Below, piece after piece: positions 1 through 52,124 of a stretch of DNA of 52,124 bases. Made by a program: the position numbers and the translations under genes. The notes below the pieces were generated by a model. It saw only the letters and a program-made list of their open reading frames with translations. It was not told the origin of the DNA and did not search any database. Source of the DNA: Streptacidiphilus anmyonensis (GTDB lineage: Bacteria; Actinomycetota; Actinomycetes; Streptomycetales; Streptomycetaceae); contig NZ_BBPQ01000023.1 of NCBI RefSeq assembly GCF_000787855.1, positions 56,314-108,437 of the forward strand, read 5' to 3'. How positions within the stretch are numbered: position 1 is the first letter of the stretch; every line of letters begins with the position of its first letter.

Positions 1-792
1 GAGGCGGGCCGCGTCCGTGCTCGGTCCTGGCCCGCCGGTGAGGATGATCTGCTGGTACTTGCTCTGCGCGCTGACGCGGACCGGGGCTCCGTAGAGCCGT
101 CGCTGCGCGGCGCGCTCGAAGGCCCCGCTGCCGGCCCAGGCGAAGCCGAGCACCACGACCACGGCTCCGCTGCACAGTCCGAGCAGCACCCGTTCCCGCG
201 GCGCGGGCTCGCCGCGGAAGAGCCAGAAGGCGATCAGCCCGCCCGCGACCGTGTTGACGACGCCGGTCAGCAGCGCGCCGGTCAGCTGGCCGAGGGTGGG
301 CAGCAGCAGGAACGGGAAGGCGAGGCCGCCGACCAGCGCGCCGACGTAGTCCGCGGCGAAGAGGTCGGCGACGGCACGGCCCGCCTCCTGCCGCCGGATG
401 CGCTGCATCAACGTCATCAGCAGCGGGATCTCCGCGCCGATCAGCAGACCGATCAGGGAGGCGAAGCCGACAAGTGCGGCCTGGTAGTGGCCGATCCAGA
501 CGTAGCAGCCGTACAGGGCGATCACGGAGAGGCCGCCGACGAGCGCGAGCAGGCTCTCGACGAGGGCGAAGGAGGCGGCCGGGCGCAGCGTGAACCGTTT
601 GGCCAGCAGGGAGCCGACGCCCATGGCGCAGACCATCACGGACAGGACCACGGATGCCTCGGTGACGGAATCGCCCAGCAGGTAGCTGCCGAGGGCGACC
701 AGTTCCAGCTCGTAGACCAACCCGCAGGCGGCGCACACGAAGGCCGCGAGCAGCACGAGCAGCCGGGCGGCTCGGGGGGTTGGGTTGATCAC
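1..792 (-). CDS. Polyamine aminopropyltransferase (spermidine synthase-like) with N-terminal membrane domain, partial
   Basis: The 5' part of a minus-strand gene runs off the left edge, leaving 264 codons visible. I take the GTG at 790-792 as the start because an in-frame TAG lies four codons upstream. The visible protein is a polytopic membrane domain with about seven hydrophobic segments (roughly residues 10-32, 40-60, 70-95, 103-122, 145-168, 170-190 and 205-222). It is followed by the start of a soluble domain containing SKYQQIILT, typical of the entry to the aminopropyltransferase fold. In the family this domain transfers an aminopropyl group from decarboxylated S-adenosylmethionine to a polyamine; actinomycete members carry such a membrane module in front. 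The catalytic domain is outside the window, so activity cannot be judged. A DUF2617 gene lies 92 nt upstream on the same strand, a common actinomycete neighbourhood. Confidence 0.82.
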
Positions 793-798
793 GCAGAA

Positions 799-804
799 AC
801 GCTA
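799..804 (-). promoter_or_regulatory. Candidate -10 hexamer for a leaderless transcript
   Basis: The minus strand reads TAGCGT, followed by 6 nt and then the GTG start of the aminopropyltransferase gene. This TANNNT-N6-start layout is typical of actinobacterial leaderless mRNAs. No Shine-Dalgarno sequence is visible. No good -35 was recognised. Confidence 0.45.
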
Positions 805-884
805 GGCGACGGACCCGTCCGGGTTCTGCGCCCGGACGAGTGGTCCGCAGATCGTCGCATTGACGTGGCGGACACCTGACCCAA

Positions 885-1424
885 TCATCCGCCGAGTTCT
901 GCGGACTGCCAGTCCCGCCGTCGCAACGTCGAGCGCGTGCACACCAGGCGACCCTCCTGTGGATAGGCGTGCCAGGTGCGCCAGAGGATGCCCTCCTCGT
1001 CGCCGCCCGCGAGCAACGCGGTGAACGCATTCGGGTCGCCCGGGAAGACGCCCGCCAGTCCGTGCGGGTGGTTCTCCACCAAGGCGAGCAACTCCTGGGC
1101 CCGGCAGTCGAAATCATGTTTCGTCAGTTTTTCGATGCGTGCAGCGAATTCGTACTCCCAGCCCCGGACGTGCTCCGCGGCGCGGGCGGGCAGCGGGGTG
1201 CGGCGGCCCGGCATGCAGGCGACCGTCTCGACGCAGGCGTCCTGCCCCTGCTCGCTCTGGTCCAGGACGACCTGGTGGGAGGCGCCGAGAAGGCGCAGTT
1301 GGAGGCTGCCCTGGCCGAGTTCGAGGTCGAGCACGGCGAGGGCGGGGAGCAGGCCGCTCCCCAGGCACCACGCCAGATCCCCGGCACGGGTGTCGGTGTA
1401 GGTCGTTTTGAGGGTGGTGAGCAT
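885..1424 (-). CDS. DUF2617 family protein
   Basis: A 179-residue soluble protein of unknown function. The ATG at 1422-1424 is preceded by GGAG with 6-nt spacing. The sequence (start MLTTLKTTYTDTRAGDLAW, later GWEYEFAARI, HPHGLAGVFPGDPNAF and WRTWHAYPQ) matches what I know of DUF2617 proteins, which in Streptomyces are usually encoded beside a membrane-linked aminopropyltransferase, as here. There is no signal peptide or membrane segment. The neighbourhood hints at a link to polyamine metabolism, but no reaction is known to me and no catalytic motif is evident. Confidence 0.8.
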   Translation of the reverse strand: MLTTLKTTYTDTRAGDLAWCLGSGLLPALAVLDLELGQGSLQLRLLGASHQVVLDQSEQGQDACVETVACMPGRRTPLPARAAEHVRGWEYEFAARIEKLTKHDFDCRAQELLALVENHPHGLAGVFPGDPNAFTALLAGGDEEGILWRTWHAYPQEGRLVCTRSTLRRRDWQSAELGG

Positions 1425-1893
1425 TCTCGGCTCCGCGTACTCGGGTCACTCGACAACGCCGGGGCGCGGCCCCGGCATGCCGTGTCACGGCGCGACACGG
1501 CAAAGAAGTGACATGTCAACGGCATGAATGGCATGAACGGACCGAAGGGCACCGCGGCGGAGAGACATTCGGGGACTCAGGAAGCAGCGAAGCACGAATG
1601 CTCCGTGTCCGTAGGGGATTTACCCATTTTCGACACCGGTCCCCCATCCGGCCCGCAAAATGGAACGAGTTTCCTGGCATCCTGGTGAAGACGCCTTTGA
1701 CGTGCCGCGATTCCCGGTGAACTCACCCGCGATCTCGGTGACATGTGCCCGGCGATCATTCAGTGGGCATATCCGGCAATTTTCCGGCTCCGAGGATCAC
1801 CCGTCCGTGTGCCACCCGAACGGAGCCATGCGCCGTCAGCCCGACCCCGCCCGCTCCCTCCTTCGACGGATCTGGACGGCCCCGCCGGGAGAG
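1425..1893. other. Intergenic region between divergent genes, with hairpins
   Basis: There is no convincing gene in these 469 bases. They should hold the promoters of DUF2617 (leftward) and of the DUF1707/FHA gene (rightward). Two inverted repeats are visible near the left end: arms of GCCGTGTC and GACACGGC at 1479-1486 and 1494-1501, and a GCCGGGG/CCCCGGC hairpin just before them. The perfect 10-bp palindrome TGACATGTCA follows at about 1510. These could be operator or terminator elements. No -35/-10 pair was clear. Confidence 0.4.
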
Positions 1894-2578
1894 ATGACAA
1901 TCAGCTCCATGAGCAACCCCGCCACGCGGCCGCATCCGGAACCGCGCACCTCCGTGCTCCGCATGGGCGAACTCCCTCCGGACGGCCTCCCGGAGGAGCT
2001 CCTGCCCGGCGAGCGCCTCTCCGACGCGGACCGGGAACGGGTGGTCGAGCAGCTGCGCGAGCACGCGGTGCAGGGGCGGCTCTCCCATGACACCTTCCTG
2101 CGCCGGATGGAGTCGGCCTTCACCGCCCGCGCCCGGCACGAGCTCGACGCCCTCACCGCCGACCTGCCCGTCGGCGGGCGGCTCACCCGCGCCCTGACCC
2201 GGACCGTCGGCGCCCTCGCCACCCTCAAGGTGCGGCTCGACAACGCCTGGCGCACACCGCAGTTGCCTGCGCTGCCGCTGCCGCGCAACCCGGCCGGGCC
2301 GGTGAAGAGTCGGACGGCTGCCGGGGTGCGACCTCAAACTCGGCGACGAGTCGGTCTCCCGCGTCCACGCGGAACTGCGGCTGGAGGGCGGCGTCTGGCT
2401 GCTGCGCGACCTCGGCTCGACCAACGGCACGCAGGTCAACGGCTGGCGCGTGATCGGCGCGGTTCCGGTCCGGGCGGGGGACCGGGTCAGCTTCGGCTCC
2501 GTCAGCTTCCGGCTCGCCGCGACGGGCGGGCCGCTCGCGGGCGGACCGTTCTCGGGCGGGTCGGCCGCACGGGCGTGA
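1894..2578 (+). pseudogene. DUF1707 and FHA domain protein, apparent frameshift
   Basis: Two parts of one protein lie in different frames. The first, starting at ATG 1894 or 1909, contains an actinobacterial DUF1707 domain (LSDADRERVVEQLREHAVQG, DTFLRRMESAFTARARHELD). Near base 2313 the frame loses similarity. The shifted frame starts RVGRLPGCDLKLGDESVSRV and continues through HAELRL, DLGSTNGTQVNG and VSFGSVSFRLA, a clear FHA phosphothreonine-binding domain ending at the TGA at 2576-2578. Removing one A from the AAGAG run near 2313-2317 would join them as ...PAGPVRVGRLPG... A stop lies just upstream in the FHA frame, so the FHA part cannot be read from its own upstream frame. This is either a genuine inactivating frameshift, a sequencing error, or less likely programmed slippage. 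The 3' end overlaps the convergent Lrp gene by 77 bases. Confidence 0.72.
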
Positions 2579-3608
2579 CGTAGGGCCCCGGGCCCTTCAC
2601 CGTGCGCATCACGGGCGCCGACTCGATCCGCCGCACGGCGGGCAACGCGGCGATCCTGGTGGTCAGGTAGGTGTAGAGGGCCTGCACGTCCGCGCCGAGC
2701 ACGACGGCGTTGAGGTTGCTCGGGCCGGTGACCGCCGCGACGTAGCCGATCTCGGGGTGAGCGGCCAAGGCCTCGCCCGTGGCCGCCAGTTCGGCGGGTG
2801 CGACGTCGAGCCAGAGCTCCGTCATCGCGTGCACGCCGAAGCGCCGCCAGTCGAGCTCCAGATCGAAGTAGAGCGCGCCGCAGCGGTACAGCTCGTCCAT
2901 CCGGCGGCGCACCGTGCTCGCCGACCAGCCTGTGGCGGCGGCGAGTTCGGGAAAGCCGGCGCGGCCGTCGACGGCCAGGGCGGCGAACAGCCGCCGGTCG
3001 CCGTCGTCGAGCGTCACCCGCGCCCCCTGGGCGAACGGGTCCGGCGCGACGGCCGAGGCGCCGGACCGGCCACCGGGGTGGAGACCGGACTGGGCGCGCA
3101 GCCAGGCGACCTGCTCGGCGTCGAGGGCGCCGGACTTGAGCGCGAGGCTCTGCGGTCCGCCGAAGTAGGTGTGCAGCACGCAGTGCGCGACGATGCCCAC
3201 CACGGCCGGCGTCCGCGGCAGCCGCTGGAGCAGCAGGTCGTCGTGCCGGTCCGGGTGCGCCCTGGTGGAGCAGTTGATCTCGGCGCCGCCGGAGCAGACG
3301 TTGACCCAGGCGGTGTCCTCGCGCCGCGCCAGCGCCTCGGCCAGGTCCAGGGCCGCGGCGGGCGCGCACTGCACCCGCACCATCCAGCGCACCTCGCCGA
3401 GCGCCTCGGGCGAGCTCAGTCCCAGCACCCGCAGCCCCGTCTCCCGCAGCCGGGCATAGCGGCGCGCGACGGTCTGGTCGGAGACGCCGAGCAGCTCGGC
3501 GAGACGACTGAAGGGCACTCGTGCGTCGAGCTGGAGCGCCTGGATCAACTGGCGGTCGAGCGGGTCGAAGGCACCCGGGCGTACCGTGGTGGTGTTGTCG
3601 GATTCCAC
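2502..3608 (-). CDS. Two-module AsnC/Lrp family transcriptional regulator
   Basis: 368 residues, about twice the length of a classical Lrp/AsnC protein (around 150-160). The N-terminal half has an AsnC-type winged HTH (residues about 15-65, FDPLDRQLIQALQLDARV then LGVSDQTVARRYARL) followed by a ligand-binding region. A second HTH appears near residue 205 (LDDGDRRLFAALAVDGRAG then TGWSASTVRRRMDEL) with a second ligand-type domain (VTGPSNLNAVVLG). The protein looks like a tandem Lrp fusion. Lrp regulators usually sense amino acids or related metabolites. The gene is divergent from a DHA2 exporter with 161 bases between, so it probably controls that exporter and itself. GTG start, with a -10-like hexamer 6 nt upstream. 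Confidence 0.88.
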   Translation of the reverse strand: MESDNTTTVRPGAFDPLDRQLIQALQLDARVPFSRLAELLGVSDQTVARRYARLRETGLRVLGLSSPEALGEVRWMVRVQCAPAAALDLAEALARREDTAWVNVCSGGAEINCSTRAHPDRHDDLLLQRLPRTPAVVGIVAHCVLHTYFGGPQSLALKSGALDAEQVAWLRAQSGLHPGGRSGASAVAPDPFAQGARVTLDDGDRRLFAALAVDGRAGFPELAAATGWSASTVRRRMDELYRCGALYFDLELDWRRFGVHAMTELWLDVAPAELAATGEALAAHPEIGYVAAVTGPSNLNAVVLGADVQALYTYLTTRIAALPAVRRIESAPVMRTVKGPGPYVTPVRPTRPRTVRPRAARPSRRAGS

Positions 3609-3614
3609 CCTCTC

Positions 3615-3620
3615 AGGCTA
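3615..3620 (-). promoter_or_regulatory. Candidate -10 hexamer for leaderless Lrp-family transcript
   Basis: TAGCCT on the minus strand, then 6 nt, then the GTG start of the Lrp-type regulator. This fits a leaderless mRNA. It lies in the 161-base divergent region shared with the MFS exporter gene. Confidence 0.45.
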
Positions 3621-3769
3621 GGCAATGTCGAGATCCACCGCAGCAGGGGGTGGTGGCGGTGCCCGTGGCCCCGGCCGGACGCAGGCTGTGGGCCAGGGCC
3701 GGTCGCGTGGACGGGTCCGGCCCACCCCACGACCGACCCCAAGCCCAGTCCCGTCAACCGGAGCCCACC

Positions 3770-5203
3770 GTGCGTAAGTGGATACCGCTCGCAGCCATCT
3801 GCCTCGGCGCGTTCATGCTGCTCGTCGACGTCAGCATCGTGAACGTCGCGCTGCCCAAGATGTCCGCCGACCTGAACTCGTCTTTCACCTCACTGCAATG
3901 GGTGGTGGACATCTACGCGCTGACGCTGGCAGCGCTGCTGATGGTCTGCGGCTCCTTCGGAGACCGGCTCGGCCACCGGCGCCTCTACCTCGCCGGTCTG
4001 GTGGTCTTCGCGGCCGCCTCGCTGGTGTGCGCGCTGGCTCCGGACGCGGCCACGCTGATCACCGCCCGCGCCGTCCAGGGCGTCGGCGGAGCGGCGATGA
4101 TGACCTCCACCACCGCGCTGATCGCGGGCGCCTACCAGGGCCGCGACCGGGGGACCGCCTTCGGCGTCTGGGGCGCCGTCAACGGCGCGGCGGCCGCCGT
4201 CGGCCCGGTTCTCGGTGGGCTGCTCACCGACCAGTTCGGCTGGCGGTCCATCTTCCTGGTCAACCTGCCGATCGCGGCGATCGCCCTCGCCATGACGCTG
4301 GGCAAGGGCCTGCGGCTGCCGCGCCCGCAGGCCGTCGAGGGCCGGGTGGACAGCACCGGCGCGCTGGCCTTCACCGTCTTCGCGGCAGCGCTGACGTACG
4401 GGCTGATCGAGAGCGGCACGCACGGCTGGGGCAGCGCCGTCGTGCTCGGCTCGCTCGGCGGCTCCGCGGTGGCGCTGATCGTCTTCGTCGTCGCCGAACT
4501 GCGGGTCCGCCGCCCGCTGCTGGACCTGTCGCTGCTGCGCAACCGCAGCTTCACCGGCCTGCTGGTCGGCGGGCTGCTGCTGAACGCGGCGGCCTTCGCC
4601 GAGCTCACCTACACCTCGCTCTGGCTCCAGCAGGCCCTGGACCTCTCGCCGTTGGACGCGGGCCTGGCCGTCTCGCCGATGGCCGCGACCGCCTTCGTCG
4701 TTGCCCTGGCCACCGGCCGCTCCCTGCACCGGTTCCCGCCGCAACTCCCCATCGGGGTGGGCCTGCTGTTCATCGGCACTGGCACCCTGCTGCTGACCGC
4801 GGTCTCCGCGGGCTCCGACTGGTCGGCGCTGCTGCCCGGCATGCTCGTCACCGGCGTCGGCGTCGGCCTGTCCACCCCGACGCTCATGGCCACGGCACTG
4901 GCCTCCGTCCCGCCGCAGCGCGCGGGGATGGCCTCCGGAGCCCTCAACACCTCCCGCCAGCTCGGTTACGCCCTCGGCATCGCCGTCCTCGGCACCGTGT
5001 TCCAGCAGCACGCCCACGGCCACTCCGCGCGCTCGGCCTTCGCCGCCGGCCTCCACCCCGTCTTCCTGACGGCCGGCCTCACCGGCCTCGTCGCCGGCCT
5101 CCTGGTCCTCGTCACGGTGCGCCGCCCCCACCTGATGGCCCCGGCCACCCCGGTGGCCACGTCCTCGCCGACGGGCGCCCCGGCGGACAACACCGCGCGC
5201 TGA
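3770..5203 (+). CDS. DHA2-type MFS drug/metabolite exporter
   Basis: 477 residues. The GTG start at 3770 is chosen because CGGAG lies 6-7 nt upstream and the protein then begins directly with the first membrane helix (WIPLAAICLGAFMLLVDVSI). The order of motifs is that of the 14-helix EmrB/QacA family of proton-driven exporters: VNVALP in helix 1, WVVDIYALTLAALLM in helix 2, GDRLGHRRLYLAG in loop 2-3, ARAVQGVGGAAMM in helix 4, and GPVLGGLLTDQFGWRSIFLVNLP in helix 5. Such proteins expel hydrophobic drugs or metabolites across the plasma membrane. The substrate cannot be read from sequence. The divergent Lrp-type gene is the likely regulator, which would favour an amino-acid-like ligand. Confidence 0.9.
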   Translation: MRKWIPLAAICLGAFMLLVDVSIVNVALPKMSADLNSSFTSLQWVVDIYALTLAALLMVCGSFGDRLGHRRLYLAGLVVFAAASLVCALAPDAATLITARAVQGVGGAAMMTSTTALIAGAYQGRDRGTAFGVWGAVNGAAAAVGPVLGGLLTDQFGWRSIFLVNLPIAAIALAMTLGKGLRLPRPQAVEGRVDSTGALAFTVFAAALTYGLIESGTHGWGSAVVLGSLGGSAVALIVFVVAELRVRRPLLDLSLLRNRSFTGLLVGGLLLNAAAFAELTYTSLWLQQALDLSPLDAGLAVSPMAATAFVVALATGRSLHRFPPQLPIGVGLLFIGTGTLLLTAVSAGSDWSALLPGMLVTGVGVGLSTPTLMATALASVPPQRAGMASGALNTSRQLGYALGIAVLGTVFQQHAHGHSARSAFAAGLHPVFLTAGLTGLVAGLLVLVTVRRPHLMAPATPVATSSPTGAPADNTAR

Positions 5204-5238
5204 GCGGCAACACGAAGGCCCGGCCGTGACGCGTGTCG

Positions 5239-7968
5239 TCAGCTGACGGCGTAGCCCTCGACCGAGGCGGTCAGGTCGAACGAGCTCTGCAGGAAGCAGG
5301 AGACCTTGATGTACCCGTTGACGACCGGGAGGTCGACGAGGTCCGCGGCAGGCTGCCCGTTGGCGATGTCGAGCACCATCCCGTCCGAGTGGTCCTCGTC
5401 CACGATCCCGCCCGAGCGCACGTCGACCGCTGAGAGCCGCACGGCCACCTCCGTGGCCGCGGCGGGAATGCCGCCCACCCCCGCCACCTTGATCCAGAGC
5501 GTGCCGGAGTACGGAACCTGAGCGTGCCGGCCGCCGAGCCCGGTCCGGGTGTCGAAGACGGGCGTGGACCTGACCGGGACGAGGGCGTGCAGCGCCTCGT
5601 CCGAGGACGCGGGCAGGTAGTACCCCTCGACCGAGGCGCTCACGGTCGTCGAGCCCGCAGTGTTGTGGATGCTCACAGTGCCGTCCGGGGCGACCGGCAC
5701 GAGCAGGGTCGTGCTGTGCATCTGGCCCGGGTAGCCGTACACGCCGTCGGCTCCGGCGCCCGCGCCCGCGCCGCCCTGGACCGTCACCCGGGTGAACGCC
5801 GTGGTGATCTGCGTGGCCACATTCAGCACCGCCAGCAGGGGACGCTGACCGGGCGGGGTCATGTAGCTCTGGTACCCCGGGGCGGCCTGGAAGCTGACCG
5901 TCGCGCCCGGACCCATCCTGCGCTGCATGACCAGCGCCCAGTGCTGGGTGTCACCCGGGTAGTCCCCGCCCACGAACTCCAGGCCGTGCGCCGACTCCGG
6001 GTTCGTGGTGTCGTAGCCCTCCACCTCAGCCGAGACGTAGGCCTGCCCGGAGAGGTTGGTCAGGTCGACGTAGCCGTCCGCGCCCACGGGCACATGGATC
6101 AGGCTGCTGCTGGACTGCCGTGCGGGGTAGAGCACCGTGGGCTCCGACGGACGGGAGCTTCCGTCCGCGTAGGCCGTCACGGAACCCGCCTGTCCCGCAC
6201 CGACCGCACTGACGTTCAGGACCACCGACGACGGGACGCCCGGCACCCCGTAGCGGTTGGCCACCTGGATCCGGAGGGTACGGCCGGGTGCGACGGCGCC
6301 CTTGACGCCGCCGGTGCCGTGGTAGGTGTCCAACGCCGTGACCGGCGTGGTGCGCACGAACTCCGGCCCGACGCTCAGGGCTCGGCCCACGCTCGCGCTG
6401 CGGCCCGCCGCGTCGGTCACCGCCACCTTGGTCTGGTAGATCCCCGGCTTGGCGTAGGTGTGCGTCAGGTTCCCGCAGCCCGGCAGGGTCGTCCCGTCTC
6501 CGAAGTCGACCGAGCAGGAGCCGAGACTGAACGGCGACAGGTACTGCACGGAGGACAGCGTCACGGCAAGCGGAACGCTGGTGTTCTGCACCGCGAACTG
6601 GGGCGACTGGACCGAGACCGGTCCCGGCGGGCTCACGATCTCGGTGGTGGTGAACCGCTCGGCCTCGCCGGTCGCCGGGGAGACCTCGGTGACCGTCACC
6701 GTGTAGACCTTGCTGCCACCGCCGGGGACGGCACCGTAGGTGTGGCGGACCACGGTGTCCGTGGTCGTGACCGGCTCCGTGCCGTCTCCGAAGTCGAACG
6801 TGCGGGTGACGACGTCGTGCCAAGGGTTGGCATCGCCCGTGGTGAACGAGACGGTCGACCCGTAGGCGACCGCGGCGGGCGCCGCCTTGGGCGTCCACCC
6901 CTGCCACGGGTCCTGAAGCTCGGTGGCGCCGCGGTCGTAGTAACCGGCCCCGGTCCCGGTGTTGGGCACCAGGGTGTCGTCGACGCGGGGTCTTCCGAAG
7001 TAGTCGGTGGTCAGCTCCCCCGGCGCGGCGGCGTCGGCGGAGTCGAGTTCGAGGCGGTCGGAGGAGCCCGGTCCGTTGACCAGCGTCACCGGCCCACCGG
7101 CCAGGTCGTGCTTGCCCTGGCCGCTCGCGGCGGTGAACGGGGACAGGCTGCCGTAGTCCACGCCGGCCCAGGAGTAGAGCGGTCCCGAGCCCACGGTGTA
7201 GTCGACGTTGTAATCCGAGGTCGTGGTCGCGGCGGAGTCGGCCGAAACGGTGATCGGGCCCTCGACGTCGTCGTTCTCCAGGACCGTTCCGCTCGCCGAC
7301 TGATCGACCTGGACCGGCACGGCTGAGCCCATGAAGGCGTCGCTGACGACGTCGGTGCCGGTCGCGCCGTGCACCGCCACGCCCGGCGTGCCGCCGTTCG
7401 TCTCGATCATGTCGGTCGTGATGACGACGCCCTGAGCCCCGGGGTCGACCTCGGCCGCGCTGACGCCGTTCGCCTGGACGCTCGAGCGGCTGACGGTGAC
7501 CTTCGAACTCCCCGCTCCCACGACCAGGCCGGGAGTCGTGCCCCCGTTGAGGGTGTCGAAGTCGAGCGCGACCGTCGAGGAGGAGTCGATCCGCACGGCG
7601 CCGAGGAACATCCGGTCCAGACTCACGTCGTGGACACCACTCACCGTCAGGCTGTCGAACCGCACGCTGCCGGTGTACTGGCCGGTGAACCTGATCGGTG
7701 CGCCGTCATCGCCCGAGCGGGTCAGGCGAAGCGCACCGTAGCTGCCGGCGGTCACATGGACGGTGTCACCCGCCTGGGCGGCGTCCGCGGCGGCCTGCGC
7801 CGTGCAGTACGGCTGCGCGGCGCTGCCGGACCCGCCGTCCGAGCAGGATGCGTTCGAGCCGTCGACGTACAGGTCGCTCCCGGTGGCGGCGGCCGACGAC
7901 ACGGGCAGCGTCAGACCGGTCGCCACCACCGCAAGCACCAGCGCACCGGACATACGAGCACGCTTCAT
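5239..7968 (-). CDS. Secreted beta-helix / PKD-domain protein
   Basis: 909 residues from the ATG at 7966-7968, which has a GGGGGA ribosome site 4 nt upstream; a GTG 12 bases earlier is possible. A signal peptide is clear (KR, hydrophobic stretch, then SSAAATG). Residues about 35-330 form a right-handed parallel beta-helix-like region beginning with VDGSNASCSDGGSGSAAQP, as in pectate-lyase-like extracellular proteins. Two PKD-like domains follow (FDFGDGTEPV...RHTYG and SVDFGDGTTLPGCG...HTYAKPG). The last about 365 residues are three divergent copies of a beta-rich repeat, each ending in VEGYD, VEGYYLP or VEGYAVS. There is no sortase signal or C-terminal membrane anchor. The role may be polysaccharide binding or surface structure; no catalytic residues were identified. 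Convergent with the MFS gene. Confidence 0.82.
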   Translation of the reverse strand: MKRARMSGALVLAVVATGLTLPVSSAAATGSDLYVDGSNASCSDGGSGSAAQPYCTAQAAADAAQAGDTVHVTAGSYGALRLTRSGDDGAPIRFTGQYTGSVRFDSLTVSGVHDVSLDRMFLGAVRIDSSSTVALDFDTLNGGTTPGLVVGAGSSKVTVSRSSVQANGVSAAEVDPGAQGVVITTDMIETNGGTPGVAVHGATGTDVVSDAFMGSAVPVQVDQSASGTVLENDDVEGPITVSADSAATTTSDYNVDYTVGSGPLYSWAGVDYGSLSPFTAASGQGKHDLAGGPVTLVNGPGSSDRLELDSADAAAPGELTTDYFGRPRVDDTLVPNTGTGAGYYDRGATELQDPWQGWTPKAAPAAVAYGSTVSFTTGDANPWHDVVTRTFDFGDGTEPVTTTDTVVRHTYGAVPGGGSKVYTVTVTEVSPATGEAERFTTTEIVSPPGPVSVQSPQFAVQNTSVPLAVTLSSVQYLSPFSLGSCSVDFGDGTTLPGCGNLTHTYAKPGIYQTKVAVTDAAGRSASVGRALSVGPEFVRTTPVTALDTYHGTGGVKGAVAPGRTLRIQVANRYGVPGVPSSVVLNVSAVGAGQAGSVTAYADGSSRPSEPTVLYPARQSSSSLIHVPVGADGYVDLTNLSGQAYVSAEVEGYDTTNPESAHGLEFVGGDYPGDTQHWALVMQRRMGPGATVSFQAAPGYQSYMTPPGQRPLLAVLNVATQITTAFTRVTVQGGAGAGAGADGVYGYPGQMHSTTLLVPVAPDGTVSIHNTAGSTTVSASVEGYYLPASSDEALHALVPVRSTPVFDTRTGLGGRHAQVPYSGTLWIKVAGVGGIPAAATEVAVRLSAVDVRSGGIVDEDHSDGMVLDIANGQPAADLVDLPVVNGYIKVSCFLQSSFDLTASVEGYAVS

Positions 7969-8057
7969 ACCATCCCCCACCCCTGATCAACACAGACAGC
8001 GCGGGGATCCTGCCACACAGCCGCCGTGGCGCAAAGTCGCTTTCCCCCGGCCGGAAT

Positions 8058-9224
8058 TCAGCGCAGTGCGGCGAGCCGGGAGACGGCGTCCTCAAGGACC
8101 GAGTCCTGCTTGCAGAAGGTGAAGCGCACCTGGGAGCGGCCCGCGTCCGGGTCGTCGTAGAAGACCGAGTTGGGGATCGCCACCACGCCGCAGCGCTCCG
8201 GCAGGGCGCGGCAGAACGCGTAGGCGTCCTTCTCACCGAACGGCGCGGTGTCGGTGGTGATGAAGTACGTGCCCTGGGGCTCGTAGACCTCGAAGCCGGC
8301 CGCGCGCAGGCCGCTCCCCAGGAGATCGCGCTTGCGCTGGAGGTCGGCCCGGAGGGTGGCGAAGTAGGAGTCCGGGAGGCGCAGAGCCTCCGCGACGGCG
8401 TACTGGAACGGACCGGCGCTGACGTAGGTCAGGTACTGCTTCGCGGTGCGGACGGCGGCCACGAGCTCGGGCGTGGCGGTGACCCAGCCGACCTTCCATC
8501 CGGTGAAGGAGAAGGTCTTGCCCGCCGAGGAGATGGAGACCGTCCGCTCGCGCATACCGGGGAGCGAGACGAGCGGTCGGTGCGTGGACGGGGCGAAGAC
8601 CAGGTGCTCGTAGACCTCGTCCGTGACGACCAGCAGGTCGTGCTCGACGGCGAGTTCGGCGATGGCGGCCAGCTCGTCGCCGGTCAGCACCATGCCGGTC
8701 GGGTTGTGCGGGGAGTTGAGCAGCAGCAGCCGGGTGCGCGGCGTGATCAGCGCGCGGAGCCGGTCCAGGTCCGGACGGAAGGACGGCGCACGGAGCGTCA
8801 ACGGGACGCGGGTGGCGCCGGCCATGGCGATGCAGGCGGCGTAGGAGTCGTAGAAGGGCTCGAAGGCGATCACCTCGTCGCCCGGCTCCAGCAGGGCCAG
8901 CAGCGCGGCGGCGATCGCCTCGGTCGCGCCGGCGGTGACCAGTACCTCGGTGTCCGGGTCGTATGCGAGGCCGTGGAAGCGCTGCTGGTGCTCGGCGATG
9001 GCCGCCCTCAGCTCCGGGATGCCGGGCCCCGGCGGGTACTGGTTGCCCCGCCCCGACAGCACCGCGTCCGCCGCGGCCTGCGCGATCTCGCGCGGACCGT
9101 CGGTGTCCGGAAAGCCCTGGCCCAGGTTGATCGAGCCCGTGGCGGTGGCGAGCGCGGACATCTCCGCGAAGATCGTCGTCCCCATGCCCGCCAGTCGGCG
9201 GTTCAGCAGCGGCCTGTCGCTCAT
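8058..9224 (-). CDS. PLP-dependent aminotransferase, class I/II (fold type I)
   Basis: 388 residues, a normal length. Motifs in order: GSINLGQGFPDTDGP at the N-terminus, NQYPPGPGIPELRAAIA, TAGATEAIAAALLAL, NSPHNPTGMVLTGDEL (PLP ring contact), TDEVYEHLVF, and SSAGKTFSFTGWKVGW, where the lysine forms the Schiff base. This subgroup includes kynurenine/methionine aminotransferases (YbdL-like) and proteins called N-succinyldiaminopimelate aminotransferase (DapC) in actinomycetes. Sequence alone does not separate these substrates. The ATG start at 9222-9224 is preceded by a -10-like TATGCT with 6-nt spacing and no Shine-Dalgarno sequence, so a leaderless mRNA is likely. The neighbouring genes are unrelated, so context does not help. 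Confidence 0.92.
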   Translation of the reverse strand: MSDRPLLNRRLAGMGTTIFAEMSALATATGSINLGQGFPDTDGPREIAQAAADAVLSGRGNQYPPGPGIPELRAAIAEHQQRFHGLAYDPDTEVLVTAGATEAIAAALLALLEPGDEVIAFEPFYDSYAACIAMAGATRVPLTLRAPSFRPDLDRLRALITPRTRLLLLNSPHNPTGMVLTGDELAAIAELAVEHDLLVVTDEVYEHLVFAPSTHRPLVSLPGMRERTVSISSAGKTFSFTGWKVGWVTATPELVAAVRTAKQYLTYVSAGPFQYAVAEALRLPDSYFATLRADLQRKRDLLGSGLRAAGFEVYEPQGTYFITTDTAPFGEKDAYAFCRALPERCGVVAIPNSVFYDDPDAGRSQVRFTFCKQDSVLEDAVSRLAALR

Positions 9225-9230
9225 GAGCGC

Positions 9231-9236
9231 AGCATA
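9231..9236 (-). promoter_or_regulatory. Candidate -10 hexamer for leaderless aminotransferase transcript
   Basis: TATGCT on the minus strand, 6 nt before the ATG of the aminotransferase gene. Confidence 0.5.
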
Positions 9237-9489
9237 GGCGGTCGGTTCGCGCCGGTGACCGTTTCGGCGCACGCGGGCCCGGTCGCCACACGGCGGGCGG
9301 CGGGCCGGGCACCGGGCCGGGAGACAGCCGGTGAGGGCCGGTGAGGCGACCAGTGACGTGACCGCCGACGGAAGGGCGCGGACCGCCCGGTGCTCGGGAG
9401 TCTGGTCGCTGGACAGACCCCTCGATCGCGCGGGGCGAGACCGTCGGCGGGACGGGCGCTACCGCCGAGACAGCCGCTGCGCTGGAAAC
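9237..9489. other. Intergenic stretch with no recognised gene
   Basis: The gap between the aminotransferase start and the next terminator is GC-rich and shows no coding pattern that I trust. It may hold the upstream part of the aminotransferase promoter. Nothing else was seen. Confidence 0.4.
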
Positions 9490-9522
9490 GGCCCTGAGCG
9501 CTACCCCCGCGCGCTCAGGGCC
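9490..9522 (-). terminator. Strong hairpin downstream of the lipoprotein gene
   Basis: A perfect 12-bp inverted repeat (GGCCCTGAGCGC and GCGCTCAGGGCC) with a 9-nt loop, 30 bases beyond the stop of the minus-strand lipoprotein gene. There is no long U tract, which is normal in this GC range. Confidence 0.75.
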
Positions 9523-9552
9523 GCCTGCGACGGCCCTCCGGGCGGACGGCCG

Positions 9553-10275
9553 TCAGCTCGTGGCCGCGGGGACCTTCTTGAGCAGCTCGCGCGCCAGCGT
9601 CAGCGCCTTGGCGCCGGTGGTCTTCTGGTCGTTGTACATCACGTCCACGACCTGCTTGCCGCTGCGGACGGCGACCAGCGTCTCGCCTCCGTCGTAGTTG
9701 GGCGAGGAGAGGACGGCCTCGACAGCCTCGTCGCCCAACCCGCTGAGCGCGGTGACCTTGACGTGCTCGGTGTAGGGGCTGCCGTTGCCGGTGACCTTGT
9801 GGGTCTTGCACTCGGCGAAGACCTTCTTGAGGGCCGTCAGCTGCTCGGTCGCGCCGGTGCCCTGGTAGGCGCCGATCTCCTCGTAGAACTCGTTGCCGGC
9901 GGAGTCGTGGAAGTCGGCCGCGGCGAAGGAAGCCTCGCGGACGCCGGTCGAGGTGACCCAGTCCGTCTGGTCGAGCTGGGTGCAGGCCGTGGACGCCGGC
10001 ACGACGCTGGTGCCCGAATCCTGGAAGGCCGTGCCGGAGTTGCGGGTGATGTTCGGGTCGGCCTTCAGGGAGGGCACCACACTGCCGGAGAGCAGCCGGC
10101 CCGCCAGTTCGGTTCCGTTGGGCAGGCCGGCGTTCGGGTCGGGCGTGGCGGAGGCCGGGGCGGCTGCGGAGCTCGCGCCCGTCGTGCTGCCCCCGGAGGA
10201 GGAGCAGGCGGTGAGGGCCAAGGCGGCTCCGGCGCAAAGGGCGACGGCGAGTGCGCGACGGAGGTGGGTGGTCAT
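9553..10275 (-). CDS. Exported lipoprotein of unknown function
   Basis: 240 residues. The start at ATG 10273-10275 gives a canonical lipoprotein signal: basic MTTHLRR, a hydrophobic core and the lipobox LTAC with lipidation at Cys24. A Ser/Thr/Ala/Pro-rich linker follows (residues 25-50), then a soluble domain of about 190 residues with two cysteines (STACTQL, FAECKTH) that could form a disulfide. It resembles small actinomycete lipoproteins of the sensor-domain/PknH-like type, but I could not assign a family. It is expected on the outer face of the membrane. The gene is divergent from the methylase gene. Confidence 0.8.
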   Translation of the reverse strand: MTTHLRRALAVALCAGAALALTACSSSGGSTTGASSAAAPASATPDPNAGLPNGTELAGRLLSGSVVPSLKADPNITRNSGTAFQDSGTSVVPASTACTQLDQTDWVTSTGVREASFAAADFHDSAGNEFYEEIGAYQGTGATEQLTALKKVFAECKTHKVTGNGSPYTEHVKVTALSGLGDEAVEAVLSSPNYDGGETLVAVRSGKQVVDVMYNDQKTTGAKALTLARELLKKVPAATS

Positions 10276-10443
10276 GGTGGAACGCCTCTTCCGAGCTGGG
10301 GGATGGCAGGTGAGGGCGCAGAACACACGCCGTGGTCCGCTGTTCGCGCGCCTCGGCTGTGCAGCGAGAGAATCACAGCACGGGCTGTTAAGTCAGTCAA
10401 CACGGACTGCGTGTGTGAAACGTGAACTCACGGGCTCGGTGTG

Positions 10444-10449
10444 TATGAT
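10444..10449 (+). promoter_or_regulatory. Candidate -10 element for the methylase gene
   Basis: TATGAT, 40 bases before the ATG of the HTH/methylase gene. A small inverted repeat (GGATCC, 6-nt gap, GGATCC) lies just downstream in the leader. No convincing TTGAC-type -35 was found. Confidence 0.35.
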
Positions 10450-10489
10450 CACCGCGGATCCACGGGGGGATCCCGAAGGAGGCGCGAGG

Positions 10490-12613
10490 ATGGCCCAGCA
10501 GCGCAAGGCCCGTCAGCCCCAACCCGCCCACGGGACACCGCGGCAGGCCGAGGTCACCGCGACGGCGATCGCCCGCCTGGCGGGCGTGGGCCCGGCCGCG
10601 GTCAGCAACTGGCGTCGGCGCCACGCCGACTTCCCCAAGCCCGTCGGCGGCACGCCCAGCAGCCCGACCTTCGACCTCGCGCAGGTGGAGGAGTGGCTGC
10701 GCGTCCAGGGCAAGCTCACCCGGGTCCCCTTGCGCGAACGCGCCTGGCAGGAGGTCGAGCAGTACCCGATCGGCCCTTCCGCCGCCCTGATCCGTCTCGG
10801 CTCCGCGCTCACCCTCGGCCCTGACCCGGGCGCCGCGGAAACGCCGCTGCTGACGACCGGCCTGGAGTTGGCGGAGGAGACCTCGCCCGCCGAGGCGTTC
10901 GCCTTCCTTCTCGGCCGTCAACTGGAGTCCGTCTCACGCCAGTACGCCTCGACCCCGGCCGAGCTGGCGGTGCTCATGGCCGGGCTCGGCGGCCCGGCGG
11001 CCGAGGTCCTCGACCCGGCGTGCGGCTTCGGCGGCCTCCTCGACGCCGCCCGCACGCTGAACCCCGACGCCCGCCTCTGCGGCCAGGACGCCGAGCCCGA
11101 GCTCGCGGCCCTCGCCGAACTCCGCCTGACGCTCGCCGCGGAGGGCTCCGAGGACACGGCTGTCCTGCGCGACTCCGTGGACGTGCGGACCGGCGACAGC
11201 CTGCGGGCCGACGCCTTCGACCGCCCGCCGCACGCGCCCGGCGCCGACGTCGTGCTCTGCCATCCGCCCTTCAACGAGCGCAACTGGGGCCACGAGGAGC
11301 TCGCCTACGACTCCCGCTGGGAGTACGGGCTGCCGCCGCGCACCGAATCCGAACTCGCCTGGGTGCAGCACGCGCTGGCCCACGCCCGCGAGGGCGGCAC
11401 CGTGGTGGTGCTGATGCCGCCGGCCGCGGCGTCCCGTCGGTCCGGACGCCGCATCCGCGCCGACCTGCTGCGCCGCGGCACGCTGCGCGCGGTCATCGCC
11501 CTCCCGGCGGGAGCCGCCCCGCCGTACGGGATCCCCCTTCACCTCTGGATCCTGCGCCGCCCGGCCGACGCGGGCGCCACCCCCGGGCAGGGCCTGCTGC
11601 TCGTCGAGACGGGCGCGCTCACCTGGCCCGAGGCCCGCGACGCCGCCCTGGCGGCGTGGCAGGCCGCGGAGCGGACAGGGGACGCCGAGGGCACCGCGGG
11701 TGCGGGGCGGCGGACACAGACAGGCGCGGGACGCGCGGCAGGCGCCGTAGGCGCGGTCCAGGCCAGGGACACGGCCGCACGTCACGAAGCACGCGGGGGC
11801 GGCGGCGAACGACCGGGAGTCGAACCGCCAGACGAGCGGCAAGGCGTCGAGCGGCCACGCGTCGAACGGGGCGGCGGCGAGCGGGGTGGCGTCGAGCGAC
11901 CCGGTGTGAGCCGGTTGGTGCCCGTCGTCGAGCTGCTGGACGACGAGGTCGACCTCACACCGGCCCGCCACCTGCCACCGACCGCCGTGGACGGCGGCGC
12001 CGTCGGGCTCGACGAGCTGCGGGAGCAGCTCGTCGACGCGCTCGGACGGGCGTCGCTGCTGCCCGCGACCGGCGAGGCCGTCGAGGCCGCCGCCGGGGGC
12101 CCCCGCTCCGGCGGTTGGCCGGCGACCAGCGTCGGGGAGCTCGCCCGCGCGGGCGCACTCACGCTGCTCACGGCCGGCACCGGCGCCTCGGGCTCCGCCT
12201 CCACCACGTCCGGGCCGCTGACCCGTGCCGGGGACGTGGTCGTGCCGGTGCACGGCCAAGAGGGCGGCGGCATCCACGTCGTGGCCGAGGCGGAGGCCGG
12301 AGCGCCACTGGAGCGGGGTCACCAACTGCTGCGCCCGACGCCCGACGCGGTCGACCCCTGGTTCCTCGCCGGCTTCCTGCGCTCCACCGCCAACAGCCGA
12401 CAGGCCTCGACCTTCACGGGCACCTCCACCCGCCTCGACGCACGCCGCCTCCAACTGCCCCGCCTGCCGCTGGCCGAGCAGCGGCGCTACGGCGCACGGT
12501 TCCGGGAGGTCGCGGAGTTCGAGCAGGCACTGCGCCAAGCCGCGCGCCTGGGCGAACAGTTCGCCCAGGGCCTCTACGACGGCCTGGCGGAGGGCGGTCC
12601 GGACGGGAGGTGA
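10490..12613 (+). CDS. Orphan HTH / N6-DNA-methylase / target-recognition fusion protein
   Basis: 707 residues; the ATG at 10490 has AAGGAGG 7-8 nt upstream. N-terminus (about 25-70): a helix-turn-helix of excisionase/AlpA type (TAIARLAGVGPAAVSNWRRR). Middle (about 140-385): a type I HsdM-like methylase fold with SAM-binding motif DPACGFGGLLDAA at 175. The catalytic motif reads CHPPF with His258 where Asn or Asp normally stands in [DN]PP[FY]. A low-complexity linker with repeated GVER/PGVE units follows (about 385-480). C-terminus (about 540-705): an HsdS-like target-recognition region (DPWFLAGFLRS, RLDARRLQLPRLPLAEQRRYG). The protein thus combines M-like and S-like parts, with no restriction subunit nearby. 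Related orphan proteins seem common in Streptomyces. Whether it methylates DNA is doubtful given His258; it could be a DNA-binding regulator. Confidence 0.85.
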   Translation: MAQQRKARQPQPAHGTPRQAEVTATAIARLAGVGPAAVSNWRRRHADFPKPVGGTPSSPTFDLAQVEEWLRVQGKLTRVPLRERAWQEVEQYPIGPSAALIRLGSALTLGPDPGAAETPLLTTGLELAEETSPAEAFAFLLGRQLESVSRQYASTPAELAVLMAGLGGPAAEVLDPACGFGGLLDAARTLNPDARLCGQDAEPELAALAELRLTLAAEGSEDTAVLRDSVDVRTGDSLRADAFDRPPHAPGADVVLCHPPFNERNWGHEELAYDSRWEYGLPPRTESELAWVQHALAHAREGGTVVVLMPPAAASRRSGRRIRADLLRRGTLRAVIALPAGAAPPYGIPLHLWILRRPADAGATPGQGLLLVETGALTWPEARDAALAAWQAAERTGDAEGTAGAGRRTQTGAGRAAGAVGAVQARDTAARHEARGGGGERPGVEPPDERQGVERPRVERGGGERGGVERPGVSRLVPVVELLDDEVDLTPARHLPPTAVDGGAVGLDELREQLVDALGRASLLPATGEAVEAAAGGPRSGGWPATSVGELARAGALTLLTAGTGASGSASTTSGPLTRAGDVVVPVHGQEGGGIHVVAEAEAGAPLERGHQLLRPTPDAVDPWFLAGFLRSTANSRQASTFTGTSTRLDARRLQLPRLPLAEQRRYGARFREVAEFEQALRQAARLGEQFAQGLYDGLAEGGPDGR

Positions 12614-12751
12614 GGGACGGCTCGTCGTCGGCGTCCCGCGTCCGGAACGAGCCGCGTGAGCGGGCCGAAAGGAGCGCCGGAGGGAGCTGCCGGGCCGGGC
12701 TCGGCCGACGGTACGCTACCGACGACCCGAGCCCGATCCCAGGAGCTGCGC

Positions 12752-13510
12752 ATGTACGGCCCCGCCAGCGACCCGACGCCGCCGTACACGCCGCCGTACA
12801 CGTCGCCCTACACGCCGCCGTACACGCCGCCCGCCGATCCGTATGCGCCCGCGTACGGGTACCCGCCCCCGGGGGCCGGCCCGTACACCGCGCAGGCGAA
12901 CGCCGCGCCGTACCCGCACGGAGTCCGGCTCGGATACGACCACCTCGCCGCACCCCGCGAACGGTCCACCGCCGCCCGCGTGGGCCTCTTCCTGCTCCGG
13001 GTCCTCCTGACCTGCGTTCCGATCGCCTCGATCGGGATCCTCGCCTGGGTCCCGCTGGTGCGGGCCGCGTTGCTCCGACGCCGGGTGGTCGACTGGGTCG
13101 TGCTGGCGGCCACGGTGGTGCTCTGCACCCTGGGCTTCTACCTGGTCGGCTCGTCGCCGGACGACCGCGACACCGGCAGGTCCGATGTCGGAGTGATGAT
13201 CCTGCTCCTCATGATGGCGAGCTCCACGGTCTACTACCTCGTCGCCGAGCTGCGGCAGCCGCGCCACCAGCCCGTGCCGCCGTACGCGGCCCCGGCGCCG
13301 TCCTGGTCCCCGGCCGGACCTCCCGGAGTGGCGGGCCCCGCGGGAGTGCTGGGACCTGCGGGAGTGGTGGGACCTGAGGTAGTGCTGGGACCGGTCGACT
13401 CCGCGGCTCCTGCCGCGCAGCCGACGCCGATCGTCCCGCTCGGACAGGTCCAGGCCGATCTCGACGAGCTGAGCGCGCTGCTGCACCAGCACGAGCGGCC
13501 AGCACGGTGA
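12752..13510 (+). CDS. Proline-rich membrane protein coupled to a Ser/Thr kinase
   Basis: 252 residues. The ATG at 12752 has AGGAG 7 nt upstream. The N-terminus is a cytoplasm-type Pro/Tyr-rich tail with four PPYT/SPYT units encoded by a 12-bp tandem repeat. Three hydrophobic segments follow (about 80-102 VGLFLLRVLLTCVPIASIGI, about 112-133, about 150-170). The C-terminal tail is rich in Gly/Pro/Val (GPAGVLGPAGVVGPEVV) and ends in a possible short coiled coil (VQADLDELSALLHQHE). The stop overlaps the start of the kinase gene by 4 nt (GTGA), so the two are translationally coupled. The kinase lacks membrane segments, so this protein could be its membrane partner or substrate; that is inference. 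A TACGCT hexamer at 12712-12717 might be a promoter -10. Confidence 0.78.
   Translation: MYGPASDPTPPYTPPYTSPYTPPYTPPADPYAPAYGYPPPGAGPYTAQANAAPYPHGVRLGYDHLAAPRERSTAARVGLFLLRVLLTCVPIASIGILAWVPLVRAALLRRRVVDWVVLAATVVLCTLGFYLVGSSPDDRDTGRSDVGVMILLLMMASSTVYYLVAELRQPRHQPVPPYAAPAPSWSPAGPPGVAGPAGVLGPAGVVGPEVVLGPVDSAAPAAQPTPIVPLGQVQADLDELSALLHQHERPAR
12779..12826 (+). repeat. In-frame tandem repeat, 4 x 12 bp
   Basis: Four copies of a 12-bp unit (CCGCCGTACACG, third copy with two changes) that encode PPYT PPYT SPYT PPYT near the N-terminus of the membrane protein. Such in-frame repeats can change copy number by slippage without breaking the frame. Confidence 0.8.
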
Positions 13511-14856
13511 CCACCCCGGTGCCCGCCCCGATCCCCGAGCCCGTTCCCGGCTCGGGCCCCCGCACGGTCGGCGGACGGTACGAGCTGACCGCACTCGTCG
13601 GCCAGGGCGGCATGGGCCAGGTCTGGACGGCCCGGGACCTGCTGCTCGGCCGCGAGGTCGCGGTCAAGCTCCTGCGTGCCGCCGCCCCTGGCGGAACGCA
13701 CACCGACGAGCTGCGCCGCCGCTTCGAGCGCGAGTCGCGGGTCACCGCGCGCGTCGACCACCCGGGGCTGGTCACCGTGCACGACGCCGGCACCGACACG
13801 GACGAGCTCTACCTGGTCATGCAGTACGTCCGCGGCACCGACCTGGCGGACCACCTCGCCGAGAACGACCCGTATCCGTGGCCGTGGGCGGTGGCCGTGG
13901 CGGCGCAGCTGTGCGCCGTCCTGGCCGCCGTGCACGAGGCGGGCGTCGTCCACCGGGACCTGAAGCCACGCAACCTGATGCTGCGTCACGACGGCACGCT
14001 GGTAGTGCTGGACCTCGGCGTCGCGGCGGTGCTGGGCGCGGACACGACGCGTGTGACGGCCACCGGCTCCCCTGTCGGGAGCCCCGCCTACATGTCGCCC
14101 GAGCAGGCGATGGGCAGCCCGGTCGGACCGGCGAGCGACCTCTACTCGCTCGGCGCCGTGCTGCACGAACTGCTCAGCGGCACGGTCCCGTTCGAGGGGT
14201 CGTCGGCGCTCGGCACGCTCCACCGGCATCTGCACGAGCCGCCGACTCCACTGCGGCGGCTACGGTCCGAGGTGCCGCCGGCGCTGGAGACACTGGTGCT
14301 GCGGCTGCTGGCCAAGGATCCCGCGCAGCGGCCCACCGACGCGCATGCGGTCTACCAGGCGCTGGCGCCGCTGCTCCCGCTGCCGCCGGGGTACTCGCCC
14401 GCCGGTCGGAGCCTCTGCGATCCGACGCGGCCGTTCCGTCTGCCGTTCGCGCCGTGGCCGGACCGGGCCGCCGCGCCCGCACCGCCACCGTCGTTCGGGC
14501 CACACCCGCCCGCGCCCGCGTCCATCCCCGCGTCCCTGCCGCCCACGCCGCCCATGCCGTCCATGCCGCCCATGCCCGAGCCGGGAACTCCCACGCCCAG
14601 TACTCCGGCGCACGGCACTCCGTTTCCAGGCCCCGAGGCCGACCTGCTCGCCGCGACCGTCGACGAGGCCCGCCGTCTGCTCGCCGCCGGCCGGATCAGC
14701 CAGGCCCTCGGGCTGCTCGGCAGCGCGCTGCGCACGGCCGAGGCGCGACACGGCGTCGACTCCCCCGTCGCGGCCGCACTGCGCCGGCAGTACGCGGCGC
14801 TCCAGCCGCATGCCCAGGCACACGGAACGGCCGGTGCGACTCCGCACCGGCCGTGA
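13507..14856 (+). CDS. PknB-like serine/threonine protein kinase, cytosolic
   Basis: 449 residues, GTG start at 13507 overlapping the previous stop by 4 nt. Kinase domain about residues 20-290: glycine loop VGQGGMGQVW, ATP-binding Lys54 in VAVKLL, catalytic loop HRDLKPRN with Asp151, magnesium loop DLG (Asp169, a tolerated variant of DFG), activation segment ending GSPAYMSPEQ, and DLYSLGAVLHELLSG. A Pro-rich linker (about 310-385) then leads to a short alpha-helical tail (EADLLAATVDEARRLLAAGR, then ALGLLGSALRTAEARHG) that looks TPR-like. Unlike PknB itself there is no transmembrane helix or PASTA region. It probably phosphorylates Ser/Thr in a cytosolic or membrane partner; the coupled upstream membrane protein is the obvious candidate. 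Confidence 0.9.
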   Translation: MTTPVPAPIPEPVPGSGPRTVGGRYELTALVGQGGMGQVWTARDLLLGREVAVKLLRAAAPGGTHTDELRRRFERESRVTARVDHPGLVTVHDAGTDTDELYLVMQYVRGTDLADHLAENDPYPWPWAVAVAAQLCAVLAAVHEAGVVHRDLKPRNLMLRHDGTLVVLDLGVAAVLGADTTRVTATGSPVGSPAYMSPEQAMGSPVGPASDLYSLGAVLHELLSGTVPFEGSSALGTLHRHLHEPPTPLRRLRSEVPPALETLVLRLLAKDPAQRPTDAHAVYQALAPLLPLPPGYSPAGRSLCDPTRPFRLPFAPWPDRAAAPAPPPSFGPHPPAPASIPASLPPTPPMPSMPPMPEPGTPTPSTPAHGTPFPGPEADLLAATVDEARRLLAAGRISQALGLLGSALRTAEARHGVDSPVAAALRRQYAALQPHAQAHGTAGATPHRP

Positions 14857-14891
14857 CGTGCCACCCGAGACCCGGTCCCGATGGGACCGGG
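14829..14891. terminator. Two stacked hairpins between convergent genes
   Basis: Hairpin one has perfect 10-bp arms at 14829-14838 and 14843-14852 and overlaps the kinase 3' end. Hairpin two has 9-bp arms CCCGGTCCC/GGGACCGGG at 14871-14879 and 14883-14891 with a 3-nt loop. They sit between the kinase gene and the convergent transpeptidase gene and could stop transcription from both sides. Confidence 0.7.
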
Positions 14892-14928
14892 CTCGGTTCC
14901 TGCCTGAGTCCGAGCCTGAGTCCCAGCC

Positions 14929-15945
14929 TCAGCCGACCGTCGTCGGGAGGGCGCCCGCCGCGCTGCCCGACAGCCAGTCGGACCAGCTCAGCGTGAAGGC
15001 CGCATAGCCGTTGTCGCCGGAGACGTTGCCGCGCGGCGAACCGGTGATGGTGACCGGGTCACCGGGCTGGCTGAGGTCGTAGAACCACTTCGAGTCCGAC
15101 AGCGACAGGTGCACGCACCCGTGCGAGCCATAGCTGTGGCCCGGGTACGGGTCGCCGGTGGAGTAGTGCACGTAGGTGCCCGACTGGGTCAGATGGACAT
15201 CATTGGGCAGCGTGATGTCGTAGTAGTTGGGGCTGCTCTTGTCGCAGCTGATGCCGACGCTGCAGGAGGTCATGCGGACCTCGGCCTGCTTGTCGATCAC
15301 GGCCATGGTGCCGTCCCACGACGGGAACTGCGGGCTGCCGGCGTCGATCGGCATCGTCTTGATCAGCGAGCCGTTCTTGTAGACCTTCATCCAGTGGCCG
15401 GGGACGCTCACCTTGGACTCGATGTCGGCACCGACGGTGAAGCTGTGGTGGTAGTCCTTGGTGCCCCAACGGCCGTTGCCGTCACCGACGTTGTTCAGGT
15501 CGGCGTCGACGGAGACCTTGGTCCCGGACGGCCAGTAGTTCTGCGGACGCCAGTCGACGCGGCGGTCGCCGAACCAGTGCCACGCACCGGTCATCGGCAC
15601 GGAGGTGGTCACCTTCAGCGCCTGCTCGACGGCCTTGTGGGCCGAGGCGGCGACGGAGTGGGTGAAGACGATGGATATGGGCTGCGCCACTCCGACCGTC
15701 TCGCCGCTGAGCGGGTAGATCGAGTCCAGCTGGACCGGCGGGCCGGCCGGGTGGGTCGGTGAGGGGCTCGCCGACGGGCTCGCCTTCGCGCTCACCGACG
15801 GGTTGCCGCCGTTCGCGACCGGTGCGTCCGTGCCCTTGGCCGAGGTCGCGGAGGCCGTGCCCCCGCAGCCGCTCGCCCCGAAGGCGACCGCACCCGCCAG
15901 CAGTGCTATCCCGATTCCGTTCCTGATCCGCCCCACGCGCCCCAC
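14929..15945 (-). CDS. L,D-transpeptidase (YkuD domain) lipoprotein
   Basis: 338 residues. The GTG start at 15943-15945 has GGAG 8 nt upstream. The N-terminus is a lipoprotein signal with lipobox ASGC (Cys27), then an Ser/Pro/Lys-rich linker. An Ig-like domain of the mycobacterial Ldt type follows (about 75-175, IYPLSGETVGVAQPISIVF, WRPQNYWPSGT). The catalytic YkuD domain (about 180-310) contains YVHYSTGDPYPGHSYGSHGC with nucleophile Cys277 in SHGCVHLS. These enzymes cross-link peptidoglycan stems 3-3 outside the membrane and are insensitive to most penicillins. Architecture and length match actinobacterial Ldt proteins. A likely sigma-70-type promoter lies about 66 bases upstream. The next gene upstream (YbjN) is on the same strand but has a separate function. 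Confidence 0.93.
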   Translation of the reverse strand: MGRVGRIRNGIGIALLAGAVAFGASGCGGTASATSAKGTDAPVANGGNPSVSAKASPSASPSPTHPAGPPVQLDSIYPLSGETVGVAQPISIVFTHSVAASAHKAVEQALKVTTSVPMTGAWHWFGDRRVDWRPQNYWPSGTKVSVDADLNNVGDGNGRWGTKDYHHSFTVGADIESKVSVPGHWMKVYKNGSLIKTMPIDAGSPQFPSWDGTMAVIDKQAEVRMTSCSVGISCDKSSPNYYDITLPNDVHLTQSGTYVHYSTGDPYPGHSYGSHGCVHLSLSDSKWFYDLSQPGDPVTITGSPRGNVSGDNGYAAFTLSWSDWLSGSAAGALPTTVG

Positions 15946-16010
15946 GCCACCTGCTCCGCTCGCGTCACTTCGTCATCACTGGCCATTTTCAACATGTCCA
16001 GAGAGTCCGA

Positions 16011-16039
16011 ACCCTACGCAAGCGGTTGCAGGCGTCATG
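16011..16039 (-). promoter_or_regulatory. Candidate promoter of the L,D-transpeptidase gene
   Basis: On the minus strand CATGAC (16034-16039) and TAGGGT (16011-16016) are separated by 17 nt, an acceptable -35/-10 pair for a principal-sigma promoter. Confidence 0.4.
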
Positions 16040-16056
16040 TAAAGCCAAGGTCAAGA

Positions 16057-16620
16057 TTAGGACTCGGCCGAGTCGCCGTCCTCGGCGCCGCCGTCGGTCT
16101 CGTCGCCGCCCTGCTTGTCGTCGACGTCCTTGACCAGGCCGAGGCGCTCGTTGATCCACTGGTTGAAGGTCACGGCGGCCTGAACCCAGTTCACGACCAT
16201 GGCCGCGAAGTAGTTGATGTTCACGCCCATGCCGACGATCATCTGCGTCTCACCGACGATGCGGAGCTCGCCCTCGTCGGTGGTCTGCGTGTAGACCTTG
16301 GGCCACAGGGTCTCGCGGTTCCACTCGTCCAGCGCCTCCAGCAGCGCGGTCTTCGCGGCGAGCTCGTGTGCGTGCTGGTAGAAGGCGCGGACCGCGAAGA
16401 GCTCCTTCTGCTCCCCACGGAACATGAAGTAGACCTGGAACTCCTCCCAGGGCGCGACGACGTCGCCCTCGGCGTCCACGCCGTGCTTCAGCTGCATCTG
16501 GTCCAGCAGCTGCTTCACCAGCTCCGCGTCGGGGATGATCACCGGCGGGGGGCCCTGCGGCTGCGGAGGCTGCGGGGACTGACCGCCGAAGTTGGGGATG
16601 GCGGACGGGTCGATGCTCAC
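16057..16620 (-). CDS. YbjN domain-containing protein
   Basis: 187 residues, GTG start at 16618-16620 without a strong ribosome site. A Pro/Gln-rich head (residues 12-26) precedes a compact YbjN-like domain (about 30-155) with VAPWEEFQVYFMFRGEQKEL, LDEWNRETLWPKVYTQ and MIVGMGVNINYFAAMVVNWV. This fold resembles type III secretion chaperones and occurs in many actinomycete proteins of unknown role. The C-terminus is very acidic (about 22 residues of Asp/Glu/Gly/Ser). There is no signal peptide, so it is cytosolic. No partner gene is evident next to it. Confidence 0.85.
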   Translation of the reverse strand: MSIDPSAIPNFGGQSPQPPQPQGPPPVIIPDAELVKQLLDQMQLKHGVDAEGDVVAPWEEFQVYFMFRGEQKELFAVRAFYQHAHELAAKTALLEALDEWNRETLWPKVYTQTTDEGELRIVGETQMIVGMGVNINYFAAMVVNWVQAAVTFNQWINERLGLVKDVDDKQGGDETDGGAEDGDSAES

Positions 16621-16820
16621 GACAGGGGTTCCCTTCGGGGATTACGGCTTGCCGTCACTCATCCTGCCTCACCCGGGGGCGTCGCGCCCAGTGTCGCCCC
16701 CCTCGGGCGTGCACTCACAGGCCGCCGTTCGCACGAGGTTCGCCCCCTCGACGTGTCCGGCCCCCGGGGCGCCGCGGTACCGCCGCGTCGCCCCGGGAAC
16801 CGCGCCGGGAACCGCGTCGG

Positions 16821-18584
16821 CTACGAGCAGTCGATCAGCAGCGAGGTGAGCACGGTGCAGCTGCGGCTCGCCGCGTCGTTCGCCGTGTTCAGGTCGATCG
16901 GGCTGCTGGCCGAGCGGTCGACCGTCACCTTGTAGGGGAGCCCCAGGGTGAGCAGGCCCACCGGCACGGTGAACTGCCGGGTCGCGCTCGCGCCCACGGC
17001 CAGGGCGCCGACGGAGCAGCTGACGTCGCGCCCGCCGACCGTGCAGTCGCCGCCGGAGGCGGCCGCCATCGGCGTGGGCAGCAGCGCGCTGACCGTGGCC
17101 GACGTCAGCGCCGAGGGGCCGTGGTCGGTGACGGTGACCGTGTAGACGATCGAGCCGCCGAGGAGGGCGGGACGGGGGCTGGCGGCCAGGGTCACACCCA
17201 CGTCGGCGGCGGCGTAGGCGAACTGGTCGCCCTGGCTCGTGGCGCTGGTCCCGCCCGGCGTGGTGACCTGGACGTCCACGGTCCCGACCGCGCCGGGCGG
17301 GGCGACGGCGGTGCAGCTCTGGTCGCCGCAGGAGAAGGACGCGGCGGGCCGGCCCGGACCGAAGTCGATCTCGGTGGCGCCGGAGAGGTGGCTGCCCGTG
17401 ACGGTGACGGCGGTCCCGCCTCCGGGCGGGCCGGAGGCCGGGCTGACACCGGTCACCACGGGCGCGGGCACGGTCAGCGCGACGGCCACCCCGGCCGGGT
17501 CCGCCCCGACCGGGGTGGTGCCCACCACTTGGTCGTCGCCGGTGTCGACGGCGGAGACCGAGGCCGCGCCGAGGTCGGTGACGAGCACCCGGGAGCCGTC
17601 CGGCGTCACCGCGACGCCCTGCGGGTTGCCGCCCACCGGGATCGTCGCGGTCGTCCCGGCGGCGGTGTCCAGCACGGCCACGCTGTTCGCGGGGCCGTCC
17701 GCCAGATAGAGCCGGGACCCGTCCGGGGTGAGCGCGAGGGCGTAGGGGGCGGCGGGGACGGCGACCGTGGCGACGACGGCGTCGGCCGTGGTGTCGATCA
17801 CGGAGAGCGTGGCAGAGCCCTGGTCCGCCACGTACAGGCGGGAGCCGTCCGAGGTCAGCGCCAGGGCCACCGGCACGCCGCCAGTCGGCAGCGTGGCGGT
17901 CACCGCGTCCGTGGCGGTGTCGATCACCGACAGCGCACCGCCTCCGCCGCTGTCCGCGACGTAGACGCGGCTGCCGTCGGGGCTGACCGCGAGGGCGTCC
18001 GGGCCCGCGCCGACGGTGACTGTGGCCGCCACCGTGTCGCTCGCGGTGTCGATCACGGAGACCGTGTCGGTGCCCAGGTTCGCGACGTAGACCCGGCCGC
18101 CGTCCGGGCTGACGGCCGCCGCGGTCGGGCTCGACCCCACGGGCACGTCCGCGACCAGGGTGTTGCTGTGGGTGTCGATGACGGCGACGTTGTTGGAGCC
18201 GATGTTCGGCACGTAGACGTGCCCGCCGTCCGGGGCCGCGGCCGCGCCCTGCGGGTCGTCGCCCACGTTCGCGACGGTCGCCTTGACGGTGCCGGTGGCG
18301 ACGTCGACCACGGAGACGGCGTTGCTCCCGGCGTCGGCCACGTAGGCGGTGGCCACACCGCCCGACGGCGCCTGGGGCGCGCCGGCGGCGACGGTGGCGG
18401 CCTGCGCGGCGGGCACGCCGCCCGCGAGCGCTCCGGCCAGAGCGAGGCCGACGACCGCGGACAGCACGCCGGCCGTCCGCCGGCCCGAGGGCACGGCACC
18501 GGTCCGCCTCCGCGGCGACGCATCGGCGGATAAGGCCCGCGTGGCGGAGCTGGTGGGCGGCAGCAAGGGATACGGCGAGGACAT
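16821..18584 (-). CDS. Secreted YVTN beta-propeller / IPT-TIG / DUF11 protein
   Basis: 587 residues from the ATG at 18582-18584, which has GGGGGAG 8 nt upstream. A long N-terminal signal region ends near residue 62 (VPAAQAATVAAG). Residues about 65-385 hold seven or more repeats of about 42 residues of the type PDGSRVYVADxGxxxxSVID, a YVTN beta-propeller. An IPT/TIG immunoglobulin-like domain follows (about 385-470, GVSPASGPPGGGTAVTVTGS). A DUF11 beta-sandwich (about 475-587, VTLAASPRPALLGGSIVYTV) closes the protein, with Cys pairs. No anchor is visible. It is probably an extracellular binding or surface-structure protein; there is no enzymatic motif. Its divergent neighbour is another secreted protein, with 272 bases between the starts. 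Confidence 0.85.
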   Translation of the reverse strand: MSSPYPLLPPTSSATRALSADASPRRRTGAVPSGRRTAGVLSAVVGLALAGALAGGVPAAQAATVAAGAPQAPSGGVATAYVADAGSNAVSVVDVATGTVKATVANVGDDPQGAAAAPDGGHVYVPNIGSNNVAVIDTHSNTLVADVPVGSSPTAAAVSPDGGRVYVANLGTDTVSVIDTASDTVAATVTVGAGPDALAVSPDGSRVYVADSGGGGALSVIDTATDAVTATLPTGGVPVALALTSDGSRLYVADQGSATLSVIDTTADAVVATVAVPAAPYALALTPDGSRLYLADGPANSVAVLDTAAGTTATIPVGGNPQGVAVTPDGSRVLVTDLGAASVSAVDTGDDQVVGTTPVGADPAGVAVALTVPAPVVTGVSPASGPPGGGTAVTVTGSHLSGATEIDFGPGRPAASFSCGDQSCTAVAPPGAVGTVDVQVTTPGGTSATSQGDQFAYAAADVGVTLAASPRPALLGGSIVYTVTVTDHGPSALTSATVSALLPTPMAAASGGDCTVGGRDVSCSVGALAVGASATRQFTVPVGLLTLGLPYKVTVDRSASSPIDLNTANDAASRSCTVLTSLLIDCS

Positions 18585-18856
18585 GAAGAGGACTCCCCCC
18601 TCGGCGCGCCCGCCGCGGCAGGCACCGGTCGGAGCCCTGGGACCTCGGCGGTGCGTCGCGCTGCGGGCGCCGACGAGCCCCCGACCTCCCCGGCCGCACC
18701 GCCGCGCAACAGCATTCCTGAGGACCCCACCGGCCACAAGAGAACGGGAGATGACGATGGATCAGCCCGTCCGTCGGGCCCGGCCCATGCACGCTAGGAT
18801 CCGTCCGCTCTGTGCGCGAACGCGCCGGGGTTCACATGCTCGGGGAGGGGCGGGGG

Positions 18857-21631
18857 ATGTCCAGGCGTATGCCCGGAATGAGACGGCTGGCTCTGGTCGG
18901 TTCAGCGGCTTTGATCGCGATGGCGCCGCTGACGGGAGCGGTCCCTGCGGTGGCGGACTCGGCTCTGCCGTCGACGATGAAGGACGTGCTGGACATCGCG
19001 CCGGTCGACGGGGCGCCGAGCACGACGACACAGGCGGTTTTCTCCAGCGCGACCGGCTCCCTGTTCACGATCAGCGGCGTCTCCGGATACAGCTGGCTCG
19101 ACTACGCCTCGGGGAACGTCACCACGGTCCCGGGCCTGCCGTCGACGACTGATGAGGTCGTCGACGCCGACGGGGAACAGTTCGACCTCTTCGACCCCGG
19201 GACCGGCCTTCTGCGGGTGGGAGATCCGCGGACCGGCGGCCCCTGGACCGCGTTCACCGTGCCGAGCGGATCAGGGCCGGTCGCCGTGCACGGCTCAGAG
19301 GTCCTGACGCACGTGACGGCGACGAACACCTACACGCTCCTCAGCTACGACAGCTCCGGGGCCGCGACGCCGATTCCGATCACCGGCCTGCCGACCGGCG
19401 GCGTCCTCAACCCCTGGATGAGCGGCGACTCCTTCGGCATGGTCCTCGGGTTCGCCACCTCGGACCAGGTGGCCCACTGGGGCGTGGTGGACTGGGCGAC
19501 GGGGGCCTACCGCGAGCCCACATCGCTGTCCGGCGGAAATCCGGGGGCCCTCGGCATCTCAGGGGACAATGCGATCTTCTACCCGCCGGATCCGGCGAAA
19601 TCCGGCCTCAAGATGCTCGTGTACCCGATCGGGGAAGCCCTGTCGGGTGCCGACGTGACACCGCGAAGTCCGAGCGTGGATCTTCCGTTCGTGGCACCTG
19701 CCACCGTGATCGGCGACCATGTGGTCTCCCTGCGTTACAACCAGCTCGTGGACCTGCCGCTGAACGGCGGGTCACCCAAGGTGCTGGACTCGAACGCCTC
19801 CTCGTGGGGCCCCTGGGACCCTGATGCCGTGGTCGCCGGTTCGTACGACCCTGGCGACGTCTCCCACCGGCGTTACACCGTGAAACGCTGGACTCCGGCC
19901 GCGGACGGAAGCCTGACCGGCCAGGTCGTCTACACCCCCACCATCCCGAAGTCGCACCTCGTTTCGCTGTGGATGCAGAGCGGCGTGCTCGGCTACAGCC
20001 GTGACTGGGACCCGACCACCACGACCACGGTGCCCGTCACCGCCGGAGCAGACACGGTCGCCCCCGACGGTCAGCTCGCCCCGGGCTGGGAGCTCCCCAA
20101 GGCCGGCTCGGGCCTGCCGGCGGGAACGCTGGTCCAGGTGGACCGGTCGGGACGGCAACTGCGCACCATCGACACCGGCGGGGCGTGTACCCCCGAGGAC
20201 TTCCAGACCTCGCAGCACTGGCTCTACTGGAACTGCGGCGCCACGGCGCCCGCCGGCGTCTACGACCTCACCTCGGGCGTCCGCATCCCGCTCGCCTCGC
20301 GGGCCCCCTACACCTCGCGCATCAGCGACGGGTTCCTGGTCGACCAGGACCCCACGTCCGGCTCGGTGCGACTGACCGACTTCCACAGCGGAACAGCTTC
20401 CGCACCGGTCGCCATCGGGACAGCAAGCGTGTGGGGCAACGCGCGCCCGGGGGGCAGCTGGGCCGTCGACGCGTCCGACGGACTGATCGCCTACGAGAGC
20501 ACGAGCGATCGGGCCGTCCACGTCATCGATCCCGGGATTCCCCACTCCCCGACGACGGCGTCGGCGCAGGCCTTCACCGGGACCGGAGCCAACCTCAGCA
20601 GCGTCACAGCCCAGGTCTCGCAACCCGTGGACGGTTGGCAGGCAACCGTTGTCAGGAGGTCCACCGGCAAGGTCGTCGCAAGGATGAGCGGCGGGCCCGC
20701 ACATGCCTCCTTCACGGCCACATGGACCGGACCGAAGCCGTACAACGGCATCTACGACTGGTCGGTCAGCGTCCTCCCGCGCGGAGGAACCGCCTACGTA
20801 CCGGTCGCTACCGTGCCCGAACCGGTCATCGACAGTGTGCCCGACCGGCATGTCTACAGCACCGGCGACCACCCGGACCTGCTGGCGATCCGGACCGACG
20901 CCGGAGGCTCGGTCTGGTGGACCCCGAACAACAGCGGACGCATCGTGCCGGAGCAGACCCCGAGTTGCCACCAGAGTGGGACGACCGAGGCCTACCTTCC
21001 TTATCGTGCGCTGATCCCGATCAGCCACCAGGCCGGGAGCGGGTCGAACGACCTGCTCGCCGTCGACCGCTACGGCAACCTCTGGTGGTACCCGACCGTC
21101 GACGCCTCCGGCACCTGCCCGGAGAAGGCCTACGCCCAGCGCGTCGGGTCCGGCTGGGGCCAGTACACGCAGGTCGTCTCGCCCGGGGACCTCAACGGGG
21201 ACGGGCACGACGACCTCGTCGCGCGGGACTCCTCCGGCACGCTGTGGTTCTACGCGGGCCGTGGGGAGGGCGTGTTCGCGCCGCGAGCGCGGATCGGCGG
21301 CGGGTGGAACACCTACACGCACCTGGTCGGCGTCGGCGCGCTGACCGGCTCCGGGTACGGGAACCTGCTGGCGGTGGACGGCTCCGGGGTGTTGTGGCGC
21401 TACGACGCTGACGGGCACGGCGGGTTCCACGCGCGGGTGCGGATCGGCGGCGGGTGGAGCCAGTACAACGACTTCGTCGGGATCGGCGACTGGAACCAGA
21501 ACGGCACCTACGACCTGCTGGCGCGGGACCACAACGGGGTGCTGTGGTTCTACGACGGCACCGGCCAGGGCACGTTCCGTCCGCGCAGCGAGATCAGCGC
21601 CGGGTGGGGCGGGGACTGGGGTCTGTTCTGA
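18857..21631 (+). CDS. Secreted propeller-like protein with C-terminal FG-GAP/VCBS repeats
   Basis: 924 residues. The ATG at 18857 is chosen because a purine-rich GGGGAGGGG lies about 7 nt upstream; an ATG at 18836 is also in frame. A signal peptide precedes VPAVADSALP. Residues about 35-600 look like beta-propeller strands with the landmark TSQHWLYWNCGATAPAGVYD. A beta-sandwich segment follows (about 590-655). Residues about 660-924 are FG-GAP-type repeats with calcium-like loops (GDLNGDGHDDLVARDSSGTL, IGDWNQNGTYDLLARDHNGV) each followed by WFY and IGGGW. The layout closely parallels the large secreted gene at 47.2-50.7 kb, so the two are paralogues. The likely role is extracellular, in adhesion or ligand binding. 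Confidence 0.86.
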   Translation: MSRRMPGMRRLALVGSAALIAMAPLTGAVPAVADSALPSTMKDVLDIAPVDGAPSTTTQAVFSSATGSLFTISGVSGYSWLDYASGNVTTVPGLPSTTDEVVDADGEQFDLFDPGTGLLRVGDPRTGGPWTAFTVPSGSGPVAVHGSEVLTHVTATNTYTLLSYDSSGAATPIPITGLPTGGVLNPWMSGDSFGMVLGFATSDQVAHWGVVDWATGAYREPTSLSGGNPGALGISGDNAIFYPPDPAKSGLKMLVYPIGEALSGADVTPRSPSVDLPFVAPATVIGDHVVSLRYNQLVDLPLNGGSPKVLDSNASSWGPWDPDAVVAGSYDPGDVSHRRYTVKRWTPAADGSLTGQVVYTPTIPKSHLVSLWMQSGVLGYSRDWDPTTTTTVPVTAGADTVAPDGQLAPGWELPKAGSGLPAGTLVQVDRSGRQLRTIDTGGACTPEDFQTSQHWLYWNCGATAPAGVYDLTSGVRIPLASRAPYTSRISDGFLVDQDPTSGSVRLTDFHSGTASAPVAIGTASVWGNARPGGSWAVDASDGLIAYESTSDRAVHVIDPGIPHSPTTASAQAFTGTGANLSSVTAQVSQPVDGWQATVVRRSTGKVVARMSGGPAHASFTATWTGPKPYNGIYDWSVSVLPRGGTAYVPVATVPEPVIDSVPDRHVYSTGDHPDLLAIRTDAGGSVWWTPNNSGRIVPEQTPSCHQSGTTEAYLPYRALIPISHQAGSGSNDLLAVDRYGNLWWYPTVDASGTCPEKAYAQRVGSGWGQYTQVVSPGDLNGDGHDDLVARDSSGTLWFYAGRGEGVFAPRARIGGGWNTYTHLVGVGALTGSGYGNLLAVDGSGVLWRYDADGHGGFHARVRIGGGWSQYNDFVGIGDWNQNGTYDLLARDHNGVLWFYDGTGQGTFRPRSEISAGWGGDWGLF

Positions 21632-21654
21632 CGGCGTAGGTCGCACTCATGGGA

Positions 21655-21686
21655 AGGGCCCCGCACGCGGATGCGCGCGGGGCCCT
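21655..21686. terminator. Bidirectional hairpin between FG-GAP gene and clpB
   Basis: Perfect 10-bp arms AGGGCCCCGC (21655-21664) and GCGGGGCCCT (21677-21686) with a 12-nt loop, placed between two convergent stops. Confidence 0.75.
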
Positions 21687-21701
21687 GCTCCGTGTGCGGC
21701 G

Positions 21702-24299
21702 TCAGTCGCCCTGGCGGGCGACCGTGAGCTGGTCCGCGCCCTCGTCGGCGTCGACGAGGACGGTGTCGCCGTCGCGGACCTCGCCGGCGAGGATCGCGCG
21801 GGCGAGCTTGTCGCCGATGGCCGACTGGACCAGGCGGCGCAGCGGGCGGGCGCCGTAGGCCGGGTCGTAGCCCGTGATCGCGAGCCAGTCGCGGGCGGCC
21901 TCGGTGACGTCCAGGATGATCCGGCGGTCGGCGAGGCGCCGGTCCAGCGCGGCGACCTGGAGGTCGACGATGCGGCCCAACTCGGCCGTGGACAGCGGCT
22001 CGAAGACCACGATGTCGTCCAGGCGGTTCAGGAACTCGGGCTTGAACGAGGCCCGGACGACCTCCAGGACCCGGTCCTTCTTCGCCGAATCCTCCACCGT
22101 CGGGTCCACCAGGAACTGCGAGCCCAGGTTGGAGGTCAGGATCAGGATGGTGTTGCGGAAGTCGACCGTCCGTCCCTGACCGTCCGTCAACCGGCCGTCG
22201 TCCAGCACCTGGAGGAGGATGTCGAAGACCTCCGGGTGGGCCTTCTCGACCTCGTCCAGCAGCACCACCGTGTACGGGCGGCGCCTGACGGCCTCGGTGA
22301 GCTGGCCGCCCTCCTCGTAGCCCACGTAGCCGGGGGGCGCACCCACCAGCCGCGCGACGCTGTGCTTCTCGCTGTACTCGCTCATGTCGATGCGGACCAT
22401 GGCCCGCTCGTCGTCGAAGAGGAAGTCCGCCAGCGCCTTGGCCAGCTCGGTCTTACCGACGCCGGTCGGACCGAGGAAGAGGAACGAGCCGGTCGGACGG
22501 TCCGGGTCGGCGATGCCGGAGCGGGCGCGCCGCACCGCGTCGGAGACGGCCTGGACGGCGGCGAGCTGGCCGACCAGACGGCGGCCGAGCTCGTCCTCCA
22601 TCCGCAGCAGCTTCGCCGTCTCGCCCTCCAGCAGTCGCCCGGCGGGAATGCCCGTCCAGGACGCCACGACGTCCGCGACGTCGTCCGGGCCGACCTCCTC
22701 CTTGACCATGGACGAGGTGGTGGACTCGGTCCGCGCCGCATCCTGGGCCTCGGCGAGCTCCTGCTCGGCGGCCGGGATGTCCGCGTACATCAGCCGGGAG
22801 GCGGAGGCGAAGTCGCCGTCGCGCTGGGCGCGTTCGGCCTGGCCGCGGAGGCCGTCGAGGCGCTCCTTGAGCTCGCCGACCTTGTTGAGGCTGCTCTTCT
22901 CCTGCTGCCAGCGCGCCGTCAGCGCGCCCAACTGCTCCTGCTTGTCCGCGAGATCGCGGCGCAGCCGGGACAGACGCTCGACGCTGGCCGCGTCGGACTC
23001 CTTGGACAGCGCCATCTCCTCCATCCGCAGCCGGTCGACGGAGCGCTGCAGCTCGTCGATCTCGACCGGGGAGGAGTCGATCTCCATGCGCAGCCGGGAC
23101 GCCGCCTCGTCGACCAGGTCGATGGCCTTGTCCGGCAAGAAACGCGAGGTGATGTAGCGGTTGGACAGGGTGGCGGCGGCGACCAGCGCCGCGTCCGCGA
23201 TCTGCACTTTGTGGTGGGCCTCGTAGCGGCCCTTGAGACCGCGCAGGATCGCGATGGTGTCCTCGACGCTGGGCTCGCCGACCAGCACCTGCTGGAAGCG
23301 GCGCTCCAGCGCGGCGTCCTTCTCGATCCGCTCGCGGTACTCGTCGAGCGTGGTCGCGCCGACCATGCGCAGCTCGCCGCGGGCCAGCATGGGCTTGAGC
23401 ATGTTGCCCGCGTCCATCGCCGAGTCCCCGCCGGCGCCCGCGCCGACGAGCGTGTGCAGCTCGTCGATGAAGGTGATGACCTGGCCCTCGCTGGACTTGA
23501 TGTCGTTCAGGACGGCCTTGAGCCGCTCCTCGAACTCGCCGCGGTACTTGGCGCCCGCGACCATCGCGCCGAGGTCCAGCGCGACCAGGCGCTTGCCGCG
23601 CAGCGACTCCGGCACGTCGCCGGCGACGATGCGCTGGGCGAGCCCCTCGACGACGGCGGTCTTGCCGACGCCGGGCTCACCGATCAGGACGGGGTTGTTC
23701 TTGGTGCGGCGGGAGAGCACCTGCACCACGCGGCGGATCTCGTGGTCGCGGCCGATGACCGGGTCGAGCTTGCCGTCGCGGGCGGCCTGGGTGAGGTCGG
23801 TGCCGTACTTCTCCAGCGCCTTGTAGCTGCCCTCGGGGTCCGGGGAGGTGACCCGGGCGCTGCCGCGCACCTCCTTGAAGGCGTCGAGCAGCGCCTTGGC
23901 GGTGGCGCCCTCGGCCTTGAGCGCCTCCGCGGCCGGGCCGCCCTCCGCGGCGAGGCCGACCATGAGGTGCTCGGTCGAGACGTACTGGTCGTCCAGCTCG
24001 GCCGCGCGGGCGGCGGCCTCGTTGAGGACGGCGACGGTCTGCCGGGCCAGCTGCGGCGCGGCGACCGTCGAGCCCTGGGCGCTGGGCAGCGCGAGGGCCA
24101 GGCGCTCGGCCGCGCCGCGCAGGCGCGCCGGGTCCGCCCCGACCGCCTCCAGCAGCGGCCGGGCGATGCCCTCGGGCTGCTCCAGCAGGGCGAGGAGGAC
24201 GTGTACGGGCGTCACGTCCGGGTTGCCCGCGCCCGACGCCTGCCGGATCGCCGCGGACAGGGCCTCCTGGGCCTTGGTGGTGAGCTTGCTCGCATCCAC
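21702..24299 (-). CDS. clpB: ClpB disaggregase (Hsp100)
   Basis: 865 residues, full length for ClpB. The GTG at 24297-24299 gives the usual start [14 protein letters not shown], with GGAGGAGG upstream. Domains in order: N-terminal Clp-N pair (1-145), NBD1 with Walker [14 protein letters not shown] and Walker [13 protein letters not shown], the coiled-coil middle domain (about 400-530, [20 protein letters not shown]), NBD2 with [30 protein letters not shown] and sensor NLGSQF, and the C-terminal domain. ClpB works with DnaK to pull proteins out of heat-induced aggregates using ATP. All ATPase motifs look intact. A HAIR inverted repeat lies 90 bases upstream, so repression by HspR is expected. 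The gene stands alone on its strand. Confidence 0.97.
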
Positions 24300-24388
24300 G
24301 TGTGTTCGGTCCTCCTCCGCCGGTCGCACCCGGGCTCGCCTGTGGCCGCAGTGTCTGCGCTATGTCTGCCTCATCAAGCATGACATAA

Positions 24389-24409
24389 GTTGAGTCTATT
24401 CCACTCAAC
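24389..24409 (-). promoter_or_regulatory. HAIR element, HspR operator upstream of clpB
   Basis: GTTGAGT and ACTCAAC arms are separated by exactly 7 nt, matching the HAIR consensus CTTGAGT-N7-ACTCAAG except for the outermost pair. It is 90 bases upstream of the clpB start and overlaps a TTGAGT that could be the -35. HspR binding to HAIR sites represses dnaK, clpB and lon in Streptomyces and mycobacteria. Confidence 0.85.
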
Positions 24410-24471
24410 CTTTCGCGCCGCTGTCCTCCGCCGTCTCTCGCCATCCTCCGCCGTCTCCCGCCGTCTCCCGC

Positions 24472-24978
24472 TCAGACCTCGTGCGGGTGCTCCTCCGCAT
24501 GGAGGTGGTCGACGCACACCGCGATCGAGAGCAGCAGCGGCACGTCCTCGCCGTCGGCCACGTCGATCGCGTAGGTGTCGCGGACCGAGAACCACTTCTT
24601 GCTGACCTGGGCGATCCGGCGCCCGTCCTGCTCCAGGGTGAACTCGTGGTCGGTGAAGTTGCCGTGGACCTCGATCTCGCCGCCGCCGACGGCGTCCCCC
24701 AGCTCGGCGAGGTACTTGTCGCGGAAGACGGTGATCAGCTTCTTCTTGACCGTGGCGATGCGCTCGCCGTCGCGCTCGACCATCATCGTGTCGCGGACCG
24801 CGATCATCTTCTTCTTGATCACGGCGACGATCTCGCCGGTGTGGTGGTCCTTGAGCTCGAACGTCTCACGGATGCGCAAGGCCTTGCCGTCGACGAGGAA
24901 CGCCTTGTCGCCGTGCTCGGTGGTGATCCAGTGGTCGTCGCCGATACCGAAGACCCGCTCGCGCATCAGAAACTTCAT
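24472..24978 (-). CDS. LURP-one-related (LOR) family protein
   Basis: 168 residues from the ATG at 24976-24978, which has GAGGGA 7-8 nt upstream. The chain begins MKFLMRERVFGIGDDHWITT and continues with repeated beta strands (VAVIKKKMIAVRDTMMVERD, IATVKKKLITVFRDKYLAE, FTLEQDGRRIAQVSKKWFSV). This is the LURP-one-related fold, a tubby-like beta-barrel that can bind lipids. The C-terminus ends in a His-rich CVDHLHAEEHPHE tail that might bind a metal; that is speculation. There is no signal peptide. The gene lies upstream of clpB on the same strand, but the HAIR site in the gap suggests independent control. Confidence 0.88.
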   Translation of the reverse strand: MKFLMRERVFGIGDDHWITTEHGDKAFLVDGKALRIRETFELKDHHTGEIVAVIKKKMIAVRDTMMVERDGERIATVKKKLITVFRDKYLAELGDAVGGGEIEVHGNFTDHEFTLEQDGRRIAQVSKKWFSVRDTYAIDVADGEDVPLLLSIAVCVDHLHAEEHPHEV

Positions 24979-25180
24979 CGTGCTTTCCCTCTTTCGCATG
25001 TGCCGGGGCGTCATCGGACATGCTGCCACCCGCGGAGAGCTCAGCCCATGCGCGACGGCAACCGGAACGGGTCCGGGACGGCTCCGGGACAGGCGCGGGA
25101 CCCGACCGGGACACGTGCGCCCGAGGCAAGCGCGCCGGACCGGCACGCCCAGGACCGGCGCGCACCCCTCCGGCGCGCGC

Positions 25181-25186
25181 TACCGT
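25181..25186 (+). promoter_or_regulatory. Candidate -10 hexamer for leaderless phosphotransferase transcript
   Basis: TACCGT followed by 7 nt and the ATG at 25194. No ribosome site is present between them. Confidence 0.45.
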
Positions 25187-25193
25187 CTCCCGC

Positions 25194-25862
25194 ATGACGC
25201 TGCTGGACGAGCCCGGCCCACTGCTCGGCACGGGCCGCACCGCCGACGTGTACGCCCTCCCCGACGGCCGAGTGCTCCGCCGCTACCGGGACGGGCTCGA
25301 CGCCACCGGTGAACTCGCCGTCATGGCCCGCCTGTTCGAGCACGGCTATCCGGTGCCCCGGGTCTGGCCCGGCCCCCACCACCACGACCTGATCATGGAG
25401 CGCCTCTCCGGTCCCACCCTGGCCGAGGCCACCGCAGCGGGCACGGTCAGCGCCGACGCCGCCGGCGAGCTCCTCGTCACCCACCTGCGCCGGCTCCACG
25501 CGATCCCCGCCCAGCACTCGTCCGATCCGTCGGACCGCGTCCTGCACATGGACTTCCACCCGCTGAACGTCATGCTGACGCCCGACGGCCCGGTCGTCAT
25601 CGACTGGGCCACCGCGACCGAGGGGCCTCCCGCCCTGGACCGCGCGACGAGCGCGCTCATCCTGGCCCAAGCCGCCGTGGCATTCCCGGAGTTCGCGGCG
25701 CTCGCCCGTGCCGTCCTGCCGCCCTTCCTGCGCCACCTCGGCCCCGTCGACCCCGCCCAGCTGAACCACGCCCGCGACCTCCGCGCGGGCAATCCGACCC
25801 TGACCCCGGTCGAGATCGCCGCCCTCGACGAGGCGATGACCCTGCTGGCGCATCTCGGCTGA
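25194..25862 (+). CDS. APH/choline-kinase-like phosphotransferase
   Basis: 222 residues, smaller than a typical APH. The start at ATG 25194 has no Shine-Dalgarno but a -10 seven nt upstream. The kinase-like N-lobe (GTGRTADVYALPDGRVLRRY) and the C-lobe catalytic loop HMDFHPLNVML, with Asp as catalytic base and the conserved Asn, followed by VIDWATATEG, give the APH fold. The family phosphorylates small molecules such as aminoglycosides, choline or sugars. The substrate is unknown. Given the chromosomal setting I would not call it a resistance gene. Confidence 0.85.
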   Translation: MTLLDEPGPLLGTGRTADVYALPDGRVLRRYRDGLDATGELAVMARLFEHGYPVPRVWPGPHHHDLIMERLSGPTLAEATAAGTVSADAAGELLVTHLRRLHAIPAQHSSDPSDRVLHMDFHPLNVMLTPDGPVVIDWATATEGPPALDRATSALILAQAAVAFPEFAALARAVLPPFLRHLGPVDPAQLNHARDLRAGNPTLTPVEIAALDEAMTLLAHLG

Positions 25863-25896
25863 CGCACGGCCGCAGGCGGGCCCGTGGGCCGACCGC

Positions 25897-26343
25897 TCAG
25901 CGCGTCCGGGGCTGGATCGGGCGGCCGGTCGTCGCGTCGACGAGGGTGCGCCGACCCAGGGGCGCGTGGAGCGTCGTGGTCACCTCGACGAGCGTGACGT
26001 AGGGCGGGCAGATCCCGGGCGGACGGGTCGTCGTCAAGGTCAACCGGACCTCCGTGGCGGACTCCGCGGCCTGGAGCGAGAGCCGGCGGCATCCGCCGCC
26101 GAGGGCCTGGACGCCGACCGTGAGGCCGCCGTCCGTCACGGTGACGGCCTCGATCGGGGTCTTCACCCCGGTCGGCGCGCCGGGCGTCGGCGTCGCCGTC
26201 GCCGTGCCCGTCCGCGTCGCCGTTCCTCCGGCGCCCGCCGTGGTTCCGGACCCCGCTCCGGATCCCGCTCCCGAGCCACAGCAGGTCAGCAGCACGCCCG
26301 CGAGGGCGACCGCCGCGACTCGCACCCCTTGCTCACGCCTCAT
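25897..26343 (-). CDS. Small putative lipoprotein
   Basis: 148 residues from ATG 26341-26343, with AAAGGGAC just upstream. The signal (MRREQGVRVAAVALAGVLL) ends in lipobox LLTC with Cys21. A Gly/Ser/Thr-rich linker (about 23-58) precedes a beta-rich domain of about 90 residues (VTVTDGGLTVGVQALGGGCR, TRPPGICPPYVTLVEVTTTL) with two cysteines. I do not recognise the family. It is divergent from the PPOX-fold gene, 87 bases apart. Confidence 0.75.
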   Translation of the reverse strand: MRREQGVRVAAVALAGVLLTCCGSGAGSGAGSGTTAGAGGTATRTGTATATPTPGAPTGVKTPIEAVTVTDGGLTVGVQALGGGCRRLSLQAAESATEVRLTLTTTRPPGICPPYVTLVEVTTTLHAPLGRRTLVDATTGRPIQPRTR

Positions 26344-26430
26344 GTCCCTTTGATGCCCGCGTGGGCGCACCGGTTCCCACCGATCGAAAAACCCCGGACG
26401 GAAGCTCCCGGCCGCGCGCATGATGACCCC

Positions 26431-27033
26431 ATGGGAAAGACATACGAACGCATCGACGGCCGGCTGCGGGAGTTCATCGAGGCGCAGCACATGTTCTTCA
26501 CCGCCACCGCGCCGCTCTCCGGCGACGGCACCGTGAACCTCTCGCCGAAGGGCCTCACCGGCTCGTTCGCGGTGATCGACGAGCAGACCGTGGCCTACCT
26601 CGACTTCGCCGGCAGCAATGCCGAGACCATCGCCCACCTGCGGGAGAACGGCCGGATCACGCTGATGTGGTGCGCCTTCGACGGCCCGCCGAACATCGTG
26701 CGGGTGCACGGGCGCGGCGAGCCCGTCTTCCGTGACGACCCGCGCTGGCCGGAGCTGGTCTCCCACTTCCCCGCGATCGACCCGGCCCCGCACGGCCCGC
26801 GCGCGATCATCATGGTGACCGCAGAACTGGTCCGCGACACCTGCGGCTACGCCGTGCCGTTCATGACCTACGACGAGGACCGGCCGCTGCACCGCTCCCG
26901 CTTCGAGCGGGAGACGGACGAGAGCCTGGACGCGTACTTCCACAAGAAGGAGCACATCGAGCACAGCATCGACGGCCTGCCCGGCCTTCCGCTCCCGCTG
27001 CCGCCGTTGCCGCCGCTGCCCGCCAACGCCTGA
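26431..27033 (+). CDS. Pyridoxamine 5'-phosphate oxidase-fold family protein
   Basis: 200 residues. ATG at 26431; the hexamer CATGAT lies 6 nt upstream, which again suggests a leaderless start. The split-barrel flavin/F420-type fold is seen in MFFTATAPLSGDGTVNLSPK, VAYLDFAGSNAETIAHLREN, RITLMWCAFDGPPNIVRVHG and VRDTCGYAVPFMTY. This sub-family binds FMN, F420 or haem. The reaction and substrate are not evident. The C-terminus ends in an unusual Pro/Leu run (LPLPLPPLPPLP). Confidence 0.87.
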   Translation: MGKTYERIDGRLREFIEAQHMFFTATAPLSGDGTVNLSPKGLTGSFAVIDEQTVAYLDFAGSNAETIAHLRENGRITLMWCAFDGPPNIVRVHGRGEPVFRDDPRWPELVSHFPAIDPAPHGPRAIIMVTAELVRDTCGYAVPFMTYDEDRPLHRSRFERETDESLDAYFHKKEHIEHSIDGLPGLPLPLPPLPPLPANA

Positions 27034-27065
27034 GCGGCCGAGTGCCTGAACGCCTGAATGCCTGC

Positions 27066-27866
27066 CTAGGTCAGGTCCCAGAGCAGGCGGTAGTAGCCGA
27101 TCCGCTCCGGGTCGGGCTCGACGCCGTACGCGTCGAGCAGCGGGCGCTCCCATCCCGGGCCGTAGTTCCACTGGGTGCTCCACGTCGCGATCGCGAGATC
27201 GGCCCAGCGGTCGGCGACGCCGAGCGCACCGAGATCGACGTGCCCGCTGAACCGCCCGTCGTCCCCGACCAGGGTGTTGGGCGCGCAGGCGTCGCCGTGG
27301 CAGACGACGGGGACGTCCACCGGCGGCACGTCCGCGAGGACGTCGAGCGCCTGGTCGAGGGAGCCGAGGCCCAGGTGCTCGCGCGACCACTCCGGCAGCT
27401 CAGCTTCCCCCGCCCCGGCCCGTCCCCGTGCCACGCCGAGCCGCGCCTCGGCGGACCAGTCGAACGGGCACCGCGGCACCGGCAGCGCCTCGTGCAGCAT
27501 CCGCAGCCCGGCCCCGATCGCCCGCACGGCCGCCCCGGGATCGCGCCTCCACCGCTCCTCGACGGCGCTGCGCCCCGGCAGACCGCGCGTCACGATCCAC
27601 GTCCCGGCCTCGTCCGCCCCCTCGCCGACCACCTCCGGAACGGTGACGAACCCGCCCGCCCAGCGCAGCCGCGCCACTTCGGCGGACAATTCGACGCCGC
27701 TGCCGACGGGGGCCCACTTCACGAACTCCCGCGTGTGGCCTGTGCCGACCTGGAACGTCAGCCCGCCCGCCTCGTTCCGCCACACGGCCCGCACAGGGCG
27801 TCCGGCGGCGAGCTCGACGACGAACTCCGGTACCTCGACGGGCTCCTGGGGAAACGTGGCAACCAT
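27066..27866 (-). CDS. Aminoglycoside 3'-phosphotransferase (APH(3')) family protein
   Basis: 266 residues, the normal length for APH(3'). ATG at 27864-27866. Diagnostic motifs: FVKWAP (nucleotide-binding Lys), catalytic VVCHGDACAPNTLVGDDGRF with Asp and Asn in place, and HVDLGALGVADRWADLAIAT, followed by the C-terminal helix ending YYRLLWDLT. Family members transfer phosphate to the 3'-OH of aminoglycosides, and Streptomyces chromosomes often encode silent or housekeeping homologues. It may give low-level aminoglycoside resistance; the sequence cannot show substrate range. It sits beside a GNAT gene on the same strand (25-nt gap), and the two may be co-transcribed. Confidence 0.9.
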   Translation of the reverse strand: MVATFPQEPVEVPEFVVELAAGRPVRAVWRNEAGGLTFQVGTGHTREFVKWAPVGSGVELSAEVARLRWAGGFVTVPEVVGEGADEAGTWIVTRGLPGRSAVEERWRRDPGAAVRAIGAGLRMLHEALPVPRCPFDWSAEARLGVARGRAGAGEAELPEWSREHLGLGSLDQALDVLADVPPVDVPVVCHGDACAPNTLVGDDGRFSGHVDLGALGVADRWADLAIATWSTQWNYGPGWERPLLDAYGVEPDPERIGYYRLLWDLT

Positions 27867-27891
27867 TCCGGCATTCTGTGCGGGGGCGCCG

Positions 27892-28485
27892 TCAGTCGGC
27901 CAACGCTTTTTCAGCCGCACACCGCGCGTGGATGTGCGCGTCGTGCCGACCGTCCGCGTGCAGCCACACGCTCCGGCGGACACCCTCCAGCGAGAACCCG
28001 CACTTCTCGGCGACACGGCAGGACGCCGTGTTGGCCACGGCGTGCCCGAGCTCGAGCCGCTGGAACCCCGCGTCGAAGGCCCACGCCGCCATCGCCTCAA
28101 CAGCGCGCGGTCCGACCCCCCTCCCCCGCGCGGCCGGAACGGTCCAGTACGCGACGTGCGCCGTGCCGTCCGCGAAGTTCAACCCCTTCAACGCGGCGCG
28201 GCCGAGCAGACCGTCGCTCCCGGCGTCGACCACCGCCCAGCTCGCCTCGCTCTCGGCCGCCCAACCACCGCGCCAGCCGGCGACCCACTCCGCCGCCTCG
28301 GCGACGGAGTCCGCCCGCCGCACATGCCACCGCTGGATCTCGGGATCCTCGTACGCGGCCCTCACCGCCGGGGCGTCATCAACCGTCCACGGCCGCAGCA
28401 GCAGGCCGCCTTCGGCCACGAGTGTCGGCTGCTCCCGGGACGCGAGGGAACCAGGCTGCACGGTGGGCGCGACGAGAGTGGGCAC
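27892..28485 (-). CDS. GNAT family N-acetyltransferase
   Basis: 197 residues, GTG start at 28483-28485 with GATAAT seven nt upstream (possible leaderless promoter). RimJ/RimL-like pattern: LLLRPWTVDDAPAVRAAYED at the N-terminus, the acetyl-CoA loop VPAARGRGVGPRAVEAMAAW (R-G-x-G-x-G/A type), and RLELGHAVANTASCRVAEKC followed by GFSLEGVRR. Such enzymes acetylate protein N-termini or small amines. It is 25 bases upstream of the APH(3')-like gene, so both may modify small molecules. No substrate can be inferred. Confidence 0.9.
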   Translation of the reverse strand: MPTLVAPTVQPGSLASREQPTLVAEGGLLLRPWTVDDAPAVRAAYEDPEIQRWHVRRADSVAEAAEWVAGWRGGWAAESEASWAVVDAGSDGLLGRAALKGLNFADGTAHVAYWTVPAARGRGVGPRAVEAMAAWAFDAGFQRLELGHAVANTASCRVAEKCGFSLEGVRRSVWLHADGRHDAHIHARCAAEKALAD

Positions 28486-28659
28486 GCGCCGGATTATCCA
28501 AGCTCAGAGCCTTGGTGCGCCAGGCTCCGGTTCGCCCTGCGCCGGGTGCGGGAAAGTCGGCCGGAGTCCACTTGCCCTGTCGTGGCGCAGCCCAGGCGGT
28601 TCTCCGTTCCCGGCGGTCTGGCAGCCGGTGGCCTCATCCGGGAGGATCGGAGTGGACTG

Positions 28660-29010
28660 ATGAGTCAGCCGGTACCGGACGGGGCGGAGCTCATCCCCCG
28701 ACCCACGAAGTCCCCTGCCGCCCTCAAGGCTGCGCTCGCCGTCGTCGCCGCAGACCAACTGCCCGAGATGGTGGAAGGGCAGACCAAGGCCATGGCCGAG
28801 GCCATCACCACCGGGGGCATCGCTCCCATCCAGGCGTTCGTCGCCCACTGGGCCGCGGTGGTGGAAATCGAACGCCGCCCGGAAACGGCGAGGGCGTACC
28901 ACCGAGCGGACTACCTTGCCAACCACGGCGAGACCGTCGGCGAATGCCGGAGGCACGCCGTCGTCCTGGCTGAGATCTACCGATCCGCCTTCGCAGCGGT
29001 GAACGGGTGA
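28660..29010 (+). CDS. DUF6247 family protein
   Basis: 116 residues; the ATG at 28660 is preceded by a GGAG 8 nt away. The core reads SPAALKAALAVVAADQLPEM, IAPIQAFVAHWAAVVEIERR and ECRRHAVVLAEIYRSAF, the pattern I associate with DUF6247, a small alpha-helical protein usually encoded just upstream of a toxin-like or uncharacterised small protein in actinomycetes. Its stop overlaps the start of the next frame by 4 nt, the coupling seen in two-gene toxin-antitoxin-like units. The partner here appears truncated. Function is not established. Confidence 0.68.
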   Translation: MSQPVPDGAELIPRPTKSPAALKAALAVVAADQLPEMVEGQTKAMAEAITTGGIAPIQAFVAHWAAVVEIERRPETARAYHRADYLANHGETVGECRRHAVVLAEIYRSAFAAVNG

Positions 29011-29159
29011 GCTGGAGCTGGGAGTACCTGCCGAGCCAGGAGTACGTCACCGAGGGCGCGCCTCAGGATTTCCTCACGGCGGTCGCAGGCAAGGCCGAGG
29101 AACTGGTGCGGGCGGCCGAAGCCTTGTACCTGGACGGGACTACCTCCTCGGGGCGCTGA
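29007..29159 (+). pseudogene. Truncated partner of the DUF6247 gene
   Basis: A 50-residue reading frame begins at GTG 29007, overlapping the DUF6247 stop (GTGA). Its start MSWSWEYLPSQEYV resembles small proteins normally encoded downstream of DUF6247 genes, about 85-90 residues long with a beta-sheet C-terminus. Here the frame ends early after ALYLDGTTSSGR, where unrelated sequence begins. It therefore looks like the N-terminal half of a partner gene cut by a rearrangement. Confidence 0.5.
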
Positions 29160-29350
29160 AGCGGAAGGGCCGCCCAGTACCAAGCGCGTGCGGCACCGGC
29201 GCGCTCCAGGTCGTTGCCCTTGCGCAGGTATCGCTGTATGGATACGGCCCCGAAACGACGGACAGCCTCGCCCGGACCACCTCGTCCAGGCACTGGCGGA
29301 AGGCCTCGCTCCCGTCCTGGCTCCGCTCGGGCAACGGTGGGAAGCCCCGG
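29145..29350 (-). pseudogene. Possible remnant of a HEAT-like or immunity-type gene
   Basis: On the minus strand two frames together read like one degraded protein: SEAFRQCLDEVVRA in one frame, then AVSIQRYLRKGNDLERAGAA and RAWYWAALPLQRPEE in another. This resembles actinomycete HEAT-type repeat proteins. One frameshift near 29280 and the lack of start or stop suggest a relic. It abuts the truncated DUF6247 partner. The match is from memory, so confidence is low. Confidence 0.3.
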
Positions 29351-29449
29351 AGCGCTCCCTCGTCATTCCCCTCGGCGCCGTTACCCTGACCCACAGCCAC
29401 GTCCCCACCCCAGTCGCGAACCCGCCCGGCAGCCTGTTCGGCGGCCACT

Positions 29450-29502
29450 CCCTCACGGATCTGCGGGGGAAGATCGTGGTACTCGACTTCTGGACCTTCT
29501 GC
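29450..29502 (+). repeat. 53-bp direct repeat, left copy
   Basis: Matches 32369-32421 with one mismatch; the last 47 bases (29456-29502) are identical. It could encode DLRGKIVVLDFWTFC, the thioredoxin segment found in the NHL gene, but here it stops after CH. It is thus a detached fragment of that coding region. Confidence 0.92.
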
Positions 29503-29522
29503 CACTGAACTCGGCCGTCCCG

Positions 29523-29558
29523 AGCCGGGCAGGGGCGGATGATCCGCCCTGCCCGGCT
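29523..29558 (-). terminator. Hairpin downstream of the secreted Ig-like gene
   Basis: A 16-bp stem (AGCCGGGCAGGG.. and ..CCCTGCCCGGCT) with one bulged G and a 3-nt loop, 18 bases beyond the stop of the minus-strand gene. Confidence 0.75.
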
Positions 29559-29575
29559 GTTGCTTACGCGGTACG

Positions 29576-32143
29576 TCAGGTCCGGACGGTGAAGTACTGC
29601 CAGGCACCGTTGGTGCTGAGGTTGGCGTTGTCGGTGGCACTGTGCACGTAGTGGGCCGAGAAGCGGTAGAGATGGCCGGTGGCACCCGGCAGGGTGAGCG
29701 TGCCGCCTGTGACACTCGACGGACTGAGCTTCTGGCACGAGGTGGTGATGACGGCGTGCCAGGCGGACGAGTAGTACTCCTGCACCTGGAAGTAGACGCA
29801 CTCGCCGTACTTGTTCGGAGCCACGTCCGCGGCGATCGCGGGCCGGGTGGTGTGGTGGTACACCCGGTACAGGGTCGTGCCGTCGTGGGTGCTCGTGTAG
29901 TACCCGCTCTGCGACTCGCCGACATACGCGTAGGCGTACACCCCCGTGGACGCCGTCGCGGGCGCGTAGCGGTAGTCGCCCGGGAACGAGACGGAGAACG
30001 TCGTGCGGCGGGTGACCTTGTAGCTCGCCGTCAGATTGCCCCGGGTGTCCGCGATACCCGTCTTGACCAGGACCTTGCTACCGCCGTAGGGCTGCGCGTA
30101 GATCGACACCGTACGGCCGTTGTAGGTGGTGCCGAGGTGTGCGGTCACGGTCGCCGCAGCACCGTAGGCGTACGTGCCCGCGTTGGTCGCGATGGAGGCC
30201 GCGGTCGCGGCGCGCGAGACCTGCACCGTGACGGACGCGGTCACCCCCAGGTGGGTCGCGTCACCGGGGTAGACCACCGTGTAGACGTTGGGGCCGCCGA
30301 TCTGCGGGGTGTCCTGGAAGGACAGCGAGCCGTCAGCCGCCACCGCGGCCGTGCCGAGGCTGTACCCGTTCGGGTGGGCCAGGTCGGTCTTGGTGATCTG
30401 GACGTTCACACCCGCCGTGTACGGCTCGTACGGATCGGCGGTCAGGTTCGCGCTGACCGTGAGCCCTGCGCCGCGGTTCACGGCGGACGGCGCGTGGAAG
30501 GTCAGACCTGGCGCGTCCGGGCTGAAGTTCAAAAACCCCGACGACTCCGTCGGCGCGAGGGTGTCGGACCCCGCGAAGGCCACGTCGTAGCGGAAGTGAA
30601 GGCCCGGGCCCGGGACGTCAGTGACACTGAACGAGTGGCTGACCGGGTCGACGGTGGCGGCGGGCAGAGCCACGGACTGCTGGGTGTCGGTGTTGACACG
30701 GGTCACGGCGACGGTGGTGCCCGGAGGGATGATCCCCTGCCCCAGCTCGGTGTAGATCACACCGGTGAAGGCGACGCCGGACGGGGTGGCCTTGCTGAAC
30801 GACGGGTTGGTGATGGTGGTGCTCAGCTTCGCGACGTCCAGCGTGAGGGACGTCGTCGCGGGCCGGTGCGTCGCGTCGCCCGCATAACTGACCTGGTAGG
30901 TGTACGTTCCGACCGCGCCGACGGTGTCGTTGACCGAGAAGGTGCCGTCCGCGCCCAGCGTCGTGTCCGGCAGCGCCGAACCGTTCCGCGTCACCTGGAG
31001 CGCGGCCCCCGCCGGGATCGCGCCCTTCGTCGCCAGCGTTCCGGGGAGCGTGAACTGCTGCGTGGGGACGGGCATCGCCGACGGGTACGCCAGGCTGAGC
31101 GAGGTGTCGGTCAGCCGGGGGTTGCTCAGGATGTTGAGCGTGAGGGCGCCGGCGGCGTCCTTGGTCACGGCGTAGAGGGACAGGCCGTCCGCACCCCAGG
31201 CGAGTCCGTCGGGCGCCAGAGTGCTCGGGGCGAAGCCGACGCTGCCCATCGGCTGGTTGCCGCTGTGCGTGACCCACACGTCCGAACCGGAGGTGATGTC
31301 ACTCCCGGTGGCGATGGTTCCGTCGGACGCCAAGGAGACGGCGTCCGGACCGTAGGTCGAGCCTCCGGCGTAGCCGCCCGGCGAAGCGGACATGAGGGTC
31401 CTCGTCAGGAAGGATCCGACCTGGAACTGCTGCGGCGCGGCCAGCAGTACCCGGCTCCCGTCAGCCGTGACGGCCAGGGAGGCCGCCGTACCGCCGTAGA
31501 CCAAGGTGTCTGCGAGCGTGCGGGGCGCTGCGCCGGTGACGTCGAACGTGGCCACATGGCTGAGGTTCTGGTCGGGCTCCTCAGCGGCGAGAACACCGCC
31601 GCCGGTCGCGAGGAGCGGCGACTGGCTCCAGTGCGACATGGCCGGCTCGGGCGTCGCGACGGGCGCCGCCGCGCTGGTGTCGACCTGACCGATGCCGCTG
31701 GGTCCGCCGACCGGGCCGTACCCGTACCAGACGGTACTGCCGACGACAGCCACGGACGCCGGGGCGCTGCCCGTGCCGGTCGAATACCGCGCGGCCTCCG
31801 TGAGCGTTGACGTGTCGATCGCCGCAACGGCGTCCCCGTCGGCCAGCGCCGCGTACAACCGGCTGCCGTCGGCGGAGAGCGCCAGGCCGGTCGCCCCGGC
31901 CTCGTTCGGGATCGTGGCTACCTGGTTCCCGGACAGGTCGGTCACGAGGATGGACACGCTCCCCGCGCCTTGGCTGAAGAAGAGATGCTGGTGAGCGGCG
32001 TCGACCACCATGTGGGAGTAGGCCGACAACGCGAGTGCGGTCGAGGTGTCGGCGTGCGCCGCGGTGGCGGGGATCCCGAGGGTCGTGACGGTTCCGGCGA
32101 CAACGGACACCAGCGTCGCGAGGGAAACCTTCCGGAGGCGCAT
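29576..32143 (-). CDS. Secreted propeller/Ig-like repeat protein with C-terminal beta module
   Basis: 855 residues from ATG 32141-32143, with AGGAG 4 nt upstream. Signal peptide to about residue 31 (ATAAHADTST). Residues about 32-375 resemble a YVTN-like propeller (SADGSRLYAALADGDAVAAI). Three to four bacterial Ig-like repeats follow (about 375-665), with the phrase VSYAGDATHRPATTSLTLDV. The last about 190 residues (YNGRTVSIYAQPYG, then WQYFTVRT) are paralogous to most of the small secreted protein at 39.5 kb (SNRTVSIYRSPVG, then WHYFKTVK). The whole gene lies between two copies of a 53-bp repeat, the right copy being inside the thioredoxin/NHL gene. No enzymatic motif was seen; likely an extracellular structural or binding protein. 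Confidence 0.83.
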   Translation of the reverse strand: MRLRKVSLATLVSVVAGTVTTLGIPATAAHADTSTALALSAYSHMVVDAAHQHLFFSQGAGSVSILVTDLSGNQVATIPNEAGATGLALSADGSRLYAALADGDAVAAIDTSTLTEAARYSTGTGSAPASVAVVGSTVWYGYGPVGGPSGIGQVDTSAAAPVATPEPAMSHWSQSPLLATGGGVLAAEEPDQNLSHVATFDVTGAAPRTLADTLVYGGTAASLAVTADGSRVLLAAPQQFQVGSFLTRTLMSASPGGYAGGSTYGPDAVSLASDGTIATGSDITSGSDVWVTHSGNQPMGSVGFAPSTLAPDGLAWGADGLSLYAVTKDAAGALTLNILSNPRLTDTSLSLAYPSAMPVPTQQFTLPGTLATKGAIPAGAALQVTRNGSALPDTTLGADGTFSVNDTVGAVGTYTYQVSYAGDATHRPATTSLTLDVAKLSTTITNPSFSKATPSGVAFTGVIYTELGQGIIPPGTTVAVTRVNTDTQQSVALPAATVDPVSHSFSVTDVPGPGLHFRYDVAFAGSDTLAPTESSGFLNFSPDAPGLTFHAPSAVNRGAGLTVSANLTADPYEPYTAGVNVQITKTDLAHPNGYSLGTAAVAADGSLSFQDTPQIGGPNVYTVVYPGDATHLGVTASVTVQVSRAATAASIATNAGTYAYGAAATVTAHLGTTYNGRTVSIYAQPYGGSKVLVKTGIADTRGNLTASYKVTRRTTFSVSFPGDYRYAPATASTGVYAYAYVGESQSGYYTSTHDGTTLYRVYHHTTRPAIAADVAPNKYGECVYFQVQEYYSSAWHAVITTSCQKLSPSSVTGGTLTLPGATGHLYRFSAHYVHSATDNANLSTNGAWQYFTVRT

Positions 32144-32289
32144 GGGGCTCCTGGGGGCGTGGTGAGAAACGAGCAGGCGGAGACTAGCGCAGCCCCTGCA
32201 CTGGTCGGCGCCCGCCCCGATACGTCCCGTCAGGTCCTCTTCATGCATGCCCGGAATGCGCGCGCAGCCCGATGCGGTTGGATGCAGGT

Positions 32290-34125
32290 ATGGCTTCACG
32301 TGCACGCGTCCGCGCTCCCCAGCTGGTCGGCAAGGGTGGATGGCTCAACACCGGCGGCAAGGATCTGACCCTCGCGGATCTGCGGGGGAAGATCGTGGTA
32401 CTCGACTTCTGGACCTTCTGCTGCATCAACTGTCTGCATGTCCTCGACGAGCTCCGGGAGCTCGAGGAGGCGCATCGGGAGACGTTGGTGATCGTCGGGG
32501 TGCACTCGCCGAAGTTCGTGCACGAGGCCGAGCATCAGGCCGTGGTGGACGCCGTGGCGCGGTACGAGGTGGAGCACCCCGTGCTGGACGATCCCGAGCT
32601 GGCCACGTGGAAGCAGTACGCGGTCCGGGCCTGGCCGACGCTCGTGGTGATCGACCCCGAGGGGTACGTCGTGGCGCAGCATGCCGGGGAGGGGCATGCG
32701 CACGCGATCGCCGCGCTGGTGGCGGAGCTGGAGGCGGAGCACGAGGCGAAGGGGACGCTCCGGCGCGGGGACGGGCCGTACGTGGCGCCGGAGGCGGTGC
32801 CCGGGGTGCTGAAGTTCCCCGGGAAGGCGGTCGCGCTGCCCGACGGCGGGTACCTGGTGGCGGACTCCGGGCACCACAGCCTGGTCGAGCTGGCCGCGGA
32901 CGGGGAGACCGTCGTGCGGCGGATCGGCAGCGGGGAGCGCGGGTTCACGGACGGGAAGGCCGAGGCCGCCCGGTTCAGTGAACCGCAGGGCCTGGCGCTG
33001 GTCGAGGGCGGAAGCGACGGCCGGGCGTACGACGTCGTGGTGGCCGACACGGTCAACCACGCGTTGCGCGGGGTGAACCTGGCGACCGGCGAGGTGACCA
33101 CGCTGGCCGGGACGGGGCGGCAGTGGTGGCAGAACTCCGCCACCAGCGGTCCGGCCCGGGACGTGGACCTGTCGTCACCGTGGGATGTGGCGTGGTTCGA
33201 CGGCCGGGTGTGGATCGCGATGGCCGGGACGCACCAGCTGTGGAGCTACGACCCGGACGCCGACACCGTCCAGGTCGAGGCCGGGACGACGAACGAGGGG
33301 CTGGTCGACGGTCCCGCCGCCGAGGCGTGGTTCGCGCAGCCGTCCGGGCTCGCGGTCGCCGCGGACGGGAGCCGGCTGTGGGTGGCCGACTCCGAGACCT
33401 CCGCCGTGCGGTACGTGGCGGCCGGGACGCACGAGGTGCGGACCGCCGTCGGGACCGGGCTGTTCGACTTCGGGCACCGGGACGGCGATGCCGCGCAGGC
33501 GCTGCTCCAGCACCCGCTCGGGGTGACCGTCCTGCCCGACGGATCGGTCGCGATCGCGGACACCTACAACCACGCGCTGCGCCGCTTCGATCCGGAGACC
33601 GGCGAGGTCAGCACGCTCGCCACCGACCTGCGGGAGCCGTCCGGGGCGGTGGTGGACGGGGACGAGATCGTGGTGGTCGAGTCCGCCCGCCACCGGCTGA
33701 CCCGGCTGCGGCTGCCGGAGGAGGCGGTGCAGGTGGAGGCCGCCGCGCACCGGACGCAGCGGCCCGCGACCGAGATCGCGGGCGGCACGCTCGCGCTGGA
33801 CGTCGTCTTCACCCCGCCGGCCGGGCAGAAGCTGGACGAGACCTACGGTCCCGCCACCCGCCTGCTGGTCAGCTCCACACCGCCGGAGCTGATCCTCGTG
33901 GGCGCCGGCCCGGACACCGCACTGCGGCGCGAGCTGACCCTGAACCCGGACGTCAGCGAGGGCGTGCTGCACGTCTCGGCCATGGCCGCTTCCTGCGACG
34001 CGGACCCGGCGATCGAGTTCCCGACCTGCCACGTGCACCAGCAGGACTGGGGCGTGCCGGTCCGCGTCACCGCGCAGGGGACGGACCGGCTCGCCCTGGT
34101 GCTGGCCGGGATGGACCAGCAGTAG
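32290..34125 (+). CDS. Thioredoxin-like / NHL-repeat protein (NHLRC2-like)
   Basis: 611 residues. The ATG at 32290 is most likely, with an in-frame ATG at 32272 as the alternative; neither has a strong ribosome site. The thioredoxin-like domain (about 10-155) has the active-site CINC (Cys45-Cys48) within WTFCCINCLHVLDEL, and the cis-Pro region VRAWPTLVVIDPEG. NHL beta-propeller repeats (about 170-480) include LPDGGYLVADSGHHSLVEL, VADTVNHALRGVNL and IADTYNHALRRFDP. A beta-sandwich tail follows (about 490-611). The layout matches NHLRC2-type proteins, implicated in redox or stress tolerance. It is cytosolic, with no signal peptide. Bases 32369-32421 near its 5' end are the right copy of the 53-bp repeat. 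Confidence 0.9.
   Translation: MASRARVRAPQLVGKGGWLNTGGKDLTLADLRGKIVVLDFWTFCCINCLHVLDELRELEEAHRETLVIVGVHSPKFVHEAEHQAVVDAVARYEVEHPVLDDPELATWKQYAVRAWPTLVVIDPEGYVVAQHAGEGHAHAIAALVAELEAEHEAKGTLRRGDGPYVAPEAVPGVLKFPGKAVALPDGGYLVADSGHHSLVELAADGETVVRRIGSGERGFTDGKAEAARFSEPQGLALVEGGSDGRAYDVVVADTVNHALRGVNLATGEVTTLAGTGRQWWQNSATSGPARDVDLSSPWDVAWFDGRVWIAMAGTHQLWSYDPDADTVQVEAGTTNEGLVDGPAAEAWFAQPSGLAVAADGSRLWVADSETSAVRYVAAGTHEVRTAVGTGLFDFGHRDGDAAQALLQHPLGVTVLPDGSVAIADTYNHALRRFDPETGEVSTLATDLREPSGAVVDGDEIVVVESARHRLTRLRLPEEAVQVEAAAHRTQRPATEIAGGTLALDVVFTPPAGQKLDETYGPATRLLVSSTPPELILVGAGPDTALRRELTLNPDVSEGVLHVSAMAASCDADPAIEFPTCHVHQQDWGVPVRVTAQGTDRLALVLAGMDQQ
32369..32421 (+). repeat. 53-bp direct repeat, right copy (inside thioredoxin/NHL gene)
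   Basis: This copy is in frame in an intact gene and encodes TLADLRGKIVVLDFWTFC, so it is probably the original. The left copy lies 2.9 kb away in the same orientation. Confidence 0.92.
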
Positions 34126-34143
34126 CGCGAGCCGCGGCCGGCC

Positions 34144-35460
34144 TCAGCTCTCGAGGAACGCCTTGAGGGCCGCGGCCAGCAGGAACGGGTCGTCCGCCCC
34201 GCACAGCTCGCGCGCGGAGTGCATGGACAGGGCGGCGACGCCGCAGTCCACCGTCGCGATGCCGAGGCGGGCGGCCGTGATCGGGCCGATGGTCGTGCCG
34301 CAGGGGACCGAGTTGTTGGAGACGAAGCTCTGCCACGGCACGCCCGCCTTCTCACAGGCGGCGGCGAAGACGGCGCGGCCGGTCGCGTTGGTGGCGTAGC
34401 GGTTGTTGACGTTGACCTTGAGGATCGGGCCGCCGTTCGGCAGCGGGCGGTGGCCCGGCTCGTGGCGCTCGCTGTAGTTCGGGTGGACGGCGTGGCCCAT
34501 GTCGGAGGAGAGGCAGATCGTGCCGGCCAGGGCCCGGGCGCGGTCCTCCTGAGTCCCGCCGCGGGCGAAGACGGAGCGGTCGAGGACGTTGCCGAGCAGC
34601 GGGCCCTGGGCGCCGGTGTCGGACTCGCTGCCGGTCTCCTCGTGGTCGAAGGCGGCCAGCACCGGGATGTGGTCCGGCTCGGCGTCGGCGGCCGCGACGG
34701 CCGCGAGCGCCGCGGTGCCGGCGTGGACGGAGAGCAGGTTGTCCAGGCGCGGCGCGGCCAGCAGCTCGCGGTCCCGGCCGAGGTAGGACGGCGGCTGCAC
34801 GTCGTGGACCATGAGGTCCCAGCCGACGACGTCCGCCTCGGCGACGCCGGCCGCGGCGGCGACGTAGGCGATGAGGGAGCCCTCGTCGACCTCGCCGAGG
34901 CCCCAGACCGGGGTGAGGTGGCGCTGCCGGTCGAGCGTCAGCGCCTCGTTGACGCTGCGGTCCAGGTGGACGGCCAGCTGCGGGACGCGCAGCAGCGCCT
35001 CGTCGATGCGGACCAGGACGACCCGGCCGTCGCGCAGCGCGAGCCGGCCGGAGAGGCCGAGGTCGCGGTCGAGCCAGGTGTTGAGCGGGACCCCGCCGTA
35101 GATCTCGACGGCGACCTGGCGCCAGCCGTCCGCACCGGTGTCCGGGACCGGCTTGACGCGGAGGTTGGGCGAGTCGGTGTGGGCGCCGACGATGCGGAAC
35201 GGGGTGGCCGGGGTGGCCCCCTCGGGGACGTACCAGGCGATGAGCGCGCCGCCGCGGATGAGGTAGCGCCCGCCGGGCGCCGCGTCCCAGGCCGCCGTCT
35301 CCTCCACCTGCCGGAAGCCCGCCTTCTCCAGCCGTGCCGCCGCCTCGGCCACCGCGTGGAAGGGTGACGGGCTCGACTGCAGGTAGGCGATGAGGTCATC
35401 GGTGTGGCTGCGGTCGAAGGCAGGCGTGGCGGTGTGCGTGGAGGCGGCAGCGGGGGTCAA
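34144..35460 (-). CDS. M18 family aminopeptidase
   Basis: 438 residues from a TTG start at 35458-35460, chosen because CTGGAG lies 6 nt upstream and the protein then begins as family members do (FDRSHTDDLIAYLQSSPSPF). All metal-site motifs are present: GAHTDSPNLRVKP, APRLDNLLSVHA, AFDHEETGSES, SSDMGHAVHPNY and the final MHSARELCG. M18 enzymes are large dodecameric di-zinc aminopeptidases that prefer N-terminal acidic residues and act in cytosolic peptide turnover. A TATGCT -10 candidate is at 35515-35520. An upstream in-frame ATG at 35565 is possible but less likely. Convergent with the thioredoxin/NHL gene. Confidence 0.92.
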   Translation of the reverse strand: MTPAAASTHTATPAFDRSHTDDLIAYLQSSPSPFHAVAEAAARLEKAGFRQVEETAAWDAAPGGRYLIRGGALIAWYVPEGATPATPFRIVGAHTDSPNLRVKPVPDTGADGWRQVAVEIYGGVPLNTWLDRDLGLSGRLALRDGRVVLVRIDEALLRVPQLAVHLDRSVNEALTLDRQRHLTPVWGLGEVDEGSLIAYVAAAAGVAEADVVGWDLMVHDVQPPSYLGRDRELLAAPRLDNLLSVHAGTAALAAVAAADAEPDHIPVLAAFDHEETGSESDTGAQGPLLGNVLDRSVFARGGTQEDRARALAGTICLSSDMGHAVHPNYSERHEPGHRPLPNGGPILKVNVNNRYATNATGRAVFAAACEKAGVPWQSFVSNNSVPCGTTIGPITAARLGIATVDCGVAALSMHSARELCGADDPFLLAAALKAFLES

Positions 35461-35811
35461 AGCGGGCTCCAGACGTGCTGAGAATGTGCTGAGGGAGGCG
35501 ATCTCTCCGGTCGAGCATAGGGCCGACACCGACAGGCGCGCGTTGATCGAGCCTTCGTTCACCATGGCGAAGGGTGGCGAGCGGGACGGGTGGCGGCCGC
35601 CTCCGGGAGCCGCCGGGGACGCCGCAGGACGCGCGCGGGACGGGCGAAGGACGGCCGCGCAGGGCACGGGCGGGACGCGGGCAGGACGTGCGCAGGGCGC
35701 GGGACGCACGAGGGCCCGGACCCTTCCCGGGTCCGGGCCCTGCGTAGTCAGACGGTGCTCAGACGGTGCTCAGCGGGTGCCGGGCACGCGGCCGATCGGC
35801 GTGGGCGCCGA
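35461..35811. other. Intergenic region with terminator and M18 promoter
   Basis: No gene was recognised in these 351 bases. The left part holds the likely M18 promoter. The middle (35570-35710) is a low-complexity tract of GGGAC/GCAGG units. The right part holds a strong terminator and a short 11-bp direct duplication (AGACGGTGCTC twice near 35750). Confidence 0.5.
35711..35741 (-). terminator. Perfect hairpin downstream of acyl-CoA dehydrogenase gene
   Basis: Perfect 13-bp arms (AGGGCCCGGACCC and its complement) with a 5-nt loop, 71 bases after the stop of the minus-strand dehydrogenase gene. Confidence 0.85.
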
Positions 35812-37641
35812 TCAGAAAGCCTCCTCCGCGAGGTCCATGATCGCGTTGTCGATGCCCTCGGCGATCAGGCGCTGCGTGTGCACGGTCGGCAGCACGTTGC
35901 GGGCGAAGAAGCGGGCCGCGGCGATCTTGCCCTGGTAGAACGGCACGTCCTTTTCCGAGGCGCCCTCCGCCAGCTTGGTCTGGGCGACGGCGGCCGCGCG
36001 CAGCAGCAGCCAGCCGAGGACCACGTCGCCGGAGGCGAGCAGCAGGCGGGTGGTGTTCTGGCCGACCTTGTACATGTTGCGCAGGTCCTGCTCGACCGTG
36101 CCGAGCTGGGCCAGCATGGTGCCGACCAGGGCCTCCAGGTCGCCCGCGGCGGCGGCCAGCGCGTCGCGCTCGGCGGCCAGCTCGTCGCCGCCGACGCCGG
36201 CGGCGATGGACTTGAGGATCTGCTCCGACAGCGCGGTCAGCGCCTGGCCCTGGTCCTTGACGATCTTCCGGAAGAAGAAGTCCTGGCCCTGGATGGCGGT
36301 GGTGCCCTCGTAGAGGGTGTCGATCTTGGCGTCCCGGATGTACTGCTCGATCGGGTACTCCTGCAGGAAGCCGGAGCCGCCGAAGGTCTGCAGCGACTGG
36401 GCCAGCTGCTCGTAGGACTTCTCCGAGCCGTAGCCCTTGACGATCGGCAGCAGCAGGTCGTTCAGGCGCTCGGCGGCGGAGGCGTCCTCACCGCGGGCCT
36501 TGAGCAGCTGCACCTCGTCCTGGACGGACGCGGTGAACAGGACCAGCGCGCGCATGCCCTCGGCGTAGGCCTTCTGGGTCAGCAGCGAGCGGCGGACGTC
36601 CGGGTGGTGCGTGATGGTGACGCGCGGCGCGGTCTTGTCCAGGAACTGCGCCAGGTCCGGGCCCTGCACACGCTCCTTGGCGTACTCCAGGGCGTTCAGG
36701 TAGCCGGTGGAGAGGGTGGCGATCGCCTTGGTGCCGACCATCATGCGGGCGAACTCGATGATGCGGAACATCTGGCGGATGCCGTCGTGCTTCTCGCCGA
36801 CCAGCCAGCCCTTGGCCGGGTGCTTGGCGCCGAAGGTCATCTCGCAGGTGTTGGAGGCCTTGAGGCCCATCTTGTGCTCGACGTTGGTGGCGTAGGCGCC
36901 GTTGCGCTCGCCCAGCTCGCCGGTCTCCCAGTCGAAGTCGTACTTCGGCACGATGAAGAGCGACAGGCCCTTGGTGCCGGGGCCGGCGCCCTCGGGGCGG
37001 GCCAGCACCAGGTGGATGATGTTCTCGGACATGTCGTGCTCGCCCGAGGTGATGAAGCGCTTGACGCCCTCGATGTGCCAGGTGCCGTCGGGCTGCTGGA
37101 TCGCCTTGGTGCGGCCGGCGCCCACGTCGGAGCCCGCGTCGGGCTCGGTCAGCACCATGGTGGCGCCCCAGCCCTTGTCGACCATGAGCTGGGCGACCTT
37201 GGACTGCTCCTCGGTGCCCTCCTCGTGGATGACGCCGGCGAAGGCCGGGCCGGAGGAGTACATCCAGATGGCCGGGTTCGAGCCCAGGATCAGCTCGGCG
37301 TAGGCCCAGACCAGGGAGTTCGGGGTGGGCGTGCCGCCGATCGCCTCCGGGATGCCGAGACGCCAGTACTCGGAGTCCATGAAGGCCTGGTAGCTCTTCT
37401 TGAAGGTCGCCGGTATCGGGGCCGTGTTGGTCTCCGGGTCGAAGACCGGCGGGTTGCGGTCGGCGTCGGTGAAGGACGCGGCAAGGTCGTTCTCGGCGAG
37501 ACGCGCGATCTCGGACAGGATGGACTTCGCCGTCTCGACGTCCATCTCGGCGAACGGACCGGTGCCGTAGACCTCGTCGCGACCGAGCACCTCGAAGAGG
37601 TTGAACTCCAGGTCGCGGAGGTTGGACTTGTAGTGACCCAT
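35812..37641 (-). CDS. Acyl-CoA dehydrogenase, FadE5-like
   Basis: 609 residues, the long form of the family. The ATG at 37639-37641 has GAGGG 9 nt upstream. The N-terminal extension [20 protein letters not shown] is the hallmark of mycobacterial FadE5-type enzymes. The FAD-binding middle domain contains [16 protein letters not shown] and [20 protein letters not shown]. The catalytic region carries [16 protein letters not shown], where Glu is the expected base, and a further C-terminal helical domain (about 460-609) follows. These enzymes oxidise acyl-CoA to enoyl-CoA in fatty acid breakdown, passing electrons to ETF. No beta-oxidation operon lies beside it. The upstream region has two inverted repeats that look like a repressor operator. 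Confidence 0.93.
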
Positions 37642-37698
37642 AGTCGTGAACCCTCAACTCGATCGACGAGATCTACAGCGATCTACCAGTGAGACCTT

Positions 37699-37743
37699 CT
37701 ACCTGCTACCAGCAGGTAGCTGCCATGATGCTACCCAAGGGTA
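37699..37743. promoter_or_regulatory. Twin inverted repeats, candidate operator for the acyl-CoA dehydrogenase
   Basis: CTACCTGCT-acc-AGCAGGTAG (37699-37719) is a perfect 9-bp palindrome with a 3-nt centre. TACCC-aa-GGGTA (37732-37743) is a second, shorter one. Another TACCAG stands nearby. They lie about 60-100 bases upstream of the dehydrogenase start in the divergent gap with the SseB-like gene, the right place for a dimeric TetR-like repressor. Confidence 0.55.
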
Positions 37744-37789
37744 ACTTAGATCAACCCCCTGCGGCCCTGGCGTAGGTCACATCGCTCGC

Positions 37790-37795
37790 TAGCCT
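37790..37795 (+). promoter_or_regulatory. Candidate -10 hexamer for leaderless SseB-like transcript
   Basis: TAGCCT, then 6 nt, then GTG at 37802. There is no ribosome site. Confidence 0.5.
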
Positions 37796-37801
37796 TGACC
37801 T

Positions 37802-38227
37802 GTGTACGGCTACGAGCAGCCCCAGCAGGGGCCGAACCCCGGCTATCAGCAGCCCTACCCGGAGCCCACTCCGCCCTCGCTGGCGGATGCGATCCGGGCC
37901 TTCACCTCGGGTGCGATGACGGTCGAGGACTTTCAGTCGATCTTCATCACCTCGAAGATCTACTGCCCACGCGGGGACCGCCCCGGCTTCCTCGCCCTGC
38001 ACAACACGCCCCAACCGGTGATCCCGATGTTCAGCTCCCTCAAGGAGCTGCGCCGGTACGCCGGCAAGGACTCGAAGTTCTTCACCGTGACGGGCGCGGA
38101 AGTGCTGGACCTCCTGCCCACCGGCTACGGCTTCGCGATGGACATGGAGGGCGAGCACCGGATGGTCTTCGACGCGAAGGCTGTCGAACAGATGGTCGAT
38201 TTCACCATGCGGAGGATGTACGGATAA
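37802..38227 (+). CDS. SseB family protein
   Basis: 141 residues, GTG start with a -10 hexamer 6 nt upstream. A Gln/Pro/Tyr-rich head (residues 1-25) is followed by an SseB N-terminal-type domain: LADAIRAFTSGAMTVEDFQS, IYCPRGDRPGFLALHN, VIPMFSSLKELRRYAG and LLPTGYGFAMDMEGEHRM. SseB is linked with serine sensitivity in E. coli; the actinomycete proteins are mostly uncharacterised. It is cytosolic. It is divergent from the acyl-CoA dehydrogenase gene and upstream of pirin, but the pirin gene has its own operator-like repeat. Confidence 0.82.
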   Translation: MYGYEQPQQGPNPGYQQPYPEPTPPSLADAIRAFTSGAMTVEDFQSIFITSKIYCPRGDRPGFLALHNTPQPVIPMFSSLKELRRYAGKDSKFFTVTGAEVLDLLPTGYGFAMDMEGEHRMVFDAKAVEQMVDFTMRRMYG

Positions 38228-38264
38228 GGCGGACGGGGGGTCGTCCGTCACAGGGGCGGGAATT

Positions 38265-38280
38265 AGTTGACGCTTCAACT
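38265..38280 (+). promoter_or_regulatory. Inverted repeat upstream of pirin gene, candidate operator
   Basis: AGTTGA-cgct-TCAACT is a perfect 6-bp palindrome overlapping a TTGACG that could be a -35. TTCAAC also recurs twice immediately downstream (38291-38303). The layout suits a MarR-type repressor site, but the regulator is not in the window. Confidence 0.5.
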
Positions 38281-38341
38281 TGCTTAGAGATTCAACGTTC
38301 AACTACCTTGGACGTGTCGAAGCAAGAGCAAGGAGGCAGCC

Positions 38342-39301
38342 ATGCCCGCTGTGACCGTAGAGAACCCCCTGGTCCTGCCGCGCGTGGAGACGCCGGACCC
38401 GGGCACCACGACGCCGCGCCCGGTCCTGGGCGTGGTCACGGCTCCCGAGGGCTTCGAGGGCGAGGGTTTCCCGGTCCGTCGCGCCTTCGCGAAGATCAAC
38501 ACCAAGTACCTCGACCCGTTCATCATGATGGACCAGATGGGTGAGGTGGAGTACGCGGCCGGCGAGCCCAAGGGCACCCCGTGGCACCCGCACCGCGGCT
38601 TCGAGACCGTGACGTACATGATCGACGGCGAGTTCGTGCACCAGGACTCGACCGGCGGCGGCGGTCACCTCAGCGGCGGCGACACCCAGTGGATGACGGC
38701 CGGCTCCGGCATCCTCCACATCGAGACCCCGCCGGAGCACCTGGTCATGAGCGGCGGCCTGTTCCACGGCATCCAGCTGTGGGTGAACCTGCCGGCCTCG
38801 GACAAGATGATCCAGCCGAAGTACCAGGACATCCACGGCGGCGAGGTGAAGCTGCTGTCCACCCCCGACGGGGGCGCGGTCCTGCGGCTCATCGCCGGCG
38901 ACCTGGGCGGCCACCAGGGCCCCGGCACGACCTTCACCCCGATCACGCTGCTGCACGCCACGATCAGCCCCGGCGCGCGGATCACCCTGCCGTGGCGGCC
39001 GGACTTCAACGCGCTGGTCTACGTGCTGGGCGGCGAGGGCACGATCGGCGAGGAGAACCGGCCGATCCACATGGGCCAGTCGGCGGTCTTCGGCGACGGC
39101 GACAGCATCGCGCTGCAGGCCTCCGCGATGCAGGAGTCGCGCTCGCCCAACATGGACGTCATCATCCTCGGCGGCGAGCCGATCAAGGAGCCGGTGGCGC
39201 ACTACGGCCCGTTCGTGATGAACAGTCACCGCGAACTGCAGCAGGCAATCGAGGACTTCAACGCCGGACGATTCGGGCAGATCCCCGTGACCAGGGATTA
39301 G
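38342..39301 (+). CDS. Pirin family protein
   Basis: 319 residues; the ATG at 38342 has AAGGAGG 6 nt upstream. Two cupin barrels. The N-terminal metal-binding barrel has WHPHRGFETVTYMIDGEFVH and SGILHIETPPEH, giving the His/His/His/Glu iron-site pattern of pirins. The C-terminal barrel has ITLPWRPDFNALVYVLGGEG. Pirins bind iron; some are quercetinases and others act as redox-sensing co-regulators. It is cytosolic. Alone on its strand, with an operator-like palindrome upstream and a strong terminator downstream. Confidence 0.95.
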   Translation: MPAVTVENPLVLPRVETPDPGTTTPRPVLGVVTAPEGFEGEGFPVRRAFAKINTKYLDPFIMMDQMGEVEYAAGEPKGTPWHPHRGFETVTYMIDGEFVHQDSTGGGGHLSGGDTQWMTAGSGILHIETPPEHLVMSGGLFHGIQLWVNLPASDKMIQPKYQDIHGGEVKLLSTPDGGAVLRLIAGDLGGHQGPGTTFTPITLLHATISPGARITLPWRPDFNALVYVLGGEGTIGEENRPIHMGQSAVFGDGDSIALQASAMQESRSPNMDVIILGGEPIKEPVAHYGPFVMNSHRELQQAIEDFNAGRFGQIPVTRD

Positions 39302-39323
39302 TCGCCCCCCGATCGAGCCTGCA

Positions 39324-39362
39324 CGAGAACCCCGTTCACGAATTGAGTGGACGGGGTTCTCG
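39324..39362 (+). terminator. Strong terminator after pirin gene
   Basis: A 16-bp stem (CGAGAACCCCGTTCAC.. and ..GTGGACGGGGTTCTCG) with one G-U pair and a 7-nt loop, followed by CTTGTCTGT. It begins 23 bases after the stop. Confidence 0.88.
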
Positions 39363-39505
39363 CTTGTCTGTCAGACCTATGCACTAACGTTCACGTTATT
39401 CACACAGCATCACGGTGTGTGGGGCGACTGCAGCGCTCTGCCCGTGATCGCACATTCTTTGGCATGCGCACATTCGCGCGTGCTTTCTCTGGGGGTAGTA
39501 CTTCC

Positions 39506-40222
39506 GTGAAGCTCCGTACCACTGTGGCCACCGCTGTGGCCGCGACCGCCGCCGTCCTCGCCGTCGGCGCCGCCCCGGCGAACGCGGCCACCGCCGCCAA
39601 GGTCAACCCGCAGCTGAGCCTCTCCGCCAGCACGCAGAACGCCACCTACGGTCAGACCATCACCCTGACCGCCCACCTGGGCAAGACCGCGTCCAACCGC
39701 ACCGTCTCCATCTACCGCAGCCCGGTCGGCGAGGCGGCCAACCAGGTCGTCAAGACCGGCAAGGTCGACAGCTCCGGCAACCTGCGCGTCTCGCTCTGGA
39801 TGGGCCGCAACACCGGCTTCACCGTCAAGTTCGCTGGCGACGCCGGCGACAACGCGGCCAGCCGCAGCGTCTACGTCCACGACGCGGCCGTGGTCAGCGC
39901 CTCCATGGTCAAGGCCGACTACTCCCAGAGCGGTTGGGCCTACTACCACGTCGGCAGCCAGCACTTCCCGACCTTCGCCGGCAAGGTCTCCCCGAACAAG
40001 GCCAATGAGCCGATCAACATCCACCTGCAGGTCTACTACAAGGGCGCGTGGGTGAACGCGTACGCGGCCCAGGCTTTCCAGCTCGACTCCAGCTCCTCCT
40101 TCGGCGTGTACTGGAAGGGGCTGAACGCCGGCTGGTCCTGGCGCGTCGCGGCGACCTTCAACGGTGACAGCACGAACAGCGGTTCCGGCTACGCCTGGCA
40201 CTACTTCAAGACCGTCAAGTAA
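39506..40222 (+). CDS. Small secreted Ig-like protein
   Basis: 238 residues from GTG 39506, with GGGGG 10 nt upstream. An ATG at 39464 is in frame but lacks a ribosome site and would spoil the signal peptide. The signal runs to ANAATAAK (cleavage near residue 27). Residues about 35-125 form an Ig-like/big-beta domain (LSASTQNATYGQTITLTAHL, NRTVSIYRSPVG, TVKFAGDAGDN). Residues about 130-238 form a second beta module (FAGKVSPNKANEPINIHLQV, WRVAATFNGDSTNSGS, WHYFKTVK). Together these match the C-terminal 190 residues of the large secreted protein at 29.6-32.1 kb. No anchor or catalytic motif. The role is unknown, likely extracellular. Confidence 0.85.
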   Translation: MKLRTTVATAVAATAAVLAVGAAPANAATAAKVNPQLSLSASTQNATYGQTITLTAHLGKTASNRTVSIYRSPVGEAANQVVKTGKVDSSGNLRVSLWMGRNTGFTVKFAGDAGDNAASRSVYVHDAAVVSASMVKADYSQSGWAYYHVGSQHFPTFAGKVSPNKANEPINIHLQVYYKGAWVNAYAAQAFQLDSSSSFGVYWKGLNAGWSWRVAATFNGDSTNSGSGYAWHYFKTVK

Positions 40223-40240
40223 GCCCCAGCCAGGAAACCC

Positions 40241-41062
40241 TCAGCGCAGGGTCGCGTACAGGGCCGTGGCGTCGTCCTTGGCCTTGCCGCGCGGCCAGCG
40301 TGCGCACGCCGGGTCCGAGGCCTCGGCCTCGCGGACCCGGCGGAGGAGTTCGGCCGGGCCGCGCTGGTCCATCAGACGCATCGCGTCGGGCCAGCCGCCC
40401 AGGTCGAACCGGTCCACGAACCTCGCCGCCCCGTCGGTGAGCGCCGCGAACGCGCGGAGCTCGCCGAGCGGGGCGGCGCCCGTCTCCGCGTGCTCCGCCG
40501 CGCGCGGCAGCGCGGAGGCCACCCACGGGCCGTGGCCAGTGTTGCGGGCGGCCCGGACGGCGAGCGCATAGCGCATGTGCAGGGAGGCCCGCTCCGGACT
40601 GCCGTGGGCCGCCGCGTGGACCTGGCGGCGCAGCCCCTCGCCCGCCGGGAAGGGCTGGTTGTCCCCGACGACGGCATAGGTGCCGTCGCGGTCCAGCACC
40701 AGCTGGGAGTCGCCGAGCACCAGGTACTGGAGCCCGGGCCCGTGCGCGCGGGCCGCCACCACCATGGCCGCCGGCGTGTTCGGATGCCCGAGATCGCAGC
40801 GGGCGCCGTGCAGGGACGCGGTCTCGGCGATCGCGTCGCTCAGACACTGCGCCATCGTCCGGTCCGGGCGGTCGACCAGACGGGCCAGCAGGTGCACGCC
40901 CAGCCGCCGGACGAACCAGGCCGTGCCGTGCTCGCAGCCGTTCTCCATCGCGACGGGCGAGCTGCAGCCGTCCAGCAGCACGAACGCGTCGCCGCTGCTG
41001 GCGACGAAGTCCTCCGAGGGGCGGTCGCCCCGTTGCGGTTCCCCCGCTATCTCCACGCGCAT
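40241..41062 (-). CDS. PP2C-like phosphatase family protein
   Basis: 273 residues, ATG at 41060-41062 with no clear ribosome site. Spaced metal-site motifs of the PP2C/PPM fold are present: GDRPSEDFVASSGDAFVLLD with the DG pair that follows, LVLGDSQLVLDRDG, FAALTDGAARFVD and the final KDDATALYATL. The usual DGHGG loop reads DGCSSPVAMENGC, so the second motif is divergent. Such proteins dephosphorylate Ser/Thr, often opposing bacterial kinases. The only Ser/Thr kinase in the window is 26 kb away. Convergent with the secreted gene. Confidence 0.78.
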   Translation of the reverse strand: MRVEIAGEPQRGDRPSEDFVASSGDAFVLLDGCSSPVAMENGCEHGTAWFVRRLGVHLLARLVDRPDRTMAQCLSDAIAETASLHGARCDLGHPNTPAAMVVAARAHGPGLQYLVLGDSQLVLDRDGTYAVVGDNQPFPAGEGLRRQVHAAAHGSPERASLHMRYALAVRAARNTGHGPWVASALPRAAEHAETGAAPLGELRAFAALTDGAARFVDRFDLGGWPDAMRLMDQRGPAELLRRVREAEASDPACARWPRGKAKDDATALYATLR

Positions 41063-41113
41063 GCAGTCAGTGTGAGACGGCACGCCGGGCAATGGGAGTC
41101 GTTTGACGTACCA

Positions 41114-42157
41114 TCACCCACAATTCGGCTGGTTCGTACACTTGTCCCGAAAGCTGCTGAACTCTCCCACCGAGTCGGCCGCGAGCACGGCGTGCCCGAT
41201 CGCGCGGGTGACGGTGTCGGCGGCGGCGGCGTAGAGCTCGTTGAGCGCGCCGGCCTCGAGGTGGACGGCGAAGGCGGGATCCCCCTCCGGGAGGGGCAGC
41301 GGGCGGGCGCCGGAGGCGAGGACGAACACGGTGTCACCGTCCGAGAGCAGGTGCACCGGGCGCAGCGCGCGGGCGAGGCCGTCGTGGGCGGTCCCGGCGA
41401 GCTTCTGGGCCTGCGCCTTGGTGAGGGTCGTGTCGGTGGCGACGACCACGAGCGTGGTGTTGAGGGAGGGCCCCTCGTCGGCCGTGGACGGCGCGGAGGG
41501 CTCCGCCCGGAGGTCCGGGAACTCCCCCGGCCGCCCGAAGCGGGCGGCGTAGAGCTCGCCCGTCGCCGGGTCGACCGCCGAGCCGACGGCGTTGACGGCC
41601 ACGACCGCGCCGAGGGTCGCCCCGGAGGGCAGCCGGACCGAGGCCGTGCCGATGCCGCCCTTGAGCCCGCCCACGACCGCGCCCGTGCCCGCGCCGACGT
41701 TGCCCTGCGCGACGGGCGCGTCGGTGGCCGCGTCGGCCGCGTCGCGGCCGAGCGCGGCGTCGGGGCGGGCCTTCCAGTCGCCGCCCCGCCCCAGGTCGAA
41801 CAACGCGGCGGCCGGCACGACCGGCACCACCTGCGACGGCTCCGCGCCGACGCGGAACCCGCGTCCCCGCTCCTCCAGCCACCCGACGACGCCTCCGGCG
41901 GCGTCCAGCCCGAAGGCGCTGCCGCCGGTCAGCAGGACCGCGTCCACGCGCTGCACGAGGTTGCGCGGGTCCAGCGCGTCCGTCTCCCGCGTCCCGGGGC
42001 CCCCGCCGCGCACGTCCACCGCCGCGACGGCCCCGCCCTCCGGCGCGAGCACGACCGTGACGCCGGTCAGCGCGCCGTCACCTGCGCGGTGGGCATGCCC
42101 GACCCGGAACCCGGGGACGTCGGTGAGGGAGTTGGTCGGCGTGCCGTCGTCTGCCAT
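41114..42157 (-). CDS. P1 family peptidase (DmpA/NylC-like Ntn hydrolase)
   Basis: 347 residues from ATG 42155-42157. Motifs: LTDVPGFRVGHAHRAGDGAL at the start, VVLAPEGGAVAAVDVRGGGP, LLTGGSAFGLDAAGGVVGWL, VGAGTGAVVGGLKGGIGTAS, and SLNTTLVVVATDTTL. In NylC-like members the chain self-cleaves at an Asn-Thr bond and the new N-terminal Thr is the nucleophile; NTT here fits. The family includes D-aminopeptidases, beta-peptidyl aminopeptidases and nylon-oligomer hydrolases. The substrate is unknown. No signal peptide. Confidence 0.88.
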   Translation of the reverse strand: MADDGTPTNSLTDVPGFRVGHAHRAGDGALTGVTVVLAPEGGAVAAVDVRGGGPGTRETDALDPRNLVQRVDAVLLTGGSAFGLDAAGGVVGWLEERGRGFRVGAEPSQVVPVVPAAALFDLGRGGDWKARPDAALGRDAADAATDAPVAQGNVGAGTGAVVGGLKGGIGTASVRLPSGATLGAVVAVNAVGSAVDPATGELYAARFGRPGEFPDLRAEPSAPSTADEGPSLNTTLVVVATDTTLTKAQAQKLAGTAHDGLARALRPVHLLSDGDTVFVLASGARPLPLPEGDPAFAVHLEAGALNELYAAAADTVTRAIGHAVLAADSVGEFSSFRDKCTNQPNCG

Positions 42158-42200
42158 GCCGTCAGCTTGGCATCCGGGCCTTGGGAAGCGCAGCACCTCA

Positions 42201-42361
42201 AGGGGCGCGGGGCTCTGCCGATGTACCGCTCCGCCGATGTGCCGCTCCGCCGATGTGCCGCTCCGCCGCGTGGGCGCGAGCAACCACCCTGTGCGGACGG
42301 CCCTGCGCACGGAGGACCGTGCTCACAGTCAGTGGTCACTCGCGCAAATCCCCGCGCCCCT
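42201..42361. repeat. Intergenic inverted-repeat element
   Basis: 12-bp arms AGGGGCGCGGGG (42201-42212) and CCCCGCGCCCCT (42350-42361) bracket about 137 bases. The arm sequence, followed on one side by TGGGCGG and on the other by a GCGCAAAT-like stretch, resembles a GC-rich palindromic element often seen between Streptomyces genes. It separates the P1 peptidase and ArsR genes. Confidence 0.6.
42218..42265. repeat. 16-bp tandem repeat, 3 copies
   Basis: Three copies of CCGATGTGCCGCTCCG (the first has A for G at one position) inside the inverted-repeat element. Confidence 0.9.
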
Positions 42362-42412
42362 GGGCGGTGCCCCTGCCGGGAGGAGCGAACAGGCGGGCGG
42401 CAGGGTGCTGAG

Positions 42413-42418
42413 TACGAT
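42413..42418 (+). promoter_or_regulatory. Candidate -10 hexamer for leaderless ArsR transcript
   Basis: TACGAT, then 7 nt, then ATG at 42426. An ATG at 42417 overlaps the hexamer, so the downstream ATG is preferred. Confidence 0.45.
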
Positions 42419-42425
42419 GAAAACC

Positions 42426-42803
42426 ATGGTCTCCAGAGCCGCCGCGTCCACGCACGACGACGCCCCCGCCGCGCCCGCGCTCGACGCGGTGGAGGCCGAG
42501 CGTGTGGCCGGGACGCTGCAGGCCCTCGCGACGCCCTCGCGGCTGCGCATCCTGTCGCGGCTGCGGCAGGGCCCCTGCACGCCGAGCGAGCTCGCCGCCG
42601 ACGTGGACATGGAGCAGTCGTCCTGCTCCCACCAGCTGCGGCTGCTGCGCAACCTCGGGCTGGTGGTGCGGGAGCGCCAGGGGCGGTCGGTGGTGTACGC
42701 GCTCTACGACGACCACGTCTCCGCGCTGCTGGACCAGGCCGTCTACCACGTCGCGCACCTGCGCGTCGGCGGAGTCGGCGGGGTCAGCGCCGGGGAGGAA
42801 TGA
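42426..42803 (+). CDS. ArsR/SmtB family metalloregulator, CzrA-like
   Basis: 125 residues. A winged HTH spans about 25-90 (LQALATPSRLRILSRLRQGP, SSCSHQLRLLRNLGLVVRER, RSVVYALYDDHV). The last helix, DDHVSALLDQAVYHVAHLR, contains Asp-x-His-x10-His-x2-His, the alpha-5 metal site of SmtB/CzrA zinc sensors. The regulator would therefore release DNA on binding zinc or a similar ion. A metal exporter is not adjacent: the next gene is a convergent APC permease overlapping its 3' end by 20 bases. The target may be elsewhere, or the gene may control itself. Confidence 0.88.
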   Translation: MVSRAAASTHDDAPAAPALDAVEAERVAGTLQALATPSRLRILSRLRQGPCTPSELAADVDMEQSSCSHQLRLLRNLGLVVRERQGRSVVYALYDDHVSALLDQAVYHVAHLRVGGVGGVSAGEE

Positions 42804-44802
42804 GCGGGCTCGGCTCACCGCGCCGGACGGCGCCGGGCGCGCGGCGGGCGGGGCCGCCGCCCCGGTGGGAGGAGGCGAGCTGCCAGGGGACGCTGATGAC
42901 CATCACGCCCGGCATGAACAGCAGCCGGCTCTTGAGCCACAGCGCGGACTGGTTGTGCAGCGGCTGTTCCCACCAGTGGCCGACGACGTACTCGGGGATG
43001 AAGACGGCGACCGCGTCCCTCGGGGAGTCCCTGCGCAGGCCGCGCACGTACGTCACGACCGGCTTGGTGATCTCCCGGAAGGGCGAGTCGAGGACCTTGA
43101 GCGGGATGTCGATGTCGAACTCGTCCCACTGCCGCTCCAGCTCGGTCGCCTCGTCGCGGTCGACGGCCGCGGTGACCGCCTCCAGCACGTCCGGGCGGAG
43201 CGCCTCCGCGTAGCCGATGGCGCGCAGGGTGGCCTTGTGCAGCTTGGAGACCAGCACCACGCCGTGCACCCGGCCCGGCCGGGTGAACTCCTCGGCGGTG
43301 GCGTCGACGGCGAGCTCGTCCGCGACGTCGTCGTAGTGCCGGTGAATGGCCCTCATGTTGACGAAGAGGAAGATCGCGGCGACCACGGCCAGCCACGCGC
43401 CCTGGGTGAACTTGGTGGCCATCACGATGACCAGGACCAGCGCGGTGACGCACGCGCCGAAGCCGTTGATGATCCGGGACCGCTTCGCCGCCGCCCGTGT
43501 CCTCGGCTCCGCCTCCCCGCGCAGCAGCTCGTTCCAGTGCCGGACCATGCCGATCTGCGAGAGCGTGAAGGAGGTGAAGACGCCGAGGATGTAGAGGTGG
43601 ATCAGGTCGGTGACGTTCGCCTTGTAGGCGACCAGCAGGGCGACGTTGACCAGGGCCAGCGCCAGGATTCCGTTGGAGAAGGCGAGCCGGTCGCCGCGGG
43701 TGTGCAGTTGGCGGGGCAGGTAGCGGTGCTGCGCGAGGATCGAGGCCAGCAGCGGGAAGCCGTTGAAGGCGGTGTTCGCGGCCAGGACCAGGACCAGGGC
43801 GGTGGCGGCCTGGATGTAGTAGAAGAGCACGCTGTGGTCGCCGCCGAAGATCGCCGCGGCGAGCTGGGCGATGACCGTCTGCTGCGGAGCCGTCGAGCAG
43901 TTGGGGAAACCGACGAGCTGGCAGCCGTTGTTCGTGATGTGGATCTTCGAGGTCAGCGACAGCACGGTGATCCCGGCGAACATCACCACGGCCGTGATGC
44001 CCATGGCGGCCATGGTCTGCGCGGCGTTGCGGCTCTTGGGCCTGCGGAAGGCGGGGACGCCGTTGGAGATCGCCTCGACGCCGGTCAGCGCGGTACAGCC
44101 GGAGGCGAAGGCGCGGAGCGCGAGCATCAGCAGGGCGAAGCCGGCGAGCGTGTTGTTGTGGTCCGTCGGCGTGATCGGGTACTTCGCGCTGGAGGCGACC
44201 GGGCTGTGGCCGAAGGCCATCTTGACGAAGCCGGTGATGATCATGAGCAGGATGCCGGCGATGAACAGGTAGGTCGGGGTGGCGAAGGCCTTGCCGGACT
44301 CGCGCACGCCCCGCAGGTTCACCGCCGCCAGCAACACGACGAAGAGCACCGCCATCAGCACGCGGTAGGACGCCAGCGCGGTGAAGGCCGAGATGATGTT
44401 GTCGACGCCGGAGGCGACGGAGACGGCGACGGTCATCACGTAGTCGACGAGCAGCGCCGCCGCGACGACCAGGCCGGCGTTGGGTCCGAGGTTCGAGGAG
44501 ACCACTTCGTAGGAGCCGCCGCCGCTCGGGTAGGCGTAGACGACCTGACGGTAGGACAGCACCACCACCGCCATCAGCAGCACGACGCCGAGGCCGATCC
44601 ACGGGGTCAGGTAGAGGAAGGCCGTGCCGCCGACGGTCAGGACCAGCAGGATCTCCTGGGTGGCGTAGGCGACCGAGGAGAGCGGGTCGGAGGCGAAGAT
44701 CGGCAGCGCGACGCGCTTCGGCAGCAGCGTCTCGCCGATCTCCTCGCTGCTCATCGCCCGGCCGATCAGCAGCCGCTTCACCACCTGAGGGATGTTCACC
44801 AC
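42784..44802 (-). CDS. APC superfamily permease, KimA/YdaO-like
   Basis: 672 residues. GTG start at 44800-44802 with a -10 hexamer 6 nt upstream and no ribosome site. About 12 membrane helices (residues about 30-460), with SDPLSSVAYATQEILLVLTV, YPSGGGSYEVVSSNLGPNAG, FASGCTALTGVEAISNGVPA and LAANTAFNGFPLLASILAQ. The C-terminal cytosolic part (about 480-672) has a USP-like pattern (VHGVVLVSKLHKATLRAIGY). In Bacillus subtilis KimA this family imports potassium and is controlled by c-di-AMP. Potassium uptake is therefore plausible but unproven here. Its paralogue is divergent across 320 bases. Confidence 0.8.
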   Translation of the reverse strand: MVNIPQVVKRLLIGRAMSSEEIGETLLPKRVALPIFASDPLSSVAYATQEILLVLTVGGTAFLYLTPWIGLGVVLLMAVVVLSYRQVVYAYPSGGGSYEVVSSNLGPNAGLVVAAALLVDYVMTVAVSVASGVDNIISAFTALASYRVLMAVLFVVLLAAVNLRGVRESGKAFATPTYLFIAGILLMIITGFVKMAFGHSPVASSAKYPITPTDHNNTLAGFALLMLALRAFASGCTALTGVEAISNGVPAFRRPKSRNAAQTMAAMGITAVVMFAGITVLSLTSKIHITNNGCQLVGFPNCSTAPQQTVIAQLAAAIFGGDHSVLFYYIQAATALVLVLAANTAFNGFPLLASILAQHRYLPRQLHTRGDRLAFSNGILALALVNVALLVAYKANVTDLIHLYILGVFTSFTLSQIGMVRHWNELLRGEAEPRTRAAAKRSRIINGFGACVTALVLVIVMATKFTQGAWLAVVAAIFLFVNMRAIHRHYDDVADELAVDATAEEFTRPGRVHGVVLVSKLHKATLRAIGYAEALRPDVLEAVTAAVDRDEATELERQWDEFDIDIPLKVLDSPFREITKPVVTYVRGLRRDSPRDAVAVFIPEYVVGHWWEQPLHNQSALWLKSRLLFMPGVMVISVPWQLASSHRGGGPARRAPGAVRRGEPSPLIPPRR

Positions 44803-44808
44803 GAACCG

Positions 44809-44814
44809 AGACTA
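44809..44814 (-). promoter_or_regulatory. Candidate -10 hexamer for leaderless permease transcript
   Basis: TAGTCT on the minus strand, 6 nt before the GTG start of the permease. Confidence 0.45.
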
Positions 44815-44857
44815 GGCGAAAACGGATATACAGGGTCTTTCCGGCGCGCGGTGGGGG

Positions 44858-44893
44858 CGGCTTGGGCGGCGTGGGCGGCTTGGGCGGCGTGGG
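44858..44893. repeat. 18-bp tandem repeat, 2 exact copies
   Basis: CGGCTTGGGCGGCGTGGG occurs twice without a gap in the promoter region between the two permease genes. Confidence 0.9.
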
Positions 44894-44909
44894 GACGGTG
44901 CCGAGACGA

Positions 44910-44953
44910 CGCAGGGACCGCGCAGGGACCGCGCAGGGACTGCGCAGGGACGG
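44910..44953. repeat. 11-bp tandem repeat, about 4 copies
   Basis: CGCAGGGACCG-type units, two exact and two with one change each, next to the 18-bp repeat. Confidence 0.88.
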
Positions 44954-45122
44954 CGGCGCAGCACGGCGGGGGTCCGCCGACGGCCGCATCAGGATCCCGT
45001 AGGAGCGGCGCCCGGCGACGTTAGAAGACCATCAGGAACGCTCCGGGATCGCGCCCCCGCACGCCAGCATGGGGGCTCGACCGCTCGACGACCACCACGA
45101 CGCACATCCCCCGGGAGGGGTC

Positions 45123-46985
45123 ATGTCGGCAGCCACCGCCGCCACCGAAGAGTCCACGCCGCATCCGATACCCGCGGCCGCCGACCCCGCGGAGAAGCAC
45201 CGCCTCTCCGCGCTCGGCGGCCTGGCCGCGCTCTCCCTGGACGCCATGGCGTCCGTGGCGTACGGGCCCGAGGCGATCGTGCTGGTGCTGGCCACCGCCG
45301 GCGCGCACGGGCTCGGCTTCACCCTCCCGGTCACCCTCGCGATCGCCGCGCTGCTGGCCGTGCTGACCTTCTCCTACCGCCAGGTCATCGCCGCGTTCCC
45401 GGACGGCGGCGGCTCCTACGCCGTCGCCAAGACCCACCTCGGCCACCGCACCGCGCTGGTCGCGGCGGCATCCCTGGTCATCGACTACGTGCTGAACGTG
45501 GCCGTCTCGGTGACGGCCGGCGTGGCCGCGCTGACCTCCGCGTTCCCGTCCCTGTACGGACAGCGCGTGTGGATCTGCCTGGCCGTGCTGGCGCTGGTCA
45601 CCGCGATCAACCTGCGCGGCATCGCCGAGTCGGCGCGCGCCTTCATGATCCCGACGGCGGTCTTCGTCGCGTCGATCCTCGGCGTCATCGTCGTCGGCCT
45701 GTTCCGCGCCCACCCGGTCGCGCTGCTGGCCGCCGGGCACAGCTCCGTCGTCGCCTCCAACGCCACCTCCGTCGGCGTCCTGCTGCTGCTTCGCGCGTTC
45801 GCGTCCGGCTGCTCCGCGCTGACGGGCGTCGAGGCGATCGCCAACGCGGTCCCCTCGTTCCGCGTGCCGCGCGTCAAGCGCGCCCAGCACACCGAGATCG
45901 CCCTGGGCGGGCTGCTCGGCGTGATGCTGATCGGGCTGGCCGTGCTCATCGGCCGGTTCCACCTTCAACCGCGCGACGGCGTCACCGTGCTGGCCCAGCT
46001 GACCGACGCCTCCTTCGGCCACGGCTTCCTCTTCTACCTGGTGCAGTTCGCCACCATGGTGCTGCTGGCGCTCGCCGCGAACACCTCCTTCGGCGGCCTG
46101 CCGGTGCTGCTGCGGCTGCTGGCCCGTGACCACCACCTGCCGCACGTCTTCGCGCTCCGCGCGGACCACCAGGTCTACCGGCACGGCGTGCTGGCGCTGG
46201 CCGGGGCCTCGGCCGTGCTGCTGGTCGCCTCCGGCGGCGACGTGAACAGCCTCGTCCCGCTGTTCGCGATCGGCGTCTTCGTCGGCTTCACCATCGCCCA
46301 GGTCGGCATGGTCCGGCACTGGTGGCTCTCCCGCTGCGCCGGCTGGCGCGGCAAGGCGGCCGTGAACGGATTCGGCGCGCTGCTGACCGCGGCGGCCACG
46401 GTGGTCGAGACGCTGACGAAGTTCACCGAGGGCGCCTGGCTGGTCGTCACCCTGCTGCCGCTGCTGGTCCTGCTGTTCACCGCCGTCCGGCGCGGCTACG
46501 CCAGGATCGGCGAGAAGCTGGAGCTGGGCGTCGTCCCGGCAGCGCCGGAGCCGCGCCACTCGCTCGTCGTCGTCCCCGTGGGCGCGCTGTCGCGCCTGAC
46601 GCGCGAGGCGCTGTCCGCGGCGGTCTCGCTCGGCGACGAGGTGGTCGCCGTGACGGTCGTCCCCGGCGAGGCGGACGAGGAGGAGCGCGCGGCGGCGGAG
46701 TCCCTGCGGCGGGACTGGGAGCTGTGGCAGCCCGGGGTCCCGCTCGTCGAGATCCCCTCGGCCCGCCGCGAGTTGGCCAGGCCGCTCGTGCGGTACGTGC
46801 GGGAGCTGCGCGCGGAGGACGGCGGGCACGCGTACGACCGCGTCACCGTCCTGGTGCCGGAGGTCGAGCCGGAGCACTGGTGGACCTGGCCCCTGCACAA
46901 CCAGCGCGGCGCGCTGATCAGCCGGGCCGTGCGACGCGGTACGGACGCCACCGTCTGCCGACTGCGGCTGCGACTGAACGGATAG
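45123..46985 (+). CDS. APC superfamily permease, KimA/YdaO-like (second paralogue)
   Basis: 620 residues; ATG at 45123 with GGGAGGGG just upstream. It parallels the divergent permease in order: SLDAMASVAYGPEAIVLVLA, FPDGGGSYAVAKTHLGHRTA, FASGCSALTGVEAIANAVPS, LAANTSFGGLPVLLRLLARD and TKFTEGAWLVVTLLPLLVLL, then a cytosolic C-terminal domain (about 470-620, HSLVVVPVGALSRLTREALS). It is shorter at the C-terminus than its neighbour. As with the neighbour, cation or amino acid transport is likely and potassium uptake is a hypothesis. The N-terminal 30 residues are Ala/Thr-rich and probably disordered. Confidence 0.8.
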   Translation: MSAATAATEESTPHPIPAAADPAEKHRLSALGGLAALSLDAMASVAYGPEAIVLVLATAGAHGLGFTLPVTLAIAALLAVLTFSYRQVIAAFPDGGGSYAVAKTHLGHRTALVAAASLVIDYVLNVAVSVTAGVAALTSAFPSLYGQRVWICLAVLALVTAINLRGIAESARAFMIPTAVFVASILGVIVVGLFRAHPVALLAAGHSSVVASNATSVGVLLLLRAFASGCSALTGVEAIANAVPSFRVPRVKRAQHTEIALGGLLGVMLIGLAVLIGRFHLQPRDGVTVLAQLTDASFGHGFLFYLVQFATMVLLALAANTSFGGLPVLLRLLARDHHLPHVFALRADHQVYRHGVLALAGASAVLLVASGGDVNSLVPLFAIGVFVGFTIAQVGMVRHWWLSRCAGWRGKAAVNGFGALLTAAATVVETLTKFTEGAWLVVTLLPLLVLLFTAVRRGYARIGEKLELGVVPAAPEPRHSLVVVPVGALSRLTREALSAAVSLGDEVVAVTVVPGEADEEERAAAESLRRDWELWQPGVPLVEIPSARRELARPLVRYVRELRAEDGGHAYDRVTVLVPEVEPEHWWTWPLHNQRGALISRAVRRGTDATVCRLRLRLNG

Positions 46986-47221
46986 GACCGCCCAAGAGCG
47001 GACGGGAGGCCGAAATCCGACCTTCGGCGCAAGGGGTACACGCCGAGGAAAGTGCGTCGCCGCAGGTCAGTGGTGGCTGCTAGGCTCCGCCTGCGCCATG
47101 GGGGGGAGCCCGAGGCCGCCGCCGGCTCGCCCGCCAGGGCTTGAGCACAGGACCTTCGGCACGCGGCATCGGTCGGCACCGTCCGTGCGCGATTCGAGAC
47201 GTTCCTCCTGAGGGAGAGCCT
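46986..47221. other. Short intergenic region before the large secreted gene
   Basis: 236 bases. No gene, promoter pair or hairpin was clear to me. The last bases hold a ribosome site for the next gene (GGGAGA, 4 nt from its GTG). Confidence 0.4.
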
Positions 47222-50200
47222 GTGCTGTCCGACCGTTCCCGGGCACTGAGCACGGCCGCCGCGGCTTTCACCGCGGCGGCCGTCGCCGTCGCCCTGACCG
47301 TGACCGGCAGTGCCGTCGCCACGGCCGCCACCGCCACCGGGACCACCCCGGCGAGCAGCGGCGCCGCGGGCATCGGCACGCCGGTCGACTTCCCCGGCAC
47401 CACCGCCTCCGCGCCGGCCGCGGAGACGCTGATCAGCGCGGGGAGCACCGGGTTCCTGCACCAGCGCGCAGGCAGCAACGACCTGCTGTGGACCCGATAC
47501 GACACCGGCGCGACCGTCACGGCCTTCACGCTGTCCCCGCGCGTCGTCCCGGCGAACCTCCGGCTGACGATCCCCGGGGAGTTCGGGGCCGGCTCCGACG
47601 TCGTCGCGTCCTTCGACTGGAGCACCCAGTCCTCGGTCACGCTCTACGACATGGGCGCGGGCGGCGCGCAGAGCGTCGTGTCGCTCAACGGGCTGATGTA
47701 CAAGGGAACGTACGGCAGCACCGTGGTGGCGGTCGGCCTCGCCGGCTCCGCAGCCGGGCCGGGCGTGCACCTGCTCACTCCGGACGGGGCGGGCGGGACC
47801 AAGGACGTCCTGGTCACCGGCCTGCCGGCCGCGGCCGCGGGACGGGCGACCCAGGTGTTGGCCGGCGACGCCTCCGCGGTCGTGGTCCAGTACACGGACG
47901 CCTCCGGCTACCACCAGGCCCTGGTCGACCTGACCTCGGGCGCCGCCACCCCGGTCAGCCTCAACGCCCCTGCCGCGTCCGTCCTCCCCGCACAGGTGGC
48001 CCTCTCGCCCACCTCGATCGTGTTCTGGGCCGGGGGCGGCAGCGCCGTCCACGTCTTCTCCCGGTCGGACGTCTCGGCCGCGCCCGTGGCCGTGCAGACC
48101 CCGGCGAACTCGGTGAGCCAGCCCACCCCTTCCGTCGCCGAGGTCGGCGGGGCCGTCCTGGCGGTCCAGAACCCGCGAGCGGCGGCGCTCAGCGGCGGCG
48201 CGCTGACGGCGACGCCGGAAGCGGGCGGGGCGAACACCTCGCTGCTCGCGGTGACCGACGACGCCTTGCTCCCCACGCCCGACGGCGGCGCCCTGATCGC
48301 GGGCACCACCCAGGGCGGCGAGTGGGGGTTCTACCGGGTCGCCCCGGGGTCCTCCGGACCGGCCGCCACGGAGGTCACCCCGCTCTACCGCGCGCCGTCC
48401 CCCGTCGCGGGCCTCGCGTTGGAGCGTGGCACGGCCACGGTGTGGAGCGCCGACTCCGGGACGATCTGGAGCCGCACGCTCACGGGCGGAGCCTTCGGCG
48501 CGCCGACGCGCATCGCGTCCACCGGAACGGCGTACGGGCCGATCATCGCGACCGGCGACGGCCAGGTGGTGTACGCCGACGGCGGGGCCCTCGTCAAGGC
48601 GGGCAGCTCCGGCACAAGCGGCGGCGTCGGATCGCCCACCGGTTCGCCCGTCGACGCCGACGGACGCTACGCGCTCTCCGACAGCGGCGCGCTGATCGCC
48701 TCGGACTTCGGGGCCCACGACATCCTCGGACCGGTCGGCGCTCCCGCCAAGCCCTCGGGGCAGCGTCCGGGCGCCGTATGGGGCGGCTTCGCCTACGTCG
48801 GCTCCGGTCGGACGGGCGCCGTCACCATCGAGGACCTGGCCCACCAGCGGGTGGCCGGCGTCGTCGACAGCGGCGCGCCCTGCGTCGCCCCCGAGGTCCA
48901 GGTCGTCGGCCGCTGGCTGTACTGGACCTGCGACACCCACACGGCCGGCATCCTCGACATGGCCGACGGGGCCCGTTACCGGCTGCCGGCGAGCGGCGCC
49001 GGTTACGACGACGCGCTGCTGGGCGACGGCTTCGTCGTCCACCACGACGCGACGGCCGGGCAGTTGGTGCTCGACGATGTCCACACCGACGCGGACGCCT
49101 CGACTACGACGGTGGCCGCGCTCGGCGGCGGGACCACGGCGCCCGACCGCGACCTGTCCTGGACCGTGGACCGCTACAGCGACGAGCTCGGCTGGCACGG
49201 CGACGACAACGTCTTCGACGTCGCGCCCGTCGTCGGCATCCCCGCTTCCGCCGCGTGGACCCCGACACCCGGCAAGGCCGCCTCCGTGCCCGCGTGGGTG
49301 ACGCCGGTGGCGTTCACCTACGGCCAGGGCCTGACGGACTTCCACGAGTGCTCGGGCGTCCTGATGGCGCCGATCCGCGTGCTCGCCACGGCCGACTGCT
49401 ACACCGGCCACGGCAGCAACAGCTTCGGCTGGAACTACAACCGCTCCACCGGCACGCTCAATGGCGGCGGCAGCAACCCCTCGTACCTGCTCGACCAGCG
49501 CTACAACGCGGCGACGGGGCAGGACGACGTCAGTGTGACGCGCTCCTACGACAACCCGTCGAAGAGCGTCGCCGTCCTCGCAGGAGCGTCCGACGGCGCC
49601 CTGTACCGTCCCGGCACCACTGCGACCTTCTACTCCTGGTCCACGCTGGGTTGGGGCGGCTCGGGCGGCATCCGCACCCCGCATGTGGAGACGGTGCAGC
49701 TCCAGTCCGCGGCGACCTGCGCGCAGCTCCTCGGCCACGCGCTGCCGTCCGGCTCCATCTGCACGGCCCCGGCCCCGGGCGCGGCCTGGGTGGCGCCGCA
49801 GGACCAGTGCACGGGTGACGCGGGCGGCGCGCTCGTCGCCGGCGGCAAGGTGATCGCGACGTCCGCGACGCCCGAGAGCTCCTGCGCTTCCACCTCGGTC
49901 CGCGTCTACACGGCGACGGCACCCAAGATCGCCTTGGAGCGCGGCTGGAGCCGGGACCTCGGCGTGTCCAACTACGGCATGGGCTTCGGGGGCATCACCG
50001 CGAAGTCCTCCGACGGCCTGCTGACCGCCTTCTGCTCCAGTGACATGCACGGCTGCCTCAACGGCGGCGTGGGCCAGCTGAGCGACATCCAGAAGCAGTT
50101 CAACCTCGTGCTCGCCGCGGGCGACATGGACGGGGACGGCAACCTCGACCTTCTCATCCGCAGCAAGTCGGGCGCGCTGTACCGGTTCTGGGGCCTGGGC

Positions 50201-50734
50201 GTGGGCGTTGTCGAGCTGAACAGCAACAAGAAGACCCTGCTGGGCACCGGTTGGAACCAGTACACCCGCATCCTCGCCCCCGGCGACCTCACCGGTGACG
50301 GGATCACCGACGTGGTGGCCATCGACCACTCCGGCGTGATGTGGCTCTACCCCGGCACCGCGAACGGCGGTCTCGGCAGCCGGATCCGGGTCAGCAGCGG
50401 CTGGAACTCCTTCAACCTCGTGGCCGGGAACGGCGACCTGACCGGCGACGGCATCGCCGACCTGGTGGCGCGGGACTCCGGCGGGCGGCTGTGGACCTTC
50501 GTGGGCGACGGCCACGGCGGGTTCCAGGCGCACCACGTGTACGTCGGCTCGGGCTGGGGCCGCTACAACGCCGTCGTCCTCGGCGGCGACCTGGACGGGC
50601 AGGGCCACGAGCAGCTCATCGGCCGCCTGCCCAACGGCCAGTGCTACCTCTACACCTCCAACGGCGCGGGCGGCTTCACCTCCAACGGCGCGGTCGGCGG
50701 CAACAACTGGGAGCGCTACGCCCAGCTGAGCTGA
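47222..50734 (+). CDS. Large secreted protein with degenerate trypsin-like domain and FG-GAP repeats
   Basis: 1,170 residues. GTG start at 47222, with GGGAGA 4 nt upstream. Signal peptide to about residue 35. Residues about 50-680 are propeller-like beta repeats, with RWLYWTCDTHTAGILDMADG aligning with the paralogue at 18.9-21.6 kb. Residues about 685-930 read like an S1 serine protease: ECSGVLMAPIRVLATADCY, DDVSVTRSYDNP and CTGDAGGALVAGG. Asp725 replaces the catalytic His of TAAHC and Ala867 the catalytic Ser of GDSGG, so the triad is lost. Residues about 960-1170 are FG-GAP repeats (AAGDMDGDGNLDLLIRSKSG, GNGDLTGDGIADLVARDSGG). It is probably an extracellular binding protein using a dead protease domain as scaffold. 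A terminator follows. Confidence 0.87.
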   Translation: MLSDRSRALSTAAAAFTAAAVAVALTVTGSAVATAATATGTTPASSGAAGIGTPVDFPGTTASAPAAETLISAGSTGFLHQRAGSNDLLWTRYDTGATVTAFTLSPRVVPANLRLTIPGEFGAGSDVVASFDWSTQSSVTLYDMGAGGAQSVVSLNGLMYKGTYGSTVVAVGLAGSAAGPGVHLLTPDGAGGTKDVLVTGLPAAAAGRATQVLAGDASAVVVQYTDASGYHQALVDLTSGAATPVSLNAPAASVLPAQVALSPTSIVFWAGGGSAVHVFSRSDVSAAPVAVQTPANSVSQPTPSVAEVGGAVLAVQNPRAAALSGGALTATPEAGGANTSLLAVTDDALLPTPDGGALIAGTTQGGEWGFYRVAPGSSGPAATEVTPLYRAPSPVAGLALERGTATVWSADSGTIWSRTLTGGAFGAPTRIASTGTAYGPIIATGDGQVVYADGGALVKAGSSGTSGGVGSPTGSPVDADGRYALSDSGALIASDFGAHDILGPVGAPAKPSGQRPGAVWGGFAYVGSGRTGAVTIEDLAHQRVAGVVDSGAPCVAPEVQVVGRWLYWTCDTHTAGILDMADGARYRLPASGAGYDDALLGDGFVVHHDATAGQLVLDDVHTDADASTTTVAALGGGTTAPDRDLSWTVDRYSDELGWHGDDNVFDVAPVVGIPASAAWTPTPGKAASVPAWVTPVAFTYGQGLTDFHECSGVLMAPIRVLATADCYTGHGSNSFGWNYNRSTGTLNGGGSNPSYLLDQRYNAATGQDDVSVTRSYDNPSKSVAVLAGASDGALYRPGTTATFYSWSTLGWGGSGGIRTPHVETVQLQSAATCAQLLGHALPSGSICTAPAPGAAWVAPQDQCTGDAGGALVAGGKVIATSATPESSCASTSVRVYTATAPKIALERGWSRDLGVSNYGMGFGGITAKSSDGLLTAFCSSDMHGCLNGGVGQLSDIQKQFNLVLAAGDMDGDGNLDLLIRSKSGALYRFWGLGVGVVELNSNKKTLLGTGWNQYTRILAPGDLTGDGITDVVAIDHSGVMWLYPGTANGGLGSRIRVSSGWNSFNLVAGNGDLTGDGIADLVARDSGGRLWTFVGDGHGGFQAHHVYVGSGWGRYNAVVLGGDLDGQGHEQLIGRLPNGQCYLYTSNGAGGFTSNGAVGGNNWERYAQLS

Positions 50735-50772
50735 GCCCGGGCGCGGACACACGCACTCGCGCACTCGCGCAC

Positions 50773-50808
50773 AAGCCCCAGGGCGCGGATCCTCCGCCCC
50801 TGGGGCTT
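50773..50808 (+). terminator. Terminator after the large secreted gene
   Basis: AAGCCCCAGGG (50773-50783) pairs with CCTGGGGCTT at the right side (to 50808), extended by a GCGGA/TCCGC inner stem with a small bulge. It begins 39 bases after the stop. Confidence 0.75.
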
Positions 50809-50930
50809 CGCCACGCTAGGACGGCGTATAGATGCGCCCGGCTCGCGTATGGAACCCGTCAAGATTGCACAACCCACCCGCCCGCCGCGGGTGTGATGGC
50901 GGGGTGTTCGAGGAATCCGCCCCCGCGTCG

Positions 50931-51338
50931 ATGCCGACGCCCCTGCTGTTCGTGGTCGCCTTCGGCGTCGCGTTGGCGGCGTCGGTGTTCGTGGGTGCGG
51001 TGACGACGCCCCGGCACGCCGTGGTGGGGCTGGTCCTGGTGGGCGCCGCCTGCGTCGGCGTGGCGCGGCGGGGCAGGGACCTGCGGGCGGCGCTGGTGAT
51101 CGCGCCGGTCTTCTGGCTCTGCTTCGACGGGTTCGTCGAGCACCGGGACGGCGTCCTCGGCTGGGACGGCTGGACGGAGGCGTGGCGGCTCGCCGCGCTG
51201 CTGGGCGCGGCGCTGCTGCCGCTGCTCGTGCGCGGGGCACGCGGGTTGTGGAGCGCGCGGACGCGGTTCCGGCGGGCCTCGCTGGAGTGGTTCGAGCCCG
51301 AGATGCCCGAGCGGAAGCACCCCTCCGCCTGGAACTGA
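50931..51338 (+). CDS. Small membrane protein of unknown function
   Basis: 135 residues from ATG 50931. In-frame starts at 50832 (ATG, AGGA 10 nt upstream) and 50904 (GTG) are possible; I prefer 50931 because a TATAGA -10 look-alike sits at 50826-50831 and the upstream bases look non-coding. Four hydrophobic segments (LLFVVAFGVALAASVFVGAV, VVGLVLVGAACVGVA, ALVIAPVFWLCFDGFV, RLAALLGAALLPLLVRGA) alternate with basic loops. The conserved-looking FVEHRDGVLGWDGWTEAW may be a family mark, but I do not recognise the family. The C-terminus is soluble and charged. Confidence 0.62.
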   Translation: MPTPLLFVVAFGVALAASVFVGAVTTPRHAVVGLVLVGAACVGVARRGRDLRAALVIAPVFWLCFDGFVEHRDGVLGWDGWTEAWRLAALLGAALLPLLVRGARGLWSARTRFRRASLEWFEPEMPERKHPSAWN

Positions 51339-51345
51339 AGGCGGC

Positions 51346-52124
51346 TCAGCCCGCCGACCGACCCGCGAGGATCCGCGCCCGGCAGGACGCGGGCGTCCCC
51401 CACGCGTCCCGCAGCGGACGGGCCTTGCGCAGCCACAGGGACAGGTCCAGCTCCTCCGTGTAGCCGATCGCCCCGTGCAGTTGCAGAGCCGCCCGTGCCG
51501 CGGTGCAGGCCGCCTCTCCCGAGGCGACCTTCGCCATGGCGATGTCGACGGGGTCGAGCGACAGCGCCGCCGCGTGGACGAGCGGCTGCGCGAACTCCAG
51601 CGCGATCAGCACGTCCGCGAGGCGGTGCTTGACCGCCTGGAAGGAGCCGACCGCGACACCGAACTGGCGCCGCTGGCGCACGTAGGCGACGGTCTGCTCC
51701 AGCAGGGCCCGCCCGAGGCCCAACGCCTGCGCCGCCGTCGCGAGCGCGGCCCACGCCCGCGCCTGCCCGACGGCCGCGGCGACCTGCGGACCGCGTGCGA
51801 GCAGCTCTCCGCTCGCGGCAGGAGCGGCAGGAGCGAAGAGGCGCCGGACCGGATCGTGCGAGGGCGCCTCAGGGCCGGGCCCGGCCGCCGACCACAGCTC
51901 CTCCCCCGCCTCCCCGGCGACGACGAGGATCACGTCCGCGACATCGGCGTCGAGCGCGTAGCCGCCGCCCACGCGCAGAGTCGCGAGTGCGCTGCCGGAC
52001 GCGAGACGCAGCAGCCACGCCCCGGCGTGCGCAGCACAGCCGCCCACACCGCCCCGGTCGGACCCCGCCCCGCCGCCGACCCCCGGGTCGCCGAGCCCCG
52101 CGAGGCCCGGCCTCGCCCCAACGG
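51346..52124 (-). CDS. Acyl-CoA dehydrogenase family protein, C-terminal part (partial)
   Basis: The gene is cut by the right edge; about 259 codons are visible, open to the boundary. The helical C-terminal domain has LATAAQALGLGRALLEQTVA, VRQRRQFGVAVGSFQAVKHR, LADVLIALEFAQPLVHAAAL and LQLHGAIGYTEELDLSLWLR. QRRQFG and QLHGAIGYT are the usual FAD/substrate-contact motifs of the family. The middle domain (LATLRVGGGYALDADVADVI) is partly visible. The sub-family with a short, Ala-rich middle region is frequent in steroid or cholate side-chain pathways of actinomycetes, but substrate cannot be told. The small membrane protein ends 7 bases from its stop on the opposite strand. Confidence 0.88.
   Translation of the reverse strand, partial: VGARPGLAGLGDPGVGGGAGSDRGGVGGCAAHAGAWLLRLASGSALATLRVGGGYALDADVADVILVVAGEAGEELWSAAGPGPEAPSHDPVRRLFAPAAPAASGELLARGPQVAAAVGQARAWAALATAAQALGLGRALLEQTVAYVRQRRQFGVAVGSFQAVKHRLADVLIALEFAQPLVHAAALSLDPVDIAMAKVASGEAACTAARAALQLHGAIGYTEELDLSLWLRKARPLRDAWGTPASCRARILAGRSAG

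Follow-up and report, generated by a model that had tools for sequence, protein, structure and literature searches.

A predicted trypsin-fold pseudoprotease domain between a WD40-like region and FG-GAP repeats in a putative secreted protein of Streptacidiphilus anmyonensis

The window, i.e., the whole stretch of 52,124 nucleotides of Streptacidiphilus anmyonensis DNA that was analysed, encodes what we read, with a probability of roughly two in three, as a secreted multi-module protein in which a trypsin-fold (S1) domain has been repurposed for a non-catalytic task, most likely of an adhesive or scaffolding kind. By sequence criteria the domain is a pseudoprotease: the fold is kept, the catalytic residues are lost, and this state is conserved and under selection. 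The idea that a pseudoprotease has been kept as a module, advanced earlier from the DNA sequence alone, is also the reading that best suits the data reported below, that is, an S1 fold without His57 and Ser195 in a clade whose 14 members are all alike in this respect.

The gene lies in a real open frame of the forward strand (47141-50734). Within this frame, the GTG codon at 47222 is likely the start of a protein of 1170 residues, since the Shine-Dalgarno-like sequence GAGGGAGAG (47210-47218) precedes it and a signal-peptide-like sequence follows. No C-terminal anchor was evident by eye in the window protein, which is thus probably released or held non-covalently, and no NCBIfam family was found for it. 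A 1422-residue open frame runs antisense to the whole gene (46496-50764, - strand); high G+C codon use probably explains it, and it is unlikely to be a gene. The features of the locus are the following:

47222..50734, + strand: secreted propeller-pseudoS1-FG-GAP gene, 1170 aa, likely GTG start (open frame, Shine-Dalgarno-like site, hydrophobic N-terminus, ortholog)
47222..47335, + strand: signal peptide, probable, covering roughly residues 1-38 (translation read by eye: a short charged start and a stretch rich in Ala and Val)
47372..49237, + strand: N-terminal region of all-beta type, probably two WD40-like propellers in tandem (AlphaFold2 model, VIA-align)
49283..49969, + strand: predicted S1 (trypsin-fold) pseudoprotease domain, residues 688-916 (PF00089, profile against PDB, model and fold searches)
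49394..49396, + strand: Asp725 replacing the catalytic His57 (codon GAC; column table)
49526..49528, + strand: Asp769 at the Asp102 position, kept in the window protein (codon GAC; column table)
49820..49822, + strand: Ala867 replacing the Ser195 nucleophile, GDAGG (codon GCG; column table)
49865..49870, + strand: Ala882-Thr883 replacing Ser214-Trp215 of the substrate pocket (column table)
49901..49903, + strand: Arg894 at position 226, S1 pocket wall (column table)
50087..50731, + strand: C-terminal FG-GAP repeats, about residues 956-1170 (PF13517 in three stretches, PF01839 in three stretches)

The FG-GAP repeats of the window protein are recognised by Pfam (PF13517, E 2.4e-13, 50.9 bits versus a cut-off of 26.9). 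As for the central domain, the HMM search returned PF00089 (Trypsin) with an E value of 1.3e-10 and 41.9 bits, well over the curated cut-off of 20.6; moreover, a profile of 12 relatives matched solved trypsins in the PDB (E 1.6e-16) and aligned the columns of the two replaced residues, Asp and Ala, with the His and the Ser of the Saccharopolyspora erythraea trypsin. AlphaFold2, run on 14 sequences, gave a domain model (pLDDT 81.8, pTM 0.86) of the trypsin type: the best Foldseek match (E 1.1e-11) is the S. erythraea trypsin, and VIA-align gave Z scores of 19.5-20.7 against trypsins among the 50 matches listed. As judged from the profiles and the predicted structure, the domain belongs to the S1 (trypsin) family, with its two-barrel fold. 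The sequence-only reading, which had proposed S1 membership, agrees with both the HMM search and the structure prediction, and its residue numbers are exact when counted from the GTG at 47222 (Asp725, codon GAC; Ala867, codon GCG). The interval that it gave for the domain, 49349-49830, does contain S1 sequence, but the true extent is longer (49283-49969).

To which homologues the unusual residues extend was read from a profile search of 394 genomes of the family, which defined a clade of 14 loci in 12 genomes scoring at least 266.9 bits; below them the scores fall to 96 bits, for a broken gene in genome G254, and then to 77-87 bits. The broken locus is excluded from the 14 and is counted only in the 15-locus totals used below for the propeller coupling. 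The clade members belong to three genus groups (g1, g6, and g9) and share 37-79% identity with the window domain. According to the column table, all 14 have Asp57, Ala195, Ala214, Thr215, and Arg226, and none has His57 or Ser195. Position 102 is Asp in nine members, the window protein included, and Ala in the other five. The claim that the catalytic triad had been replaced thus stands for His57 and Ser195, two of the three residues, but not for Asp102, which is still present in the window protein as Asp769. That the cysteines and the Gly-rich loop are kept was confirmed throughout the clade: the cysteines of the putative disulphides 42-58 and 191-220 occur in 14/14 members (the table records the cysteines only), and GDxGG is retained. 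The longest nearly invariant stretch of the clade is the loop of the former nucleophile, C-x-GDAGGAL; the alignment further shows no variation at Asp194, at one Glu position, or at one Arg position.

The lower-scoring part of the same search contains active-looking relatives, which we call active cousins; 11 of its 23 rows were tabulated. These proteins (G249, G735, G259, G690b, and others) share with the clade the S1 domain, the C-terminal FG-GAP repeats, and the cysteine frame, but differ in having His57, Asp102, and Ser195 in 11/11 cases, as well as an [IV][IV]GG activation motif of the Ile16 type ahead of the domain (11/11, versus 0/14 in the clade). Their pocket has Ser214 in 11/11 and Trp215 in 10/11, with a variable residue at 226 that is never Arg. 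Three further lower-scoring rows (G245, G715, and G269) have TAAHC and GDSGG. In the tree, a single branch with 100/100 support separates the 14 clade members from the 11 active cousins. In genome G105, an S1-FG-GAP protein about 3 kb from a clade member (locus L077, 9502-11661, + strand) keeps TAAHC and has GDDGG replacing GDSGG; it lies inside the active group in the tree (97/88).

These columns indicate that the window protein is not an active S1 peptidase: the triad is incomplete, and the activation N-terminus and the Ser214-Trp215 pair are missing. Reasoning from the mechanism, proteolysis by the S1 route would be lost because both the nucleophile and the general base are missing. The substrate pocket looks altered as well, with Trp215 and Ser214 gone and an invariant Arg at 226; substrate-like or canonical inhibitor-like binding would then be unlikely, so that any binding would presumably occur through another surface. 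Hence the S1 fold appears repurposed, with the nucleophile, the base, the pocket residues, and the activation N-terminus replaced and the disulphide frame and the GDxGG loop kept. Other residues of the domain could, in principle, support an activity different from S1 proteolysis, and an enzyme of another kind might work through Asp57 with Asp102 or another residue. Asp57 is found in 14/14 members, Asp102 in 9/14 (the window protein among them), and the invariant Asp194, Glu, and Arg positions might serve such a site; we nevertheless give this possibility only a slight chance, since Ala195 offers no nucleophile, the pocket is remodelled, and Asp102 is Ala in 5/14, which specifically disfavours a catalytic site shifted to the Asp57 and Asp102 pair. 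To our knowledge, no trypsin-fold enzyme uses such a pair.

An ortholog of the whole protein is found in Streptacidiphilus melanogenes (Streptomycetaceae); it is of similar length, has 83% identity in the best segment, and carries identical codons at Asp725 and Ala867 (GAC and GCG); it was the sole match in a contig scan with the full-length protein. The window and S. melanogenes also have flanking genes in common, which were not found in the 12-13 kb around the related loci of genomes G058 and G070. Outside the window's genome and G118, no clade member was retrieved from 394 genomes of the class (single-sequence search, E 1e-10) or from 296 genomes of the phylum (profile search, E 1e-20), the family, class, and phylum draws being overlapping samples; the plasmids did not give any match to the clade either. 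A comparison of the window gene with its S. melanogenes ortholog by the Nei-Gojobori method gave an overall dN/dS of 0.39; taken separately, the propeller part has 0.42, the S1 domain 0.35, and the FG-GAP part 0.21. The S1 domain is under purifying selection. A decaying protease gene under relaxed selection, or a sequencing error, might in principle produce lost catalytic residues, and the broken copy in G254, with its in-frame stop, shows that the domain can be lost; for the window gene this explanation is very unlikely, and we give it next to no weight, in view of the same residues at 14 loci in 12 genomes, the long open frames, and the dN/dS of 0.35. The comparison of the triad columns with close homologues, suggested together with the original observation, gave the replacement in 14/14 members, so that it is no error and no loss confined to this protein; a local sequencing error or pseudogene was ruled out on these 14 loci and on purifying selection. 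Instead, residue fixation and the conservation of the GDAGG loop argue for a domain with a function to fulfil.

The N-terminal 655 residues yielded an all-beta AlphaFold2 model (pLDDT 80.6, pTM 0.69), for which Foldseek matched WD40-type propellers; VIA-align aligned 274 residues with the RbBP5 propeller (Z 19.7) and 534 with the tandem WD protein Pwp2 (Z 18.4, rmsd 8.0). Pfam did not retrieve any family from this part at E 0.1. On the predicted model, then, it is WD40-like in fold and not a WD40 family member by sequence profile. The single-propeller matches span model residues 18 to 639, which suggests that the region is probably a pair of propellers, one being inserted in the other. From the N-terminus onwards, the protein, which would be exported, would thus comprise its signal peptide, the WD40-like double propeller, the trypsin-fold domain, and the FG-GAP repeats. 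The window holds a second putative secreted FG-GAP protein of 939 aa (18812-21631, + strand) with a propeller-type N-terminal part and without S1; its relationship to the N-terminal part of the 47222-50734 protein is very distant.

Propeller and pseudo-S1 occur in one gene at 4 of the 15 loci (the window, S. melanogenes, G058, and G070). The sequence-only reading had called the combination of the domain with propeller and FG-GAP repeats unusual. S1 joined to FG-GAP is in fact common in the family, and a case from Streptomyces avermitilis was reported in 2008 (PMC2605481); it is the fusion of propeller, pseudo-S1, and FG-GAP, at four loci, that is unusual. In G070 (locus L071, 4645-6672, + strand) the propeller part is split over frames, which may be an assembly error; this genome is rated 76% complete. 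The 11 unfused loci, the broken one in G254 counted, can be arranged as follows on the basis of the few kilobases fetched around each:

i. Loci with a separate propeller-FG-GAP gene (4/11), placed upstream in G699, G690, and G254 and downstream in G075. In G699 and G690, the stop of the upstream propeller gene and the start of the pseudo-S1 gene overlap by one base (TGATG), which suggests translational coupling.

ii. Loci without any propeller gene near pseudo-S1 (7/11).

In G254, the interrupted clade member (locus L112) has its in-frame TAG and stands directly 3' of the propeller-FG-GAP gene. Seen from the propeller side, no pseudo-S1 was found beside the short-group propeller genes at 8/8 other fetched loci, nor beside the propeller arrays of G051 and G087. 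A pairing of propeller and pseudo-S1 as a general rule was consequently rejected, 7/11 and 8/8 loci being against it. An origin of the fusion from gene pairs by deletion is likewise unsupported, as the fused propellers form a branch of their own (100/100, length 1.18), distant from the propellers of the gene pairs.

In a different account, S1 separates the propeller from the FG-GAP repeats as a structural spacer, or assists folding there, and binds nothing itself, so that these two may do all the binding. A sister architecture (the second gene of locus L110) has an FlgD Ig-like, spacer-like domain (PF13860, E 7.3e-9) in the place of S1, and S1 evolves faster than the FG-GAP part (0.35 versus 0.21). 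On the other hand, at 10 intact loci the domain directly follows an apparent signal peptide, without a propeller, and there is nothing to space on the N-terminal side; moreover, the invariance of positions 57, 195, 214, 215, and 226 in 14/14 members is not what a spacer would lead us to expect. We regard the spacer as rather unlikely, though worth keeping in mind.

In the genome that contains the window, FG-GAP matches at E 1e-6 occur in six reading frames, three of which also have an S1 domain: the 1170-aa protein, a shorter clade member on contig C145, and a protein on contig C119. None of the three has His57 and Ser195. The C119 protein (L002 / L153) has Ser57, Asp102, and Ala195 and is near identical (99%) to one in G037 (L139). 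When its S1 domain (L002) was used as a query, 58 of 200 family genomes were matched, in some cases at several tandem copies; three or four His-less S1 genes follow one another within a few kilobases in G136:C1 and C14, G125:C1, G151:C4, and G053:C5. In 30 sequences taken among the best matches to this His-less query, and hence a biased sample, position 57 is Ser in 26, Gly in two, Ala in one, and Thr in one, never His; position 195 is Thr in 20, Ala in eight, and Ser in two; and position 102 is Asp in all 30. Eight extra fragments, mostly cut by the end of the locus, were excluded from the 30; they do not have His at 57, and some are gapped there. This second group resembles the clade in having S1 domains without His57, often with FG-GAP, but it differs in its Ser/Gly/Ala/Thr57, its Thr/Ala/Ser195, and its Asp102 in 30/30, the clade having fixed Asp57 and Ala195. 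Ten of its proteins were scanned for partner domains: FG-GAP was found in six (one of which also has a B-lectin), a ricin-type lectin in one, and no further domain over the cut-off in three.

In a tree with 25 of the 30 sequences, the second group forms a group of its own (100/100), and in the first tree it is separated from the clade by active lines (90/82). According to the AU test, a single His-less clade is not rejected (p 0.546), the held tree being 1.45 log units better; two independent losses of His57 are therefore not claimed. On the basis of these residues, inactive S1 domains seem to be common in Streptomycetaceae. An ordinary trypsin with IVGG, TAAHC, and GDSGG, without an FG-GAP match, is also encoded in the window's genome (L001, contig C152), which apparently keeps an active S1 enzyme as well.

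In animals, S1 homologues without activity have been studied extensively. The inactivated S1 folds of the scabies mite (SMIPP-S; 3h7o and 3h7t) rank among the best structural matches to our model, with VIA-align Z scores of 20.4 and 20.3, tied with many active S1 structures; these are animal proteins with 14-16% identity, and kinship beyond the fold is not implied. The clearest bacterial case of an inactive protease homologue that we met is MamO of magnetotactic bacteria (PMC4794232), a serine protease homologue whose active site has degenerated and which is retained for a non-catalytic role in magnetite formation. In this respect it resembles the window protein; it differs in binding a transition metal through a di-histidine motif (PMC4794232), whereas the window protein is predicted to be secreted and multi-module, and metal binding is not indicated. 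MamO also activates MamE-dependent proteolysis (PMC4794232), and the clade, too, might be imagined to partner and regulate active proteases or their inhibitors, or to act as a decoy for them, as in the MamO-MamE pair or the insect serine protease homologues, all the more as a clade member and an active S1-FG-GAP cousin co-occur in G123 and G690. In the window's genome, however, the matches to the clade profile at E 1e-20 or better are two, both pseudo, and none of the three S1-FG-GAP proteins pairs His57 with Ser195, although the ordinary trypsin L001 is present; Thr215 and Arg226 would, in addition, make it unlikely that the S1 pocket binds a partner in the manner of a canonical inhibitor. 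We therefore judge a regulatory role improbable.

The nearest described architecture is the Tryp-(FG-GAP) protein NP_825221.1 of S. avermitilis, a trypsin domain followed by FG-GAP modules in Streptomyces (PMC2605481). The survey calls it a trypsin protease; the window protein is without His57 and Ser195 and has an additional N-terminal region, probably a double propeller. The same survey counts 42 putative inactive homologues among 966 prokaryotic serine proteases belonging to five families (PMC2605481). In the titles and abstracts of the open-access papers searched, no account of the clade, of the fixed Asp57/Ala195 site, of the remodelled pocket, or of the propeller coupling was found. Within that scope, trypsin combined with FG-GAP and a repurposed bacterial protease were known already, and the Asp57/Ala195 clade, the remodelled pocket, and the propeller coupling appear to be new.

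Going back to the adhesive or scaffolding reading, the pseudo-S1 domain would offer one protein-binding surface beside those of the propeller and of the FG-GAP repeats, and the whole protein would act as an extracellular adhesin or scaffold. Binding is the simplest task that can be proposed because the partners are propellers, FG-GAP repeats, and, in the second group, lectins; the lectin and FG-GAP partners of that group fit it. From the sequence, binding or scaffolding as the function is put forward with less certainty than the lack of proteolysis.

A wider proposal, which we hold tentatively and at somewhat less than even odds, is that the trypsin fold now serves the secreted proteins of Streptomycetaceae as a standard binding module without catalytic function; it would be fused or translationally coupled to propellers, FG-GAP repeats, and lectins, and represented by the Asp57/Ala195 clade with its plugged pocket and by the larger group with Ser57 and Thr/Ala195. 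If this is true, the two groups would correspond, in bacteria, to the serine protease homologues of animals and would be exposed on the mycelium or in its surroundings. The occurrence of the clade in three genera and of the His-less group in 58 of 200 family genomes suggests that many trypsin-family matches in Streptomycetaceae are not proteases, and their annotation would be corrected. These proteins would also be a manageable group in which to study the binding partners of a protease fold that no longer cuts, and the propeller gene pairs and fusions would provide the first candidate partner for pseudo-S1.
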